In this document: in pieces, positions 1-59,971 of the stretch
Layout: each line of letters opens with the position of its first letter
Numbering within the stretch: position 1 is the stretch's first letter
NCBI GenBank assembly: GCA_001603075.1
Contig: LVBB01000058.1
Span: forward strand, 1 to 59,971
Direction of reading: 5' to 3'
From: Phycisphaerales bacterium Planc_01
GTDB taxonomy: Bacteria > Planctomycetota > Phycisphaerae > Sedimentisphaerales > Anaerobacaceae
DNA length: 59,971 bases
Translations under genes and position numbers: made by a program
The notes under the pieces: model-generated
Seen by the model: only the letters and a program-made list of their open reading frames with translations
Database searches by the model: none
Told to the model about the DNA's origin: nothing

Positions 1-1978
1 GAGTAGAACGGCGAGACCGTGTTATCGTATTGGAGCGGCATGGACTGCCGGCCGCTGCGGACAATGGTCCGTTCGGCGAATGGGGTTTCGAGATACCCGA
101 CCGTCGAACCGGTGCCGTTCACCCAGCCGTCGAGCCACGTGTCGAAGATCGCCTCGCCGGCGTCGATGTCGTCGGTGTAGCTCTCGAAGCCGTCGATCGA
201 CGCGAACTCCTGCGTCGAGAAGCTCCAGAGATCACCGGCCCATGCCGCGACGGCATCGGCGTTGTTGACCTCGATAACCTGCCAGGAATACGTGTTTCCG
301 AAAACAAGATTCGGCGACGCAAGGATCGCCTCGTCAACTGTATCGAACAGAACGAGCGAATCCGGATCGGTCCCAAGGTAGACGTCGTGCGACGCGGCAT
401 TTCGCCCACCGCGCCAGGTTAGAGCGGTCCCGACGTCCACGCCGGTGGCGCCGTCGGCCGGCTGCGGCTCGCGGGCGTGGGCGGGAACGAACAGGAAGCG
501 GACCTCGCTGAGGCCACACTGGCCGCTCGTGCCGAAGCCGCTATTGACGGTCAGGCGGACGTACCGGGCCGCGATGCCGCCAAGGGCAACGGCCGTATTG
601 GCCGTGTACGTGCCGGTTCCCGAGGCCCTGGCCAATTCGACCTCGCCCAGCGTGGTCCAGTCTTCGCCGTCTTCGGAGTAGGCGACGGTGACATCCTTGA
701 GCCCGAAGCCCAGAAGCATCTCGAACTGCACGTTGTAGTTCCACACGAGCATTTCGTGGAGCATGTAGAGGCGATCGAACTCGTACTGGATGTACAGGGT
801 CTCGCCCTCCGGGGCCCTTGCCAGCCACATGGCCGTGCTGTCGGTGGAATGCTGATCGGCAGTGTTGAGCCCCGAACCATCAATTGTCTTCTCCGGTCCG
901 GCGGTCGGGTCCGAGATCCCATTGGTTGTGGCGACGATGTTCGCGACCGGATAGGCGAACGGTTCTGTGGTGAAGGTCCAGACGTTGCCCTCGAAGACCG
1001 TGCGGTCCGGGGTGGCGTTGACCTCATCGACGCGCCAGTAATAGGTCCGGCCGTAGTCCAGTCGCTCGATGTCCACGCGCGTGGCGTCCAGGGCCAGGCC
1101 CTCGGCGATCCGCGTCGCGGGGGCCGCGACATCGACGTCTTCCCAGGACGAACCGAAATAGACGTTGTGTGTGCCGGCGTATTCGCCCGCCGTCCAGGTT
1201 AGATCGGTGGTGACGGGCACATCGTCGGCGCCGTCGGTCGGGATCGGATCGGAGGCGCGTTTGCGACGGAAGAAGCTGTCGCCGGCCCCGCCCAGGCTGG
1301 CGATTTCGGCAGCGCTGAGCGGCCGGTCCCAGATGGCGACGGACGAGACGTTGATCGGGGCATCGTCCCGGTCCTGATTGTTGCCGGCGCAGAACAGCAG
1401 GATGACGTCGGCGAGGCTGAACCGACCGTCGATGCCCTGCTGGTTGCCTTTGAAGATTTCCTCGCCATCGACGTACAGATCCTGTCGAACGCCGTTCTCG
1501 ACCACGAGGACCATGCGATACCACGTGTCGCCCTGGGTGGTGTATCCGAACGCGCCGGAGTAACCTACGGCGCCGATTCCGATCGCGCCCGAGGAGTTGA
1601 TGGTCCAGTCGGAGTCATCCGCGTTGGTCGGATCGAGCTGAAACAGGTCGTTGTACCCGTTGGGCGGATCGGACAGGCTGCTGGGCGGATAGCTGAAGTC
1701 GATCAGCAGCGTCCATTGGTTAACCTTGGTGCCGCCGCCGTTGGGGGCGATCCCATGCGTGCAGATGAAGTAACTGCCCTCGCCGATCTGCACCGCGCCG
1801 TCGGCGGCATGGACGCCCGGGACCTTCTCGATGGTGCCGACCAGTTCCAACGGCTGGCCGATGGTCGCCCGGCTGGGGTCCGACGGATTGAATTCCCACG
1901 CGCCTTGCGGTTCCGGGACTGCTGCCTTCGCCGGCGCTGTCAGAGCCACTGCCAGCAACAACAACATGAGCCTTTTCA
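1..1978 (-). CDS. Secreted LamG / discoidin modular surface protein (partial, C-terminus outside window)
   Basis: No enzymatic activity is evident; likely an exported carbohydrate- or surface-binding protein. The ATG at 1978 follows a strong AAGGAG site and opens a signal peptide of about 19 residues (MKRLMLLLLAVALTAPAKA). Next come a LamG/concanavalin-like domain (about 25-235), an Fn3-like unit (about 244-333, with DLTWTAGEYAGTHNVYFG), an F5/8 type C (discoidin)-like domain (about 339-493) and a second Fn3-like unit (about 499-583). A further domain opens with DGFESYTDDIDAGE and is cut by the window edge. 659 residues are visible. The two Fn3-like units are recognisable duplicates. This modular layout is common in Phycisphaerae, where these proteins are numerous and mostly uncharacterised. 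The ligand is unknown. Domain limits are estimated by eye. Confidence 0.85.
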
Positions 1979-2270
1979 TACCATTCTCCTTCTTTCTGCT
2001 GAACCATGAGATCGACCCGTCATAGTCCGAGATCAGTCGGACGACGGGGACAGCCGCACAATCTGTCGCTGATGTCAGTCATTCTTCTCACCGGCCGGGA
2101 CACCCACGCCGACCCATTTCATCTTTCCTCCAGCCCCCTTGTTCCCGACGGGGCACATCACGGACGCCTGCGGACCGCCCGGCGTGTCGCACCCGATCCC
2201 CCGTTGGGGCCGCATCCACCCGTCTATTGTAGATCGTCAGCGGTGACGAGGAAAGAAAAAACACGTTGCC

Positions 2271-2738
2271 ATGGGGCCGCCTCCGTTGACAGCCATCGGC
2301 CAACGTGCGATCCTGGGCGTCGTCCGGGACGCGGTTCCGGGGGTCTGGCTCGTTTTTCACGGTGCACCCGATATGTTCTCCGGCGTCGTTGGTGGTATCT
2401 TCATCGTTGTTGGTATTCTCTCCCTGTGCTACCCAGAGGCCCTGCGCAGAAGGCTGCGTCGTAAGGCCGTCTGGAAACTGCGGCGCTATTTCTTCGCCGC
2501 CGCGCTCTTCTTCGGGGTTCTTCTGATCTCCACCGGCTGGAAACAGCCGGGCCTGTTGCCCAAGATGCTCGTGCTCATCGGCGTGGCCGCTGTTCTCAAG
2601 GGCCTGTTGCTGCTCAACTCCAGGGCCAGCGAGCGGATTACGGCCTGGATACTTGCCCGGCCGATCCTGCATCTGAGGATGTTCGCTGTCGCCGAAATCG
2701 CCATGGGTCTCCTGATCCTCCTCGGCCTGCGAGTGTAG
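2271..2738 (+). CDS. Small hypothetical membrane protein
   Basis: I do not recognise the family. The product is up to 155 residues and mostly hydrophobic. About four membrane segments are visible (around FSGVVGGIFIVVGILSL, YFFAAALFFGVLLIST, MLVLIGVAAVLKGLLLL and MFAVAEIAMGLLILLGL), with a basic stretch RRRLRRKAVWKLRR between the first two, probably cytoplasmic. The two halves look loosely similar, as in a duplicated two-helix unit. The start is uncertain. ATG 2271 has a GAGGAAAG sequence about 16 bases upstream, while an in-frame ATG at 2373 would give 121 residues beginning right at the first helix but has no clear ribosome site. It is divergent from the LamG gene. No function can be inferred from its neighbours. 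Confidence 0.6.
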   Translation: MGPPPLTAIGQRAILGVVRDAVPGVWLVFHGAPDMFSGVVGGIFIVVGILSLCYPEALRRRLRRKAVWKLRRYFFAAALFFGVLLISTGWKQPGLLPKMLVLIGVAAVLKGLLLLNSRASERITAWILARPILHLRMFAVAEIAMGLLILLGLRV

Positions 2739-2893
2739 TCCCGCCGTTGCGATCACGACATTCAGGATCTAACGTAACCACAAGTACAGGCGGCCTCCAG
2801 CGGTGCCCTGGGCGATTGACCCGCGGCGAAGAGGGAATTGCGTCGCCTCGCGAAAAAGACTCTCGCCCTGCGCGATCTTCCGCGTTCTTCATG

Positions 2894-2922
2894 TAGACGC
2901 GCCCGCGTTCCTGTGTTACGAT
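2894..2922 (+). promoter_or_regulatory. Candidate sigma70-type promoter upstream of the propeller protein gene
   Basis: TAGACG at 2894-2899, a 17-base spacer, and TACGAT at 2917-2922. The predicted start lies about 85 bases before the GTG at 3013. The match is moderate (4/6 and 4/6 to consensus) with ideal spacing. Confidence 0.4.
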
Positions 2923-3012
2923 AGGCAGGCTCGCCGAGAGCGATCCGTGACGGATGGAAACGAATTGCGACAGCCGCAGCGTCGTACGAAGCCTGCGAAA
3001 GGGGGTCACGCC

Positions 3013-4335
3013 GTGAAACACTGTATCTGGACACTGCTCCTGCTGACATGTGTCTGTAACGTACAAGCGGCAGATTGGCCGCATTGGCGCGGACCATTCT
3101 TCAACGGCGCAACCGAAGAGAAGAACCTGCCAACGCTCTGGAGCCGGACCGAGGGGATCGCCTGGAGGGCGGAACTCCCCGGTTCCTCGGCCGCCACGCC
3201 GATCGTCTGGGGTGATCGAGTGTTCATCAGCAGCACCGACACGCAGAGAGACACGCTGGTTGCGATGTGCTTCGACCGGGCCGACGGCCGACGTCTCTGG
3301 CAACACGATGTTGCTCGGGGGACGCACCGGGACCAGCGGAGCACATATGGGGCGCCCTCGCCGGTGACCGACGGCCAACGCGTGGTCTTCTTCTACTCCA
3401 CCGGCGACCTCGTCGCGTTCGATTTCGAGGGGCGTCGCCTGTGGGGGCGAAACCTCCAGGAAGACTATGGCACGTTCGCATTTCTCTGGACGTTCGCCAG
3501 CAGTCCGACTCTGCTCGACGGCAAGCTCTACGTGCAGGTGCTCCAGCGGGATGTACCGGTGGGTGGGCGCGGCCTGCGTGATCGCCCGAACGAGTCGTAC
3601 CTGCTGGCGATCGATTCCGAGACGGGTAAGACGCTGTGGCGACACATCCGTCCGAGCCAGGCGAGGGAGGAATCGCGCGAGGCGTTCTCGACGCCGATTC
3701 CGGTCTGGCACGAGGACAAGCCGCAGTTGGTGCTCGTCGGAGGCGATGCGATCACGGGCCACGATCCGCAGACGGGCCAAGAGCTGTGGCGATGGGGTAC
3801 GTGGAATCCCCGACGGATTACGCATTGGCGGCTGGTGCCCTCGCCGGTCGCCGGCGACGGCATCGTCCTGGCCTGCGCTCCCAAGAGCAGTCCCGTGTAC
3901 GGCATTCCGTTGGGCCTCCAGGGCGATCTGGACGACAGCGACCTGGCCTGGATCAGCGGCCACGAGCCGCGTGACGTCTCGGCCGATGTCCCCACGCCGG
4001 CTTTCTACGACGGCGATTTCTTCGTGCTCAACGACCTGCGCCGCAAGCTGTCGCGGATCGAGCCGCGCACGGGTCGCGTCAAGTGGACGATCGACACCCC
4101 CGGCCGGGCCAAGTACGAGGCCTCACCCCTGGCCGCCGACGGCAGGATCTATCTGATCAACCACGCCGGCGAGGTGGCGGTGATCGACGCGGCCGCGGGG
4201 GACATTCTCCATGTGATCCCCATGGATGAGCCCGCGCGTGGCGAGGTCGTGCGAGCCTCGATTGCCGCCGCACAAGGCCGCCTGTTTATCCGAACGACGC
4301 GCCATCTGTACTGCGTCGGGCCACGGAATCCGTGA
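3013..4335 (+). CDS. Secreted PQQ-like beta-propeller repeat protein
   Basis: A 440-residue exported protein. The frame is open from 2803, but GTG 3013 is chosen because AAAGGGGG lies about 8 bases upstream and a signal peptide starts exactly there (HCIWTLLLLTCVCNVQA). The mature protein begins ADWPHWRGPFFNG, close to the DWPxWRGP opening typical of planctomycete PQQ-like (quinoprotein alcohol dehydrogenase-like) proteins. Repeated strand motifs follow, such as LLAIDSETGKTLW, ITGHDPQTGQELW and LSRIEPRTGRVKW, which mark propeller blades. These proteins usually lack a catalytic pocket, so a binding or scaffolding role is more likely than dehydrogenase activity. It stands alone between a membrane protein and a prepilin-like gene. 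The family call is firm; the function is open. Confidence 0.85.
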   Translation: MKHCIWTLLLLTCVCNVQAADWPHWRGPFFNGATEEKNLPTLWSRTEGIAWRAELPGSSAATPIVWGDRVFISSTDTQRDTLVAMCFDRADGRRLWQHDVARGTHRDQRSTYGAPSPVTDGQRVVFFYSTGDLVAFDFEGRRLWGRNLQEDYGTFAFLWTFASSPTLLDGKLYVQVLQRDVPVGGRGLRDRPNESYLLAIDSETGKTLWRHIRPSQAREESREAFSTPIPVWHEDKPQLVLVGGDAITGHDPQTGQELWRWGTWNPRRITHWRLVPSPVAGDGIVLACAPKSSPVYGIPLGLQGDLDDSDLAWISGHEPRDVSADVPTPAFYDGDFFVLNDLRRKLSRIEPRTGRVKWTIDTPGRAKYEASPLAADGRIYLINHAGEVAVIDAAAGDILHVIPMDEPARGEVVRASIAAAQGRLFIRTTRHLYCVGPRNP

Positions 4336-4578
4336 ACGGGCCGGTGCTTTGGGTTACAGTCTACAGCCTCCCGCCTCCAGACTGCTGTAGCCTGAGATAC
4401 GAGATAGGATTTTTTCTCTTGTCCTGCCGCCGCGGTTCGACGATAATACCCCCAACGAGAACCGGCCGCAGAAGCGCCCCGGCGTGCGTCGAGGACGAGA
4501 CGATGCAGAGACCGCCCATCCTCGACGAGCTCGCCACTAACGCATCGGCGCCGAATTGCGATGAGAGGATCGAGAGCT

Positions 4579-5910
4579 ATGCGAATTCACAGGCGAGAGA
4601 GAATGCGCGGATGGGGTGGACGTTCCGTTGGATTGCGAATCGTTGCGTTGTGTCGGGGGGCCGATCTGAACAAGATCAACCCCTCTTTCGACAACGACAG
4701 CAAGGGAGATGCGAGAAGGAAGAGGGCCTTCACGCTCATCGAGCTGCTCGTGGTCATTGCGATCATCGCCGTGCTGATCGCCTTGAGTCTGCCGGTCACC
4801 AGGCTGGTGCGCGAGGTGGGCCGCGAGACGGTATGCCGGTCGAACCTGCATCAGTTGACCGTGATGCTCAAGACCTACTGCAACGACCATGACGGCCTGT
4901 TTCCCAACCCAACCTATCTTTACCATTCCGTGGAATCGTTCAGATCCCATCCCGGGCAACCGTCGCGGGTGTCTTACGGCGCGAGGTATCCCTGGACCTG
5001 CCGTTGGCACGATGCGGGGATCGGTCCGGCCAGCCGGCTGTTGCGCGATCACAAGGAGCTTCAGGGCGCACTGATACCCTATCTGGGAAATCCCAAGGTC
5101 CTTCTCTGCAAGACGGGCGTGCGCGCCTATCTGGAACGGGGCTGTAACAGCCAGGATCCGAATCGACCCAGGCGGCTTCAGCCTCCGGTGATTCCGGGTT
5201 GGGGGCCGGGTGGCGGTGGTGTGCGTCGCACAGTTACGCCTGCACCCGACCCGAACGACTTCCCCGCCGTGGTCCCCCAGTACTGCTACACGATGAACGG
5301 GAACCTGCACAGGACCTTCCTGACCGGATCTCTTACCGGGGGAGGCAATGCTGTGGATGCCAGGACCGTTCGAATCACAACGATCCGGCGGGAGACACAG
5401 GTCACGCGCAGTCCCGCCGAGGTGTTCGCCTTCGGCGAGGAGAATTCCTGGACGATCAACACAGAATCGCGATGGCCGGCGCGGTACAATCTCAGCGGCC
5501 CGTGGGGGGGAACGCAGGATGGGACCATGAACGATCCGGGCGAGCCCATCGACGCCCAGATGCCCACGTTCAGGGTCACCGGCGCCATTACGACAGGGTC
5601 TCTCGACATCGGGCCGTCTTATACCACCTTTGACACTCCTTCGGAACGCCCCTATGCGTCGACGATGCCGCCGACCGACGTCGGGGATGCCTTCGCGACC
5701 TACCACCGGCCCCCCAAGGGCGATCTGAACACGGGCCACTCCTATGTCTCCATGCTGGACGGCCATGTCCGAAAGATCACGGTCTCGGATCAACTCCGCA
5801 AGAGCCGGCGCATGGAAGGTCTGCGTGAAAGCTCTCTTGGCCCCGGGGGCAATCTGCATCTCGCCTGGCCCCTCGAAGTTCCGCCCCTCGCCGGCTGGGG
5901 GAGCCAGTGA
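4579..5910 (+). CDS. Prepilin-type N-terminal methylation protein (planctomycete H-x-DG type)
   Basis: About 443 residues. The diagnostic feature is a type III signal at about residues 49-75 (RRKRA then FTLIELLVVIAIIAVL), with Glu at +5 of the mature pilin and Ala instead of Gly before the cleavage site. The C-terminal part ends with GHSYVSMLDGHV, resembling the H-x-DG region of the large planctomycete prepilin family often annotated DUF1559 or H-X9-DG; here the spacing from His to DG is six residues. The leader before the cleavage site is unusually long. In-frame ATGs at 4561, 4579 and 4603 exist and none has a convincing ribosome site; an out-of-frame ATG with GGGAG sits at 4711. The gene is far from the pilus block at 17.8-31.9 kb, so it may be assembled separately. 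Confidence 0.75.
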   Translation: MRIHRRERMRGWGGRSVGLRIVALCRGADLNKINPSFDNDSKGDARRKRAFTLIELLVVIAIIAVLIALSLPVTRLVREVGRETVCRSNLHQLTVMLKTYCNDHDGLFPNPTYLYHSVESFRSHPGQPSRVSYGARYPWTCRWHDAGIGPASRLLRDHKELQGALIPYLGNPKVLLCKTGVRAYLERGCNSQDPNRPRRLQPPVIPGWGPGGGGVRRTVTPAPDPNDFPAVVPQYCYTMNGNLHRTFLTGSLTGGGNAVDARTVRITTIRRETQVTRSPAEVFAFGEENSWTINTESRWPARYNLSGPWGGTQDGTMNDPGEPIDAQMPTFRVTGAITTGSLDIGPSYTTFDTPSERPYASTMPPTDVGDAFATYHRPPKGDLNTGHSYVSMLDGHVRKITVSDQLRKSRRMEGLRESSLGPGGNLHLAWPLEVPPLAGWGSQ

Positions 5911-6098
5911 GAGGCAACGGACCGATCCCAGTGCAGATGACAACGCTCTATGACTCTTGTACTCTTGAGGCGCATTTCTCTTGAGGGATAGCCCCCTGTT
6001 TCCGCTGCCGGGTGAGGGGTGCGTTGCCCAGGGGATGGTGGCCGCGCGGGGTGGGCCGGTGGGGAATCGGTGTGCGCGGCACACCCCGCGAGACTTGG

Positions 6099-6127
6099 TT
6101 GACATCACGACGCGACTGCCCTACACT
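6099..6127 (+). promoter_or_regulatory. Sigma70-type promoter for the FemAB-like/GT2 pair
   Basis: TTGACA at 6099-6104 is a perfect -35. A 17-base spacer is followed by TACACT at 6122-6127. Predicted transcription starts near 6134, about 46 bases before the ATG at 6180, which helps choose that start codon over the upstream in-frame ATG at 6012. Confidence 0.6.
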
Positions 6128-6179
6128 TCCATGCCAAAGACGACAGCGTCCTATCAGAAGCATCGCCAGAGGCATCGCT

Positions 6180-7205
6180 ATGTGTGGTTCTCTCTTGAGA
6201 GAAGATGTCACTTCTTGTCTGGGTCCATCAGAACGGCTGTATGGGCCATCCTCGCAAGAGCGGGAAGGGCCGATATGCTCCGCTCGCTCCGTGTATGGCA
6301 ACCCCTTGAGCGATGTGGATTCGCCAGATACGGGAAATACCCGCAGGTATCTTCCATTCAACAGGATGGACTACGCCGAGACATACAAGGGCCATTTCCT
6401 TTTTTCGCGATGCCTTTCTTCGGCCCTCCAGATTCGCGGAATCCCGGGGACGGCGTTTCATGACGGCATGCTGCCATGGCCCTATATTACGATTCCCGAG
6501 ACGACCTGCTCTCTCATCAGGAGTGAGTTTCCTGGCCTTGTCACAGTGACCGGCGTCATTGCCCCTTCCGGCTCCTGCCCCTCGTGTGCCTGCGCGAGAG
6601 ATGAACTCGTCCCCCTGAAGGCGCATTTCGTTTACGATCCCTCTCTGGGCCCAGTCAGGCTGTCCAGGAAGTCTCGGTCGAATCTCAGAAAGGGATCTCG
6701 ATTCTGGCATCCGGCGGACGCCAATTCAGAGGAAGGATGGCGGGCGTTTGTCAGTCTGAGCAGGAATTTCGTCAGGGATCGGAAGATCACGGGAGGATTC
6801 TACGACTTTGGCGATGACCACTTCCATCTTCTATCCCGCCTCAGCGACATCCTGTTGTTTGGAGTACGAAATCCGTCGGCATGGGGCGCCATGGCATGCG
6901 GTGCCCGCCATGGGGCGGAACTCCATCTGATGCATATCCGGGTCAGTGCCCTGGGATACAGGTCCTGTGCCTCGTACGCCTTGATGGCGGAGATGACACA
7001 GTACTGCGCATCGAATCGCCTGTCTCTCTTCATGGGAGGGCTTCGCCACGGGGCCGATGAAGGACTGCTGCGATTCAAGAGGAGATGGACGAACAAGACT
7101 CTTCCGGCGTGGCTCTTGAGAGTCGTCATCCGACCCGACGTGTACAGACTGTTGGCAATTCCAGGAAACGCATTCTTCCCCGGCTACAGGTTTCATGCCT
7201 CCTGA
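6180..7205 (+). CDS. FemAB/GNAT-like acyltransferase
   Basis: 341 residues. ATG 6180 is chosen because AGAGG lies about 8 bases upstream and a strong promoter sits at 6099-6127; a shorter start at 6366 is possible. The core resembles the FemAB-like, GNAT-fold family: LKAHFVYDPS, then a basic stretch RLSRKSRSNLRKGSRF, a middle segment with LLFGVRNPSAWGAM, and a C-terminal GGLRHGADEGLLRFKRRW followed by FFPGYRFH. Proteins of this class transfer amino acids or acyl groups to cell-envelope glycans or lipids. The GT2 gene follows 11 bases later, so the pair probably modifies a surface glycan. Arginine codons AGG and AGA are frequent compared with the pilus genes, which may mean foreign origin. The substrate cannot be read from the sequence. 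Confidence 0.65.
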   Translation: MCGSLLREDVTSCLGPSERLYGPSSQEREGPICSARSVYGNPLSDVDSPDTGNTRRYLPFNRMDYAETYKGHFLFSRCLSSALQIRGIPGTAFHDGMLPWPYITIPETTCSLIRSEFPGLVTVTGVIAPSGSCPSCACARDELVPLKAHFVYDPSLGPVRLSRKSRSNLRKGSRFWHPADANSEEGWRAFVSLSRNFVRDRKITGGFYDFGDDHFHLLSRLSDILLFGVRNPSAWGAMACGARHGAELHLMHIRVSALGYRSCASYALMAEMTQYCASNRLSLFMGGLRHGADEGLLRFKRRWTNKTLPAWLLRVVIRPDVYRLLAIPGNAFFPGYRFHAS

Positions 7206-7216
7206 AGCATGGCGGC

Positions 7217-8362
7217 ATGAGGGGGTGCTTCGTGCAACTACCATCGATAGGCAAGGACGGGTTCGTGGAGATCTGCCCTCCCGATGCGGAGCCCGAGATG
7301 TCCATCCTGATGCCTCTGTACAATCAGAGCAAGCATGTCGAAGCAGCGATTTCTTCGGTACTCGCCCAGGAAGGGGTGGTCGCCGAGATTGTCATTTCCG
7401 ACGATGCATCCACGGATGCGACCTTGGACGAGGCCTTGCGTGTCGTTGGTGTTTGGCTGAGCAAGCGTGAATGCAGGCACAGGATTGTCGTGCGCGCAGG
7501 GGGGACTCGCCTGTGGCGCGATCACCTGCCTTTGCTCGTAGACAACTCGATCTGCGATGTGGTGTGCCAGGCTCATGGAGACGATCTTTCGGCACGTGGA
7601 CGATGTCGCGCCCTGATCGACGCATTCAACTCAGATCCGCTTATCTCGCTGGTCGCTTCAGAGGAAGGGCCGTTGCATGGCGTCCGACGTGCCAGACATC
7701 GAGCGGAGGCGACGGACCTCGCGAGGCAACTCGAGCCTCTTACGTATGGTGAGATCCTCGACAGACATCCGTTGTTGATCGGGGCTTTCCTGGCATGGCG
7801 AAAGAGCGCTGTCCACTGTTTCCATCGCCTGGACAGAGGCTTTTCAGCAGCCTCCCACGATCGGATCCTGACCTTTCGTGCATCGCTGACCGGCAAAGTG
7901 ATGCTTCTGAAGTTGCCGTTGGTCAGACGGCGCAGTCATCCGTTCCAGGCATCCAGACTCATGTTTCACGAACCGGACCGACATTGTCGTTTTGGTGGCA
8001 GTCTGTTCCGAATCAGCGCCTTTCTGGCCATGAAGCAGGACCTCGACAGAGCCTGCGAACTGGGACGGATCGACCGGATGAAGAGGGACATGCTGGAGGG
8101 GGAGATCGATCGACGGTTGAGTGTCTTCCAGCAAGAGTTGGCTGAGTCCTTTCGGGTCTATACCCTTGCCGGTAAGCGCATCGCATGGGTCGATGACAGC
8201 GCAATACAAAAGGCGAACGTCAACTTGAAAAGCCGGCTTCGGTCCGGCGCATTGGGCCTGGTCAGGCGAATCCAGAAGCGGATGAACCCGAATGGCGGCT
8301 CCTTAAGGCGCGTGTCTGGTGGCGGGCCCTTCGAACACCGGGAGCAATCGCCGATACCCTGA
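7217..8362 (+). CDS. Family 2 glycosyltransferase
   Basis: 381 residues if started at ATG 7217. The in-frame ATG at 7298 lies right before the GT-A fold (MSILMPLYNQSKHVEAAI) with GGAG upstream and is a real alternative. GT2 signs are the N-terminal MPLYNQ strand, SDDASTDAT (nucleotide binding) and AHGDDLSARGR (metal-binding GDD in place of DxD). The C-terminal 120 residues are basic with no membrane helix. It is expected to be a cytoplasmic, nucleotide-sugar-dependent enzyme. It is translationally close to the FemAB-like gene and convergent with GH26 (24 bases apart). Acceptor and donor sugars are unknown. Confidence 0.8.
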   Translation: MRGCFVQLPSIGKDGFVEICPPDAEPEMSILMPLYNQSKHVEAAISSVLAQEGVVAEIVISDDASTDATLDEALRVVGVWLSKRECRHRIVVRAGGTRLWRDHLPLLVDNSICDVVCQAHGDDLSARGRCRALIDAFNSDPLISLVASEEGPLHGVRRARHRAEATDLARQLEPLTYGEILDRHPLLIGAFLAWRKSAVHCFHRLDRGFSAASHDRILTFRASLTGKVMLLKLPLVRRRSHPFQASRLMFHEPDRHCRFGGSLFRISAFLAMKQDLDRACELGRIDRMKRDMLEGEIDRRLSVFQQELAESFRVYTLAGKRIAWVDDSAIQKANVNLKSRLRSGALGLVRRIQKRMNPNGGSLRRVSGGGPFEHREQSPIP

Positions 8363-8386
8363 TAGCGCCGGCCCACTGTCTGGATC

Positions 8387-9370
8387 CTATTCGAGGATGA
8401 TGGTCTTTGGCGAGGCCATCAGCTCGCGGCCGTTGTTGTTGCCGACGACGTTGTAGTATCCGGCGTCGCTCCAGAAGACGAAGCCGGCCAGCTCGGGGTA
8501 GCGGGTCTCCAGCCGTTCCAGGACGTTCATGCAGTCGACCGGCGAATCGGACCGGCCGCGAATCCCCAACTCGGCCCACCAGATCACCTTGCCGGCGTCT
8601 CTCTTCTTCTGCACGGCCCAGTCGTACTCCGAGAAGGGCAGGCCCGTCCCGTAGGCGGACTTGCCGAGGATATCGACATACTCATCGCCCGGATAGTCGC
8701 GCTCGAGCGCGCCGTGGTTCTGGGTGGTGTGATAGGCCCACAGGATATGGTCGAGGCCTTTCTGTCGCGTGAAGACGTCGTGCACGAGGCGGTACAGCCG
8801 GACGATCCGCTCGGTGCCGCCCTTGGCGTGCCACTTGTTCCGGTCGTCGCTCTCGACGAAGGGCGTATAGATCACCGGCACGCCGCGATCCTTGAGCCAT
8901 TGCAGGTTGGCGGCCATCCGGTCCATCTGGCGATAGAAGTGCGTCTTCGTCGGATTATTGTCCGGGGCGAAGATCAAATCGATCTCGACCGGATCGTTCC
9001 ACGACCCGCCGGAGGGGTTGGCGTAGAACGAGTAGACCCCGACGATCAGGCCGCGATCCCACATCTTCTTGACCCCGCGATTCCAGTCGTCGTCGCCAAA
9101 GGGATCGTCGTGAAAATCGTACGTGACGCATCCGTATCGGGGCCAGTGGCCCGTGTGGTCGTACACCTTCCTGAGCCAGTTGCTGGGATGATCCATATCG
9201 GGATTCTCATCGTGGACCCAGGTCGCCATCTGCCCGAAGAGATAGGACCCATTTCCCAGGCCCCTCAGATAGCCAAAGACCTCCTTGGCACGCGAGGCGG
9301 CGTCCTGGGCGAAAGCGGACATGGGAAGCCACGCCAGAATCACGGCCACTGTCCATTTCGGTAGCGTCAT
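8387..9370 (-). CDS. Secreted glycoside hydrolase family 26 (beta-mannanase-like)
   Basis: 327 residues. ATG 9370 has AGGGG 7 bases upstream and opens a signal peptide (LPKWTVAVILAWLPMSAFA). The frame is open to 9457, but that extension is not signal-like. The fold matches GH26: SYLFGQMATW near the N-terminus, a probable acid/base Glu173 in YTPFVESDD and a nucleophile Glu267 in IWWAELGIRG. In canonical mannanases the acid/base Glu follows His (HExN); here it follows Val and is followed by Ser, so the substrate may differ from plain beta-1,4-mannan. Retaining hydrolysis of a beta-mannoside or related polysaccharide outside the cytoplasm is the likely reaction. The GH130 gene at 46.3 kb would fit the same theme. 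Confidence 0.8.
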   Translation of the reverse strand: MTLPKWTVAVILAWLPMSAFAQDAASRAKEVFGYLRGLGNGSYLFGQMATWVHDENPDMDHPSNWLRKVYDHTGHWPRYGCVTYDFHDDPFGDDDWNRGVKKMWDRGLIVGVYSFYANPSGGSWNDPVEIDLIFAPDNNPTKTHFYRQMDRMAANLQWLKDRGVPVIYTPFVESDDRNKWHAKGGTERIVRLYRLVHDVFTRQKGLDHILWAYHTTQNHGALERDYPGDEYVDILGKSAYGTGLPFSEYDWAVQKKRDAGKVIWWAELGIRGRSDSPVDCMNVLERLETRYPELAGFVFWSDAGYYNVVGNNNGRELMASPKTIILE

Positions 9371-9528
9371 GTCATCCCCTTTGCGATCCATTCGTGCGAT
9401 CAGATCCACCCCGGCAGCCTGGCCCGCCTTCGCGGGTCCGCCGTATACCTTCGACAACGGTACTCAACAGCAATCTGACCGCCCGGTCAACCCTTTTGTT
9501 CGTGCCGACGGCGGGGGGCGTGACAAGG

Positions 9529-10857
9529 TCAGACGGTGTAGGGGACGCGCATGGCGCGGCGGCGCATGCGGTTGGCTTCGGGGTCGGCGATGAATTCGGC
9601 TTTGGTCAGGTCGAACGTGAGGTTCCGCTGCAATCGCTCGCAGGCGTCGGCGGCCAGACAGATGTTCATGGACCGGACCATCACCTCCGGTCCGGCCACG
9701 GGCGTCCGGCGCGAGCGGATGCAGTCGAGGAAGTCGCGCACGTGGTCCAGCGGGCGCTGGGTGCGGGCGGTGTAGTCGGCGAGGATCTGGCGGTAATCGC
9801 GCAGCAGCTCGGGCGAGGAGACGTCGGGCGCCGAATAGCCGTCGGCGGCGCCGGCCCATCCTTCGGGGCCGTCGAAACGCTCGCCGCAGGCGCCGTGCCA
9901 GTACTCACACGGGTCCCAGACGGATCCGGCGACGCGGAACAGGACGAGCTTGACGCCATTGGACAGGCGCGTCACCATCGTGGCATCGGGTCCGGCGTAC
10001 TCGAACTCGATGGAGGAGATCTTCGTGACATCGAGCCCGGCCAGGGCCTGGGCGACCGTGTGCGCGCCCCACATGGCGACGTCGGTGGCAAAGTCGTAGA
10101 AGTGATACCAGCCGCCGCCGGTGACGTAGCCCGCGTTGTATGGCCGCCAGGGAGACGGTCCGAGCCAGAGGTCCCAGTCCAGCTCGTCTTTGGGCGGTTC
10201 GGGCTGGGCATCCAGCCAGTCGTGGCGCAGCCCGTCGCGCCAGCGGCAGTCGGCATAGACGGTGTGGATCGGTCCGAGTTGGCCGGAGCGGGCCATTTCG
10301 ATGGCGAAGACGTGGTGCGGCTCGCTGAGCCGCTGGGCCCCGGTCTGGTAGACGCGCCCGTAGCGGGCGGCGGTCTCGGCGACAGCGCGGCCCTCGGCCA
10401 TCGTCAGGCACGCGGGCTTTTCGCAATAGACGTCCTTGCCCGCCCGCATCGCAAGGACCGAGGCCAGCGCGTGCCAGCGGTCGCCGGTGGCGATCAGGAC
10501 GGCGTCGACGTCGGTCCGCTCGGCGAGGAACTGCCGCATGTCGCCATACGTGGCACAGTCTTTGTTACCGTGCTTGGTGTCCACCGCATTCTTGGCGGCG
10601 TCGCGTTTGCCTTTGACGACATCACAGACGGCGACCCACTGCACATCCTGCTGGGTCAGTAGGTAGCTCAGATCGTAGGACCCGCGTCCGCCGAGGCCGA
10701 TGCCGCCCATGACGATGCGTTCGCTGGGCGCTACGGCCCCGCCGCGACCGAGGGCGGAGGCGGGGACATACCAAGGCAACGCCACGGCGCCGGCCGCCAT
10801 TGCCCCGCGTGCCATGAATCGTCGGCGCGTCAGTGTCGTGCTCTTGTCGTCGCTCAT
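9529..10857 (-). CDS. Tat-exported Gfo/Idh/MocA family oxidoreductase
   Basis: 442 residues. ATG 10857 has AAAGGGAC 7 bases upstream. The N-terminus is a twin-arginine signal (TRRRFMARGAMAAGAVALP). The NAD(P)-binding Rossmann fold follows, with GGIGLGGRGS, VCDVVKGKR and then the family signature CEKPACL in place of the usual EKP motif. A C-terminal alpha/beta substrate domain contains WDLWLGPSPWRPYNAGY, typical of the long planctomycete subgroup. It probably oxidises or epimerises a sugar derivative in the periplasm with tightly bound cofactor. It lies downstream of the U32 gene (102-base gap) and upstream of GH26 on the same strand. Substrate unknown. Confidence 0.88.
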   Translation of the reverse strand: MSDDKSTTLTRRRFMARGAMAAGAVALPWYVPASALGRGGAVAPSERIVMGGIGLGGRGSYDLSYLLTQQDVQWVAVCDVVKGKRDAAKNAVDTKHGNKDCATYGDMRQFLAERTDVDAVLIATGDRWHALASVLAMRAGKDVYCEKPACLTMAEGRAVAETAARYGRVYQTGAQRLSEPHHVFAIEMARSGQLGPIHTVYADCRWRDGLRHDWLDAQPEPPKDELDWDLWLGPSPWRPYNAGYVTGGGWYHFYDFATDVAMWGAHTVAQALAGLDVTKISSIEFEYAGPDATMVTRLSNGVKLVLFRVAGSVWDPCEYWHGACGERFDGPEGWAGAADGYSAPDVSSPELLRDYRQILADYTARTQRPLDHVRDFLDCIRSRRTPVAGPEVMVRSMNICLAADACERLQRNLTFDLTKAEFIADPEANRMRRRAMRVPYTV

Positions 10858-10959
10858 GGGCTTGTCCCTTTCGTTCCGTCGCGTTGTCTTCGTCGAGAGG
10901 CGAACAAGGTCCGGCCGCCCGACGCAGGATGCCAGCTTACCGCCAAAGGCGGGCCGACT

Positions 10960-12813
10960 TCAAGTCTTCTCCGGAATCCCTTGCGGTCGGGCAACTGATG
11001 GGGCAAAGATCTGCATGCTGCAGGGCCCACACAGGAAGCGGACCTCGAATCGGCGGCCGTCCTCGTCCTCCAGGATCATCGGTTCGGCAGCGGCGACGGA
11101 TTGCGGTCCGGCGCACAGCCCCAACTCTCGGCGCAGGCAGTACTTGGTGGTCATAACGAGCCGACCGGACAGGTCCAGCCCGGACTCAGCCGCCGGCTCG
11201 ATCGTCTCGACGCCGTGCCGATAGTAGAAGGCCTCCGCCTTACGATTCAGGACGTTCCCCAGATACGTCAGATGCTTCTCGGGATAAGCGACCGAGTTCT
11301 TGCGGATCGCGCCGGCGGGGCGGGGGCGATTGCTCTCTCTCGCCCCCATCAACCGCGCGATGAGTTCTCGTCTGGCGGCGTTCAACTGCGAGACGGGGAG
11401 GAAGCAGACGTTCTTTATCTCTATACGCACGTCGCGACAGACGAACAGCGTGTTGCCGAGCTTCGTCAGTTGTGTGGTGATCGTCTTGCGGGCGGCCTCT
11501 GCGTTCCGGGCCGGCTGGGTGGCGGCCACGATGGCGACGGTCGCCTCGTTGCCGTCCTCGTCGCGGCCCGACAGCACCAGGCCTTCGGACGTCTCGTGCA
11601 GGCGCATCGTCAGTTCAATGCGTCGCTCAGCGGCCTTGTCCGTCAGCCTGGCACAGAAGAGGCGGTCGTAATTGCGATGGATTCTCTGTCCGGCACGGAT
11701 GCCGTGCATCTTCTGCGGGTACACCTTGCGACCCTCGATGCGATTGACGAGGGTCCCGGCCAACTGTCGCTGCCCGTCGAAGAAGCAGATTCCATCGCCG
11801 TTGTGCAGGTCGTGGTCGCCGTCGAGGAGGAAGCACGACTTCTCGACACCGGCCACCGTTCCGACGAATTCGCCCGTGGACTTCGGGCTGTCCATCGATG
11901 CGAAATGCACGCGGCGCCCGGCCAGACCATAGTCGGTAAACCCGCGATTGAACGTCCTGGCGGGATCGGGCTCAAAGGCCAGTTCAGACGGGCCCGAACT
12001 GGTTCGGCGGAGGCCTTTCTCGGCGAGGAGGGCATCGAGTCTGCGGCGGTAGAAGCCGACGGTGTTCGCGACGTACGGGGCGTCTTTGAGCCGGCCCTCG
12101 ATCTTGAACGACGTGATCCCGGCGTCGATCAACTCCGCCAGGTGATCGGCCAGATTCAGGTCCTTTAGCGACAGCAGATGGCGGTCCTCGGCAAGGATCC
12201 TGCCGTGTCGGTCCCTGAGGTTGTAGCGCCGCCGGCAGGGCTGGGCGCACTGGCCGCGATTGCCGCTGCGTCCGCCAATGGCATAGCTCATACAGCACAG
12301 GCCGCTGACGCCCACGCACAACGCGCCGTGAACGAAGCATTCCAGTTCGATCGTGGTCTGCCGGCGGATTTCGCCAATTTGCTCGAGCGCCAGCTCGCGG
12401 GCCAGGATCACGCGCGAGAAACCGACCGCTTCGAGGAACCGGACCTTCTCGACCGTCGCATTGTGCATCTGCGTGCTGGCGATCAGCGGAACAGGCGGCA
12501 GGTCCAGTTCGAGCAGACCGACGTCCTGGACGATCAGTCCGTCGATGCCGATACGATGGAGCTGGCCGATCATCTTCTCGGCCCGGGCCAGTTCGTCATC
12601 GCGCAGCAGCGTGTTCAGAGCCACATAGACCCGGACATAATAGGGATGAGCGAAGTCGACGATCTGCCGGATCGCCGAGATCGTGTTGCCGGCCGCCTCG
12701 CGGGCGCTGAACTGCGGCGCACCGACGTAGACGGCGTCGGCCCCGCAGCGAATCGCGGCGATCGCGACCGAGGCGTCCCGAGCGGGGGCTAACAGTTCGA
12801 TTCCGGCAGACAT
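10960..12813 (-). CDS. U32 family protein with RlhA-like (YdcP) architecture
   Basis: 617 residues. The N-terminal TIM-barrel opens IELLAPARDASVAIAAI and carries the U32 signature ELECFVHGALCVGVSGLCC, followed by GNRGQCAQPCRRRY. The middle region matches the DUF3656 (collagenase-like) type, and further Cys occur near the C-terminus (CLRRELGLC, FLCGPCS), fitting the Fe-S cluster-binding RNA hydroxylases. Length and domain order resemble E. coli RlhA, which makes 5-hydroxycytidine in 23S rRNA using prephenate, more than the shorter TrhP. Annotation as a peptidase would be misleading. No clear ribosome site precedes ATG 12813; the gene lies 79 bases after sirC and is probably co-transcribed with it. 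The exact RNA target is inference. Confidence 0.82.
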   Translation of the reverse strand: MSAGIELLAPARDASVAIAAIRCGADAVYVGAPQFSAREAAGNTISAIRQIVDFAHPYYVRVYVALNTLLRDDELARAEKMIGQLHRIGIDGLIVQDVGLLELDLPPVPLIASTQMHNATVEKVRFLEAVGFSRVILARELALEQIGEIRRQTTIELECFVHGALCVGVSGLCCMSYAIGGRSGNRGQCAQPCRRRYNLRDRHGRILAEDRHLLSLKDLNLADHLAELIDAGITSFKIEGRLKDAPYVANTVGFYRRRLDALLAEKGLRRTSSGPSELAFEPDPARTFNRGFTDYGLAGRRVHFASMDSPKSTGEFVGTVAGVEKSCFLLDGDHDLHNGDGICFFDGQRQLAGTLVNRIEGRKVYPQKMHGIRAGQRIHRNYDRLFCARLTDKAAERRIELTMRLHETSEGLVLSGRDEDGNEATVAIVAATQPARNAEAARKTITTQLTKLGNTLFVCRDVRIEIKNVCFLPVSQLNAARRELIARLMGARESNRPRPAGAIRKNSVAYPEKHLTYLGNVLNRKAEAFYYRHGVETIEPAAESGLDLSGRLVMTTKYCLRRELGLCAGPQSVAAAEPMILEDEDGRRFEVRFLCGPCSMQIFAPSVARPQGIPEKT

Positions 12814-12892
12814 GGTCGTATGCGACGGGCAATTGTGGGGAACGGCGCTGGGTCGAAATCAGACATGGGGCGACCGGATATATCGAGGGCCG

Positions 12893-13537
12893 TCAGTGCT
12901 TCGTTTGGTGTGAGTCGATGCGCGCCTGCGTCTTTTCGCGCCAGGCGTCCGAGCCGCTGGCGGTGAAGTAGTCGAACGATTCGTCGTCGACGAGTTCGCC
13001 GAGCAGGACTTTGCGGTCGGCCGGGTCTTCGATGACCTCGATGATCCGCTTCCGGGCCCATTCGAGTTCGGCCAGGAACAAGCCGTGCTGCTCGGTGAAG
13101 ATTGCTTCGAGCTTCTCGCGGAGGTGGCCGGCGTAGGCGGGGCAGTAGCCATCGGTGCCGATGGCGATTTGCAGGTCGCCGCGTCGGACAACGGCCGGAA
13201 CGAAGAAATCGCACAGAGGTGGATCGTCCACGACGTTGCAGAGGATGCCCAACTCCTGGCAGTCGCTGTGGACCTGCCGGTTGACCTTCTCGTCATTCGT
13301 CGCAGCGATCGCGAGCACCGCCTCGGCGATGTACTCTTTGGAGTACTTGCCGCGGATCAGTTGGGCGCCGCGCTCGGTGCACAGTCCGGTCAGCACGTCG
13401 CTGGCGTGATCGGCCACGACGACCAGACGCGCCCCGGCATCGAGCAGGACGCCGGCCTTCCGCACGGCCACAGCGCCTCCGCCGACGAGCACGACGCGTC
13501 GATCCGTCAAATCCAGAAATATCGGGTACTTTGGCAT
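12893..13537 (-). CDS. sirC: Precorrin-2 dehydrogenase / sirohydrochlorin ferrochelatase
   Basis: 214 residues, matching the SirC/Met8/CysG N-terminal family. The start is secure because MPKYPIFLDLTDRRVVLVGGG aligns with the family N-terminus. GGGAVAVRKAG (about 20-30) binds NAD+. NVVDDPPLCDFFVPA and IAIGTDGYCPAYA are family motifs of the active-site region, and the dimer and helical C-terminal domain is complete. It oxidises precorrin-2 to sirohydrochlorin and may insert iron to give sirohaem. No uroporphyrinogen methyltransferase, sulfite reductase or haem gene is near, so it is an isolated pathway member here. A TATAAT lies 8 bases before the ATG and no ribosome site is present, which points to a leaderless mRNA. 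Confidence 0.9.
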   Translation of the reverse strand: MPKYPIFLDLTDRRVVLVGGGAVAVRKAGVLLDAGARLVVVADHASDVLTGLCTERGAQLIRGKYSKEYIAEAVLAIAATNDEKVNRQVHSDCQELGILCNVVDDPPLCDFFVPAVVRRGDLQIAIGTDGYCPAYAGHLREKLEAIFTEQHGLFLAELEWARKRIIEVIEDPADRKVLLGELVDDESFDYFTASGSDAWREKTQARIDSHQTKH

Positions 13538-13545
13538 TGTTGTGG

Positions 13546-13551
13546 ATTATA
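13546..13551 (-). promoter_or_regulatory. -10 element giving a leaderless sirC transcript
   Basis: On the minus strand TATAAT is followed by CCACAACA and then the sirC ATG (13537). Transcription starting 7 bases after the -10 would begin within about two bases of the start codon. No good -35 is seen 16-18 bases upstream. Confidence 0.5.
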
Positions 13552-13725
13552 CCCTTGGCCCATTCGATCCGATATGCATTTTCCGGGCTTTCCCAACAAA
13601 TCCGTTCGGTTTTTTGCGTTCGCAACGGTGGGGCGATGTGGTACACTCGCGGCCTGCGATGTCGTTCATCCAATTGTCTGGGTCAGGCTGGCTCGATGCC
13701 GAGTCGGTCGGGGAGGTCCGATTCA

Positions 13726-14271
13726 GTGATCGAATTGTGTGCGCCCCTGGCGGACCATGATGTTCGTCGGTTGAAAGCGGGTGATGAGGTGCTCCTTCGC
13801 GGCGTGGTGTATGCCGCCCGCGACATGGCCCACAAACGGCTCTGTGCTGCGCTCGACAGCGGCCGGGCACTCCCGATCGCGCTGGATGGGGCGGTCATCT
13901 ATTTCGTCGGTCCGACGCCGGCGCGGCCACCGGCAGTGATCGGTGCGGCCGGACCGACCACGTCGTCGCGGATGGACCCGTTCAGTCCGCAACTGATCGC
14001 GCATGGGCTGCGTGCGACGATGGGCAAGGGCTATCGCAGCGACGAGGTCCGCCGGGCGCTGCAGGAGTACGGAGCGGTGCATCTGGCGACGCTGGGGGGG
14101 GCCGGGGCACTGTTGAGCAAGCACATCGTCAGTGCTGAGGTCGTTGCGTACGAGGACCTGGGGACCGAGGCGATCCGCCGGCTGGAGGTGGTTGATTTTC
14201 CTGCGGTGGTGGCGTATGATGCCGCCGGGGGTAGTGTGTACGACATGATTCGTGACCGTTCCGGAGTATGA
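13726..14271 (+). CDS. Class I fumarase / L-tartrate dehydratase beta subunit (orphan)
   Basis: 181 residues. The frame is open from 13531, but GTG 13726 is chosen because GGGGAGG lies about 9 bases upstream and the product then starts like the family (VIELCAPLADHDVRRLKAGDEVLL). Further signs are GVVYAARDMAHKRL, IGAAGPTTSSRMDPF, GKGYRSDEVRRAL and GGAGALLSKHI. This domain forms half of class I fumarases or tartrate dehydratases and needs the Fe-S alpha subunit, which is not in this window. The TGA is one base away from the next ATG, so translation of the GTPase gene is probably coupled. It hydrates or dehydrates a C4 dicarboxylate if a partner exists elsewhere. Confidence 0.88.
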   Translation: MIELCAPLADHDVRRLKAGDEVLLRGVVYAARDMAHKRLCAALDSGRALPIALDGAVIYFVGPTPARPPAVIGAAGPTTSSRMDPFSPQLIAHGLRATMGKGYRSDEVRRALQEYGAVHLATLGGAGALLSKHIVSAEVVAYEDLGTEAIRRLEVVDFPAVVAYDAAGGSVYDMIRDRSGV

Positions 14272-14272
14272 G

Positions 14273-15331
14273 ATGAAGGCAGTGTTGCTTGGGCTGGTGC
14301 AGTCCGGCAAGAGTACGATCTTTTCGGCCATCAGCGGCAAGGCGGTCCCCCCGATGGGGGCCACGGCGATTGAGGAGGCGATCGTTCCGGTCCCCGACAG
14401 TCGCCTGGACTGGCTCGAAACGCTCTACAAACCGAAGAAGAAGACCCTGGCGACGATCGACGTGCTGGACCTTCCGGGTTTCAGCTTTACGGACGAGCAC
14501 GGGCGGGCGGCAGCCCGACGGCTGATCGGGCAGATTCGCACGGCGGACATGCTGGTCCTGGTCGTTCGGGCGTTCGAGAACGCAAGCGTCGCGGCGTACC
14601 GCAACAGCGTCGATTGGAGGCGGGATCTGGCCGAGTTGCAGACCGAACTGCTGCTCAGCGACCTGGAATTGGTCACCACGCGGGTCGAGAAGCTGGAGAA
14701 ACAGGTTCACAAGCCCACCAAGACGCAGGCGCAGGACAAGGTCGAGCTGGCCCTCCAATTGAGGCTTCAGGAGGCGATTGAGGCCGAGCAGCCGATCAGC
14801 TCCGTGATCCATACCGACGAGGAGCGGGCCATCGTCAAGTCGCTGGGCTTCCTGACGCTCAAGCCGATGGCGGTTGTCGTCAACGTCGGCGAAGACCAGG
14901 CGGGCGAGACGATCCCGGTGGACGGGCCGATCGCGGCGGTGACGATGTGTGCCAAACTCGAACACGAGCTGGCCCAGTTGGACGCCGAGAGCCGAAAGAC
15001 CTTCATGACCGATCTGGGGATTTCCGAGTCGGCGGCCGAGAAGTTCGTTCAGATGTGCTATTCGACGCTCGGGCTGGTGAGTTTCCTGACGGCCGGCGCC
15101 GACGAAGTGCGGGCCTGGCCCATCAAGGACGGGACCGTGGCCGTCGATGCCGCCGGGAAGATTCACAGCGACATCAAACGCGGGTTCATTCGGGCCGAGA
15201 CGATGGCTTACACGGACCTGAAGGAACTGGGTGACGAGAAGGCGGTCAAGGCAGCCGGGAAGATGCGTCTGGAAGGCAAGGAATACGTCGTCAAGGACGG
15301 CGACATCATCAATTTCCGATTCAACGTATAG
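14273..15331 (+). CDS. Divergent YchF-like (Obg/TGS) P-loop GTPase
   Basis: 352 residues. ATG 14273 has CGGAG about 8 bases upstream. The G1 P-loop is GLVQSGKST (residues about 7-15) where YchF has GLPNVGKST, and G3 is DLPG. The expected G4 NxxE/NKxD appears as NVGED, so nucleotide specificity (YchF prefers ATP) cannot be settled. A coiled-coil segment (about 120-175) separates the G domain from a C-terminal TGS-like DUF933 region (FLTAGADEVRAWPIKDG ... GKEYVVKDGDIINFRFNV). The canonical YchF is slightly longer and much more conserved, so this is probably a paralogue rather than the housekeeping gene. It follows the fumarase subunit gene by one base. A role in ribosome-linked stress response is only inferred from the family. 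Confidence 0.8.
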   Translation: MKAVLLGLVQSGKSTIFSAISGKAVPPMGATAIEEAIVPVPDSRLDWLETLYKPKKKTLATIDVLDLPGFSFTDEHGRAAARRLIGQIRTADMLVLVVRAFENASVAAYRNSVDWRRDLAELQTELLLSDLELVTTRVEKLEKQVHKPTKTQAQDKVELALQLRLQEAIEAEQPISSVIHTDEERAIVKSLGFLTLKPMAVVVNVGEDQAGETIPVDGPIAAVTMCAKLEHELAQLDAESRKTFMTDLGISESAAEKFVQMCYSTLGLVSFLTAGADEVRAWPIKDGTVAVDAAGKIHSDIKRGFIRAETMAYTDLKELGDEKAVKAAGKMRLEGKEYVVKDGDIINFRFNV

Positions 15332-15375
15332 CCTATCGACAGACAGATTCGGTTCAGACGGGAGCCAGGCACAGG

Positions 15376-16410
15376 ATGAGAGCAGCGGTATTGACGGGCG
15401 TTCGCCGGATGGAGGTCAGGGAGGTTCCCGATCCGAAGATCGAGAAAGGGACCGATGTCCTGCTGAAGATTGAGAAGGTGGGGGTCTGCGGCTCGGACGT
15501 TCACTACTTCGAGACGGGACGGATCGGCTCGCAGGTCGTGCAGTTCCCGTACATCGTCGGTCACGAGTGCGCCGCGACCGTGGCCAGGGTCGGGCCCGAC
15601 GTGAAGGGCCTCAAGGTGGGCCAGGAGGTGGTGGTCGAGCCGGCGGTGTCCTGCCACGCGTGCGAGCAGTGCAAGGCGGGCCGCGAAAACACGTGTTTCC
15701 ACCTGCGTTTTCTCGGCACGCCGGGGCAGGGCAACGGGTGTTTGTCGGAATATATCGTGATGCCCGAGGAGTGCTGTCTGCCGACGAACGGGAGGATCTC
15801 CATCGAGCAGGGGGTGCTCTGTGAGCCGCTGGCGATTGCGGTCTATGCGGTCAAGCAGTCGCGCCCCGCTCGGGGAGCAGATGTGGCGATGCTCGGGGCC
15901 GGGCCGATTGGGCTGTGCTGCTTGGTCAGCGCCAAGGCGGCCGGTGCCGGCGACTGCTATATGACCGAGAAGATCGACGAGCGCGTCGAGATCGCCCGGC
16001 GGGCCGGGGCCGCGTGGGTCGGCAATCCGCTCAGGGAGGATGTGGTGGCGTCAATCCTCAAGCGTAAGCCGCTCGGACTGGATATCGTATATGAGTGTGC
16101 GGGCCAGCAGGAGACGATCGACCAGGCGGTCGATCTGCTCAAACCGGGCGGCAAGCTCCTGCTGATCGGTATCCCGCGGGACGACCGCATTTCGCTGTCC
16201 ATCGACAAAATCCGGCGCAAAGAGGTAACGATCATCAACGTGCGCCGTCAGAACAAGTGCACCCATGAGGCGATGGATCTGGTCGCCTCGGGGGCGGTTA
16301 CCGTCGATTTCATGGTGACGCATCGGTTCGGGCTCGACCGGGTCCAGGAGGCTTTTGAGCTGGTCGCTGCATATCAGGACGGCGTCGTCAAGGCGATGAT
16401 CGCGATGTGA
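15376..16410 (+). CDS. Zinc-dependent alcohol dehydrogenase (sorbitol/threonine dehydrogenase-like)
   Basis: 344 residues, medium-chain dehydrogenase family. Catalytic zinc ligands are visible as VCGSDVHY and VGHECA (GHE motif); the structural zinc site has four Cys (CHACEQCKAGRENTC). The Rossmann glycine motif is MLGAGPIGLCC, and an acidic residue at the end of the second strand (TEKIDER) suggests NAD+ rather than NADP+. The segment LGTPGQGNGCLSEY and the overall order fit polyol dehydrogenases (sorbitol, xylitol, galactitol) or threonine dehydrogenase. It probably oxidises a secondary alcohol of a polyol in the cytoplasm. It sits 44 bases after the GTPase gene and 107 bases before cinA, in the same direction, so co-transcription is possible. 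Confidence 0.88.
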   Translation: MRAAVLTGVRRMEVREVPDPKIEKGTDVLLKIEKVGVCGSDVHYFETGRIGSQVVQFPYIVGHECAATVARVGPDVKGLKVGQEVVVEPAVSCHACEQCKAGRENTCFHLRFLGTPGQGNGCLSEYIVMPEECCLPTNGRISIEQGVLCEPLAIAVYAVKQSRPARGADVAMLGAGPIGLCCLVSAKAAGAGDCYMTEKIDERVEIARRAGAAWVGNPLREDVVASILKRKPLGLDIVYECAGQQETIDQAVDLLKPGGKLLLIGIPRDDRISLSIDKIRRKEVTIINVRRQNKCTHEAMDLVASGAVTVDFMVTHRFGLDRVQEAFELVAAYQDGVVKAMIAM

Positions 16411-16517
16411 TTGTCGCGGCGTAGGCGTACTGGGGGCCGGAGACAGGGGGTGGTTTCTGCGTCGCGGAGGCCGGCGGCGCCGGGGGTCTTCGTGTCCGGG
16501 AGGGCTTTGGAGGTTCA

Positions 16518-17798
16518 ATGGTCGATCAGGTCAAGCATGCGTGTATCGTCAGCGTGGGCAACGAGCTGCTCAGCGGCCACACGGTCGATACGAACGCCGC
16601 CTACATCGCCCGGCAACTGCGTTCGATCGGGATTCCGACGGTCAGTTCGCATATGGTGGCCGATCTGCAATCGACGATCGTTCAGGCGCTGCGCCTGGCG
16701 GCCGAAGAGGCCGACATCGTGATCGTCACCGGCGGTCTGGGCCCGACCGACGACGACCTGACCCGCGAGGGTCTTGCCGAGTTTCTCGGGGTCGAACTGG
16801 AACTCCAAGAGGATTTGGTTGTCAGATTGAAGGAGTGGTTCCAGCGGCGTGGCGTGCCGATGGTCCGCAAAAACATCGTCCAGGCCCGTATTCCCAAGGG
16901 GGCCCAGGTTGTGCCCAACGAGTGGGGCACGGCGCCGGGGATTCTGGCGGAGAGGGACGGGAAGGTCTTTTTTGCCCTTCCAGGGGTCCCACGGGAGATG
17001 GAGCGGATGCTGGCGGCCTCGGTGCTCCCGAGGCTGCGAGCGATGGTGCGGTGCCAGGCGATGGCGGTGCGCAAGCTCAAGTGCTTCGGGGCCGGGGAAT
17101 CGACGATCGCCGAGATGATCGGCGAGGTCATGGCCCGAGATCGCAATCCGCTGGTCAATTGTACAGCGCATACGGGGGTCATCACGCTCGAAATCGTCGC
17201 TACATCGCCGACGGTCGCCGAGGCCGAGAGGTTGGCTCAAGGCCAGGAGGCCTCGCTGCGCGAGGTTCTCGGACCGCTGGTCTACGGGGTGGGCGACGAG
17301 ACGCTGGCCGAGGTCGTCGGTCGGCAGTTGCAGGGGCTGGGAAAGACGCTGGCGGTCGCCGAGTCCTGCACGGGCGGTCTGCTTGCCAAGCTGATCACGG
17401 ACATCCCCGGGGCCAGCGGGTACTTCACCCACGGGTGGGTGACCTACAGCAACCAGGCCAAGATCGAGGAACTGGGGGTCCCGGGGGAGTTGATCGCTCT
17501 ACATGGTGCGGTCAGTGAGCCGGTGGCCGAGGCGATGGCCCAGGGGGCGCGTCGCCGGGCCGGGGCCGATTATGCCGTTGGTATCACCGGCATCGCCGGG
17601 CCGGATGGGGGTACCGAAGACAAGCCCGTCGGCTTGGTGTGTATCGCGGTGGACTTCCAAGGGCGGACACAGACCGTCCGGGAAGGATTCCCCTGGGAAC
17701 GCCACCTTGTGCGAATGCGCGCCGCCCAGACGGCGCTGGACATCCTGCGTCGCGGACTGGCCGTTGACTCGTCGGCCGGAAAATGCTATAATCAGTAG
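16518..17798 (+). CDS. cinA: CinA-family NMN deamidase / damage-inducible protein
   Basis: 426 residues, full length. ATG 16518 has GGAGG 7 bases upstream. The N-terminal MoCF-like domain has CIVSVGNELLSGHTVDTNA and TGGLGPTDDDLT. The C-terminal CinA domain has AESCTGGLLAKLITDIPGASGYF and GITGIAGPDGGTEDKPVG, the NMN amidohydrolase (PncC) active-site region. The enzyme converts nicotinamide mononucleotide to nicotinate mononucleotide in pyridine nucleotide recycling; the N-terminal domain has ADP-ribose pyrophosphatase activity in characterised homologues. Its last 35 bases contain the promoter of the downstream pilus ATPase gene. No recA is adjacent. Confidence 0.95.
   Translation: MVDQVKHACIVSVGNELLSGHTVDTNAAYIARQLRSIGIPTVSSHMVADLQSTIVQALRLAAEEADIVIVTGGLGPTDDDLTREGLAEFLGVELELQEDLVVRLKEWFQRRGVPMVRKNIVQARIPKGAQVVPNEWGTAPGILAERDGKVFFALPGVPREMERMLAASVLPRLRAMVRCQAMAVRKLKCFGAGESTIAEMIGEVMARDRNPLVNCTAHTGVITLEIVATSPTVAEAERLAQGQEASLREVLGPLVYGVGDETLAEVVGRQLQGLGKTLAVAESCTGGLLAKLITDIPGASGYFTHGWVTYSNQAKIEELGVPGELIALHGAVSEPVAEAMAQGARRRAGADYAVGITGIAGPDGGTEDKPVGLVCIAVDFQGRTQTVREGFPWERHLVRMRAAQTALDILRRGLAVDSSAGKCYNQ
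17764..17792 (+). promoter_or_regulatory. Strong sigma70-type promoter for pilB-pilT
   Basis: TTGACT at 17764-17769, a 17-base spacer, and an extended -10 (TGC before TATAAT at 17787-17792). It lies inside the end of cinA and about 30 bases before the pilB ATG. The 9-mer TGCTATAAT recurs in the gspE promoter at 20930-20938. Confidence 0.75.
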
Positions 17799-17828
17799 GG
17801 ATCAATAGATACGGCACATGAGGTTTGT

Positions 17829-19568
17829 ATGACCAAGAAACGCAGGCACTTAGGGGAAATCCTCTATAAGGCGGGGCTTGTCAAGAAGGAGGCCCTGATC
17901 GATGCGATCAAGACCGGCAAGTCGAACAATAAGCGGCTTGGCCAGGTCCTGCTCGATCTGAAGCTGATTGACGAGGAAACCCTTGCCAAGGCCCTTGCCA
18001 AGCAGTTCGGCTTGAAGTACGTCGATGTGGACCAGGTCACGATCCCCTCCGACGCGGTGAAGATCATCCCGGAGGATCTGATCCGTCGACACGGCATCCT
18101 GCCCCTGAGCGTCGCCAACGGTCGTCTGAAGCTGATCATCAGCGACCCGATGGACCTGGACATGATGGATTCGGTTCGGCTGCGCCTGAATACCGAGCTC
18201 GAGTGCTATCTGGCCAGTGCGAAGAAGATTCGATCGTATATCGATGGTTCGCTCGAACAGGAGGTTGTGACGGAAGAGGATGACCGGCTCCGGCACAGTA
18301 TCGACGCGACGGCGGCCGAACTGGCCGAGGTGGGCAGCGAACTGGCGGCTGAGGCGTTGCGGGCCCAGGCGGCTGCGGACGGCGACGACGGGCCGATCAT
18401 CCGGCTGGTGAATCTGATCATCGATACCGCCTATCGCATGCGGGCCAGCGATATTCACGTCGAGCCGATGGCCGACCGCGTTCGCATCCGCTACCGCGTC
18501 GACGGCGTCTGTCTGGAGAAAGACAACATCCCGAAGAACATGCAGCCGGCCCTCGTGACGCGTTTGAAAATCCTTTCGGGCATGGACATCGCGGAGAAGC
18601 GGCTGCCGCAAGACGGTCGTATCAAGCGGAATATCGAGGGGCAGGACATCGATTTCCGTGTCTCGTCCCTTCCGGGCAACCACGGTCCCAGTGTCGTGCT
18701 TCGTATCTTGCGGCCGGATGCCGTCAATATCGGCATCGAGTCACTGGGCTTCGAACAGGACAATTATGAGACGTTCCAGCGGATCATCAAACGCCCGAAC
18801 GGCATTTTTCTGGTGACCGGGCCGACCGGCAGCGGCAAAACGACGACTCTCTACGCCGCCTTGCAGGAGCTGAACAAGCCCGACAAGAAGATCATCACGG
18901 CCGAGGATCCGGTGGAATACAACTTTGCCGGCATGAACCAGTGCCAGGTCAAGTCCGAGATCGGCCTGACCTTCGACAAGCTGCTGCGCTCGATGCTGCG
19001 GCAGGCGCCGAACATCATCCTCGTCGGCGAAATCCGCGATAGCGAGGTGGCCGACATCGCCATCCAGGCGGCCCTCACCGGCCACTTGGTGTTCAGCACG
19101 CTGCACACCAACGACGCGTGCGGTGCGATCACGCGTCTGATCGACATGGGGGTCAAGCCGTTCCTTGTGGCCAGCTCGATCCAGGCGATCATGGCCCAGC
19201 GGCTGGTCCGCGTGATCTGCAAGAAGTGCCGCGTGGTCGATGAGAACCCGAATCCGCACTTCCTGAGGCTTCTGGAGATCGATCCTGAGGAGGTCAAGAA
19301 GCGCCCCGTCTACAAGGGCGCCGGTTGCAGCGCGTGCCAGAACACCGGGTACAAGGGCCGGCTTGGCATCTTCGAAATGCTCGAAATGAATGCGGAAATG
19401 CGGGAACTGGCCTTCAAACGCGCCCCGACGACGGAGTTGCGCAGGGCGGCCAGGGCCGGCGGGATGCGGACGCTGACGTACGACGGAAAGCTGAAGATTT
19501 TCAAGGGGATTACCACAGCCGAGGAGGTCTCGCGTATCGCGCAGGCCGAGGGCGTGGTGGAAGAGTAG
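17829..19568 (+). CDS. pilB: PilB/GspE-type assembly ATPase (first copy)
   Basis: 579 residues. The N-terminal region is a MshEN/T2SSE-N domain (about 5-150) with RLGQVLLDLKLIDEETLAKAL, a layout that binds cyclic di-GMP in some family members. The C-terminal hexameric ATPase has Walker A GPTGSGKTTT (about 330-339), the Asp box, Walker B IILVGEIRDSEVADIA (about 396-411), the His box LHTNDA, and a four-Cys zinc site (CKKC near 463, CSAC near 499). It powers pilin or pseudopilin polymerisation at the inner membrane. It is followed by pilT after 27 bases, and a strong promoter lies just upstream. Whether it or the second copy at 20980 serves the pilin operon cannot be decided from sequence. Confidence 0.92.
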   Translation: MTKKRRHLGEILYKAGLVKKEALIDAIKTGKSNNKRLGQVLLDLKLIDEETLAKALAKQFGLKYVDVDQVTIPSDAVKIIPEDLIRRHGILPLSVANGRLKLIISDPMDLDMMDSVRLRLNTELECYLASAKKIRSYIDGSLEQEVVTEEDDRLRHSIDATAAELAEVGSELAAEALRAQAAADGDDGPIIRLVNLIIDTAYRMRASDIHVEPMADRVRIRYRVDGVCLEKDNIPKNMQPALVTRLKILSGMDIAEKRLPQDGRIKRNIEGQDIDFRVSSLPGNHGPSVVLRILRPDAVNIGIESLGFEQDNYETFQRIIKRPNGIFLVTGPTGSGKTTTLYAALQELNKPDKKIITAEDPVEYNFAGMNQCQVKSEIGLTFDKLLRSMLRQAPNIILVGEIRDSEVADIAIQAALTGHLVFSTLHTNDACGAITRLIDMGVKPFLVASSIQAIMAQRLVRVICKKCRVVDENPNPHFLRLLEIDPEEVKKRPVYKGAGCSACQNTGYKGRLGIFEMLEMNAEMRELAFKRAPTTELRRAARAGGMRTLTYDGKLKIFKGITTAEEVSRIAQAEGVVEE

Positions 19569-19595
19569 CCATATCATTTACCAGAGGATCACCAG

Positions 19596-20750
19596 ATGGC
19601 AACAGTGAACATGGATCGGTTATTGCAGGCGTGTGTCTCCCAGGGAGCGTCGGACATTCACATCACGGTCGGACGCCCCCCAGTGCTTCGTATCGACGGA
19701 CACCTGCGTTCGCTCGAAACCAAAGTACTCGAGCCGGACGATACGGTCGCGTTGATGAAAAGCATCACGCCGGAGCGGTGTGAGCAGGAATTGCAGGAAG
19801 AGGGGGGTACCGACTACGGTTTCGCCTTCGGAGACGCCGCTCGTTTCCGCGTCGCCGTCTTCAAGCAGAAGGGCAATGTCTCCATCGTCCTTCGCCAGAT
19901 CCCCAACAAGATTCTGACGTTTGAGCAGCTCGGCCTGCCGAAGATTTGTGCGGCATTGTGCCGGCGCCCGCGTGGGCTCTTTTTGGTGACAGGCCCGACG
20001 GGTAGCGGCAAGACCACCACGCTGGCCACGATGATCAACTACATCAACGAGAACTTCGACCGACATATCGTGACCGTGGAAGACCCGATCGAATACTACC
20101 AGCCTCACAAGAAATCGGTTGTTAACCAACGCGAGGTCGGCGTGGACGTGCCCAGCTTCGCCGAGGCGCTGCGGCGCGTTCTTCGTCAGGACCCGGACGT
20201 GATTCTCGTCGGCGAGTTGCGTGACCTTGAGACGATCGAGGCGGCCGTGCGTGCAGCGGAAACGGGCCACTTGGTGTTTAGCACCGTCCACACGACCAGT
20301 GCCGCCGGTACGATCAACCGTATCATCGACGTGTTCCCTGTGGACCAGCAGGAGCAGATCCGGATCCAGCTTTCGGGCAACCTGCTGGCGGTGCTCAGCC
20401 AGGCCTTGTGCCCGCTGGCGACCGGACGGGGTCGCGTGGCAGCCTATGAGTTCCTTGTTGTGACGCCGGCGATTGCGAACCTGATCCGCGAGAACAAAAC
20501 CTACCGGATCGATTCGAGTATCCAGACGGGCAAGAAGCTGGGCATGCAACTGCTCGACGAGCATCTTTGGAACCTGTACGACACCGGCAAGATCACGCTT
20601 GAGGAGATGCTGGATAAGGGACGCCAGCCGGGCGCGCTACAGGAAAAGGCACTGGCCAAGATCGCCGGAGCAAGGGGCAGCAAGATGAAGAAGAAGGCCA
20701 GCGAGGCGGCCAAGGAACTGGAGGACATGGGCCCGATCCTCAAGACGTAG
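19596..20750 (+). CDS. pilT: PilT-type twitching/retraction ATPase
   Basis: 384 residues. It lacks the long N-terminal domain and zinc motif of PilB, as expected for PilT. Walker A GPTGSGKTTT is near 132-141, Walker B VILVGELRD near 201, the His box VHTTSA is present, and the PilT-specific AIRNLIRE motif appears as AIANLIRE (near 291), with Ala for Arg. It depolymerises type IV pili at the inner membrane; a retraction ATPase argues that the system is a true pilus rather than a pure type II secretion system. The C-terminal tail (KMKKKASEAAKELEDM) is charged and longer than usual. The gene is the end of the pilB-pilT unit, and a small hairpin follows it. Confidence 0.93.
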   Translation: MATVNMDRLLQACVSQGASDIHITVGRPPVLRIDGHLRSLETKVLEPDDTVALMKSITPERCEQELQEEGGTDYGFAFGDAARFRVAVFKQKGNVSIVLRQIPNKILTFEQLGLPKICAALCRRPRGLFLVTGPTGSGKTTTLATMINYINENFDRHIVTVEDPIEYYQPHKKSVVNQREVGVDVPSFAEALRRVLRQDPDVILVGELRDLETIEAAVRAAETGHLVFSTVHTTSAAGTINRIIDVFPVDQQEQIRIQLSGNLLAVLSQALCPLATGRGRVAAYEFLVVTPAIANLIRENKTYRIDSSIQTGKKLGMQLLDEHLWNLYDTGKITLEEMLDKGRQPGALQEKALAKIAGARGSKMKKKASEAAKELEDMGPILKT

Positions 20751-20760
20751 TGATCGTGCC

Positions 20761-20776
20761 GGTCCGACAACGGACC
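20761..20776 (+). terminator. Short hairpin after pilT
   Basis: GGTCCG-ACAA-CGGACC forms a 6-bp stem with a tetraloop 11 bases after the pilT stop. No T tract follows, so termination is only a possibility. Confidence 0.3.
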
Positions 20777-20909
20777 GTGTTACCAAGTGCAGAATGGGGG
20801 TCGTCGATCGCGTCGGTCCGGAGGGCTGATGTATAACCGCTTGGAGGTATGGGCTGTTTTATTGAACCTCAGGCTGTCTCGTCAACCAGGTGTCCAAGTC
20901 CTAATTTTT

Positions 20910-20938
20910 TTGAAAATAGCTATTTACTTTGCTATAAT
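20910..20938 (+). promoter_or_regulatory. Strong sigma70-type promoter for the gspE-to-gspK operon
   Basis: TTGAAA at 20910-20915, a 17-base spacer and a perfect TATAAT at 20933-20938 with extended TGC. The spacer and upstream T-rich stretch are strikingly AT-rich for this genome. The predicted leader is about 35 bases before ATG 20980. Confidence 0.8.
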
Positions 20939-20979
20939 CGAATCGTACACAGAGATAGGGTCTTTAAGGGCTTCGGGCA

Positions 20980-22746
20980 ATGGGCAAGAGCAAAACGGCA
21001 ATCAAGCTTCCTCCGGTCGAGCAATTGCGTGGCCGGCCTCTCGGTCGAATCCTCATGAAGATGGGCGTCCTGAGCAGGGACAAGGTTCATGAGTGCCTGA
21101 CCATTCAGAAGCAGCGGGGCGGGGGCGTTCGGATCGGCGAGATTCTGCTCGAACTTGGACTGGTTGACGAGACACAGTTGCAGGTGGCCCTGGCCGCCAA
21201 GCGGGGCATGGAGTACATCAGCATCGACGGTCTGGACATCCCTGACGATGTGATCAAGAAGGTGCCAGCGCAGACCGCGACGAGCTATCATATTGTTCCG
21301 ATTGAGTACAACAAATCGAAGAACGAGCTGGTCGTCGTGCTCGACAACGTAGAAAACTTCCGTGCGACGGACGACCTTCGCACGCTGATGGGCTACACGA
21401 TCACGGCGAAGATGACCGACCAGGGGGCGCTGGAGAGCGCACTGAACAAGTACTATGGGTCGGAAGAGGACGAGAACATTACCGAGCTGATCGACGAGAT
21501 CCAGTCGGATGCGTTTCTGGCGGAGTTCGAGGGCCGCAATCAGAGCATCGACCTCGATGAGCTCAAGGAGCTGTCCGAGTCGAACCCGGTCAAGAAGCTC
21601 CTGAACCTGGTTCTGTTGCAGGCGATCCGGGACAAGGCGTCGGACATCCATTTCGAGCCGTTCGAGAGCGAGTACAAGATGCGCTATCGGATCGACGGCG
21701 TTCTGTACGAGATGATCCCGCCCCCGAAGTACATCGCGGCGGCCCTGAGTTCGCGTATCAAGGTCATGGCGAATCTGGACATCGCCGAGCGGCGTCTGCC
21801 GCAGGACGGTCGAATCTCGCTTTCCGTCCAGGGGAACCCGATCGACCTTCGCGTCAGCGTTCTTCCGACGATGTTCGGCGAAAGCGTCGTGCTCCGCGTT
21901 CTGGACCGCAGCCAGGTGAGCTTCGATCTGGAGAAGCTCGGGTTTCAGCCTCAGGACCTGAAAGTCACCCGCCAGCTCATCCACAAACCCAACGGGATCG
22001 TCATCGTCACCGGGCCGACGGGTTCGGGCAAGACCACGACCCTGTATTCGGCTCTGAGCGAATTGAACACCATTGACCGAAAGATCATCACCACGGAAGA
22101 TCCCGTCGAATATGACCTGGACGGACTGGTTCAGGTCCAGATGAAGCCGGACATCGGACTGACCTTTGCCCGCTGCCTGCGTTCGATCCTGCGACAGGAC
22201 CCGGACATCGTGCTCGTCGGCGAAATTCGCGACCACGAGACGGCCGAGATCGCGGCCCAGGCGTCACTGACGGGGCACCTGGTCTTTACGACGCTGCACA
22301 CCAACGATGCGCCGAGTTCGGTGGCGCGTCTGTTGGATCTGGGCGTCGAGCCGTTCTTGATTACCGCGACGATCGAGGGCGTGGTCGCTCAGCGTCTGGT
22401 CCGGCGGATCTGCACCAAATGCAAGACGGCTTACGAACCGGACGAGGCGCAGTTGAGGGAGATGAGCTTGACGGAGGAGGAGATCGCCGGCAAGCAGTTC
22501 TACTATGGGCGGGGCTGCAGCAAGTGCAACGGCACCGGGTACAGGGGGCGGACCGGAATCTACGAGATCATGATTTTCAATGATGAGATTCGGGACCTGA
22601 TCATGAACCGCGCCTCGACCAACGTCTTGCGCGTGGCGGCACAGAAGGGGGGAATGCGACCGTTGCGTGAGAATGGCCTGATCGCCGTATTCGACGGCAT
22701 TACAACGATCGACGAAATCCTTAAGGAAACGATCACGGAAAGCTGA
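20980..22746 (+). CDS. gspE: PilB/GspE-type assembly ATPase (second copy)
   Basis: 588 residues. Two tandem MshEN-like helical repeats open the protein (PLGRILMKMGVLSRDKVHECL and RIGEILLELGLVDETQLQVAL), followed by the N2 domain, then the ATPase with Walker A GPTGSGKTTT (near 345), Walker B IVLVGEIRDHETAEIA, LHTNDAPSS and the zinc site (CTKC near 476, CSKCNGTG near 512). It shares the same domain order as the copy at 17829 but is clearly diverged. It leads the operon containing the platform protein and all pseudopilin-like genes, so it is the better candidate for assembling those pilins. A strong promoter lies about 40 bases upstream. Cyclic di-GMP binding by the N-terminal domain is inference. 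Confidence 0.92.
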   Translation: MGKSKTAIKLPPVEQLRGRPLGRILMKMGVLSRDKVHECLTIQKQRGGGVRIGEILLELGLVDETQLQVALAAKRGMEYISIDGLDIPDDVIKKVPAQTATSYHIVPIEYNKSKNELVVVLDNVENFRATDDLRTLMGYTITAKMTDQGALESALNKYYGSEEDENITELIDEIQSDAFLAEFEGRNQSIDLDELKELSESNPVKKLLNLVLLQAIRDKASDIHFEPFESEYKMRYRIDGVLYEMIPPPKYIAAALSSRIKVMANLDIAERRLPQDGRISLSVQGNPIDLRVSVLPTMFGESVVLRVLDRSQVSFDLEKLGFQPQDLKVTRQLIHKPNGIVIVTGPTGSGKTTTLYSALSELNTIDRKIITTEDPVEYDLDGLVQVQMKPDIGLTFARCLRSILRQDPDIVLVGEIRDHETAEIAAQASLTGHLVFTTLHTNDAPSSVARLLDLGVEPFLITATIEGVVAQRLVRRICTKCKTAYEPDEAQLREMSLTEEEIAGKQFYYGRGCSKCNGTGYRGRTGIYEIMIFNDEIRDLIMNRASTNVLRVAAQKGGMRPLRENGLIAVFDGITTIDEILKETITES

Positions 22747-22792
22747 CGCGCTTACCGGGTTCAGGGCGGATCTGTGGAAATGAGGTAGGAAC

Positions 22793-24046
22793 ATGCCGGT
22801 CTTTCAATATGTAGCGTTGGATTCGCAGGGCGTGGAGATCAAGGACGAGATCGAGGCCCTCAGCGAGAAGGAAGCGATCAGCAAGATTCGCAATATGGGG
22901 TATTTCCCCACGAAGGTGCGGTCGAAGTCGGCCGCCAAGCAGACGAGCAAGGCGGTGGCCAAAACGCGGAGCCGGCGCGGGGCCAAGTCGAAGGTGAAGG
23001 TCCGGTATGTGACGGAATTCGCCCGGCAGCTCTCGACGCTGCAGGACGCCGGTCTGCCGATTCTTCGGTCGCTTCGAATTCTGGAAGAGCAGCAGAGGTC
23101 GGGCGCGTTCAAGCGGATCATCGGATACGTGGCCGACGACATCGAGGGCGGTTCGACGCTGTCGGAGGCGATGGGCAAGTACGGTCGGTGCTTCGATCGG
23201 CTGTTCGTGAACATGGTGGCGGCCGGAGAGGCTGGCGGTGTGCTCGATCTGATCCTGTCGCGTATCGCCGACTTCAAAGAGAAGTCGATTCGGCTCAAAG
23301 CTCGCGTGAAAAGCGCGATGATCTACCCGATCGTGGTGCTTGTAGCGGCGTTCCTGATCGTGCTGGGCCTGATGATGTTCGTGATTCCGCAGTTCAGTTC
23401 GGTGCTCGAGGAGATGGTCGGCGGCAAGCTGAACCCCGTGACGACGACCGTGCTGGGAATCAGCGGGTGGATTGCGTTCCGGTATGGCTGGGCCTGGATG
23501 ATCGGCGTGCCGATTGCCATTGTCTTTGCGCTGCGGATGGTTCGCCTGACGCAGCCCGGACGCTACGTGTTGGACAGCATCAACCTGCGTCTGCCTGTGG
23601 TCGGCCAGTTGTCCAGCAAGGTGTCGATTACCCGATGGACGCGAACCCTTGGAACGCTGATCAGCGCCGGCGTGCCCATTCTCGACGCGATCAACGTGAC
23701 GCGCGAGACAGCCGGCAACGAGGTCTATGCCAAGCTGCTGGGCAATATCCACAACTCCATCCGCCAGGGGGACACGTTCGCGGCGCCCCTTCGTCAGTCC
23801 AAGACCATCGATCTGCTCGTCAGCAACATGGTGGCGGTCGGCGAGGAAACCGGCGATCTGGACAAGATGCTGCTGAAGGTGGCGGACAACTACGACGAGC
23901 AGGTAGACGTACTCGTCGGCGGTTTGATGTCCATGCTGGAACCGATCATGATTATCGTGCTCGGCGCCACCGTGGGCGTGATCGTGATGGCGGTGTTCCT
24001 GCCGATGATTCAGGTCATCACCAGCCTGAGTTCCGCCGGCGGCTAA
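22793..24046 (+). CDS. gspF: GspF/PilC-type inner-membrane platform protein
   Basis: 417 residues. It opens PVFQYVALDSQGVEIKDEIEAL, the usual GspF N-terminus. Two repeated T2SSF domains follow (about 70-195 and 275-400), each with the pattern of a helical cytoplasmic bundle then a membrane segment (AMIYPIVVLVAAFLIVLGLMMFVIPQF; a central WMIGVPIAIVFAL; and PIMIIVLGATVGVIVMAVFLPM). The GEETGDLDKML motif marks the second repeat. A basic linker (about 45-70) is longer and more Lys/Arg-rich than typical. It anchors the ATPase and the growing pilus at the inner membrane. It is located 46 bases after gspE in the same operon. Confidence 0.95.
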   Translation: MPVFQYVALDSQGVEIKDEIEALSEKEAISKIRNMGYFPTKVRSKSAAKQTSKAVAKTRSRRGAKSKVKVRYVTEFARQLSTLQDAGLPILRSLRILEEQQRSGAFKRIIGYVADDIEGGSTLSEAMGKYGRCFDRLFVNMVAAGEAGGVLDLILSRIADFKEKSIRLKARVKSAMIYPIVVLVAAFLIVLGLMMFVIPQFSSVLEEMVGGKLNPVTTTVLGISGWIAFRYGWAWMIGVPIAIVFALRMVRLTQPGRYVLDSINLRLPVVGQLSSKVSITRWTRTLGTLISAGVPILDAINVTRETAGNEVYAKLLGNIHNSIRQGDTFAAPLRQSKTIDLLVSNMVAVGEETGDLDKMLLKVADNYDEQVDVLVGGLMSMLEPIMIIVLGATVGVIVMAVFLPMIQVITSLSSAGG

Positions 24047-24099
24047 TCGGCTCGGCCAACCAGATTGAAGCAATCATGAATCGAAAAAAGGAGAACGCA

Positions 24100-24984
24100 A
24101 TGAAACCAGTCGCCAACCCAGCCAGAACGCCCCGGGCGTTCACGATCGTCGAGTTGCTGACCGTGATGAGCATCATCGTCATCCTGATCGGCCTGCTCGT
24201 ACCGGCCCTGAACAAGGCCAAGAAGTTCGCCACGAACGTCAAGCAGATGGCCCAACTGCGCAGCATCGATGCCGCCATCGAGTTGTTCAGCAACGAGTTC
24301 GGCGGGTATCCGGATTCCGGCGCCCTGGATCCGACGGGCGCGCCGTACTGCGGAGCGATGAAGCTGTCGGAAGCCATCATGGGCAAGGACCTGCTCGGCT
24401 GTCACTCGAATACGGTGTTCCGTCGCGACGGCCTGGACAGCACGGGCAGCCTGCAGTTGTATCCGACGAATCCGCTGCCGGCCAACCTGTCGGCGAGGAA
24501 GGGACCGTATCTGCAGGCGGAGAACGCCAATGCCTACCGTCTGCGGAGCATCTACGGCGACACCCGGGTCGGTGCGTTCCTGCCGGACACGTTCGTGCTC
24601 TGCGACGTGTACGAACGGCAGATGACCTCGGGTCAGAAGACGGGCATGCCGATCCTCTACTATAAGGCCAACACAGCCAACAACCTCCACGATCCGAATG
24701 TGGCGTCGTCCATGAGCATTACGGACAACCGGGGCAACATCTACAACCACTTCGACAATCAGTCGCTTCTGGCCCTGGGCAAGCCGTGGGAGGCCTCTAC
24801 CTCGCAGACGCCTCACAATCTGGCCGATCCCCTGCGGTTCTTCCGCAACACCAAAAGCGACAAGATCATTACGACGGACCGGCCCGTCAAGCCCGATTCG
24901 TACATCCTGATCTCCGCCGGATGGGACGGCGAATACGGCACCGCCGACGACATCTGCAACTTCGAGTGGAAATATCGAGAGTAG
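24100..24984 (+). CDS. GspG-like major pilin/pseudopilin, copy 1
   Basis: 294 residues. ATG 24100 follows AAGGAG by 6 bases; a weaker in-frame ATG is at 24076. The leader ends RTPRA and the mature pilin starts FTIVELLTVMSIIVILIGLLVP (Ala before the cleavage site, Glu at +5). The C-terminus carries LISAGWDGEYGTADDICNF, which resembles the GspG calcium-binding loop (a DG then GT..DI pattern). It is roughly twice as long as classical GspG, with a large inserted central region containing Cys at several positions. It is paralogous to the next gene, which shares the DSYILISAG ending. It is probably a structural subunit of the filament. Confidence 0.85.
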   Translation: MKPVANPARTPRAFTIVELLTVMSIIVILIGLLVPALNKAKKFATNVKQMAQLRSIDAAIELFSNEFGGYPDSGALDPTGAPYCGAMKLSEAIMGKDLLGCHSNTVFRRDGLDSTGSLQLYPTNPLPANLSARKGPYLQAENANAYRLRSIYGDTRVGAFLPDTFVLCDVYERQMTSGQKTGMPILYYKANTANNLHDPNVASSMSITDNRGNIYNHFDNQSLLALGKPWEASTSQTPHNLADPLRFFRNTKSDKIITTDRPVKPDSYILISAGWDGEYGTADDICNFEWKYRE

Positions 24985-25101
24985 CGTTCGGCGGCCCGAT
25001 TTTCCTGGGGCCGTTGTCGGGGCGGGTCGTCCGTTCCGACCGGCGGCGTGAGCCGAAAGGGATCATCCGGCAGACAACGTCGGCATTGAAAGAGGACGAT
25101 C

Positions 25102-26034
25102 GTGAAAGCGCATAGATCCGGTCTGACGCTGGTAGAGATTCTCGTGGTCGTGGGCGTGATCGCCATTCTGGCGGGGATGCTCCTGCCGGCCATCAGCATG
25201 GTCCGCAAGACGGCCCGTGAGGCCAAGCAGAGGGTGCAGTTCACCGCCATCGATCTGGCCCTGGCGACATACAAGAACGATCAGGGGGACTACCCACCCT
25301 CGGACCGCTACACATGGTTGGAAGAGACCCAGCAGACGGAGAATTCGTCCGGGGCGCAGAAGCTGGCGGAGGCCCTGCTCGGCTGGGACCTGCTGGGGTT
25401 TCATCCCGACTCGGGTTATCGCGCCGACGGGATGAACCGATGGCCCTATCGCGTGGGGACGACGACTCACGCGGCGGGTACGTACTTCCTCTACGATCGG
25501 ACGGTGGACCGCGACATGGACAGGCGACGGTCTCGCTACCTGGACCTCGATACGGCCAACGCCGTGCGACTGGGCGTTTCCGGCGGAAATGACGGGTTGT
25601 TCAATCTGGGTGCGGTCGGGATCCCTCTGGCACCGGAAACCTTTGTGTTGGGCGACGCCTTCGGCAAGGGAAAAGAGGTGGTGCTGCGTGACGGCACGCG
25701 CAAGAGAGCGGGCCTGCCCGTGCTCTACTACCGGGCCAACCCCACCGGCAGGGCGCGCGAGGACATCTACGACAACCGGGACAACGACTATCTCGTGGTT
25801 GCCAAGGAGCAGACGGACCTGGCGCAGCGCGGCAGTGCTCCGGCCCGGGCCCAGGGGAACCTGTGGAACCCGTTGGCTGGAACGGTCTCGATGTTCTATG
25901 ACCACATTACCGACTGGCGGGCTTCGACGGACAGCTTCCGCGTGCCCCACAAGCCCGACTCGTACATCCTGATTTCGGCGGGCAACGATGGGTTCTACGG
26001 GACGGACGACGACATCTGCAACTTCCAGCGGTAA
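25102..26034 (+). CDS. GspG-like major pilin/pseudopilin, copy 2
   Basis: 310 residues. The start is GTG 25102 with AGAGG 7-8 bases upstream. The prepilin signal is short: KAHRSG then LTLVEILVVVGVIAILAGMLLP, with Gly before the cleavage site and Glu at +5. The C-terminus reads LISAGNDGFYGTDDDICNFQR, the same putative calcium-binding loop as copy 1. Shared middle features include LAEALLGWDLLGFH against LSEAIMGKDLLGCH in copy 1 and a TFVLGDAF/TFVLCDVY segment. It is therefore a tandem duplicate that has diverged strongly. The 117-base gap before it shows no promoter. It is expected to be cleaved by a prepilin peptidase encoded outside this window. Confidence 0.85.
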   Translation: MKAHRSGLTLVEILVVVGVIAILAGMLLPAISMVRKTAREAKQRVQFTAIDLALATYKNDQGDYPPSDRYTWLEETQQTENSSGAQKLAEALLGWDLLGFHPDSGYRADGMNRWPYRVGTTTHAAGTYFLYDRTVDRDMDRRRSRYLDLDTANAVRLGVSGGNDGLFNLGAVGIPLAPETFVLGDAFGKGKEVVLRDGTRKRAGLPVLYYRANPTGRAREDIYDNRDNDYLVVAKEQTDLAQRGSAPARAQGNLWNPLAGTVSMFYDHITDWRASTDSFRVPHKPDSYILISAGNDGFYGTDDDICNFQR

Positions 26035-26070
26035 ATATGTTGTCTTTGGCCCCAGGGGCGCCGTGGCCTT

Positions 26071-26550
26071 ATGAAGAATGCAGGACGACATCTCGGATTG
26101 AGTCTCGTGGAGATGCTGGTGGTCGTGGGCATCATCGCCCTGATCGCCTCGGTAGCGGTCACGTTGACGCTCCGGATGACGAACCAGGCGAAGGAACGCG
26201 AGTTGGCGAGCATCTTTGCATTGCTCAAGACGGCGTTGCAGGAGTACCACGAGGAGACCGGCGCGTTTCCGTTGCAGCCGGAACAGGACTTCGCCAATGC
26301 GGCCACACACATGCAACAGATGTATGAGCGGTTGATAGCCGAGCCGGCCTCGCGTCAGATCTTGACACAACTGGCGGGTCTGCCTTCCGGCAGGGACACG
26401 ACCGGCAGGGAAGTGGGCCGGGTGCTTGACCCGTGGGGGACCGTGCTGGATTACCGATATGGTCCGGACGACGACTTGCCCGAATTGATCTCGGCCGGGC
26501 CCGACCGACGATTCGGAACCGAAGACGACATCAGCAGCCGGGCCGGCTGA
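26071..26550 (+). CDS. GspG-like short pilin/pseudopilin, copy 3
   Basis: 159 residues, close to the usual GspG size. The leader is KNAGRHLG followed by LSLVEMLVVVGIIALIASVAV (Gly before the cleavage site, Glu at +5). The body has the GspG-type LLKTALQEYHEETGAFP segment (DxYxxxxGxYP-like) and the end DPWGTVLDYRYGPDDDLPELISAGPDRRFGTEDDI. This is the clearest match to classical GspG in the window: the DPWG motif and the calcium loop are both present. It may be the true major pseudopilin, with the two larger copies as variants. It is spaced 36 bases after copy 2. Confidence 0.87.
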   Translation: MKNAGRHLGLSLVEMLVVVGIIALIASVAVTLTLRMTNQAKERELASIFALLKTALQEYHEETGAFPLQPEQDFANAATHMQQMYERLIAEPASRQILTQLAGLPSGRDTTGREVGRVLDPWGTVLDYRYGPDDDLPELISAGPDRRFGTEDDISSRAG

Positions 26551-26654
26551 CGGAGCGACGCGTGAAACGGGCCCTGGATTGAACCTGATGAGCCATAGCC
26601 GGTCTCTGCCTGGAATGGGTGGGTCACGGCACGTTCGATAAGAAACTGAAGCTT

Positions 26655-27506
26655 ATGGACTTCCGAGCACACAAGAAAGACGGATTGACGCTGGTCGAGA
26701 TGACGCTGGTGATCGCGACCATCGCGCTGTTGGTGGGCTTCGGACTTCCGGCCGTACGGGCCCTGGTGCATTCGTTCGAGTCGACCAGCGGCACCCGCAG
26801 CATGATCGGTGCGGCCCTCAGTTCCGCACGGGCGATGGCGGTGAAGAATCAGAGATACACCGGCGTGCGGTTCCAGAAGCTGTGCCGCTCGAAAGACCCG
26901 TCGAACCCGCTGATCGGCCTGCTGGATGCACCGCAGTACATGATCTTCATCGTGCTCGAAGAGCCGAAGGACATGGGGGGGCTGGCGATCGGCTTCCGGG
27001 CGGTGGAAGGTCTTGAACCGGTGAAGCTGCCGGACAGCATCGGCGTACTGGATATCAGCCAGATCTCCTCGAACAGCGACATCGACGAGGCCCACGAATT
27101 GAACGACGCATCGGCCTTCTCGATCATCTTCTCGCCGTCGGGAAAGCTGGTGGTGCGCGACGTCCGCGTACGCAACCGAGACGGGTACGTTCTGCCGAGC
27201 AACGAAAGCGGATCGAGCAAGGTGTCGCTCGACCAGATCTTCAACTCGGCCGTCAACATCACGGAATACGGACGGGGAATGTTCCTTCAGGACGACTACT
27301 CCGCGCGGAACCCGTCGCCGGGAAATGCGTCGGATTACGGCCTGGGCAAGGAAATGAGCCGGACGGGTTTCGTCATCTACAACCGTCTGCGCTTTGCGGA
27401 GCTGTTCCGCAGGAAGGTGGCGTGGTCGGACTATCTATCCGGGCTGTCGGGTGACGATGTGGTTTACGTGAGCCCCCATACAGGGACGTTGGTTTCCCCC
27501 AAGTGA
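26655..27506 (+). CDS. GspH/FimT-like minor pilin
   Basis: 283 residues from ATG 26655, preferred because it gives a short prepilin leader (MDFRAHKKDG); an in-frame GTG at 26619 would add 12 residues. Neither start has a good ribosome site. The mature N-terminus is LTLVEMTLVIATIALLVGFGLP. The segment SMIGAALSSARAMAVKNQRYTGVRF matches the GspH/FimT pattern where the helix is followed by the ARxxAVxxxxxV strand. The remainder is a beta-rich globular domain of unknown specificity. It probably forms part of the pilus tip or priming complex with the I, J and K-like products that follow. Confidence 0.8.
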   Translation: MDFRAHKKDGLTLVEMTLVIATIALLVGFGLPAVRALVHSFESTSGTRSMIGAALSSARAMAVKNQRYTGVRFQKLCRSKDPSNPLIGLLDAPQYMIFIVLEEPKDMGGLAIGFRAVEGLEPVKLPDSIGVLDISQISSNSDIDEAHELNDASAFSIIFSPSGKLVVRDVRVRNRDGYVLPSNESGSSKVSLDQIFNSAVNITEYGRGMFLQDDYSARNPSPGNASDYGLGKEMSRTGFVIYNRLRFAELFRRKVAWSDYLSGLSGDDVVYVSPHTGTLVSPK

Positions 27507-27515
27507 TCGAGCGCT

Positions 27516-28286
27516 ATGGATAAGAACTCGCGACAACATGGCTTCTCACTGCTGGAGACGCTGCTGGCCGTCAGTACGCTGGCCGTGGGCATGGTTTTCG
27601 TCGCCGGCACGTTCATGGGCGGCATCTACTTCACGTCGCTTTCGACGGAGCGGACGATTGCGGCGGTGACAGCCGATGAGGCCTTTGCGAAGATTCGTCT
27701 GTACGGGCTGGACCCCAACGATCCGAATCTGGCGACGGATACGTTCGTCGCGTATGACGAACTGGCGACGGTGCCGACCGACGAGTTCCTCTATCCATCG
27801 GTCGCCGAGGACATCGCCAGGCAGTATTCCTGGATGGCCCTCTGCCGGCGCATGGGCGCCGACAGCCGCCTGGTCCAGGTCACGGTGTTCGTCTGCCGAC
27901 ACACGGGAAACGACACGCGGTATTGGGTGCGCGCCTCGGACGCCCTGGAACAGGGGGCTTTGCCGCGGCCGGTGCGCATCCCGATCGTTCGGGAGACAGG
28001 TGCGGCCAACGACGAGGTTTCGATCGTCGATGCCGTTGCGTCGGACGGGATCGATGAGAATGTGTTCGCCAACGACGGGGCCATCCTCGTGGATGATGCC
28101 ACGGGACAGATCTATCGCGTCCTCCAGCGGTACAGAGAGCCGTCGAACCGCATCCAACTCGACCGGCCTTGGAACGGAGGCGAAATCGGCGGATCGGCAG
28201 AAACCGAGATCTGGGTCGTCCCCCCGTCGGTCGCTGGTGGGCGCAGCCCCCTGGTGGGGGTCTACCAGCAAGTCATGAGGTTTTAG
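27516..28286 (+). CDS. GspI/PilV-like minor pilin
   Basis: 256 residues. The prepilin leader is DKNSRQHG followed by FSLLETLLAVSTLAVGMVFVAG, with Gly before the cleavage site and Glu at +5 (the SLLETLLA pattern is typical of GspI/PilV). The rest is not recognisable by family but contains a segment NDEVSIVDAVASDGID and a conserved-looking GAILVDDATGQIYRV. It is 9 bases after the H-like gene and 9 bases before the J-like gene, consistent with a minor pseudopilin operon in the classical order H-I-J-K. Length exceeds classical GspI (about 125) because of the added C-terminal domain. Confidence 0.8.
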   Translation: MDKNSRQHGFSLLETLLAVSTLAVGMVFVAGTFMGGIYFTSLSTERTIAAVTADEAFAKIRLYGLDPNDPNLATDTFVAYDELATVPTDEFLYPSVAEDIARQYSWMALCRRMGADSRLVQVTVFVCRHTGNDTRYWVRASDALEQGALPRPVRIPIVRETGAANDEVSIVDAVASDGIDENVFANDGAILVDDATGQIYRVLQRYREPSNRIQLDRPWNGGEIGGSAETEIWVVPPSVAGGRSPLVGVYQQVMRF

Positions 28287-28295
28287 AGCGATAGG

Positions 28296-29363
28296 ATGCG
28301 AAGAGCCTTTACATTGATCGAACTGGTGGTGGCGCTGGGAATTCTGGCGGTGGTCCTGTCGTTCGCCGGGATGATCTTCCGTGTGAGCATCGATTCGCAC
28401 CGGATTGCCCTGGCCAACGCGGAGATCATGCAGAAGCTGCGTGTGATCGCCGAGCAGCTCAACGCCGACTTTCAGGGGCTCCGCGACGACGGGGAGCTGT
28501 TCATCATCTGGGATGCCGCGCGCAGGTCGGATTACCGCGGCGCCAACGCCAACGATCCGGCGGCGTTCGAGCGTTTCGACCGGATCATGTTCTTCACCAC
28601 CGGCGATTTTCAGACGTATAAGACCGATCCGCCCATTCGGGGCAACGTGGCGAGAGTCTGCTACACCCTCGTCAGCCGGCCGGCCGACAACCAAGCCGGG
28701 CGTCTCAAACCCCGGCAGCAGAAGCCCTCGGACCGGATGCTGGCGCGAACGGTGCACGTTCTGGTGCCCACGGCGGCCGCCGCCGACCGGCTCGACACGA
28801 CTTCTTTCACCGAGGCCCAGTGGCGTCAGTGGAGCAGCGACCTCGAATACGACAACATCTCGTTGCAGGAGTGGATGCAGATCCCCCGCGCCGAGAAGAT
28901 CGACATTCTCTCTGTGATCGGCGACGTCACGATCGCCGGCGACGTTGAAAGTACGACGGACGAGGCCGCTCGCGGCGTGGTGATCGACCTGACACAGCCC
29001 GACCCGGTGCACGCGCTGCTGTGTGAGGGAGTCGGACAGTTCGCGGTCCAGGGCTGGAGCGATGCGGAGCAGCGGTGGATTCCGCAGGTCAATCCGAACG
29101 GCGACGAGAGCCTCGACGACGATTCGGACTTTCTCTTGCAGGGCGACGATCTTGATCCCGAGAACAAGCCGGGAATCTGGTATCCGCGCGGCGCGCTGAC
29201 CTTGCGGAACATCACATATCCCGCCTCGCAGATCGACAAGGCGCATCGCCATGAAGTCCCCGGCCTGGGACGGGCGCTGAAATTCACCTTCACCCTGTAC
29301 GACTCGAAAGGGGTCTTCGCGAGCGGCAGGACATTCACGCATATTGTCTACTTGAACGACTGA
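28296..29363 (+). CDS. GspJ/PilW-like minor pilin
   Basis: 355 residues. The leader is minimal (RRA) before FTLIELVVALGILAVVLSFAG. The helix continues into HRIALANAEIMQKLRVIAEQLNADFQGL, the usual GspJ helix-to-body transition. The body contains DGELFIIWDAARR and a C-terminal strand set ending ALKFTFTLYDSKGVFASGRTFTHIVYL, which fits the beta-sandwich of GspJ/PilW. The TGA shares one base with the ATG of the K-like gene, so translation is coupled. It is probably a member of the tip complex with the I- and K-like proteins. Confidence 0.8.
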   Translation: MRRAFTLIELVVALGILAVVLSFAGMIFRVSIDSHRIALANAEIMQKLRVIAEQLNADFQGLRDDGELFIIWDAARRSDYRGANANDPAAFERFDRIMFFTTGDFQTYKTDPPIRGNVARVCYTLVSRPADNQAGRLKPRQQKPSDRMLARTVHVLVPTAAAADRLDTTSFTEAQWRQWSSDLEYDNISLQEWMQIPRAEKIDILSVIGDVTIAGDVESTTDEAARGVVIDLTQPDPVHALLCEGVGQFAVQGWSDAEQRWIPQVNPNGDESLDDDSDFLLQGDDLDPENKPGIWYPRGALTLRNITYPASQIDKAHRHEVPGLGRALKFTFTLYDSKGVFASGRTFTHIVYLND

Positions 29364-31912
29364 TGGGGTTGCGGATGGCGGCACGGACTGGACAATCAAC
29401 GGCGGGCTTTCCTCGCGGCTCGGCGCTCATCCTCACCGTGGTTCTCACGAGCCTGCTGGCCATCGTGGGCGTGCTGTTCATTATGACGGCGCGGATCGAC
29501 CGGATGGCGACGTCGGCGGCCACGGAGAACCAGCAGCTCAACCTGGCGGTCGATACGGTCGTGGCCCAGATCGGTGAGATCCTTGTGGCGGACACGCCCG
29601 GCGTGTCGGCCGGTTCGGTGTACTACGATTTTCCGGACGTCAACAATCCGTGGCTGGCGGACCTGGAGCCGTATCGATCGGGGGCCAACTACTACTGGCG
29701 GCAGATCAGTCGTATTTCCGACGCCAACGAGGCCGATGTGCGTCACGTGCGGATTCGCGTCGTGGGAAATCGCGACGTCATCGACGCCAACATGACCGGG
29801 ACCAACGCCGATGCCGACGGGGACGGAGTGGGAGACGCTCGATGGTTCGAGGTGCCCGGCGTCATGTCGAGCCGGGGCAAGCCGATCTATGCGGCCGTCC
29901 GGATCGTCGACAACGCTGCGATGCTGAATCTCAATACCGGGTACTGGTTCGATCCGACCCGGTCCGACGGCGACAGCGTTGACGGCAGCAGCGTCCAGCA
30001 GATCAATGTCGTCGCGCTGGCCGGGGGCCGTGGTGCGACAGCGACCGACTACGAGACCTATGCCGCCGCACTCCTGGCGGCGCGGGGGATTGACCCGGTC
30101 GAGGGACTTCAACGATATGCCGACGAGGTGATCTGGCGCTACGGGCATCCCGACCCGAACAGCTCGTACCGCGCGTTCGATCTCTCGGATGAGCTGGAGC
30201 TTCGATATCGATTTCTCCTGAACCATTCCAGCGTCGAGTCCCGCGCGGAGAAGTGGGGGCGGTTCAAGGCCAATACGATCTCCACACCCGTGGACTCGGC
30301 AGGGCAGGCGCTCGATCGATGGTATGCCCGTGTCCGTGACGACGGGACGCTCGATCCCAATTATGCCTACCGACACGTCGCCACGACGTACAACATGGAC
30401 CGGATTCTCACGCCCCGGCCCATCGAGCTGGGCTCGCTGACGCGGCACAAGAAGGTCAACGTCAACAGCGGCGACGCGAATACCCTTCGGGACGCCATCC
30501 TGACCGCGCTGGCGGTCGCCGGACAGGACCCGAACGTGCTCAGCGCCGAGACGGCCCAGATCACCGCGAACCTGCTCGACTTCATCGACGACGACGACGA
30601 AGTCACGGCCGTCGCCGGTCCCGGCACGTCCGGGGCGCACTACTACGGGTTCGAGCGGCCCTGTATCTACATTTCGGAGGTCGCCTACCGTGGTGTCACG
30701 GGCGCTACGGGCGTTGTCCACGTCTCGACCGCCGTTGAGCTGCACAAGCCGCACTACGCGGACCGCGACCCACAGGCCGGACAGTGGCGACTCCTGATCG
30801 CCGAGGAAGGGCAGTCCAGAGAGGTGCCGATCGTATGGTCGGGGACGCGGCGCTTCCATGTGATTCTGAACGAAGATCCGATGGCCGAGTTGTTCGACGA
30901 TGGCGCCTTCTCCGACCCGGAGGAACCGGCCGATGCCCTCCAGCGGTATGGGTATCGCCCCAGCGCCTACAACGCTCCGACGGCGCAGATCGATACCGAC
31001 GGTTTCGGCGAGGGGGCGAGGATTTCGCTCCAGCGCTGGGTCGCGCAGACCGACACGTGGATCACCGTCGATCACGTGCGCGTGGGGACTGGTTGGATGG
31101 TCCCGGACCAGGGAGCCCGCAGTTTCCAGCGGGACCTCTCGCCCGGCAAGTGCGTTCGTCGCCTGTGGGGTGCGGAGATGATATCCCCGCCCGGTCTGGG
31201 GCACGCTATCGACAACTACGTGGACGCGGACGAGAGTGTCATTCAGGCGCATCCGGCCAATCGGACACTGACGAACATTGGGGAGATCGGGAAGGTCTTC
31301 GCCGCCAGCGCCTATGGTGTGACACCGGCGGACACGGCGAGCGACGTTCTGCTCGATCTGGCGAAGCCGCACTATGCGGAGTTGCTGAATTACCTGACGG
31401 TCATCGACCCCACCGAGCACGGCCTGTCGGCGGAGGAGACACGGATCATGGGGCGGATCAACATCAACACGGCGCCCTGGTTCGTGCTCGCCCAACTGCC
31501 GTGGATTCAGTACCAGGCCTCGGGCGAACCGACCGTCGTACGGGCCCTGGCCATTGTGGATCACCGGGAGCGGTACGGCCCCTTCCGCAGCGTTGCGGGG
31601 CTGCTGCAAGTTCCCGAGATGCAGCAGTTGGGTTACGACGGCTTCGACAACCTGCACGAGGACGATCCGCGCGGGCCCGACCTGACGCCCGACAACGTCC
31701 GCGACGATCTGGAGGAGCGCGACCTGCTGTTTACGCGGATCAGCGATCTGGCGACGGTGCGGAGCGACGTTTTCACAGCCTACATCGTGGTCCGGATCGA
31801 CGTCAATGGGCCGCAGAAGCGGATGATGGCAATCCTTGACAGGAGCCGGACGAGCGCGGCAAACCCGCACTTCAGACTCGTCTCGCTCTATCCCGTTCCT
31901 GATCCGCGATAG
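29363..31912 (+). CDS. GspK/PilX-like minor pilin
   Basis: 849 residues, more than twice the length of classical GspK. The N-terminus has a pilin-like helix without Glu at +5 (RGSALILTVVLTSLLAIVGVLFIM), the hallmark of GspK. A C-terminal helix-hairpin-helix region has GRININTAPWFVLAQLP and VDHRERYGPFRSVAGLLQVPEM, also typical of the family. The central 500 residues, with YANEV-like segments duplicated (YADEVIWRYG) and acidic loops such as NADADGDGVGD (calcium-type), are an expansion. GspK caps the pseudopilus tip with GspI and GspJ. It closes the operon; the convergent inositol phosphatase gene ends 3 bases later with no visible terminator. Confidence 0.85.
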   Translation: MGLRMAARTGQSTAGFPRGSALILTVVLTSLLAIVGVLFIMTARIDRMATSAATENQQLNLAVDTVVAQIGEILVADTPGVSAGSVYYDFPDVNNPWLADLEPYRSGANYYWRQISRISDANEADVRHVRIRVVGNRDVIDANMTGTNADADGDGVGDARWFEVPGVMSSRGKPIYAAVRIVDNAAMLNLNTGYWFDPTRSDGDSVDGSSVQQINVVALAGGRGATATDYETYAAALLAARGIDPVEGLQRYADEVIWRYGHPDPNSSYRAFDLSDELELRYRFLLNHSSVESRAEKWGRFKANTISTPVDSAGQALDRWYARVRDDGTLDPNYAYRHVATTYNMDRILTPRPIELGSLTRHKKVNVNSGDANTLRDAILTALAVAGQDPNVLSAETAQITANLLDFIDDDDEVTAVAGPGTSGAHYYGFERPCIYISEVAYRGVTGATGVVHVSTAVELHKPHYADRDPQAGQWRLLIAEEGQSREVPIVWSGTRRFHVILNEDPMAELFDDGAFSDPEEPADALQRYGYRPSAYNAPTAQIDTDGFGEGARISLQRWVAQTDTWITVDHVRVGTGWMVPDQGARSFQRDLSPGKCVRRLWGAEMISPPGLGHAIDNYVDADESVIQAHPANRTLTNIGEIGKVFAASAYGVTPADTASDVLLDLAKPHYAELLNYLTVIDPTEHGLSAEETRIMGRININTAPWFVLAQLPWIQYQASGEPTVVRALAIVDHRERYGPFRSVAGLLQVPEMQQLGYDGFDNLHEDDPRGPDLTPDNVRDDLEERDLLFTRISDLATVRSDVFTAYIVVRIDVNGPQKRMMAILDRSRTSAANPHFRLVSLYPVPDPR

Positions 31913-31915
31913 GGC

Positions 31916-32731
31916 CTACGCGTCGATCCACGCAACAAGCTTCGCATGCGCCTTCCGGTTGGCGGCCAGCACATCCATCGCCTGCCCTTCGTAAGCGTCG
32001 AGGTCGACGGGGAACAGCGGGCGGCCTTTCCAGTTGGTGACGATCGCGCCGGCCGCCTGGGCGATCATGACGCCGGCGGCCACGTCCCACAGCTTCGGCG
32101 TGCAGACCACCGTGCCCACCAGGCCTCCCGCCGCGACATAGGCCAGTTGCAGGGCGGTCGTTCCGAAATTGCGGAACCGCGACTGACGGACGATCTGACC
32201 GATCCAGGCTGGAAGCGGGTCGCCGAAATGGCTGTCGAGGCCGACGCTACTCGTCGGCGCGATGTCGTCGTCGCCGGCCTCAATGCGTCGGCCGTTGAGC
32301 TGCGCTTCCCCGCCTTGCACGGCGGTGTACATCGAGTCGGTCGCCGGGTCGAACACGACCCCGGCGATGGGACGGCCCTCGCAGAGGACCCCGATGCTGA
32401 CGGTGAAGATCGGGATTCCGTGAGCGAAGTTGTTGGTCCCGTCGATCGGATCGATCACCCACCAGATGGACGGCTCACCGCGCGGCGCGCGTTTGAAGAT
32501 CTTCCCCGGTTCGCCTTCCTCGCCGATGAACCCGTGGTCGGGAAAGCCCTCCCGGATGCGATCGACGATGATCTGCTGGCAACGGCGGTCGGCGTCGGTG
32601 ACCAGTTCCGTCTCGGTCTTGAAGGTGGCCTTGACGTAGTTCATCTCCTCCATCGCTCTCTGCCCGGCGAGGCGGGCGGCGACGACGGCGGTTTCCAGCA
32701 TCTGGCTCAACGCCTGTTGTTCCATGTCCAT
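31916..32731 (-). CDS. suhB: Inositol monophosphatase family protein
   Basis: 271 residues. The frame is open to 33181, but ATG 32731 fits the family N-terminus (LSQMLETAVVAARLAGQRAM). All catalytic elements are present: LVTDADRRCQQIIVDRI, FIGEEGE, the metal-binding WVIDPIDGTNNFAHG, and KLWDVAAGVMIAQAAGA. It is a Mg2+-dependent, lithium-sensitive type phosphatase; substrates in this family include inositol-1-phosphate, 3'-phosphoadenosine compounds and sugar phosphates, so suhB is a family label rather than a proven role. It faces the divergent DUF2752 gene across 60 bases. Cytoplasmic. Confidence 0.88.
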   Translation of the reverse strand: MDMEQQALSQMLETAVVAARLAGQRAMEEMNYVKATFKTETELVTDADRRCQQIIVDRIREGFPDHGFIGEEGEPGKIFKRAPRGEPSIWWVIDPIDGTNNFAHGIPIFTVSIGVLCEGRPIAGVVFDPATDSMYTAVQGGEAQLNGRRIEAGDDDIAPTSSVGLDSHFGDPLPAWIGQIVRQSRFRNFGTTALQLAYVAAGGLVGTVVCTPKLWDVAAGVMIAQAAGAIVTNWKGRPLFPVDLDAYEGQAMDVLAANRKAHAKLVAWIDA

Positions 32732-32753
32732 ATGGGCTACCTGTTCCTTGTCG

Positions 32754-32782
32754 TTGACAAAAACATCGGTGGCGGGTATTCT
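32754..32782 (+). promoter_or_regulatory. Promoter giving a near-leaderless DUF2752 mRNA
   Basis: TTGACA at 32754-32759 is a perfect -35; a 17-base spacer is followed by TATTCT at 32777-32782. The expected start (about 32789) is two or three bases before the ATG at 32792, and no ribosome site is present. Confidence 0.65.
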
Positions 32783-32791
32783 ACCTCGGTT

Positions 32792-33265
32792 ATGCTGACA
32801 CGCCAATCGGCAAATGCCGCCCAATTCATCCGTCCCGCCTCGTCGTCGGAGCGTCGCGTGGCGCTGGCGGTTTCCCTGTCGATCCTCGGATTCTTCGCCG
32901 GACTGTGGGTGCTTCAGCGGGTCGGGTTCGACTTCGGATTGCTCTTCCATCCCTGTGGATTCAAACAGCGGACGGGCTGGCCGTGTCCGGCATGCGGGAT
33001 GACCACCTCCGTGCTCGCCTTCGCTCGTGGCCGATTGTTGGCTGCATTTTACATTCAGCCGGCCGCCGCATTTCTCTGCAGCGTCCTGACGCTGGTTGCA
33101 TTTTTCGCTTTGCTGACGGCGGGCCTTGGAGTATATTTCAGGGCCTTCGACCGTCTCCTGCACGAGACGAAAGTGATTCACTGGATTGCCGTGTTGCTCG
33201 TGATTCTGGCTGCCGGGTGGGCGGTGACATTGGCCCGTGCCTTTGCGGCGCAGAATGCTGGTTAG
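32792..33265 (+). CDS. DUF2752 membrane protein
   Basis: 157 residues. The family signature is HPCGFKQRTGWPCPACGMTTSVLAFARG, with three Cys arranged as in DUF2752. Three membrane segments are visible (about 25-45, 87-107 and 130-150). ATG 32792 is the only sensible start, since the next in-frame ATG lies inside the Cys motif. The predicted transcription start is almost on this ATG, so a leaderless mRNA is likely. The biochemical function of the family is not known; the CPxCG-like motif could bind a metal. It is followed by serA after 35 bases in the same direction. Confidence 0.8.
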   Translation: MLTRQSANAAQFIRPASSSERRVALAVSLSILGFFAGLWVLQRVGFDFGLLFHPCGFKQRTGWPCPACGMTTSVLAFARGRLLAAFYIQPAAAFLCSVLTLVAFFALLTAGLGVYFRAFDRLLHETKVIHWIAVLLVILAAGWAVTLARAFAAQNAG

Positions 33266-33300
33266 CCGTACAGATGATGGGGAGTTACGGGAGTGCTTTT

Positions 33301-34887
33301 ATGATGAGAATTCTGATCACAGACAAACTGGCCCAGGAGGGGATCGACATCATCAACGCCGCCGAAGGGTTCGAGGCCGTAATCAAGACCGGAATCAGCG
33401 AGGATGAGCTGGCATCCATCATCGGTGAATATGATGGCCTGATCATTCGCAGCGGAAGCAAAGTCACGGCCAAGGTCCTGGCCAATCCAGGCAAGCTCAA
33501 AGGCGTGGCGCGGGCGGGCGTCGGCGTCGACAACATCGATGTCAAGGAGGCGACGCGCAAGGGAATCCTCGTGATGAACACGCCCGGGGGCAATACGCTC
33601 AGCGCCGCCGAGCATACGATGGCTCTGATGCTGGCGATGAGTCGAAACGTTGTACCGGCCTGCAACAGCCTCAAAGCAGGGGCCTGGGACCGAAAGAAGT
33701 ACACCGGCAACCAGCTCAATCACAAGGTCCTGGGCGTGATCGGCCTCGGGCGAATCGGCATGGCCGTGGCCCAGATGGCCCGTGGATTCAACATGAAAGT
33801 GCTGGGATACGACCCGCTGGCGGCGCCGAAAGACGCCGAGCAGCAGGGGGTCGAGGTGACCGACAACGTCGAGCGGATCTTCCGGGAAGCGGACTTCATC
33901 AGCCTCCACGTGCCCAAGAACGAGCAGACGCTCAACATGATCGGCAGCGCACAGATCGAAATGATGAAGCCGACGGTGCGTCTGGTCAACTGTGCCCGCG
34001 GCGGCATCATCAACGAACAAGCCCTGTACGACGCCCTGGCGGCCAAGCGGATCGCCGGCGCGGCCCTCGACGTGTTTTCGAGCGAGCCGCCGGAGAACAT
34101 CCGTTTCGCCGAACTGGAGAACTGCCTGGTGACGCCGCACCTGGGCGCCAGCACAGAGGAAGCGCAGATCGAGGTCGCCGTCGAGGCGGCCGAGATCCTG
34201 ATCGACGCCATCAAGGGCGGGCCGATCAAGAACGCGCTCAATGCGCCTTCGACGGGCGGTGCGATGCCGCCGATGGTGAGCCGCTACGCCGAGCTGGCGC
34301 GCCGCATCGGGGCGCTGCTCAGCACGATCGCCCCGGGCAACATCAAGGGCATTGAGGTTCAGTATCGCGGCACGGTTGCCGCCATGGACGTCGCGCCAGT
34401 GACGCTCGGCTTCCTGATGGGGCTGCTTCAGAAGCACTTTGAGATGCCGCTGAACATGGTCAACACGCCGGTGCTGGCCAAAGAACGCGGCATCAGCATC
34501 GACGAAACCAAGAACAGCGAGGCCAAAGACGTGGCGTCAAGCTTCAGTGCGAAGGTCGTCACAACAAAAGGCGCTCGTACTGTGACGGGCTCTGTGTTTG
34601 GCGAGCGACTGCTGCGCATTATCGAGATCGACGGGTTCAATATCGAGATGACGCCGCAAGGGGCGGTGCTGGTCATCTTCAACGACGACAAGCCCGGTGT
34701 CATCGGGGCGGTCGGCACCGCGTGCGGCAAGCACGGGATCAACATCGGGACGATGGGCGTCGGCCAGAAGCTGGAAGAGCACAAGGCCATCCTGGCGGTC
34801 AGTCTCGACAAAGAGCCGGACGCCAATGCTGTTGCGGAATTGAGCAAGCTCGACTTCGTCAACGAGATTTACGTCTGCACGTTGTAG
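33301..34887 (+). CDS. serA: D-3-phosphoglycerate dehydrogenase
   Basis: 528 residues, the long form with an extra ASB domain and a C-terminal ACT domain. ATG 33301 has GGGAG about 7 bases upstream; a second ATG follows directly. The NAD-binding site is VIGLGRIGMAVAQMARGF with an Asp after the second strand (GYDPLAAP). The catalytic Arg is in NCARGGIINEQAL, and the His in PHLGASTEEAQ. The ACT domain begins near NDDKPGVIGAVGTACGKHGINI and ends the protein. It catalyses the first step of serine biosynthesis, 3-phosphoglycerate to 3-phosphohydroxypyruvate, and the ACT domain implies serine feedback. serB and serC are not in the window. Confidence 0.95.
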   Translation: MMRILITDKLAQEGIDIINAAEGFEAVIKTGISEDELASIIGEYDGLIIRSGSKVTAKVLANPGKLKGVARAGVGVDNIDVKEATRKGILVMNTPGGNTLSAAEHTMALMLAMSRNVVPACNSLKAGAWDRKKYTGNQLNHKVLGVIGLGRIGMAVAQMARGFNMKVLGYDPLAAPKDAEQQGVEVTDNVERIFREADFISLHVPKNEQTLNMIGSAQIEMMKPTVRLVNCARGGIINEQALYDALAAKRIAGAALDVFSSEPPENIRFAELENCLVTPHLGASTEEAQIEVAVEAAEILIDAIKGGPIKNALNAPSTGGAMPPMVSRYAELARRIGALLSTIAPGNIKGIEVQYRGTVAAMDVAPVTLGFLMGLLQKHFEMPLNMVNTPVLAKERGISIDETKNSEAKDVASSFSAKVVTTKGARTVTGSVFGERLLRIIEIDGFNIEMTPQGAVLVIFNDDKPGVIGAVGTACGKHGINIGTMGVGQKLEEHKAILAVSLDKEPDANAVAELSKLDFVNEIYVCTL

Positions 34888-34980
34888 GGATTGGTCGTCG
34901 GCGCCAGGTCGGCATGGATGCGGCAGCATTGCTTCGTCGCGTCTGATGGACGCTGGTACGTTGCATGGGATACGGACATC

Positions 34981-36357
34981 ATGGCCCAGGAACTTATCAT
35001 CAGCGTCAGCGGGATGCGTGGGATCATCGGTGAGAATCTCACGCCCGCCCTCGCCGCTGAGTATGGTTGCGCCTTCGGCAGCTTTCTGAGCGATCGGGTC
35101 GGCGCAGATGGACGACGACCGTCCGTCTGCGTCGGCCGCGATTCGCGTGGCAGCGGCCCGATGCTGGCCTCGGCGGTCATGGCGGGCCTGTGCTCGGTTG
35201 GAGTCGATGCGATTGATCTGGGGCTGGTTACGACGCCCGGCGTGGGCGTCATGCTGCGCCATCTCGGCTGCGCCGGCGGCATCATGATTACGGCGTCGCA
35301 CAACCCGCTTCCCTACAACGGGATCAAGCTGATCCTGGACAACGGCGTGGCGCCTCCGCCGCAGACGGCAGCACAGATTCGTCAGTGCTTCTTCGACAAG
35401 CAATTTCGGTTTGTGACCTCGCCTCAGTGCGGCCGGGTCGTCGCCAATCCCGAGACAGATCGCATCCACGTGGAGAAGGTCCTGGCGGCGGTGCCGTCAC
35501 AACAGATTGCGCCTCGTCGGTACAGAATCGTGCTCGACAGCGTCAACGGCGCCGGTGCGCCGGTTGCCAAGAAACTGCTGGCGGAGTTCGGCTGTGAGGT
35601 CGTTGCGATGAACGATGAGCCGACAGGGCTTTTCGCACACGAGCCTGAGCCGATCGCCGCCAATCTGGGAGGGTTCTGCGAGCGCGTCCGACAAGCCGGG
35701 GCCGACGCGGGTTTCGCGCAGGACCCCGACGCAGACCGCTTGGCGATCGTCGACGAGAACGGCCTGTACATCGGCGAGGAATACACATTGGCGTTGGCCG
35801 CCAAGTGCGTGTATTCCGGTCGTTCCGGCACGGCGGCGGCGAATCTGTCCACGTCGCGCATGATCGACGACGTGGCCGCTTCGGCCGGTGGTCGCGTCAT
35901 CCGAACCCCGGTGGGCGAGGCCAACGTCGCAAACGCTATGCTGGAAAACGACTGCGTCATCGGCGGAGAGGGCAACGGCGGGGTCATCGACCTGCGCGTC
36001 GGACCGATTCGCGACAGTCTCGTGGCGATGGCGCTGGTGCTGCAATTGATGGTTGAGACGGGCCAGACCATCAGCCAGTTGGTGCGCCAGATCGGTGGAT
36101 ACGTCATGGTCAAGGACAAATTCGCCGCCGATGCGTCGCAGGCCGAACGGATCATCGATCTGACGAGGCAGCGGTTCCCCGATGCGGTGCCGAACGATTC
36201 AGACGGCTGTCGCCTCGATTTTGACGATGGCTGGCTGCATTTGCGGACCAGCAACACCGAGCCGGTGATGCGTCTGATCGTCGAGGCCAGCAACGAGGCG
36301 GCGGTGCGTCGCTATGTGAAAGCGGTGTCGGCGATTCGCGAGGCCGTACTGAGGTAG
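34981..36357 (+). CDS. Phosphohexomutase (phosphoglucosamine/phosphomannomutase family)
   Basis: 458 residues, four-domain alpha-D-phosphohexomutase. ATG 34981 matches the family start (ELIISVSGMRGIIGENLTP). The active-site phosphoserine is in ITASHNPLPYNGIK, the Mg2+ loop is DPDADRLAI, the sugar loop is GGEGNGGVI (GEGxGG), and the phosphate-binding loop is RTSNTEPVMRLIVEA. It interconverts hexose-6-phosphate and hexose-1-phosphate. The sugar loop and size are compatible with GlmM (glucosamine-phosphate for peptidoglycan) or PMM/PGM; the sequence alone does not settle this, so no symbol is given. It sits 93 bases after serA and 4 bases before the CDF gene. Confidence 0.88.
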   Translation: MAQELIISVSGMRGIIGENLTPALAAEYGCAFGSFLSDRVGADGRRPSVCVGRDSRGSGPMLASAVMAGLCSVGVDAIDLGLVTTPGVGVMLRHLGCAGGIMITASHNPLPYNGIKLILDNGVAPPPQTAAQIRQCFFDKQFRFVTSPQCGRVVANPETDRIHVEKVLAAVPSQQIAPRRYRIVLDSVNGAGAPVAKKLLAEFGCEVVAMNDEPTGLFAHEPEPIAANLGGFCERVRQAGADAGFAQDPDADRLAIVDENGLYIGEEYTLALAAKCVYSGRSGTAAANLSTSRMIDDVAASAGGRVIRTPVGEANVANAMLENDCVIGGEGNGGVIDLRVGPIRDSLVAMALVLQLMVETGQTISQLVRQIGGYVMVKDKFAADASQAERIIDLTRQRFPDAVPNDSDGCRLDFDDGWLHLRTSNTEPVMRLIVEASNEAAVRRYVKAVSAIREAVLR

Positions 36358-36361
36358 ACCT

Positions 36362-37261
36362 GTGCCAGGCGACAGCAAGAACGACGCAGCCATGATGCAG
36401 ATTCGGGGGGTTACCTTTCTGGGCATGGCGGTGAACGTTGCGCTGTCGGTCGTCAAGATCGCGATCGGCCTGGTGTTCTCCTCTCTCGCTCTGGTCGCCG
36501 ACGGGATCCACTCGCTCAGCGACCTGGTCACCGATCTGGCGGTTCTGCTCGGACTGCACCTGGGGGCCCGCAAGCCCGATGCGACACACCCCTATGGACA
36601 CGGTCGGCTGGAGACGTTCTCGGCGGTCGTGGTGGCCGTCGTGTTGATCGGCATCGGCGGGACCATGATCTACTATGCGACGGCGGCGATCGCCCGGAAC
36701 GACGTGGCGGTGCCTCATTGGCCCGTTCTCGCGGCGGCGGGCCTTTCGATCCTGGCGAAGGAGGCTCTCTACCGGGCCACGAAACGTGTTGCCGTAAAGT
36801 CTCATAGCGCAGCACTTTACGCCAATGCATGGCATCATCGCAGCGATGCCCTCAGTTCGGTGGCCGTGCTGATCGGCTATGCCGTGCTTTACGTCGGGTT
36901 CGACCATGGGGATCAAGTAGCGGCTATGGCTGTCGGCCTGATGATCATTCTCGTCGGCGTCAAGATCGTCGGCGACTCGCTCCGTGAGCTGACCGAAGGG
37001 GCGGTCGATCCGCAGACGGTCGCCCAGGTGATGAAGGTCATTGATGGACACGGCGAGATCCGCCAGTGGCATAGGTTGAGGAGCCGTCGGGTCGGACGGG
37101 AACTGTTCCTTGACGTGCATATCCTGGTTGATCCGGAGTTGAACGTTGCGGCCGCGCACGAGATCTCGGAGCGACTCGAAGAGGCCCTCGATCAGGAGAT
37201 CACCTGCCCGGTCAATGTGACGGTGCATATCGAGCCGGACCTGCCGGCGTTTCGGAAGTAG
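36362..37261 (+). CDS. Cation diffusion facilitator family transporter
   Basis: 299 residues from GTG 36362, with GAGG 7-8 bases upstream. Six membrane segments form the typical CDF transmembrane domain. Metal ligands are visible as HSLSDLVTD (helix II, HxxxD) and HHRSDALSS (helix V, HxxxD). The cytoplasmic C-terminal domain contains HRLRSRRVGRELFLDVHILVD. The HxxxD pairs suggest divalent cation/proton antiport, most often Zn2+ or Fe2+/Mn2+ export. The gene begins four bases after the mutase stop and so is likely translationally coupled to it, although the functional link is not obvious. Confidence 0.92.
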   Translation: MPGDSKNDAAMMQIRGVTFLGMAVNVALSVVKIAIGLVFSSLALVADGIHSLSDLVTDLAVLLGLHLGARKPDATHPYGHGRLETFSAVVVAVVLIGIGGTMIYYATAAIARNDVAVPHWPVLAAAGLSILAKEALYRATKRVAVKSHSAALYANAWHHRSDALSSVAVLIGYAVLYVGFDHGDQVAAMAVGLMIILVGVKIVGDSLRELTEGAVDPQTVAQVMKVIDGHGEIRQWHRLRSRRVGRELFLDVHILVDPELNVAAAHEISERLEEALDQEITCPVNVTVHIEPDLPAFRK

Positions 37262-37327
37262 ACTTGGCGGATGCGTCGGTGGCGAAGCGGCAGGGTGTAA
37301 TTCCTGTCCGGCCGGGCGGAAAAACTA

Positions 37328-37356
37328 TTGCAGGTTTCCTGATCATGCCATACAAT
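37328..37356 (+). promoter_or_regulatory. Sigma70-type promoter for the acyl-CoA synthetase operon
   Basis: TTGCAG at 37328-37333, a 17-base spacer, TACAAT at 37351-37356. The predicted leader is about 42 bases. CCCC-TTTTTCA-GGGG at 37359-37373 could form a small hairpin at the transcript start. Confidence 0.6.
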
Positions 37357-37405
37357 AACCCCTTTTTCAGGGGATCATGCAGATCAAGAAAGGACATTCC
37401 GCACG

Positions 37406-39505
37406 ATGAGTCTTGAAAGTTTCTTCGCCCCGAAATCCGTCGCCATCGTCGGGGCATCACGCCAGAAGGGCAAGGTAGGGTATGAAATTCTGGTCAACAT
37501 GATCTCGTCGGGTTTCGAGGGGAAGATCTGGCCCGTCAACCGCAGCACCGATTCGGTCGAAGGCCTCAAGTGCTACCCCGACCTGACGAGCATCGGCGAG
37601 ACCCCGGAGTTGGTGATCGTCATCGTTCCGGCCAAGTTCGTTCTCGGCGTGATGGAAGAGTGCGCCAAGATCGGCACGAAAGCGGTGATTGTCATCACGG
37701 CCGGTTTCAAGGAGATCGGCGAAGAGGGCAAGAAGCTCGAGGACGAAGTGGTGCGCGTCGCCCGACGTTCGGGCATTCGGATCATCGGGCCGAACTGCCT
37801 GGGCGTGACGGTGACGGCGTCGAAGCTGAACGCCAGTTTCGGTGGGGAACTGCCCGAGGTCGGAGGGATCGGCTACCTGTCCCAGTCGGGCGCGCTGCTG
37901 GCGGCCATTCTGGACACCGCCAAGGCCAACGGCATCGGCTTCAGCAGCCTGTTCAGCATCGGAAACAAGGCAGACGTCGACGAGTTGGATCTGATCGAAG
38001 CACTCGCGGAGGACCCCAATACGACCGTCATCGCCGGCTATCTGGAGAACATCAAAGACGGAAACGCGTTCGTGCATGCGGCCGAACAGATCTCCCATGA
38101 GAAGCCCATTCTGCTGATGAAGTCCGGAGGGACGGCGGCGGGCGCCAAGGCGGCGTCGTCGCACACCGGCTCTCTGGCCGGCAGCGAGGTGGCCTATGAG
38201 GCCATGTTCACCCGGGCCGGGGTCATTCGCTGCGATTCCATCACGCAACAGTTCGATTTCGCCCAGGCGTTCGCCAATCAGCCGCTGCCCAAAGGTCCCA
38301 GCGTGGTGATCCTGACGAACGCCGGAGGCGCCGGCATCATGGCGGCCGACGCCATCGAGCGCGAGGGACTGACCTTCGCCAAGCTGAACGCCGAGACGAT
38401 CGAGAAATTGAAAACGAAACTGCCCGCGGCGGCGAATTTCCACAATCCGGTGGATGTGCTGGGCGACGCGCTGGCCGACCGTTACGAATTCGCACTGGAC
38501 GTGCTCCTCGACGATCCAAACGTGGAAACGGTGCTTGTTCTGCTGACGCCGCAGGCGATGACCGAAGCGAAGGAGACAGCGGAGGCGATCGTCAAAACAT
38601 CCCGTCGCAAGCCGGACAAGCCGATCCTTGCCTGTTTCATGGGAGCCAGCAAGGTGGAGGAGGGCGTCAAAGTATTTCGCGAGGCTAAAGTACCACAATA
38701 CGATTCCCCGGAAGCCGCCGTCGCGACGATCAAGGCGATGGCGGACTACGTCCGCTGGCGCGCCCGGCCGAAGCGCGTCGTGCGGCTCTTCCCGGTCAAC
38801 CGACGCAAGGTCGAGAGCATCATCGAGCGTCACCTGAGGCACGGGGCCCGCGAAATCGGCGAGGCGGAATCGAAGGAAATCCTGGAGGCCTACGGTTTTG
38901 CGACCCCGAGCGGATCGATCGCCACGACGGCCGACCAGGCGGCCAATATCGCCGAGCAGCTCGGCTATCCGGTGGTGCTGAAGATCTGGTCCCCCGACAT
39001 CGTGCACAAGTCCGACGTCGGCGGGGTCAAGGTCGGGCTCAAGAGCGCCCAGGAGGTCAAGGACGCGTTCGATCTGATGATGTACCGCATCCCGAAGAAG
39101 ATGCCCAACGCCCATATCCTGGGCGTGCTGGTTCAGGAGATGTGCGCCAGCGGCCGCGAAGTCATCCTGGGCATGCATCGCGATCCGCATTTCGGTCCGC
39201 TGATGATGTTCGGTATGGGCGGCATCATGGTCGAGGTCCTCAAGGATGTTGCGTTCTACCTGGCGCCGCTGACGGGGGACGAAGCCAAGCAGATGCTGGT
39301 GAACACGAAGACCTACCAGCTCCTCAAGGGCGTTCGCGGCCAGGAGGGGGTGGATATCGAGGCGATTGCCGAGGGACTCCAGAGGCTCAGCCAGTTGGTG
39401 ACGGAGTTCCCTCAGATTCAGGAGATGGACATCAACCCGTACGTCGTGGGCCTTCCGGGGACCACGCCGATAGCCGTAGACGCCAGAATTAGTGTAGAGA
39501 AGTGA
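37406..39505 (+). CDS. ADP-forming acyl-CoA synthetase (fused alpha-beta)
   Basis: 699 residues. The alpha part (about 1-455) has the CoA-binding fold (SVAIVGASRQKGKVG, IGPNCLGV) and the phosphorylated His in AASSHTGSLAGSEVAYEA. The beta part (about 470-695) is ATP-grasp with the second conserved His in SPDIVHKSDVGGVKVGL and QEMCASGREVILGMHRDPHFG. Both relay histidines are present, so it is expected to be active, unlike the inactive domain of Pat-type acetyltransferases. It interconverts acetyl-CoA (or another acyl-CoA) with ADP and phosphate to acetate and ATP, typical of anaerobic acetate formation. The first gene of a tight operon; the next starts one base after its stop. Confidence 0.9.
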   Translation: MSLESFFAPKSVAIVGASRQKGKVGYEILVNMISSGFEGKIWPVNRSTDSVEGLKCYPDLTSIGETPELVIVIVPAKFVLGVMEECAKIGTKAVIVITAGFKEIGEEGKKLEDEVVRVARRSGIRIIGPNCLGVTVTASKLNASFGGELPEVGGIGYLSQSGALLAAILDTAKANGIGFSSLFSIGNKADVDELDLIEALAEDPNTTVIAGYLENIKDGNAFVHAAEQISHEKPILLMKSGGTAAGAKAASSHTGSLAGSEVAYEAMFTRAGVIRCDSITQQFDFAQAFANQPLPKGPSVVILTNAGGAGIMAADAIEREGLTFAKLNAETIEKLKTKLPAAANFHNPVDVLGDALADRYEFALDVLLDDPNVETVLVLLTPQAMTEAKETAEAIVKTSRRKPDKPILACFMGASKVEEGVKVFREAKVPQYDSPEAAVATIKAMADYVRWRARPKRVVRLFPVNRRKVESIIERHLRHGAREIGEAESKEILEAYGFATPSGSIATTADQAANIAEQLGYPVVLKIWSPDIVHKSDVGGVKVGLKSAQEVKDAFDLMMYRIPKKMPNAHILGVLVQEMCASGREVILGMHRDPHFGPLMMFGMGGIMVEVLKDVAFYLAPLTGDEAKQMLVNTKTYQLLKGVRGQEGVDIEAIAEGLQRLSQLVTEFPQIQEMDINPYVVGLPGTTPIAVDARISVEK

Positions 39506-39506
39506 C

Positions 39507-41378
39507 ATGCAATCGATCAATTGGCAAGAGAAGTACAAAGACAAAGTCAAGGCCGCTTCGGCGGCGATGCAACTGATCAAATCAGGTCACAGCGTTTTCA
39601 TCGGGACCGGCTGTGCGCAGCCACAGCATCTGGTCCGCTCGCTTGTGGAGTACAGCGATCACATCTACGACGCCCATATCGTGCATCTTCTGACGATGGG
39701 CGAAGCGCCCTACGTAGACGACAAGTTCCGCGAGAAGTTCAAGATGAACAGCTTCTTCATCGCGGACAACGTGCGTCACGCGCTCGATCGCGGGGTCGGC
39801 GACTACACGCCGATCTTCCTGTCGGAGATTCCGGCCGAGTTCGAATCGGGCCGCATTCCGATCGATGTGGCGCTGATCTCGGTGGCCCCGCCCGATGCGA
39901 ACGGCCTGTGCAGCCTTGGCGTTTCCGTGGACATCGTGCAGTCCGCCGCCGCCAACGCCCGCTATGTCATCGCACAGGTCAACAGCCACATGCCGCGAAC
40001 GCACGGCAACAGCTTCGTGCACGTCAACACGATCGATGTGTTGGTTCCATACGATGAGCCGATCATCGAGATTCCGATCGACGAGCCCGATGAAACGCTG
40101 CGCCGGATCGGTCAGAACGTCGCGCAACTGGTCGAGGACGGCAGCACGATCGAATGCGGTATCGGACGTATCCCCCAGGCCCTGGCCGAATACCTCGTTT
40201 ACAAGAAGGACCTCGGCGTCCACACGGAGATGTTCAGCGACTGGATCCTCGAGCTGATCGAGTGCGGCGCCATTACTTGTGCGAAGAAGTCGCTCAATCG
40301 CGGCAAAATCGTCGCCAGCTTCTGCATGGGCTCCAAGAGGCTGTACGACTACATCGACAACAATCCATTCTTCGAATTCTATCCCACCGAGTACGTCAAC
40401 GACGTCAACGTCATCAGCCAGCACGACAAGATGGTGGGGATCAACGTTGGTCTGGAAATCGATTTGACCGGGCAGGTGTGCGCCGATTCTCTCGGGTACA
40501 AGTTCTACAGCGGCATCGGCGGGCAGGTGGACTTCATTCGCGGCTCGGCGCGCAGCCGAGGGGGCAAGGCGGTGATCGCCATGCCTTCGACGGCCAAGAA
40601 CGGCGAGATCTCCCGCATCGTGCCCAACCTGACGGAGGGGGCCGGCGTCGTCACCACGCGTGCCGACGTCCACTATGTGGTGACGGAGTACGGGATCGCC
40701 TATCTGCACGGCAAGAGCATTCGGCAACGCGTGCTCGACCTGATCAACATCGCCCATCCGAAGTTCCGAAAGGGCCTGATGCAGGCCGCCAAAGCCCGGA
40801 ACTACATTTACCAGGACCAGATTGAGTTGTCGTGGGACCAGGTGAACTACCCCGAGGAACTGGAGCATTATGCCACTCTGCGGGACGGAACGGAGATCTT
40901 CTTCCGGCCGATCAAGCCGATCGATGAGCCGGCGTTGTCCGAGATGCTCTATTCGCTCAGCGAGCAATCGGTGCGGACTCGCTACATGACACGGACGGTG
41001 GCGTTCCCGCACAAGGACGTCCAGCAGTTGACGAACATCGACTACAAGAGCGATATCGCCATCGTCGGGATGGTCCCCGGTGTCGGCGGAGACGACATGG
41101 TCGCGATCGCCCAATACTACCTCGACCCGAAGACCCTGGCGGCCGAAGTGGCGTTCCTTGTGCAGGATGAATGGCAGCAGAAGGGCATGGGCACGTTCCT
41201 GCTGGACTACATCACGCAGGTGGCCAAACAGCGCGGCGTCAAGCGGTTCTTCGCGAAGGTGCTGCCCGACAACAAGCCGATGTTGGCGGTCTTCCAGAAC
41301 TCGGGATACAAGGTCAACGTGGAATTCGACGGTGACGTCTACAACGTCTCCTATGACCTGACCAAAGAGCACTCATAG
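39507..41378 (+). CDS. Acetyl-CoA hydrolase/CoA-transferase fused to a GNAT acetyltransferase domain
   Basis: 623 residues. The N-terminal 440 are a class I-like acetate CoA-transferase/acetyl-CoA hydrolase (SVFIGTGCAQPQHLV, FYSGIGGQVDFIRGSARS, VVTEYGIAYLHGKSIRQR). After a linker, residues about 455-615 are a GNAT domain with FFRPIKPIDEPALSEMLYSL and the acetyl-CoA pyrophosphate loop QQKGMGTF (about 555-562). The CoA-transferase could exchange CoA between acetate and another acid, while GNAT proteins of this neighbourhood type acetylate lysine, as Pat/AcuA do on acetyl-CoA synthetase. Database annotations of this fusion exist in other bacteria, but its joint role is, to my knowledge, undefined. 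Its partner genes are an ADP-forming synthetase and an AcuC-like deacetylase in one operon. Confidence 0.9.
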   Translation: MQSINWQEKYKDKVKAASAAMQLIKSGHSVFIGTGCAQPQHLVRSLVEYSDHIYDAHIVHLLTMGEAPYVDDKFREKFKMNSFFIADNVRHALDRGVGDYTPIFLSEIPAEFESGRIPIDVALISVAPPDANGLCSLGVSVDIVQSAAANARYVIAQVNSHMPRTHGNSFVHVNTIDVLVPYDEPIIEIPIDEPDETLRRIGQNVAQLVEDGSTIECGIGRIPQALAEYLVYKKDLGVHTEMFSDWILELIECGAITCAKKSLNRGKIVASFCMGSKRLYDYIDNNPFFEFYPTEYVNDVNVISQHDKMVGINVGLEIDLTGQVCADSLGYKFYSGIGGQVDFIRGSARSRGGKAVIAMPSTAKNGEISRIVPNLTEGAGVVTTRADVHYVVTEYGIAYLHGKSIRQRVLDLINIAHPKFRKGLMQAAKARNYIYQDQIELSWDQVNYPEELEHYATLRDGTEIFFRPIKPIDEPALSEMLYSLSEQSVRTRYMTRTVAFPHKDVQQLTNIDYKSDIAIVGMVPGVGGDDMVAIAQYYLDPKTLAAEVAFLVQDEWQQKGMGTFLLDYITQVAKQRGVKRFFAKVLPDNKPMLAVFQNSGYKVNVEFDGDVYNVSYDLTKEHS

Positions 41379-41386
41379 GAGGGGCC

Positions 41387-42523
41387 TTGTCCGGACGACG
41401 AGCAGCCTTCATTCACTCGGAACAGATCGAGCGGTACAGCTATCCTGAGGCTTGTCCGTTCCGCCCGGAGCGGGCCGGAAAGCTGCGAAGGACGCTGTAT
41501 TCGATGGGACTGCTCTCGGGGCAGGGTATCCGGGAGGTAGCGCCGATCCCTGCTGATCGGCAGGCGCTGAAGCGGTTTCATTCTGCACGCTATCTGCACG
41601 CGCTACAGAATGCGGACAAGGGCAAATGGGACGTCGAGGCGCTGCACATGGGCATCGGCACCGACGACGTCCCGGTTTTTCGCGGGATGTACGACTACGC
41701 CGTGCTCGCGGCCGGGGCAACGCTTGTGGGGGCAGACCTGGTCCTTTCGGGCGAGGTCGATGTCGCATTCAACCCATCGGGAGGCTATCACCACGCATTC
41801 CCTGAGAAGGCGGCGGGGTTCTGCTACATCAATGACAACGCGATCGCCTGCTCGGTCCTGGCCGAAGCGGGCAAGAAGGTCCTGTATCTCGACGTCGATG
41901 TCCACTGTGGCGACGGCGTTGCCGCCGCGTTCTATGACCGTTCCGACGTGATGACCATCTCTGTCCATGAGAATCCCAGGATGCTCTTTCCCGGCACGGG
42001 GTTCGAGGACGAGATCGGCGAGGGTCGGGGCAAAGGCTACTGCGTCCATCTGCCCTTGCCCGTCGGGACGTACGACCGTGCATATCTCCACGCCTTCGAG
42101 TCTGTCGTGGTGCCGCTGATCGGCGCCTTCGATCCCGATGTGATCGTCTTCGAACTGGGTGTCGACGCGCTGGCCGGCGATCCGCTGGCTCATCTGCATC
42201 TGACCAACAACACTTACGTCGAGGTGATTCGGCATCTGCTGAGCTTCGGCAAGCCGATCCTCGCTACCGGCGGGGGCGGCTACAACATAGAGAACACCGT
42301 CCGCGCATGGGCCTTGGCCTGGACGGTCTTCACCGGGGACGACGACCACCTGAGTCTCGGGGCCCTGATGGGCGGGGTTATGATGGAGAGCACCGATTGG
42401 CAGGGAGGTCTGCGCGACAGGGAGTTGGTGGTCACGGACGAGCAGAAACAGGCGGTCATGCCTGCATTGGATGCCTCGATCGACATTCTCCGCGCCAAGG
42501 TCTTTCCCATCCACGGTCTCTGA
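41387..42523 (+). CDS. acuC: AcuC-like class I histone-deacetylase-family protein
   Basis: 378 residues. The start is TTG 41387, immediately after AGGAGGGG, one of the strongest ribosome sites in the window. Zinc and catalytic residues are seen in GGYHHAFPEKAAGFCYINDNAIA (His-His), YLDVDVHCGDGV (Asp and His ligands, with Cys where many homologues have a second His), and ELGVDALAGDPLAHL (Asp). GGGGYNIEN is the glycine-rich end motif. Homologous AcuC removes acetyl groups from acetyl-CoA synthetase in Bacillus. Position in the operon right after the CoA-transferase-GNAT fusion supports the same role here. It is convergent with the MFS gene across a bidirectional terminator. Confidence 0.88.
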   Translation: MSGRRAAFIHSEQIERYSYPEACPFRPERAGKLRRTLYSMGLLSGQGIREVAPIPADRQALKRFHSARYLHALQNADKGKWDVEALHMGIGTDDVPVFRGMYDYAVLAAGATLVGADLVLSGEVDVAFNPSGGYHHAFPEKAAGFCYINDNAIACSVLAEAGKKVLYLDVDVHCGDGVAAAFYDRSDVMTISVHENPRMLFPGTGFEDEIGEGRGKGYCVHLPLPVGTYDRAYLHAFESVVVPLIGAFDPDVIVFELGVDALAGDPLAHLHLTNNTYVEVIRHLLSFGKPILATGGGGYNIENTVRAWALAWTVFTGDDDHLSLGALMGGVMMESTDWQGGLRDRELVVTDEQKQAVMPALDASIDILRAKVFPIHGL

Positions 42524-42543
42524 TCGACCGGCCAGACCAAGAA

Positions 42544-42568
42544 AAGACCCGGGTCTGGCCCGGGTCTT
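42544..42568. terminator. Bidirectional intrinsic terminator between acuC and the MFS gene
   Basis: AAGACCCGGG-TCTGG-CCCGGGTCTT, a perfect 10-bp stem with a 5-base loop in the 68-base gap between convergent genes. Read on the minus strand it is followed by TTTTCTTGG, so it is clearest as the terminator of the MFS gene. Confidence 0.85.
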
Positions 42569-42591
42569 CGCACGGCTTCGAGGTCAGGGGA

Positions 42592-43938
42592 TTATGCGTT
42601 CTTCAACGCCCCGTCGAGTTCGCCTTTGCCCTGCGCCTTGACGGCCGGTTCGGACGTGCCGACGGGCTTGAGCGTTGTTGCGATGGCGGCGGCTGCCAGA
42701 CAGGCGATGCCGGCGGGAATGAAAGCCCACATCCAGGCCTGTGCGTTGCCCATCAAACCGCCCAGCCGCGGACCGACCAGGCCACCGACGCCATAGGCCA
42801 TGAAGACCCACGGATAGTTCTCTCCGACGCTCTTGTTGCCGAACAGGTCGGCCGTTGCCGCCGGGAACAGCGCGAAATTGCCGCCGAAGTTGAAACCGAT
42901 GACTGCGGCGCCGAGGTAAAGGCCGATCTCATTGCCTCCGATGAAGTAGAACAGGATCATCATGACGCCCTGGACGGCGTTCATCAGCACGATGGAGTTC
43001 TTCCGTCCGAGTCGGTCCGACGCCGCGCCCCAGATGATTCGGCCCAGCCCATTGAGCAGGGCATAGAACAGGCCCATCGCGGTGCCGGCGATGATCGTGG
43101 CCTGGGCCGGCTCGACGCCCGCTTTGCCGAGGGCTTCCTTTCCGAACAGAGCGATGATACCGATGACCATCAGCCCGGCGCCGGCGCCAAACGTGAAGTT
43201 GGCGAACAGGATCCAGAACTGCCGGGTCTTGGCGATCTGGCGTGGTCTCAGGTTGATTCCGCCTTCACTTCCCTTGCCGGTGGCGGGGGGCGTCCAGCCC
43301 TGCGGCAGCCAGCCGGCCGGCGGGTTGACCATGACCAGAGAGCCCAAGCCGACCAGGACGGCAAAAAGCACCCCGTAGAGCTTAAAGACGGCGCTGACGT
43401 CCCAGCCGGCACCATAAAGGCCGGCCCAGCCGGGTGTCAGGTCGATTGGCCCGAACTTGAACCCCTGGGTCAGCTTCACCCAGATCAGGGCGCCGAAGCC
43501 AAAGCCCGCTACGGCCAGCCCCATGATCAAACCCTTCTTGTCGGGGAACCATTTCGCCAATGCGGCGATTGGGCAGACGTACGCCAGGCCGATCCCCGCG
43601 CCGCCCAGCAGCCCGATGCCGAGAAGAATACCCCAGAAACTGGTGCCCGAGAAACCCGCGATCAGATACCCCAAGCCGAGCACGAGGCCGCCGGTGAGGG
43701 CGACGATGCGCGGGCCTGCCTTTGCCTGCCACTTGCCGGCGATCAGCGCCATGATGACGGCAAAGGAGACCAGACCGACTGAGAACGGCCATTGCGTCTT
43801 GTCCAGGGCGAAGTTGAATGGCTCGGCGGTGAGTTTGTTCGTAAAGGCCGACCATGCGTAGATGGCGCCCAGACACAGTTGAATCAGGATTCCGCCCACC
43901 ACGACCAGCCAGCGATTCACGACCTTTCCTTCAGGCAT
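42592..43938 (-). CDS. OFA-family MFS transporter (oxalate/formate antiporter-like)
   Basis: 448 residues with about 12 membrane segments. ATG 43938 has AAGGAG 7 bases upstream. The N-terminus RWLVVVGGILIQLCLGAIYAWSAF is the signature start of the OFA family; GVGLAYVCPIAALAKWFPDKKG appears as GIGLAYVCPIAALAKWFPDKKG. The loop GRIIWGAASDRLGRKNS is the MFS motif A equivalent. Central insertion of Trp-rich residues (NPPAGWLPQGWTPP) is typical of the family. Position between acuC and acsA suggests it carries acetate or another small monocarboxylate. It lies downstream of acsA, separated from it by an intrinsic terminator; so it needs readthrough or its own promoter. Confidence 0.88.
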   Translation of the reverse strand: MPEGKVVNRWLVVVGGILIQLCLGAIYAWSAFTNKLTAEPFNFALDKTQWPFSVGLVSFAVIMALIAGKWQAKAGPRIVALTGGLVLGLGYLIAGFSGTSFWGILLGIGLLGGAGIGLAYVCPIAALAKWFPDKKGLIMGLAVAGFGFGALIWVKLTQGFKFGPIDLTPGWAGLYGAGWDVSAVFKLYGVLFAVLVGLGSLVMVNPPAGWLPQGWTPPATGKGSEGGINLRPRQIAKTRQFWILFANFTFGAGAGLMVIGIIALFGKEALGKAGVEPAQATIIAGTAMGLFYALLNGLGRIIWGAASDRLGRKNSIVLMNAVQGVMMILFYFIGGNEIGLYLGAAVIGFNFGGNFALFPAATADLFGNKSVGENYPWVFMAYGVGGLVGPRLGGLMGNAQAWMWAFIPAGIACLAAAAIATTLKPVGTSEPAVKAQGKGELDGALKNA

Positions 43939-43954
43939 GCTCTCTCCTTGTGTG

Positions 43955-43989
43955 GAAAAAGGCCGGGTGCGCAACGGGGTGCGCACCCG
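43955..43989 (-). terminator. Intrinsic terminator after acsA
   Basis: CGGGTGCGCA-acgggg-TGCGCACCCG is a perfect 10-bp stem at 43964-43989. Read on the minus strand it is followed by GGCCTTTTTCC. It lies 24 bases after the acsA stop and 16 bases before the MFS start, so its T tract lies just upstream of the MFS ribosome site. Confidence 0.85.
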
Positions 43990-44013
43990 ACTCGTTCGTG
44001 CGGTATGACGAGG

Positions 44014-45993
<1,980 letters not shown>

Positions 45994-46341
45994 TGCGTTC
46001 TCCTTTTTGCGTGATGAATAAATCGTCATGAAGGCGTCCCATTCCGCCCGCTGTCAGCGATGTCAAATGCGGCCGACATCGTTACCGTTTGCGTTGTTTG
46101 TCTGAGCGGAATATAAAGGGGAGTTTATAATGCCGCCCTCGCGGTGTCAAATAAAAATCCAAAAGTTGTACTGCGTAACGTCCTCAGATGTTCTGTGGCA
46201 TCGCTGGGGCATGCGTCATGGAACGATTCGGATAGCAGGCTCCCGGTGCAATGAAACGTCTCGCTGTTATCCCTGTGGGGTGATTGGCGGGATGGGGGCG
46301 GCCTGGATTTCGGGCCTTCCAATTGCCTCGGGGATGCAGGT
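45994..46341. other. 348-bp intergenic region upstream of acsA
   Basis: No plausible gene is seen. It holds the candidate acsA promoter (46124-46150), a long AT-rich leader of about 120 bases, and the 3' trailer of GH130. No recognised riboswitch or terminator was found; the region 46080-46165 is markedly more AT-rich than its surroundings. Confidence 0.6.
46124..46150 (-). promoter_or_regulatory. Candidate acsA promoter
   Basis: On the minus strand a perfect TTGACA (46145-46150) is followed after 15 bases by TATAAA (46124-46129). The 15-base spacing is short, so activity may depend on an activator. The predicted leader is about 120 bases. Confidence 0.45.
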
Positions 46342-47310
46342 TCAGTCGTCGACTTCGGGGCTGGCGGAGATGTAGTCGAGCAGGTCGGTCATTTTCGCAG
46401 TGGCGACCGCCACGGTGCAGTCGGCGGCCCCGTAGTACAGCCGCAACTCGTCGGCTTCCCTGTCCACGGTAGCGCCCGTCGGAAACACGACATCGCCGAC
46501 GTCGCCGACGCGTTCGTAAGGGGCGTGGGGGCCCAGGATCCATTCGTCACTGCGTCGCAGGAGCTTCCACGGCCGATTCAGGTCGAGAAGGGCCAGACCG
46601 GTGCGATAGATCTGGCCGGCGGTTGTGCTTCGCACCCCGTGGTAAAAGACCAGCCAGCCCTCGGGCGTCTCGATCGGCTGACAGGCCAAGCCGACGCGGT
46701 GGCAGTCCCAGTAAGCCGCACGCGTCGGGATCAGAAGCTGGTGATCGCCCCAATGCTTCAGATCAGGCGAAAAACTGATCCAGATATGGGCCTCACCGCG
46801 CACGATCGGGCGGTGAATCAGCGCGAACCGTCCTCCAAAACGCCGTGGGAACAGGCAGGCGTCCTTGTCCTCCGGGGGCAGCAGACCGCCCAGCCGGGCA
46901 AAGGTGTGGAAGTTCTTGGTGATCGCCAGTGAGACGATCGGGCCGCCCTCGCTGAACGAGACGTATGTGACGGCAAACTGTTTCTGCTCTTCCAACCAGA
47001 CGATGCGCGGATCTTCCAGCCCCCAGCGTTCCTCGTGTGACGTCGGGTCGGCCGTCAATGTCGGCTCGCGGTCGACCGTCCAGTCGGTCAGCCCGTTCGG
47101 GCTGCGCGCCACGGTCAGATGAGAGAATCCGCGCATGTCCTCAACGCGGACGAGCAGCAGGGTCTGGCCATCCAGTTGGGCGGCTGCCGGGTTGAACACG
47201 GCGTTGGCGGCGTACGGCCAGCGGTCGGCCGTGAGAATCGGATTGCCGTCGAAACGCGTGAACAGATCGTGGGCTTTCTTCTCCCGCTCGATTCGTGACA
47301 TCGCGCTCAT
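46342..47310 (-). CDS. GH130 family glycoside phosphorylase
   Basis: 322 residues. ATG 47310 has GGAGG 5-6 bases upstream. The five-bladed propeller signs include NPILTADRWPYAANAVFNPAA, the catalytic acid Asp in WGLEDPRIV, and YHGVRSTTAGQIYRTG. GH130 enzymes phosphorolyse beta-1,2- or beta-1,4-mannosides, releasing mannose-1-phosphate; some members are hydrolases. No signal peptide is seen, so it works inside the cell. It begins 9 bases after the ABC exporter stop and is surely in the same transcript. With the secreted GH26 it suggests mannan or mannosyl-glycan use or turnover. The exact linkage is not predictable by eye. Confidence 0.88.
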   Translation of the reverse strand: MSAMSRIEREKKAHDLFTRFDGNPILTADRWPYAANAVFNPAAAQLDGQTLLLVRVEDMRGFSHLTVARSPNGLTDWTVDREPTLTADPTSHEERWGLEDPRIVWLEEQKQFAVTYVSFSEGGPIVSLAITKNFHTFARLGGLLPPEDKDACLFPRRFGGRFALIHRPIVRGEAHIWISFSPDLKHWGDHQLLIPTRAAYWDCHRVGLACQPIETPEGWLVFYHGVRSTTAGQIYRTGLALLDLNRPWKLLRRSDEWILGPHAPYERVGDVGDVVFPTGATVDREADELRLYYGAADCTVAVATAKMTDLLDYISASPEVDD

Positions 47311-47319
47311 CGGGACCTC

Positions 47320-49521
47320 CTACGCCTTGATCAACTGGGTCTCGTACAGGCCCTGGTAGATCGAGCAGGTCTGCATCAGCTGCTCGTGTTTGCCCTGGGC
47401 GACGATCCGTCCGCCGTCCATCACGACGATGACGTCGGCCGCGATCACCGTGCTGAAGCGGTGCGCGATGATGAACGTGGTGCGTCCCTGCATCAGCTCC
47501 TCGATGGCCTTGTGGATCTTGGCTTCGCTATCGGCGTCGACCTGGCTGGTTGCTTCGTCGAAAATCAGGATCGCCGGGTTCTTCAGGATCGCCCGGGCAA
47601 TCACGATGCGCTGGAGCTGCCCGCCGCTGAGGCCGACGCCGTTCTCGCCGATGACGGTGTCGTAGCCCAGGGGCAGCCGGCTGACGAACTCATGGGCGAA
47701 GGCCCGCCGGGCGGCCTCGACGATCTCTTCTTGCGTGGCGCCCTGTCGCCCATAGGCGATGTTGGCGGCGATCGTATTGTTGAAGGTGATCACCTCCTGG
47801 GTGACCATGCCGATCTGACTGCGGAGGCTTTCGAGCGTCACTTCGGCGATGTCGTAGCCGCCGATGAGGATCCGGCCGGAATCCGGGTCGTAGAAGCGCG
47901 GCAAGAGATTGGCCAGCGTGGTCTTGCCCGAGCCATTGGGGCCGACGACGGCGACGTTGTGGCCGGACGTCACCGTCAAATTGACTCCCTTGAGTGCCGG
48001 TCGATCGGCACCCGGATAGGTGAAGACGACGTCGCGAAACTCGACGTTGCCCCGACCCGACGGCAGGGCTGCCGCGTCGGGTTTCTCCGGCTCGATCGAA
48101 TGGTCCAACACGGCGAAGACGCGCTCGGCCGCGGCGTTGGCCTGCTGGATCCTGTTCCAGATGTCGCTGCTCTTGCGCACCGCCTCTGCCGCGCCGCCGA
48201 GCAGTCCCAGCAGCACGAGGAACTCCGGACCCTCCAGGCCGCCACCCCCGGTGACCCAGGCCATCCCGACGATAATGGCGCCGGCCCCGGCCAGCATGCC
48301 GAGCACTTCGAGTACCGGGTGCGTGGCCGCATCGACTCGCGACATGGCCAGCAACTGCTTGAGCAGGCGGTCGTTGATCTTGCCGAACTGCTTCTGTTCA
48401 TATTCCTGCTGGTTGTAGACCTTCACGACGCGCAGGCCGGTCACGGCCTCCTGGAGCTTCGAGAGCATCTCGGCGCCGGCGACCAGCGAGCGGCGCGACG
48501 CCTTCTTCATCTTACGCCCGAATGATCCCAGCAGCACGAGCACGAACGGGGCCGCCGTGAGGAACACCAGCGACAGCTTCCAGTTCAAGAACATGGCGCC
48601 GCCCAGCATGAACAGGGCGTTCATTGGCTCGCGCAGGGCTTTGCCGAGCATGACCTTGATGGCCGAGGTCATCGTATTCGTATCCCGCATGATCCGGCTG
48701 ATGGTGTCGCTGGGCCGCTCGGTGGCGAACAGTCCGATCGGGACGCGCATCAGGCGGGCGAAGACGTCCTGTCTGAGCTCGTTGATGGCGGTCTGCACGA
48801 TCTTCTGGCCGACATAGTCCTGATAGTACTTGGCGATACAGCGGATGATGGTGATGACGAGCATCGCGGCCATGATGGCGATGACGGCACGAATCTTGTT
48901 CTCGGCCGACTGCCCACGGGGCAGAAAGCCGACGGCCCATCGGACGGCGGTCAGGCCGGCCAACTCGGCACGCCATCTGATCTGTCGGAGGGGTTTCTGC
49001 TGGAGGCTCTCGATGGCCGCGCGGTCGTGTGGCGTGCTCAACTCGATCTCGTCGCTCGTCCAGCCGGCGTCGTTGCGTCGAACCCGTTCGATTCGCCGCG
49101 TCTGCGCCGTGGTCGTCGCTGTGGCCAAATCCTCAAGGAGCTTAAGGTAGGTGCCCTGTGAGTTGGGGTCGCTTTCTGCCGGCAGGCCGATCCGATCGTC
49201 CACATGGAGATTCGCCCGCTCCGCCAGGCTGCCTTCCCGGACCCGGTGGACCCGCAGATGGGTTTGCGGGGAAGGTCCGGCGGCCTCGCGAACCTCGGCC
49301 GTCCCCAGGATGTCGAATTCCATCCCGTATGCGGCTTCACACGTCTTGCGGTCGGCCCAGCCGTGCAGCCCCTCATCGCCGATCATTACCCTCAACAAGG
49401 GAATGATGGCCATGAAACTGATGGAGAGAAGGAGGGCGATGATCATGGCGCTGACCACAACCGCCACCACGCGAGGCCATTGCGGCCAGACATATCCAAA
49501 CAGACGGGCGAAGTCCTTCAT
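47320..49521 (-). CDS. MsbA-like ABC exporter with a PDZ-like insert
   Basis: 733 residues, a half-transporter with fused membrane and ATPase domains. ATG 49521 opens before TM1 (about 17-48). Between TM1 and TM2 (about 210-230) lies a roughly 160-residue insert that should face outside the inner membrane; it contains VREGSLAERANLHVDDRI, which resembles the PDZ peptide-binding loop. The remaining TM helices are typical. The ATPase has GPNGSGKTTLANLL (Walker A), LSGGQLQRIVIARAI (signature), ILIFDEATSQVD (Walker B) and IIAHRFSTV (H-loop). MsbA-type exporters flip lipid A or other amphiphiles. The neighbour GH130 suggests a glycan or glycolipid substrate. The usual exporter has only a short TM1-TM2 loop. 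Confidence 0.9.
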   Translation of the reverse strand: MKDFARLFGYVWPQWPRVVAVVVSAMIIALLLSISFMAIIPLLRVMIGDEGLHGWADRKTCEAAYGMEFDILGTAEVREAAGPSPQTHLRVHRVREGSLAERANLHVDDRIGLPAESDPNSQGTYLKLLEDLATATTTAQTRRIERVRRNDAGWTSDEIELSTPHDRAAIESLQQKPLRQIRWRAELAGLTAVRWAVGFLPRGQSAENKIRAVIAIMAAMLVITIIRCIAKYYQDYVGQKIVQTAINELRQDVFARLMRVPIGLFATERPSDTISRIMRDTNTMTSAIKVMLGKALREPMNALFMLGGAMFLNWKLSLVFLTAAPFVLVLLGSFGRKMKKASRRSLVAGAEMLSKLQEAVTGLRVVKVYNQQEYEQKQFGKINDRLLKQLLAMSRVDAATHPVLEVLGMLAGAGAIIVGMAWVTGGGGLEGPEFLVLLGLLGGAAEAVRKSSDIWNRIQQANAAAERVFAVLDHSIEPEKPDAAALPSGRGNVEFRDVVFTYPGADRPALKGVNLTVTSGHNVAVVGPNGSGKTTLANLLPRFYDPDSGRILIGGYDIAEVTLESLRSQIGMVTQEVITFNNTIAANIAYGRQGATQEEIVEAARRAFAHEFVSRLPLGYDTVIGENGVGLSGGQLQRIVIARAILKNPAILIFDEATSQVDADSEAKIHKAIEELMQGRTTFIIAHRFSTVIAADVIVVMDGGRIVAQGKHEQLMQTCSIYQGLYETQLIKA

Positions 49522-49643
49522 ACCGACGATGTCTCTCCGTTCCACATTTCCTGTTCCGTGCGCGGCCGCCGCCGGCAATCTGCAATCGCTCAAGCGGGCC
49601 CGGCATGACAAACCGACGGCGCAGAACGGCAGGCAGCCGGCGC

Positions 49644-49672
49644 ACCGTAACAGAGTTGCCCGGTGCGGTCAA
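49644..49672 (-). promoter_or_regulatory. Promoter for the ABC exporter-GH130 unit
   Basis: Minus strand TTGACC (49667-49672), 17-base spacer, TACGGT (49644-49649). The leader to ATG 49521 would be about 115 bases. Confidence 0.5.
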
Positions 49673-49721
49673 GCGCAAACGACGGGCGACGGTTCGTATG
49701 GGGAGCCCTCGCCCCGGCCGG

Positions 49722-51197
49722 TCAGTAGCGCTTGCGAAAGCGCGCGGTGGGGATGTTCAACAGCTTGCGGTATTTGGCGACGGTGCGTCGGGCCAAGCTG
49801 GGGATACCGACCTCGGCCAGCTTCTCCTTGATCTGATCGTCGTTGAGCGGCCGGGTCTTGTCCTCTTCGTCGATGATCTGCTGGAGCTTGACGCGGACGG
49901 CCTCCCAACTGTGGGCCTGGCCGTTCTCGTCTTCGGTGCCTCCGCTGAAAAACTTGCGCAGCGGCAGAACGCCCCAGGCACATTGCATGTATTTTCCCGA
50001 GACCGCCCGCGAGACGGTGGCCAGGTGAACGCCCACCTCGTCGGCGACTTTGGACATGGGCAGCGGACGCAGATGAAGCGGGCCGCGTTCGAAGAAATCC
50101 CGCTGGTTCCGGACGATGGCCTGGGCAACTTTCAGGAGCGTGTTCTTGCGCTGCTCGATGGCCTCGATGATCCAGTGGGCCGAGCGGATGTTGTTCTGAA
50201 GAAACTTCCGCGTGTTGTCGCCGACCCGCGTGTCCTTGGCCATGCGGGTATAGTAGTCGTTCAGTCTCAATCCCCTCAGTTCGGACTCGGCCAGGCGAAC
50301 GGTGAATTCGTCGGAGCCGTTCGGCGATTCGACGATCACGTCCGGGGTGATTGGGATGCTCTCGTTGCGCCCGACCTGGAGTCCGGGCGAGGTGTCCAGC
50401 TTGCTGAGACGCTCGATGGCCAGCTTGACCTGTTCGATGCTCACCCCCATCTTCCGAGCGATGTCCGGAAGGCGGTTTTCGAGCAACTCGTCCATGTGGT
50501 CGGCCACCAGCCGGTATTCACAGCCCATCTCCTGTCCGCGCTGGGCGATTTGGATCAGGAGGCACTCTCGCAGGTCCCTCGCCCCGACGCCCGGTGGGTC
50601 GAGTTGCTGGACCAGACGCAGGGCCTCCTTGAGATGATCGAGATCGAATCCGGCATGGTCCTTGTTGTACAGTTGTTCGAGCCGAACGGTCAGATAACCC
50701 CGGTCGTCGATGTAGTCGATGATCGCCTGACCGGCCTTCTTCACAGGTTCGTCGGCATCCACCAGCCGCCACTGGTCGTCGAGGTAATCGTGCAACGACT
50801 GAGGTGGGGCGGCCGTGTTCTTGATCGCTTCGAGCTTGCGGTCCCTCTCGTCGGCATCACCCCGGCTGCGGTAAGGCCCCGACTGGTCGATGAACTCCTT
50901 GAAGTCGTCTCCAAGGCTCTCCAGTCGCTCGAAGTCATCGGCCTTGTTGTTGTCGGTGTCGACAATGAGATCTTTTTCGGCCGGCACATCGTCCGCAGCG
51001 GCTTCGACCAGAACCTCCCCGTCCTCCGGCTCGGCGGGTTCCTCCAGTTCGAGGACGGGATTGCTGTTGAGCTCCTGTTCGATGCGTTCGGCCAGTGCCA
51101 GGATCGGAAGCTGAAGGATCTCCATCGACTGGATCATGTGCGGAGCGAGCTTCATCCGCTGCTCCATCCGCATCTGTCCTGTCATCTCCAGCTTCAT
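49722..51197 (-). CDS. rpoN: RNA polymerase sigma-54 factor
   Basis: 491 residues. ATG 51197 is preferred over the in-frame GTG at 51215 since AAGG lies about 8 bases upstream. Region I is the Gln-rich activator-responsive segment (MKLAPHMIQSMEILQLPILAL), region II is acidic (EEPAEPEDGEVLVEAAADD), and region III holds the core-binding and DNA-binding domains with the RpoN box ARRTVAKYR near the C-terminus. It directs RNA polymerase to -24/-12 promoters, needing AAA+ activators, none of which is in this window. The usual neighbours in proteobacteria (lptB upstream, hpf and PTS genes downstream) are absent; an unrelated MsbA-like exporter lies 200 bases downstream. Confidence 0.95.
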   Translation of the reverse strand: MKLEMTGQMRMEQRMKLAPHMIQSMEILQLPILALAERIEQELNSNPVLELEEPAEPEDGEVLVEAAADDVPAEKDLIVDTDNNKADDFERLESLGDDFKEFIDQSGPYRSRGDADERDRKLEAIKNTAAPPQSLHDYLDDQWRLVDADEPVKKAGQAIIDYIDDRGYLTVRLEQLYNKDHAGFDLDHLKEALRLVQQLDPPGVGARDLRECLLIQIAQRGQEMGCEYRLVADHMDELLENRLPDIARKMGVSIEQVKLAIERLSKLDTSPGLQVGRNESIPITPDVIVESPNGSDEFTVRLAESELRGLRLNDYYTRMAKDTRVGDNTRKFLQNNIRSAHWIIEAIEQRKNTLLKVAQAIVRNQRDFFERGPLHLRPLPMSKVADEVGVHLATVSRAVSGKYMQCAWGVLPLRKFFSGGTEDENGQAHSWEAVRVKLQQIIDEEDKTRPLNDDQIKEKLAEVGIPSLARRTVAKYRKLLNIPTARFRKRY

Positions 51198-51251
51198 CCA
51201 AACACCTTCGCGCACTCCAAACGTCGATCTTCAGGTTTCTACATCGCGTCT

Positions 51252-51279
51252 ATGATAGCCGCGCCGCACGTTTCGTCAA
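51252..51279 (-). promoter_or_regulatory. Sigma70-type promoter for rpoN
   Basis: Minus strand TTGACG (51274-51279), 16-base spacer, TATCAT (51252-51257), giving a leader of about 48 bases before ATG 51197. Confidence 0.6.
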
Positions 51280-51307
51280 TATCACCGGCGGGATTTGCCT
51301 CTCGACG

Positions 51308-52678
51308 TCATAGCGTCCAGGGTTCACGGTACGCGTAGTGCAGATAGTCGTTCGCTTCGGGCAGGTTCGTGATTCTCATGGTCTGGCTGTCCCACGAGAG
51401 CTTGCGCCCACCGGCGCGAACGCAGACCGTGCCCAGCAGGACCGCTTCGGTCATGGGGCCGGCGAAATCGAAACTCGATTCGGTCGGTGTTCCTTCCTTG
51501 CAGGCCCTGATCCACTCTTCGTAATGGCCGATCGAGCGAGGCAGGCTCTTGGGCGGCTGTTTGTACGCTTTCATCTTTGCTTCGGGAATCAGGCGGGGGC
51601 TGTGGCCTCCCCAGCCGGTCACGAGCATCTTGCCCTTGTCGCCGACGAAGATCAGCCCGTCTTCCCGAGGCATCTCGCGGTTGTCTTCGAGTTCCGGCGG
51701 ACGAGGCGCGATTAGTCCGCCGTCGTACCAGTGGATTGTCACCGCTGGCATGTTGCCTCTTGCCGGGAAGTCGTAGTGGACCATCGAGGCCAGAGGCAAC
51801 GTCTCTTCATACACTGCCGTGGAACTGGCGTGAACGCTGGTCGGCGCGCCGAGCTTCAGCGCGCTGAAGACCGGCGCCAGGTTGTGGATGCCCATGTCGC
51901 CAAGCCCGCCGGAGCCGAAGTCCCACCAGCCCCGCCAGCGGAAGGGGACATAGGCCGGATGGTACGGGCGGTATGGAGCCGGGCCCAGCCAGAGGTCCCA
52001 GTCCAGGTGCTCCGGCACGGCCGGCGTGTCGGTCGGGCGCTCGATGCCCTGATCCCACCACAGAGGCAGCTTGCCCTGGTGCGTCGGCCGGTCGGACCAG
52101 ACATGGACCTCGCGAACGTCCCCAATCGCACCGTCCCAGAGCCATTCTTTGATCAGCCGGTTGCCTTCGAACGCCATGCCCTGGTTGCCCATCTGCGTGG
52201 CAACCTTCGCCTGCCGCACCGCCAGTGTCAGCGCCCTGGCCTCATGGACCGTTCGCGTCAGAGGTTTCTCGCAGTAGACGTGCTTGCCTCTCTTGATCGC
52301 GGCCATCGACGCCGCAGCATGGACATGATCGGGCGTGGCGATCACGACCGCATCGATACTGTCGCCTTCCTTGTCCAGCATCTCACGGAAGTCACGATAT
52401 CTCCGTGCGTCCGGGTAGCGTCGGAATGCACCGGCGGCATTCTGCCAATCGACGTCGCAAAGTGCGACGATCTTCTCGCTCTCGACGCCTCGCAGGTCGT
52501 CGCCGCCGCGTCCACCGACCCCGATGCCGGCGATGTTGAGCTTCTCACTCGGTGCGACGTGACGCGGTCCACCCAGGACGTGGCGCGGCACGGCGGTAAA
52601 CGCCGCCATCGCGGCTGCATGGCCCATGAACCGTCGTCGCGAGATGTTGTTTTCTGATGTGCCCTTCTGATTCGCCAT
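51308..52678 (-). CDS. Tat-exported Gfo/Idh/MocA family oxidoreductase
   Basis: 456 residues from ATG 52678 (GGGGA about 9 bases upstream). Its frame stays open for another 1.2 kb upstream, antisense-like over mttB, but that is chance. The Tat signal is SRRRFMGHAAAMAAF. GIGVGGRGGDDL binds NAD(P); CEKPLTRTV is the family EKP motif; WDLWLGPAPYRPYHPAYVPFRWRG is characteristic of the long periplasmic subgroup. The last gene of the operon that runs from 57342. Probably acts on a sugar or sugar acid; the substrate is not known. It differs clearly from the other family members in the window, so it is not a recent tandem duplicate. Confidence 0.88.
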   Translation of the reverse strand: MANQKGTSENNISRRRFMGHAAAMAAFTAVPRHVLGGPRHVAPSEKLNIAGIGVGGRGGDDLRGVESEKIVALCDVDWQNAAGAFRRYPDARRYRDFREMLDKEGDSIDAVVIATPDHVHAAASMAAIKRGKHVYCEKPLTRTVHEARALTLAVRQAKVATQMGNQGMAFEGNRLIKEWLWDGAIGDVREVHVWSDRPTHQGKLPLWWDQGIERPTDTPAVPEHLDWDLWLGPAPYRPYHPAYVPFRWRGWWDFGSGGLGDMGIHNLAPVFSALKLGAPTSVHASSTAVYEETLPLASMVHYDFPARGNMPAVTIHWYDGGLIAPRPPELEDNREMPREDGLIFVGDKGKMLVTGWGGHSPRLIPEAKMKAYKQPPKSLPRSIGHYEEWIRACKEGTPTESSFDFAGPMTEAVLLGTVCVRAGGRKLSWDSQTMRITNLPEANDYLHYAYREPWTL

Positions 52679-52728
52679 CTCTGTATTCCCCAACGCAGTC
52701 TCGTTGTCCTCGTGTTCTCGCACGCGTG

Positions 52729-54165
52729 TCAATCCAGTTGGCGCTGCGCGCATTGGACGATTCGGTCGACTTCGGCGGCGAGCTTCTCCTCCATCGGCTC
52801 GGCCCGGTACGTTGCCAGAATCGTCTGCACCTGCTCGCGCGCCCGTTCGTTCATAGAGGTACATCCGTTGGCTTCCCATCCATCCCAACTCTGTCGGGTC
52901 CAGGCCGGCCCGGACAGCCACAACTCCTTGCGGAAATGGCCGACGGTGTGCTCGTCGGCGAGGTAGTTTCCTCCGGGGCCCACGCGACGGATGACCTCGG
53001 CTGCGAGCGTCCCGGTATCGACCCCCAGACCGCGTGCGATGCGTTCGATGCAGGCGGCCAGTTCGTTGTCGAGATAGAGCCATTCGAGGCTTGCCCCGTG
53101 GTCCGTCCCGCAGATGCCGCAGTGCCCGAACGTGTCGGCCCCGGCCAGCAACCCCAGCAGCATACTCGACGCCTTCTCGATGCCGGCCTGGGCGTCGAGT
53201 GTCTTGGCGTCGGTCAGGCCCACGTTGACATACACCGGCAGGCCGTAGAACCGGGCCATCTGCACCATTGCCGCGGCCATCAATCCCTGCTCGGGCGAGC
53301 CGAACGAACAGATCCCTGTTTCCGGAGCCATGATGTGCGGGATACCGCCGTACATGACTGCCGTTCCAGGGGCGAAGAGCTGCGTCACGACCAAGCCGGC
53401 CAGGATCTCGGCGTTCTCCTGTGCCAGCGTTCCCGCCAGCGTCCCCGGCGCCGTGGCCGAGGCCATGGCCATCGGGCCGATGCTCACCGGCTGGCCCGCC
53501 TGCGCGAACGCCTTGACGATGTCCAGCCCGTGCTCGGGCAACTGGAGCGGGCTGATCGGTTCGAGAAACGCCTCGGCCATGGGCTGCTGTTGCAGGGCCT
53601 GTGCGCCGCCGGCCACCGTTCGGTAGATCTCCAGGATCGCGCCGGCGGTCCGACCGTTGCGCACCCAGCATCGCGTGGGTTTGGTGGTCCCTTTGACCAG
53701 TTCGCCGGTGAGAAAGACATCGCTGCCGATCTCCGAGATTTCTTCCGGTTGTCCCATCGCGCCGACGATGTGGATATGGTCCAGCGCGTCGCCGAGCCGA
53801 ATCGCATCTCGCACGTCCTGAACCGTGGCGCCTCGCCGACGGCCGGTCTGGGAATCGATCCAGGTGTACTGCCCCGGGCTGGACATCCACACACGGTCGC
53901 CATGCCCGAACCGCGCGGTGCGCCCTGGATTGCGGCCGTGGAGTGTGTAGCCTTTGCCTGTTTGCGCGAGCGAGGCCATGACGAGTTGTTCGGGCAGACG
54001 GGTGATCCTGCTGTGCTCATCGACCATCGCACCGGCCTCGGCCAGCAGCCTTCGCGCCTCGGCGTGATGTACTTTGATCCCGGTGTCGCGAAGGATGAGC
54101 AGGCCGGCTTCGTGAATGGCGTGAACGTCCTCGTCGGACAGGAGACGCAAGCTTGGTTTCGCCAT
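52729..54165 (-). CDS. MttB-family (trimethylamine methyltransferase-like) protein without pyrrolysine
   Basis: 478 residues. ATG 54165 has AGAGG 7 bases upstream. The TIM-barrel family is recognised from LSDEDVHAIHEAGLLILRDTGI, AQENAEILAGLVVTQL, YGGIPHIMAPETG and KTLDAQAGIEKASSMLLGLLAGAD. The frame has no internal amber codon, so it is a non-pyrrolysine member; characterised ones demethylate glycine betaine, proline betaine or carnitine, handing the methyl group to a corrinoid protein. No corrinoid protein or corrinoid reductase is near, so its methyl acceptor must be elsewhere. Odd neighbours: two Gfo/Idh/MocA oxidoreductases flank it in one operon. Confidence 0.87.
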   Translation of the reverse strand: MAKPSLRLLSDEDVHAIHEAGLLILRDTGIKVHHAEARRLLAEAGAMVDEHSRITRLPEQLVMASLAQTGKGYTLHGRNPGRTARFGHGDRVWMSSPGQYTWIDSQTGRRRGATVQDVRDAIRLGDALDHIHIVGAMGQPEEISEIGSDVFLTGELVKGTTKPTRCWVRNGRTAGAILEIYRTVAGGAQALQQQPMAEAFLEPISPLQLPEHGLDIVKAFAQAGQPVSIGPMAMASATAPGTLAGTLAQENAEILAGLVVTQLFAPGTAVMYGGIPHIMAPETGICSFGSPEQGLMAAAMVQMARFYGLPVYVNVGLTDAKTLDAQAGIEKASSMLLGLLAGADTFGHCGICGTDHGASLEWLYLDNELAACIERIARGLGVDTGTLAAEVIRRVGPGGNYLADEHTVGHFRKELWLSGPAWTRQSWDGWEANGCTSMNERAREQVQTILATYRAEPMEEKLAAEVDRIVQCAQRQLD

Positions 54166-54209
54166 AACGGACCTCTTCAAAGGGCAACCCGATCGGATAC
54201 ACCGTCGGA

Positions 54210-55310
54210 CTATGCTCTCGGATTCTGCCACAGCTCGATCGGGGCCTTGACGCCTTGTGGCTTGAACGGCAGGGCGATCTTGCGGCCCGTGCCAGCCGAT
54301 TGGTAGCCGGCATACAGCACCTGCTGCACCACGCGGCCGTCTTCACCCGTCGCCTGCGGTTCCTCCTTGCCTCGGACGCATCGTGCGAAATGGTGCATCT
54401 CCTGGGGGAAGCCGTAGTTCCAGAGCTCCTCGAAGACCGGCCACGTCCAGCCCTGCGTCGTCGGCGCCTTTTCCACGGCGTATCCGTAGCCGTATTCGCT
54501 GTAGGTCGGCAGGGCGTTGCCCATGTGCAGGTCGGCATGGGTCAGGCCGCCTTCGCCATAGACCTCGATGCGGTCTTCCATGCCGCCGCGGCGGGCCCAA
54601 CTGTCCTCGATCAGCCCGACCGCGTCGTTGGCGAACTCGATGATGCAGACGGAGTTGTCTTCGCCTCTGGTCTTGTCGCCGTGGACGTACGTGCCCATCT
54701 GGCAATAGACGTTCTTGATCTCCGGTCGGCCCAGGAACCACCAGCAGAAGGCGACCCCGTGGCAGCCCATGTCCATGAAGACGCCGCCGCCCGACTTGCT
54801 CACGTCCCAGAACCACTCCGCGTGCGGGCCAAAGTGCTTTTCGCTCTGCTTGACGAGATGAACCTTGCCGAACGCGCCCTGGTCGGCCATCTCCTTGGCC
54901 TTGACGTATTTCGGCGTGAAATACAGTTCCTCGGCGTACATCAGGAGCACGCCCTTGCGCCGGCACGTATCGATCATCAGGTCCGCTTCTTCAAGCGTCA
55001 TGCACAGCGGCTTCTCGCACACCACGTGCTTTCCGGCGTTGGCGATATCGACGGCCATCTGGCAGTGCAGTGCATTCGGCGCGGTGATCGTGACCATTCC
55101 GATATCGTCTTCGGCCAGCATCTGCCTGTAGTCGGTGAAAATGCGGGGAATGCTGTATCGCTCGGCCAGGGCCTTGGCGTGGCCGGGCGTCGGCGATGCG
55201 ACAGCCACGACCTCGGCTTCATCCGGCATGATCTGAAACGATGCGGCGTGGATGTCCGCCTCGAACTGCGAACCGATGATCCCGACTTTGACCCGTCCCT
55301 GGGCTGCCAT
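54210..55310 (-). CDS. Gfo/Idh/MocA family oxidoreductase (cytoplasmic)
   Basis: 366 residues from ATG 55310, with GGGAGG about 10 bases upstream. It has no Tat signal, unlike the other three family members here. KVGIIGSQFEADIHAASF is the cofactor-binding start, CEKPLCMTLEEADL the EKP motif, and GGGVFMDMGCHGVAFCWWFLG the C-terminal domain His/Asp region that in relatives binds the sugar. A cytoplasmic NAD(P)-dependent dehydrogenase of a sugar or sugar acid is likely. It lies 44 bases upstream of mttB in the same operon. Confidence 0.9.
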   Translation of the reverse strand: MAAQGRVKVGIIGSQFEADIHAASFQIMPDEAEVVAVASPTPGHAKALAERYSIPRIFTDYRQMLAEDDIGMVTITAPNALHCQMAVDIANAGKHVVCEKPLCMTLEEADLMIDTCRRKGVLLMYAEELYFTPKYVKAKEMADQGAFGKVHLVKQSEKHFGPHAEWFWDVSKSGGGVFMDMGCHGVAFCWWFLGRPEIKNVYCQMGTYVHGDKTRGEDNSVCIIEFANDAVGLIEDSWARRGGMEDRIEVYGEGGLTHADLHMGNALPTYSEYGYGYAVEKAPTTQGWTWPVFEELWNYGFPQEMHHFARCVRGKEEPQATGEDGRVVQQVLYAGYQSAGTGRKIALPFKPQGVKAPIELWQNPRA

Positions 55311-55353
55311 AGGTCTCGTGCCTCCCTTTTCAGTGACGAAGATGCGTTGACGA

Positions 55354-55959
55354 CTATTCGAGCTCCTGCCGTCCGAGGATGGCGTCGGTGAGGATCTTGC
55401 CACTGGCGTATTCGATGGTCGATCCGGTGGGCAGTCCTCGGGCCAGCCGCGTGATTCGTATGCCGAGCGGGCGCAGCAGCGAGCTGATGTACAACGATGT
55501 GCCGTCGCCTTCCAGGTTGGGGTTCGTGGCCATGATGATCTCCCGCACCTGCCCGCCGCGAACCCGTTCAACGAGCTGCTTGATCGTCAGGTCGTCTGCT
55601 TCGACCCCGTCGAGTGGGGCGATATGGCCGCCCAATACGTGGTACAGCCATTTGCAGGTGCCGGTCTTCTCGAGGCTGATGACGTCCTTGGGCTGCTCGA
55701 CCACGCAGATCAGACTCTGGTCCCGCTGCGGGTCGGCGCAGATCTGGCAGATGTCTTCTTCGGAGAGGTTCCAGCAGACCCGGCAGCGTCTGATTCGGGT
55801 CTTGACGTCGCGGATGGCGTCGGCCAGCTTCATCGCTTCGGGCGGATCGGCCTTGAGAACGTAAAACGCCAGCCGTTCGGCGGTCTTGGGCCCGATGCCG
55901 GGAAGCCGCCCGAATTCTTCAATCAGCTTGTTCAGACTCTCGGTGTATGCACTGCTCAT
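55354..55959 (-). CDS. recR: Recombination protein RecR
   Basis: 201 residues, the normal length. It opens with the helix-hairpin-helix (LIEEFGRLPGIGPKTAERLAFYVL), then a four-Cys zinc finger (CRVCWNLSEEDICQIC), then a TOPRIM domain (ICVVEQPKDVISLEKTGT and MATNPNLEGDGTSLYI). It forms rings with RecO/RecF for loading RecA at gaps. It sits between two Gfo/Idh/MocA genes, which is an unexpected place; usually dnaX and recR are adjacent with ybaB. Here dnaX is 1.5 kb upstream on the same strand, with one oxidoreductase gene inserted between them and no ybaB, so an ancestral dnaX-recR pairing was probably interrupted. Confidence 0.96.
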   Translation of the reverse strand: MSSAYTESLNKLIEEFGRLPGIGPKTAERLAFYVLKADPPEAMKLADAIRDVKTRIRRCRVCWNLSEEDICQICADPQRDQSLICVVEQPKDVISLEKTGTCKWLYHVLGGHIAPLDGVEADDLTIKQLVERVRGGQVREIIMATNPNLEGDGTSLYISSLLRPLGIRITRLARGLPTGSTIEYASGKILTDAILGRQELE

Positions 55960-55992
55960 AGATGCTCACTACTATCCAATACTGGGTGATGG

Positions 55993-57342
55993 TTAAACGT
56001 CTTCCGGAACCACGAACGGACGGCGGTACTGCCGCGTCAGCATACTATTGGCCTCATCGTCGTTGACATATCTCTGTTGCTTCGGATCGAAGTCCAGCGA
56101 GCGGCCGAGTCGATACGAGGTGTTGGCCATGTGGATGAGCGAACAGCTATAGTGGCCATCCTCGACGGTGCCGGGCAGATTGGACGTGTCGTTGGCCCGT
56201 ACGGCGTCGATGAAGTGCTGGTAGTGGGCCCTGTCCGTGTTGCCCTTCTCGACCCCGGATGGGCCAGGCTCGCGCTTCTGGCCCAGGAAGGTCTGCCAGT
56301 GTCCGCCGTACATCGTCATATAGCCTTCGGAGCCATAGAAGATGTTGCCGATGTTGTTGTCCGGCGGCTTGCTGAAACCGCCCTCGTAGTTGGTGATCCA
56401 GTGGCGGACCTCGAACTGGAGGATCTTCTTCTTGTCGCTCCGGCCGCTCGGATTGTCGAATTCGTACGTGGCCATCAGCACGTTCGGCGTCTCCTGGTCG
56501 TCGTCGAACATCACGTGCGCGCCCGTCGCCATGACACGCATCGGCAGCGTGACGTCGAGCCCCCAACGGGCGATGTCCATTTCGTGCACGCCCTGATTGC
56601 CGATGTCTCCGTTGCCGTAGTCCCAGTGCCAGTGCCAGTTGTAGTGGAACCGGTTTCGGGTGAACGGCCGTTTCGGGGCCGGACCCAGCCAGAGATCGTA
56701 ATCGACGCCCGCGGGAACCGGCTCCACCGGCGTGCGCCCGATCGTGTCGCGCCATTTGTAGCAGGTGCCCTTGGCCAGGTACACCTCACCCAGGCCGCCG
56801 GAACGCAGGAACTCCATCGCTTCCTGATACGCCTTCGAGCTGCGGCTCTCCGTGCCATGATGCACCACGCGATTGTATTTCTTCGCCGCCTCGATCAGTT
56901 TCTGTCCCTCGAAGATGTTGTGCGTGAAGGGCTTTTCGATGTGGGCGTGCTTGCCCGCCTGACAGGCCCAGACGCCCGCCAACGCGTGCCAGTGATTGGG
57001 TGTGGCGACGCTGATCGCGTCGATGCTCTTGTCTTCGAGCAGCTTGCGGATATCGACGTAGATCTTGGGGATCGGCTTGTCGTTCTGTTCAAACCATTTG
57101 AGCCGCTCGGGAAAGAAGCTCTCGTCCACGTCGCAGATGGCGGCCACTTCGACGTTGGGCAGGAACGGGTAGTTCCGGATGTGGCTGCCGAATCCGTGCC
57201 CTCGAATCCCTACGACGGCGACTCGGACCCGGTCGTTGGCACCGGCCCACGACTGGGTCGTGCCCCACAGGCTTACGCCGGCTGCGGTTGCGAGCGACTG
57301 TCTGACAAACGTTCGGCGAGAGACCGCATGCGGTGTATCCAT
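55993..57342 (-). CDS. Tat-exported Gfo/Idh/MocA family oxidoreductase
   Basis: 449 residues from ATG 57342, after a strong AGGAAGGAG site. The Tat signal is SRRTFVRQSLATAAGVSL. VVGIRGHGFGSHI binds the cofactor, IEKPFTHNIFEGQKL is the EKP motif (His-Ile-Glu-Lys-Pro here), and DYDLWLGPAPKRPF with HYNWHWHWDYGNGDIGNQGVHEMDIARWG marks the long planctomycete subgroup. First gene of the operon; a promoter with extended -10 lies 80 bases upstream. It separates dnaX from recR. Confidence 0.9.
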   Translation of the reverse strand: MDTPHAVSRRTFVRQSLATAAGVSLWGTTQSWAGANDRVRVAVVGIRGHGFGSHIRNYPFLPNVEVAAICDVDESFFPERLKWFEQNDKPIPKIYVDIRKLLEDKSIDAISVATPNHWHALAGVWACQAGKHAHIEKPFTHNIFEGQKLIEAAKKYNRVVHHGTESRSSKAYQEAMEFLRSGGLGEVYLAKGTCYKWRDTIGRTPVEPVPAGVDYDLWLGPAPKRPFTRNRFHYNWHWHWDYGNGDIGNQGVHEMDIARWGLDVTLPMRVMATGAHVMFDDDQETPNVLMATYEFDNPSGRSDKKKILQFEVRHWITNYEGGFSKPPDNNIGNIFYGSEGYMTMYGGHWQTFLGQKREPGPSGVEKGNTDRAHYQHFIDAVRANDTSNLPGTVEDGHYSCSLIHMANTSYRLGRSLDFDPKQQRYVNDDEANSMLTRQYRRPFVVPEDV

Positions 57343-57421
57343 CGTATCTCCTTCCTGAATATGACTGCACGGCGTCATCGGATCTGCACGCCCGGTATCG
57401 GTCCGACATCGAGCCGACGAC

Positions 57422-57450
57422 AGCATAGCACGTCTGCGGGGAAAGTTCGA
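57422..57450 (-). promoter_or_regulatory. Extended -10 promoter for the MocA-recR-MocA-mttB-MocA operon
   Basis: Minus strand TGC before TATGCT (57422-57427), with a weak -35 TCGAAC (57445-57450) at 17 bases. The leader to ATG 57342 would be about 73 bases. Confidence 0.5.
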
Positions 57451-57496
57451 GTATCAGCTTTTTGGGCCGAGCCTGCTTCGGGGCAACTCGGGGGGC

Positions 57497-59143
57497 CTAT
57501 TCTTCTTCGATGCCCGTGACGGTGGCACCGAGTTCCACCAGCACGGTCTTGACGCCAGGGTCGCTGAGGATCTGCCGCTGCCGTTCCGCAAACGGTATGC
57601 GTTCGGCGCCCTCGGCGGTTTGGGGGGATTCGGCCACGGCGAACCTGAGGCGAATGGCTCGGCCGAGGCATTGGCTCAGGGCCTCGGCGATCTGGTCGCT
57701 TCGCCCGTTGCTCTCGCACATCTCTTTTTGCATCTTGGCGGTGGCGGCAAATTCGATCGTCAGTGTCTCGCCGACGAAGTCCTTAGGCGTCGAGCCGGCG
57801 AGCAGGCTGGTGGTAGCGGGACTGAGCCGCTTGGACAGCGCACCGAGGATTTCCGGCCACGACGCGGCCAGGTCCTCGGGCATCGGTTCGGCGTGGGAGA
57901 CGGGTACGACGCTCGCGCTGGGCTCGGCCGGTCCGGTCGGGATCGACAGGATCGCCGTGGCGGGTTTAGTCTCTACCGGGAGTTTTTTTTTGACCGGTGC
58001 GGCGGCGCTGCCCGACGAGCGGGCCAGCAGTTCGTCGACGTTGATGAAGTGCTCGCTCAACGCGAAGCGAAGCAGCGAGGCGTCGAGCAGGGCCCGGGGG
58101 GTATCGCTGTTCTTGACGGCCCAGCGAAGCTTTTCAAGTGCCGTGATGTTGTAGATCAGCGCCGCTGTGTCGAACTTCTTAGCCAGTTCGGCGGCCCGCT
58201 CCTTCTGGTCAGCCGTCAGAATCAGCAGATCGGTATCGACTCCGGCCGAGACGATCACCAGCAGATCGCGCATCTGCTCGGTCAGGGCATCGACGATCTG
58301 CGCCTCGCCCAGGCCCGTGTTGATCAGGTCTTCCGTGGCGGTCAGCGTGCCGGCCGCATCGGCGTCGCCGATCTTCTCGACGAGCGACTGGACCTTCTCG
58401 GCGTTGGGCCGGCCGAGGAAGTCCTCCAGCAGGTCCACCGAAAGGGGCTGGATCCCCGTGCTGATAAGCCGATCCAGCAGGCTCAGGCCGTCGCGCATCG
58501 ATCCGTTGGCCATCTTGGCCAGGGCCAGCACGAGATCGTCCTCGTACTTGATCTTCTCCTTCTTGAGGATGCTCTTGAGCTGCTCGGCGATCTGCTTCGG
58601 GTTGATATTGTGGAAATCGAACCGCTGGCACCGCGACTGGATCGTGGCGATCACCTTGTTGGGCTCGGTTGTGGCGAAGATGAATTTCACATGCTCCGGC
58701 GGCTCCTCCAGCGTCTTGAGCAGCGCGTTAAACGCCTGCGTCGTCAGCATGTGCACTTCGTCGATGATGTAGATCTTGTAGCGGGCCCGCGCAGGCCGAT
58801 AGATCGCGTTCTCACGCAGCTCGCGAATCTCATCGACGCGGTTGTTCGACGCGCCGTCGATCTCGATGACGTCGATGTCCTCGCCGGTGTTGATCGAGAC
58901 GCAACTGTCGCACTTGCAGCAGGGTCTCGTCGTCGGACCGTCAGACTTCAGGCAGTTCAGCGCCTTGGCCAAGATCCGGGCCATCGTGGTCTTGCCGACG
59001 CCCCGCGTGCCCGAGAACAAATACGCATGGGCGACGCGCCCCGTCTCGATCGCGTTCTTGAGCGTCTTGGAGATCGGGTCCTGCCCGACCACGTCGTCGA
59101 ACGTCTGCGACCGATACTTTCGTGCGAGAACGGTGTAAGCCAT
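57497..59143 (-). CDS. dnaX: DNA polymerase III gamma/tau subunit
   Basis: 548 residues (tau form). The AAA+ domain has Walker A GTRGVGKT (45-52), zinc Cys at 64, 75, 76, 78 and 81 region, the IIDEVHML box and the SRC sensor (SRCQRF). Domain III extends to about 365, followed by a Lys/Pro-rich linker and a C-terminal domain. The linker carries an A9 run (57983-57991, codons 385-387) at which a one-base slip in either direction meets a stop within six codons. This would make a gamma-like protein of about 390 residues lacking the C-terminal part. The start has no ribosome site; the four-helix-bundle gene and its inverted repeat lie directly upstream. Confidence 0.96.
   Translation of the reverse strand: MAYTVLARKYRSQTFDDVVGQDPISKTLKNAIETGRVAHAYLFSGTRGVGKTTMARILAKALNCLKSDGPTTRPCCKCDSCVSINTGEDIDVIEIDGASNNRVDEIRELRENAIYRPARARYKIYIIDEVHMLTTQAFNALLKTLEEPPEHVKFIFATTEPNKVIATIQSRCQRFDFHNINPKQIAEQLKSILKKEKIKYEDDLVLALAKMANGSMRDGLSLLDRLISTGIQPLSVDLLEDFLGRPNAEKVQSLVEKIGDADAAGTLTATEDLINTGLGEAQIVDALTEQMRDLLVIVSAGVDTDLLILTADQKERAAELAKKFDTAALIYNITALEKLRWAVKNSDTPRALLDASLLRFALSEHFINVDELLARSSGSAAAPVKKKLPVETKPATAILSIPTGPAEPSASVVPVSHAEPMPEDLAASWPEILGALSKRLSPATTSLLAGSTPKDFVGETLTIEFAATAKMQKEMCESNGRSDQIAEALSQCLGRAIRLRFAVAESPQTAEGAERIPFAERQRQILSDPGVKTVLVELGATVTGIEEE
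57983..57991 (-). promoter_or_regulatory. A9 slippage tract in dnaX (gamma/tau switch candidate)
   Basis: Minus strand GTC-AAA-AAA-AAA-CTC. One extra base (or -1 shift) reads ACT CCC GGT AGA GAC TAA; one missing base reads AAC TCC CGG TAG. The Thermus dnaX gene uses an A9 tract for the same purpose. Confidence 0.7.
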
Positions 59144-59164
59144 AGCAATTGATTACGGATTATG

Positions 59165-59179
59165 GATTATTGATGATTC
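59165..59179 (+). repeat. Left arm of 15-bp inverted repeat flanking the four-helix-bundle gene
   Basis: GATTATTGATGATTC; its exact reverse complement is at 59581-59595. The arm contains the stop codon and last codons of the four-helix-bundle gene. The similarity to the other arm extends imperfectly outward for about 15 further bases. Confidence 0.8.
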
Positions 59180-59562
59180 TCATCTGACAACCTGCGAGAC
59201 GGGAACTCGGCACTGCGGTTTCGAGCCGTCTTCCTGGCGGCAGCGAAGATGGCGGTCAACTCTTGTGCCTCACCCAGCAATCGGCCGACGGTAGACTCCG
59301 CCACCAGATCTTCCTCTACGGCGAACTCCATCCAAAAGGCCGACTCGTCGCCTTCTTCCAACACAATGCTGAGCTTCGAGACAAAGGCAGCCTTCGATTG
59401 CGACAGACACGTTGCTCGATAATTTGAGGCCACGGATGTCGAAGCCCGAATCAACTGGCCCCGGACATGGTTGCCCAGATACCCCTTCGGCAGAGCCAGA
59501 CTCAGCTTGACGCATCGGTGCGCAAAATCCTTCGTGCGCCGTTTCAAGTCTTCCGCATTCAT
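59167..59562 (-). CDS. Four-helix-bundle protein (23S rRNA IVS-encoded type)
   Basis: 131 residues. ATG 59562 has GGAGG 8 bases upstream; the GTG two codons earlier is too close to that site. The sequence is of the four-helix-bundle/IVS family (LPKGYLGNHVRGQLIRAST and SVASNYRATCLSQSKAAFVSKL), named for proteins encoded in intervening sequences of 23S rRNA but widespread as free-standing genes. Function is not established. The gene is bracketed by a 15-bp perfect inverted repeat, the left arm overlapping its last codons, so it may be carried as a small insertion unit. It lies immediately upstream of dnaX. Confidence 0.85.
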   Translation of the reverse strand: MNAEDLKRRTKDFAHRCVKLSLALPKGYLGNHVRGQLIRASTSVASNYRATCLSQSKAAFVSKLSIVLEEGDESAFWMEFAVEEDLVAESTVGRLLGEAQELTAIFAAARKTARNRSAEFPSRRLSDENHQ

Positions 59563-59580
59563 TCTCACACCCTCCGCCTC

Positions 59581-59595
59581 GAATCATCAATAATC
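59581..59595 (-). repeat. Right arm of 15-bp inverted repeat flanking the four-helix-bundle gene
   Basis: GAATCATCAATAATC on the plus strand, reverse complement of 59165-59179. It is followed by AT-rich AATCAACAATTATCAATG, which is similar to the sequence outside the left arm. Confidence 0.8.
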
Positions 59596-59906
59596 AATCA
59601 ACAATTATCAATGAAAAAGATCGGCCGGGTTAACCCACACACAACCAAGCGTCCACTTATGGCTGCTCGGTTCCCCGCCTGACCAGGTTCGCGGGCTCGG
59701 CTTGCATGGGACCCGGCCGGTAAAAGACACCTTCGTTTCCGAGTCGGAGAGCATCTTGGCTCTACCGGAGCAGACTATACCACAGGATCGCCGTCCTGGC
59801 CAGCAAAACCTTCCAGATTTGTCCCGTCCGCGGCATGACGCGGGATTCTCCTCGGCCGGTGGGGGCGAGGCATACCTCGCCCCCCACAAATCCACATCCG
59901 TCACAA
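59596..59906. other. 311-bp intergenic region
   Basis: No plausible gene. It contains an AT-rich tail of the inverted repeat, a central GC-rich stretch without recognisable signals, and a strong hairpin at 59861-59884. Confidence 0.55.
59861..59884 (-). terminator. Strong hairpin after the right-end partial gene
   Basis: GGGGGCGAGG-CATA-CCTCGCCCCC forms a perfect 10-bp stem with a 4-base loop, 22 bases beyond the stop of the minus-strand gene at 59907. No T tract follows, so it could be a terminator of the non-canonical type or an mRNA 3'-end stabiliser. Confidence 0.5.
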
Positions 59907-59971
59907 TCATTCGGCCAGGGGCGTGCCGAAGCCGATGTCGTCGAGGAAGATCAGGCCGCTGCCGCCGGCGG
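59907..59971 (-). CDS. C-terminal tip of a secreted-type protein (partial)
   Basis: Only the last 20 codons are visible, ending AGGSGLIFLDDIGFGTPLAE then TGA at 59907-59909. The DDI near the end resembles the C-terminus of the LamG-type surface proteins common in this group (often ..LYIDDIRLY), and the beginning of the window has such a gene on the same strand. With so few residues this is only suggestive. The frame is open to the window edge. Confidence 0.5.
   Translation of the reverse strand, partial: AGGSGLIFLDDIGFGTPLAE

Follow-up and report, generated by a model that had tools for sequence, protein, structure and literature searches.

The window, i.e., the whole 59,971-nucleotide stretch analysed, carries dnaX, encoding DNA polymerase III gamma/tau, at 57497..59143 of the minus strand, with an ATG start and a TAG stop. 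The frame-0 product is tau, with 548 aa and a computed mass of 59.6 kDa. This product was found to contain all three bacterial clamp-loader parts, namely the AAA+ domain, the lid and domain III, via Pfam (DNA_pol3_delta2, DNAX_ATPase_lid and DNA_pol3_gamma3, with domain III at residues 240–367), via TIGR02397 (dnaX_nterm; 429 bits at a cut-off of 250) and via structure comparison, where the first part of the model matched E. coli gamma (1jr3_A) with a Z of 36.5 and an rmsd of 3.7 over 363 residues. The clamp-loader domains I–III correspond to residues 1–377 (58013..59143, minus strand). Downstream of dnaX lies recR, with a Gfo/Idh/MocA oxidoreductase gene intervening (window 55354–57426). A YbaB gene is often located between dnaX and recR; a profile search of the genome for YbaB (PF02575) at E 0.001 gave no match. 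The gene upstream of dnaX (window 59167–59568) matches the 23S rRNA-intervening-sequence protein family PF05635.

The AlphaFold model of DnaX, built from 40 relatives, had a mean pLDDT of 84.5. In this model, the final clamp-loader helix, belonging to domain III, spans residues 369–377, pLDDT is below 50 at residues 379–420, and a folded domain begins at residue 429. This tau-specific C-terminal domain, extending from residue 429 to the stop codon inclusive (57497..57859, minus strand), was also folded alone and compared by structure, revealing a KH-like fold. The best structure match was domain I of DnaA (4tps_B; Z 10.5, rmsd 2.0 over 77), followed by 2wp0_D (Z 9.6) and E. coli tau, whose C-terminal domain gave a Z of 8.1 (2aya; rmsd 7.4 over 82) and, in the polymerase complex (5fku_E), a Z of 7.9 with an rmsd of 2.6 over 75. 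A phmmer search of the domain against PDB sequences returned no useful match (best E 0.73). Because DnaA domain I and 2wp0_D outscore E. coli tau, the fold is common to several proteins, and a polymerase-binding role of the domain is what we infer from its likeness to tau.

A tract of nine A residues (A9), proposed here to be an RNA-polymerase slippage site, occupies 57983..57991 of the minus strand, starting exactly at codon 385 and covering codons 385–387 (KKK), with AAA AAA AAA CTC being the codons at the tract. Its position is as given in the first-pass annotation, which had placed it at the boundary between domain III and the linker; in the AlphaFold model, the tract starts eight residues beyond the last domain-III helix, and the truncation point falls inside the low-confidence linker. 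Translation of variants with 7–12 A residues confirmed the claim that both alternative frames close within six codons, giving products of 389–392 residues. The TAG at 57973..57975 (minus strand) would end the products of transcripts with one A fewer (8 A's, 389 aa) or two more (11 A's, 390 aa), and the TAA at 57966..57968 (minus strand) those of transcripts with one A more (10 A's, 392 aa) or two fewer (7 A's, 391 aa). Full-length products of 548 aa and 549 aa are predicted for 9 and 12 A's, respectively. For the short form, masses of 42.9 and 43.2 kDa were computed from the sequence, conforming with the approximately 43 kDa expected beforehand. As modelled, the slipped product would be a clamp-loader subunit that lacks the tau-specific domain and, with it, a probable polymerase-binding function.

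As had been noted, no other homopolymer in the window, whatever its base, is as long as the A9 tract, the runners-up being G8 at 14094, then G7 and T7. Two overlapping A8 matches were found in the window at a shuffle mean of 0.20, with two being reached in 4 of 100 shuffles. Genome-wide, A9 was matched eight times in 5.65 Mb (both strands), and from this count, the chance of an A9 in any 255-nt stretch of one strand is roughly 2 in 10,000. The seven other genomic A9 sites are crossed by 16 open frames of at least 80 codons, ten of which were scanned against Pfam; this revealed one sub-threshold VanZ match (L004), where the run touches the frame start only, before the first listed start codon. 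In the core of the window's dnaX, AAA accounts for 1 of 25 Lys codons. A chance homopolymer was rejected as unlikely on the shuffles, the number of genomic A9 sites, the rarity of AAA codons in the core and the conservation of the run in relatives.

Conservation of the A-run in relatives had been set beforehand as a test, and was analysed in a junction window defined as the 255 nt following the dnaX core. For the family set, 75 of 89 genomes had a dnaX match and 70 loci were read, with the partial matches G016, G027, G042, G070 and G086 being left out; A9 was present in 60 of these loci, A10 in eight, A7 in one (L043) and no run in one (L077). In the rest of the order, 30 of 33 genes had A9 or A10, and none was found in L126, L127 and L129. 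The absence of the run, named beforehand as the refuting outcome, was thus rare, and these five family and order members without A9 or longer (A9+) in the junction window indicate that the site can be lost. For the rest of the class, 54 loci were taken from 186 other genomes with a match and L180 was dropped due to its incomplete core; A9 or A10 was found in 38 of the remaining 53, A7–A8 in seven and no run in eight, in a set enriched for short frames, as part of its loci (including G163 and L316–L318) were picked with open-frame lengths in view. In 29 class loci chosen by family and blind to frame length, 21 had A9+, six had A7 in codon phase 2 and two had none. Taken together, 136 of 156 dnaX genes of family, order and class carry A9 or A10, and the cores of these 156 genes, amounting to about 169,000 nt, have no A9 at all, and 12 runs that reach at least A7. 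The run was retained at high GC, namely in 29/29 genes at a core GC of 0.60–0.65 and in 19/31 above 0.65.

Outside the class, the run was found infrequently. The set from other classes of the phylum comprised 60 loci, some of them picked for short frames; three were counted with the class and L262 and L270 were dropped, leaving 55, of which five had A9–A11 and 50 had no such run. In the named set, which partly overlaps with the unnamed loci (L181 and L123 share run and flanks), A9 or more was present in 17 of 80 loci, i.e., in 12 of 23 with a planctomycete title and in 5 of 57 others. One record titled Actinomycetota (L182, JAACET010000184.1) may carry a mislabelled title; it is 5333 nt long, like the record of L131 from the window's class.

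The codon phase of the A9+ runs differed between the sets, with phases 0, 2 and 1 occurring in 42, 23 and 3 family genes, phases 2, 0 and 1 in 27, 2 and 1 order genes, and phases 1, 2 and 0 in 27, 6 and 5 class genes. The encoded peptides include KKK, EKKK, IKKN, LKKN and VKKN, among more. Since the run is found in all three phases, it is the DNA that is conserved and not the peptide. Two family members have a further A9 or A10 run towards the end of the gene, at codon 524 in L027 and at codon 513 in L045.

To obtain the expectation for stops, the codons downstream of the run were shuffled and closure within 10 codons was counted. Both non-tau frames were closed within 10 codons in 57/67 family genes (expected 9.3), 24/29 order genes (4.9) and 33/38 class genes (2.5), showing the near stops of the window's gene to be conserved as well. 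In the ten family exceptions, a non-tau frame was open for more than 10 codons, e.g., for 71 codons in L074. Considering the frames singly, the −1 frame was closed within 10 codons in 66/67 family genes, and the +1 frame in 58/67, at an expectation of 36%. The six A7 genes of the class had one of the non-tau frames closed within 7 codons and the third frame open for 12 to 136 codons.

The longest of the three frames was assumed to be that of tau, and this assignment was checked with a C-terminal HMM made from family and order, with a second pass adding class matches; the first-pass HMM gave out-of-frame matches up to E 3.2e-4, and the frames of L149, L164 and L188 are uncertain. By longest frame, tau was in frame 0 in all 67 family and all 29 order genes. 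For the 38 A9+ class genes, it was in frame 0 in 20, in −1 in 15 and in +1 in three (L142, L143 and L144). Of the 21 A9+ loci chosen blind to frame length, 19 had tau in frame 0, including the uncertain L164, and two in −1. The family-and-order HMM placed the tau domain out of frame in 19 class genes (16 in −1 and three in +1, with three of the 16 being at A7 sites). Class genes in which frame 0 encodes gamma only still keep the tract. Parsimony on a FastTree of 94 DnaX cores (91 forks, 26 of them drawn open) gave 10 tau-frame changes among A9+ rows and three changes between the A9+ and A7–A8 states, both counts being lower bounds that hold for this tree alone. Draft genomes with homopolymer errors could mimic a single frame change, and less easily the change common to L134–L136, L138, L139 and L147.

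Based on these data, we consider it highly probable that the dnaX of this planctomycete contains a programmed site of transcriptional slippage like that of Thermus, as the first-pass annotation had proposed. RNA polymerase would realign on the A9 tract to give a mixed mRNA pool, in which transcripts with 9 or 12 A's would be translated to tau, comprising the clamp-loader domains, a flexible linker and the likely polymerase-binding domain, and transcripts with other A counts would reach the TAG or TAA within six codons and yield gamma, devoid of the last domain. The occurrence and extent of slippage, and the part played by gamma within the clamp-loader complex, are what we infer from the sequences compared here. 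Both tRNA-Lys species, UUU and CUU, were detected (ARAGORN on 30 of 45 tRNA loci), and the presence of two such species is perhaps relevant to polymerase slippage in Thermus (PMC5009743).

The main alternative is ribosomal −1 programmed frameshifting on A_AAA_AAA inside the tract, which would make gamma as in E. coli. An A9 contains this heptamer whatever its phase, and the nearly universal closure of the −1 frame in the family speaks for such a shift; yet the +1 frame, whose closure is unneeded for −1 shifting, is closed far above expectation as well, the class A7 genes have a single non-tau frame closed within 10 codons, and phase-2 runs stay 9–10 long though seven would suffice. Stimulators were assessed against shuffles that preserve base composition only; SD-like 4-mers upstream of the A9+ sites were not above chance (family 4 of 68 genes vs. 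7.8 expected, order 5 vs. 5.8, class 7 vs. 9.9), and no excess of downstream folding was found at these sites (mean z 0.32, −0.58 and 0.09 for family, order and class, respectively). For the window's gene, the downstream fold has a raw energy of −17.7 kcal/mol in 60 nt. Some class relatives do resemble ribosomal sites, with the A7–A8 sites of the class being in phase 2 in 7/7 cases. In a comparison set of 12 A7–A8 genes (six class genes and six picked from 11 named phase-2 genes), SD-like motifs occurred in six vs. 2.3 expected (2/6 class, 4/6 picked) at a mean downstream fold z of −1.4; the four genes with z under −2 were all among the picked ones, and the six class genes had z values from 0.1 to −1.4. 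One of the picked genes, L189, has stops closing each of its non-tau frames. In phase and stops, A9+ and A7–A8 genes differ as expected for polymerase slippage vs. ribosomal −1 shifting, the stem-loop contrast being weak. Tau in the +1 frame of L142, L143 and L144 also disagrees with −1 shifting, and the occurrence of both shift directions is a mark of transcriptional slippage (PMC3711429). The free codon phase, the two closed frames, the missing stimulator excess and tau in both +1 and −1 frames of relatives favour RNA-polymerase slippage, leaving ribosomal frameshifting improbable as the source of gamma at the A9 tract.

Two further explanations dispense with a functional gamma, and to each we assign a very small probability. 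The tract might be a mere lysine-rich linker, kept as peptide or by descent, with gamma never being made. The linker alignment, in which K386 is invariant and K385 nearly so, is compatible with this, the 40 rows having all been chosen for A9+. Against it, the sparse use of AAA in the core of the window's gene stands out; by codon use, AAA three times would be expected in 4.58 of the 42 phase-0 family genes. Moreover, the DNA run persists through differences in phase and in encoded residues, and nearby stops close both frames far more often than codon shuffling predicts. Peptide conservation as the cause of the run was rejected on phase and codon use. Equally remote is a tract that slips with gamma as a by-product, where the near stops merely prevent long aberrant tails. 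Such damage control would account for the stops equally well, and the loss of the site in L077, L126, L127 and L129 also speaks for this view. As A9 is otherwise rare in the genome and replaceable by AAG codons, however, retention of the tract suggests a benefit, and class genes with a gamma-only frame 0 retain it, too.

The best-known precedent for the transcriptional slippage favoured here is dnaX of Thermus thermophilus (Larsen 2000, as cited in PMC5009743 and PMC1088944). By the account in these sources, the window's gene is like it in having A9 in the sense strand past the clamp-loader domains, tau in one ORF, near stops in both other frames and two tRNA-Lys species. The Thermus type is further marked by an mRNA pool of variable A number and by nearly equal amounts of gamma and tau. 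The window's gene differs in that its slippage is predicted from sequence, that of Thermus being proven by RNA and protein, and in that its run is just past domain III, at codon 385 of 548. Two-ORF dnaX genes with poly-A are already in print (Antonov 2013, PMC3711429). Class relatives, e.g., L130, L132–L136 and L138–L141, are like those described there, in that frame 0 stops at gamma and another frame encodes tau; unlike them, the window's gene has tau in frame 0, and the three class genes with tau in +1 differ as well. E. coli dnaX likewise makes gamma and tau from one gene, via a −1 programmed ribosomal frameshift at A_AAA_AAG with an SD-like sequence and a stem-loop as stimulators (PMC5009743). 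The window's dnaX contains only A_AAA_AAA and not this heptamer, and the A9+ genes as a set show neither stimulator above chance.

In the open-access literature, no published report of dnaX slippage or frameshifting was found for planctomycetes; the table of PMC3711429 names two planctomycete genomes, the A10 species of its supplement aside. What is new here is how widely the tract is conserved and that the tau frame has drifted, the kind of slippage site being already known from Thermus and the two-ORF dnaX genes. Whether slippage that yields a truncated product, such as that in Thermus dnaX, is functionally important was described as difficult to foresee from sequence comparisons (Baranov 2005, PMC1088944). 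The 156 genes, 136 of them with A9 or A10, supply such comparative support, with a tract that outlasts changes of phase and residues, two near stops and tau in other frames. This argues for selection for making both gamma and tau in these planctomycetes. In practice, frame-0 annotation would make some of these dnaX genes look truncated.

An A-run is absent from five class genes (L173, L178, L316, L317 and L318), in which frame 0 ends with GGA AAA GCC/GCA TGA soon past the core. By HMM, the tau domain is in the −1 frame in L178, the only one of the five so matched; the remaining four have a −1 frame of 69–78 open codons with a common HDHALVRRARELFAPEE-like end, and their +1 frame is also open, for 30–215 codons. 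These genes may have a ribosomal −1 site of the G_GGA_AAA type, a motif class that we take to be a ribosomal −1 frameshift site. For the class as a whole, we lean towards a scenario in which slippage made the DNA-encoded tau frame nearly neutral, so that it drifted between 0, −1 and +1 with tract and stops kept, and in which the slippage site was swapped with ribosomal-type A7–A8 sites and perhaps G_GGA_AAA. If true, transcriptional and translational recoding would have replaced one another in a natural succession within one essential gene. The relatives compared here provide naturally occurring pairs in which polymerase slippage and ribosomal frameshifting can be set side by side in one gene.

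Short frames were also observed in other classes of the phylum. In L266, L292, L309, L310 and L313, frame 0 ends at 376–397 aa with no run of A7 or more, and a tau-like C-terminal domain is present in another frame (weakly in L266, E 0.002). In L276 and L311, both from one other family, dnaX ends at 417 aa with no match to the tau C-terminal HMM, and these genes possibly encode a short DnaX only.
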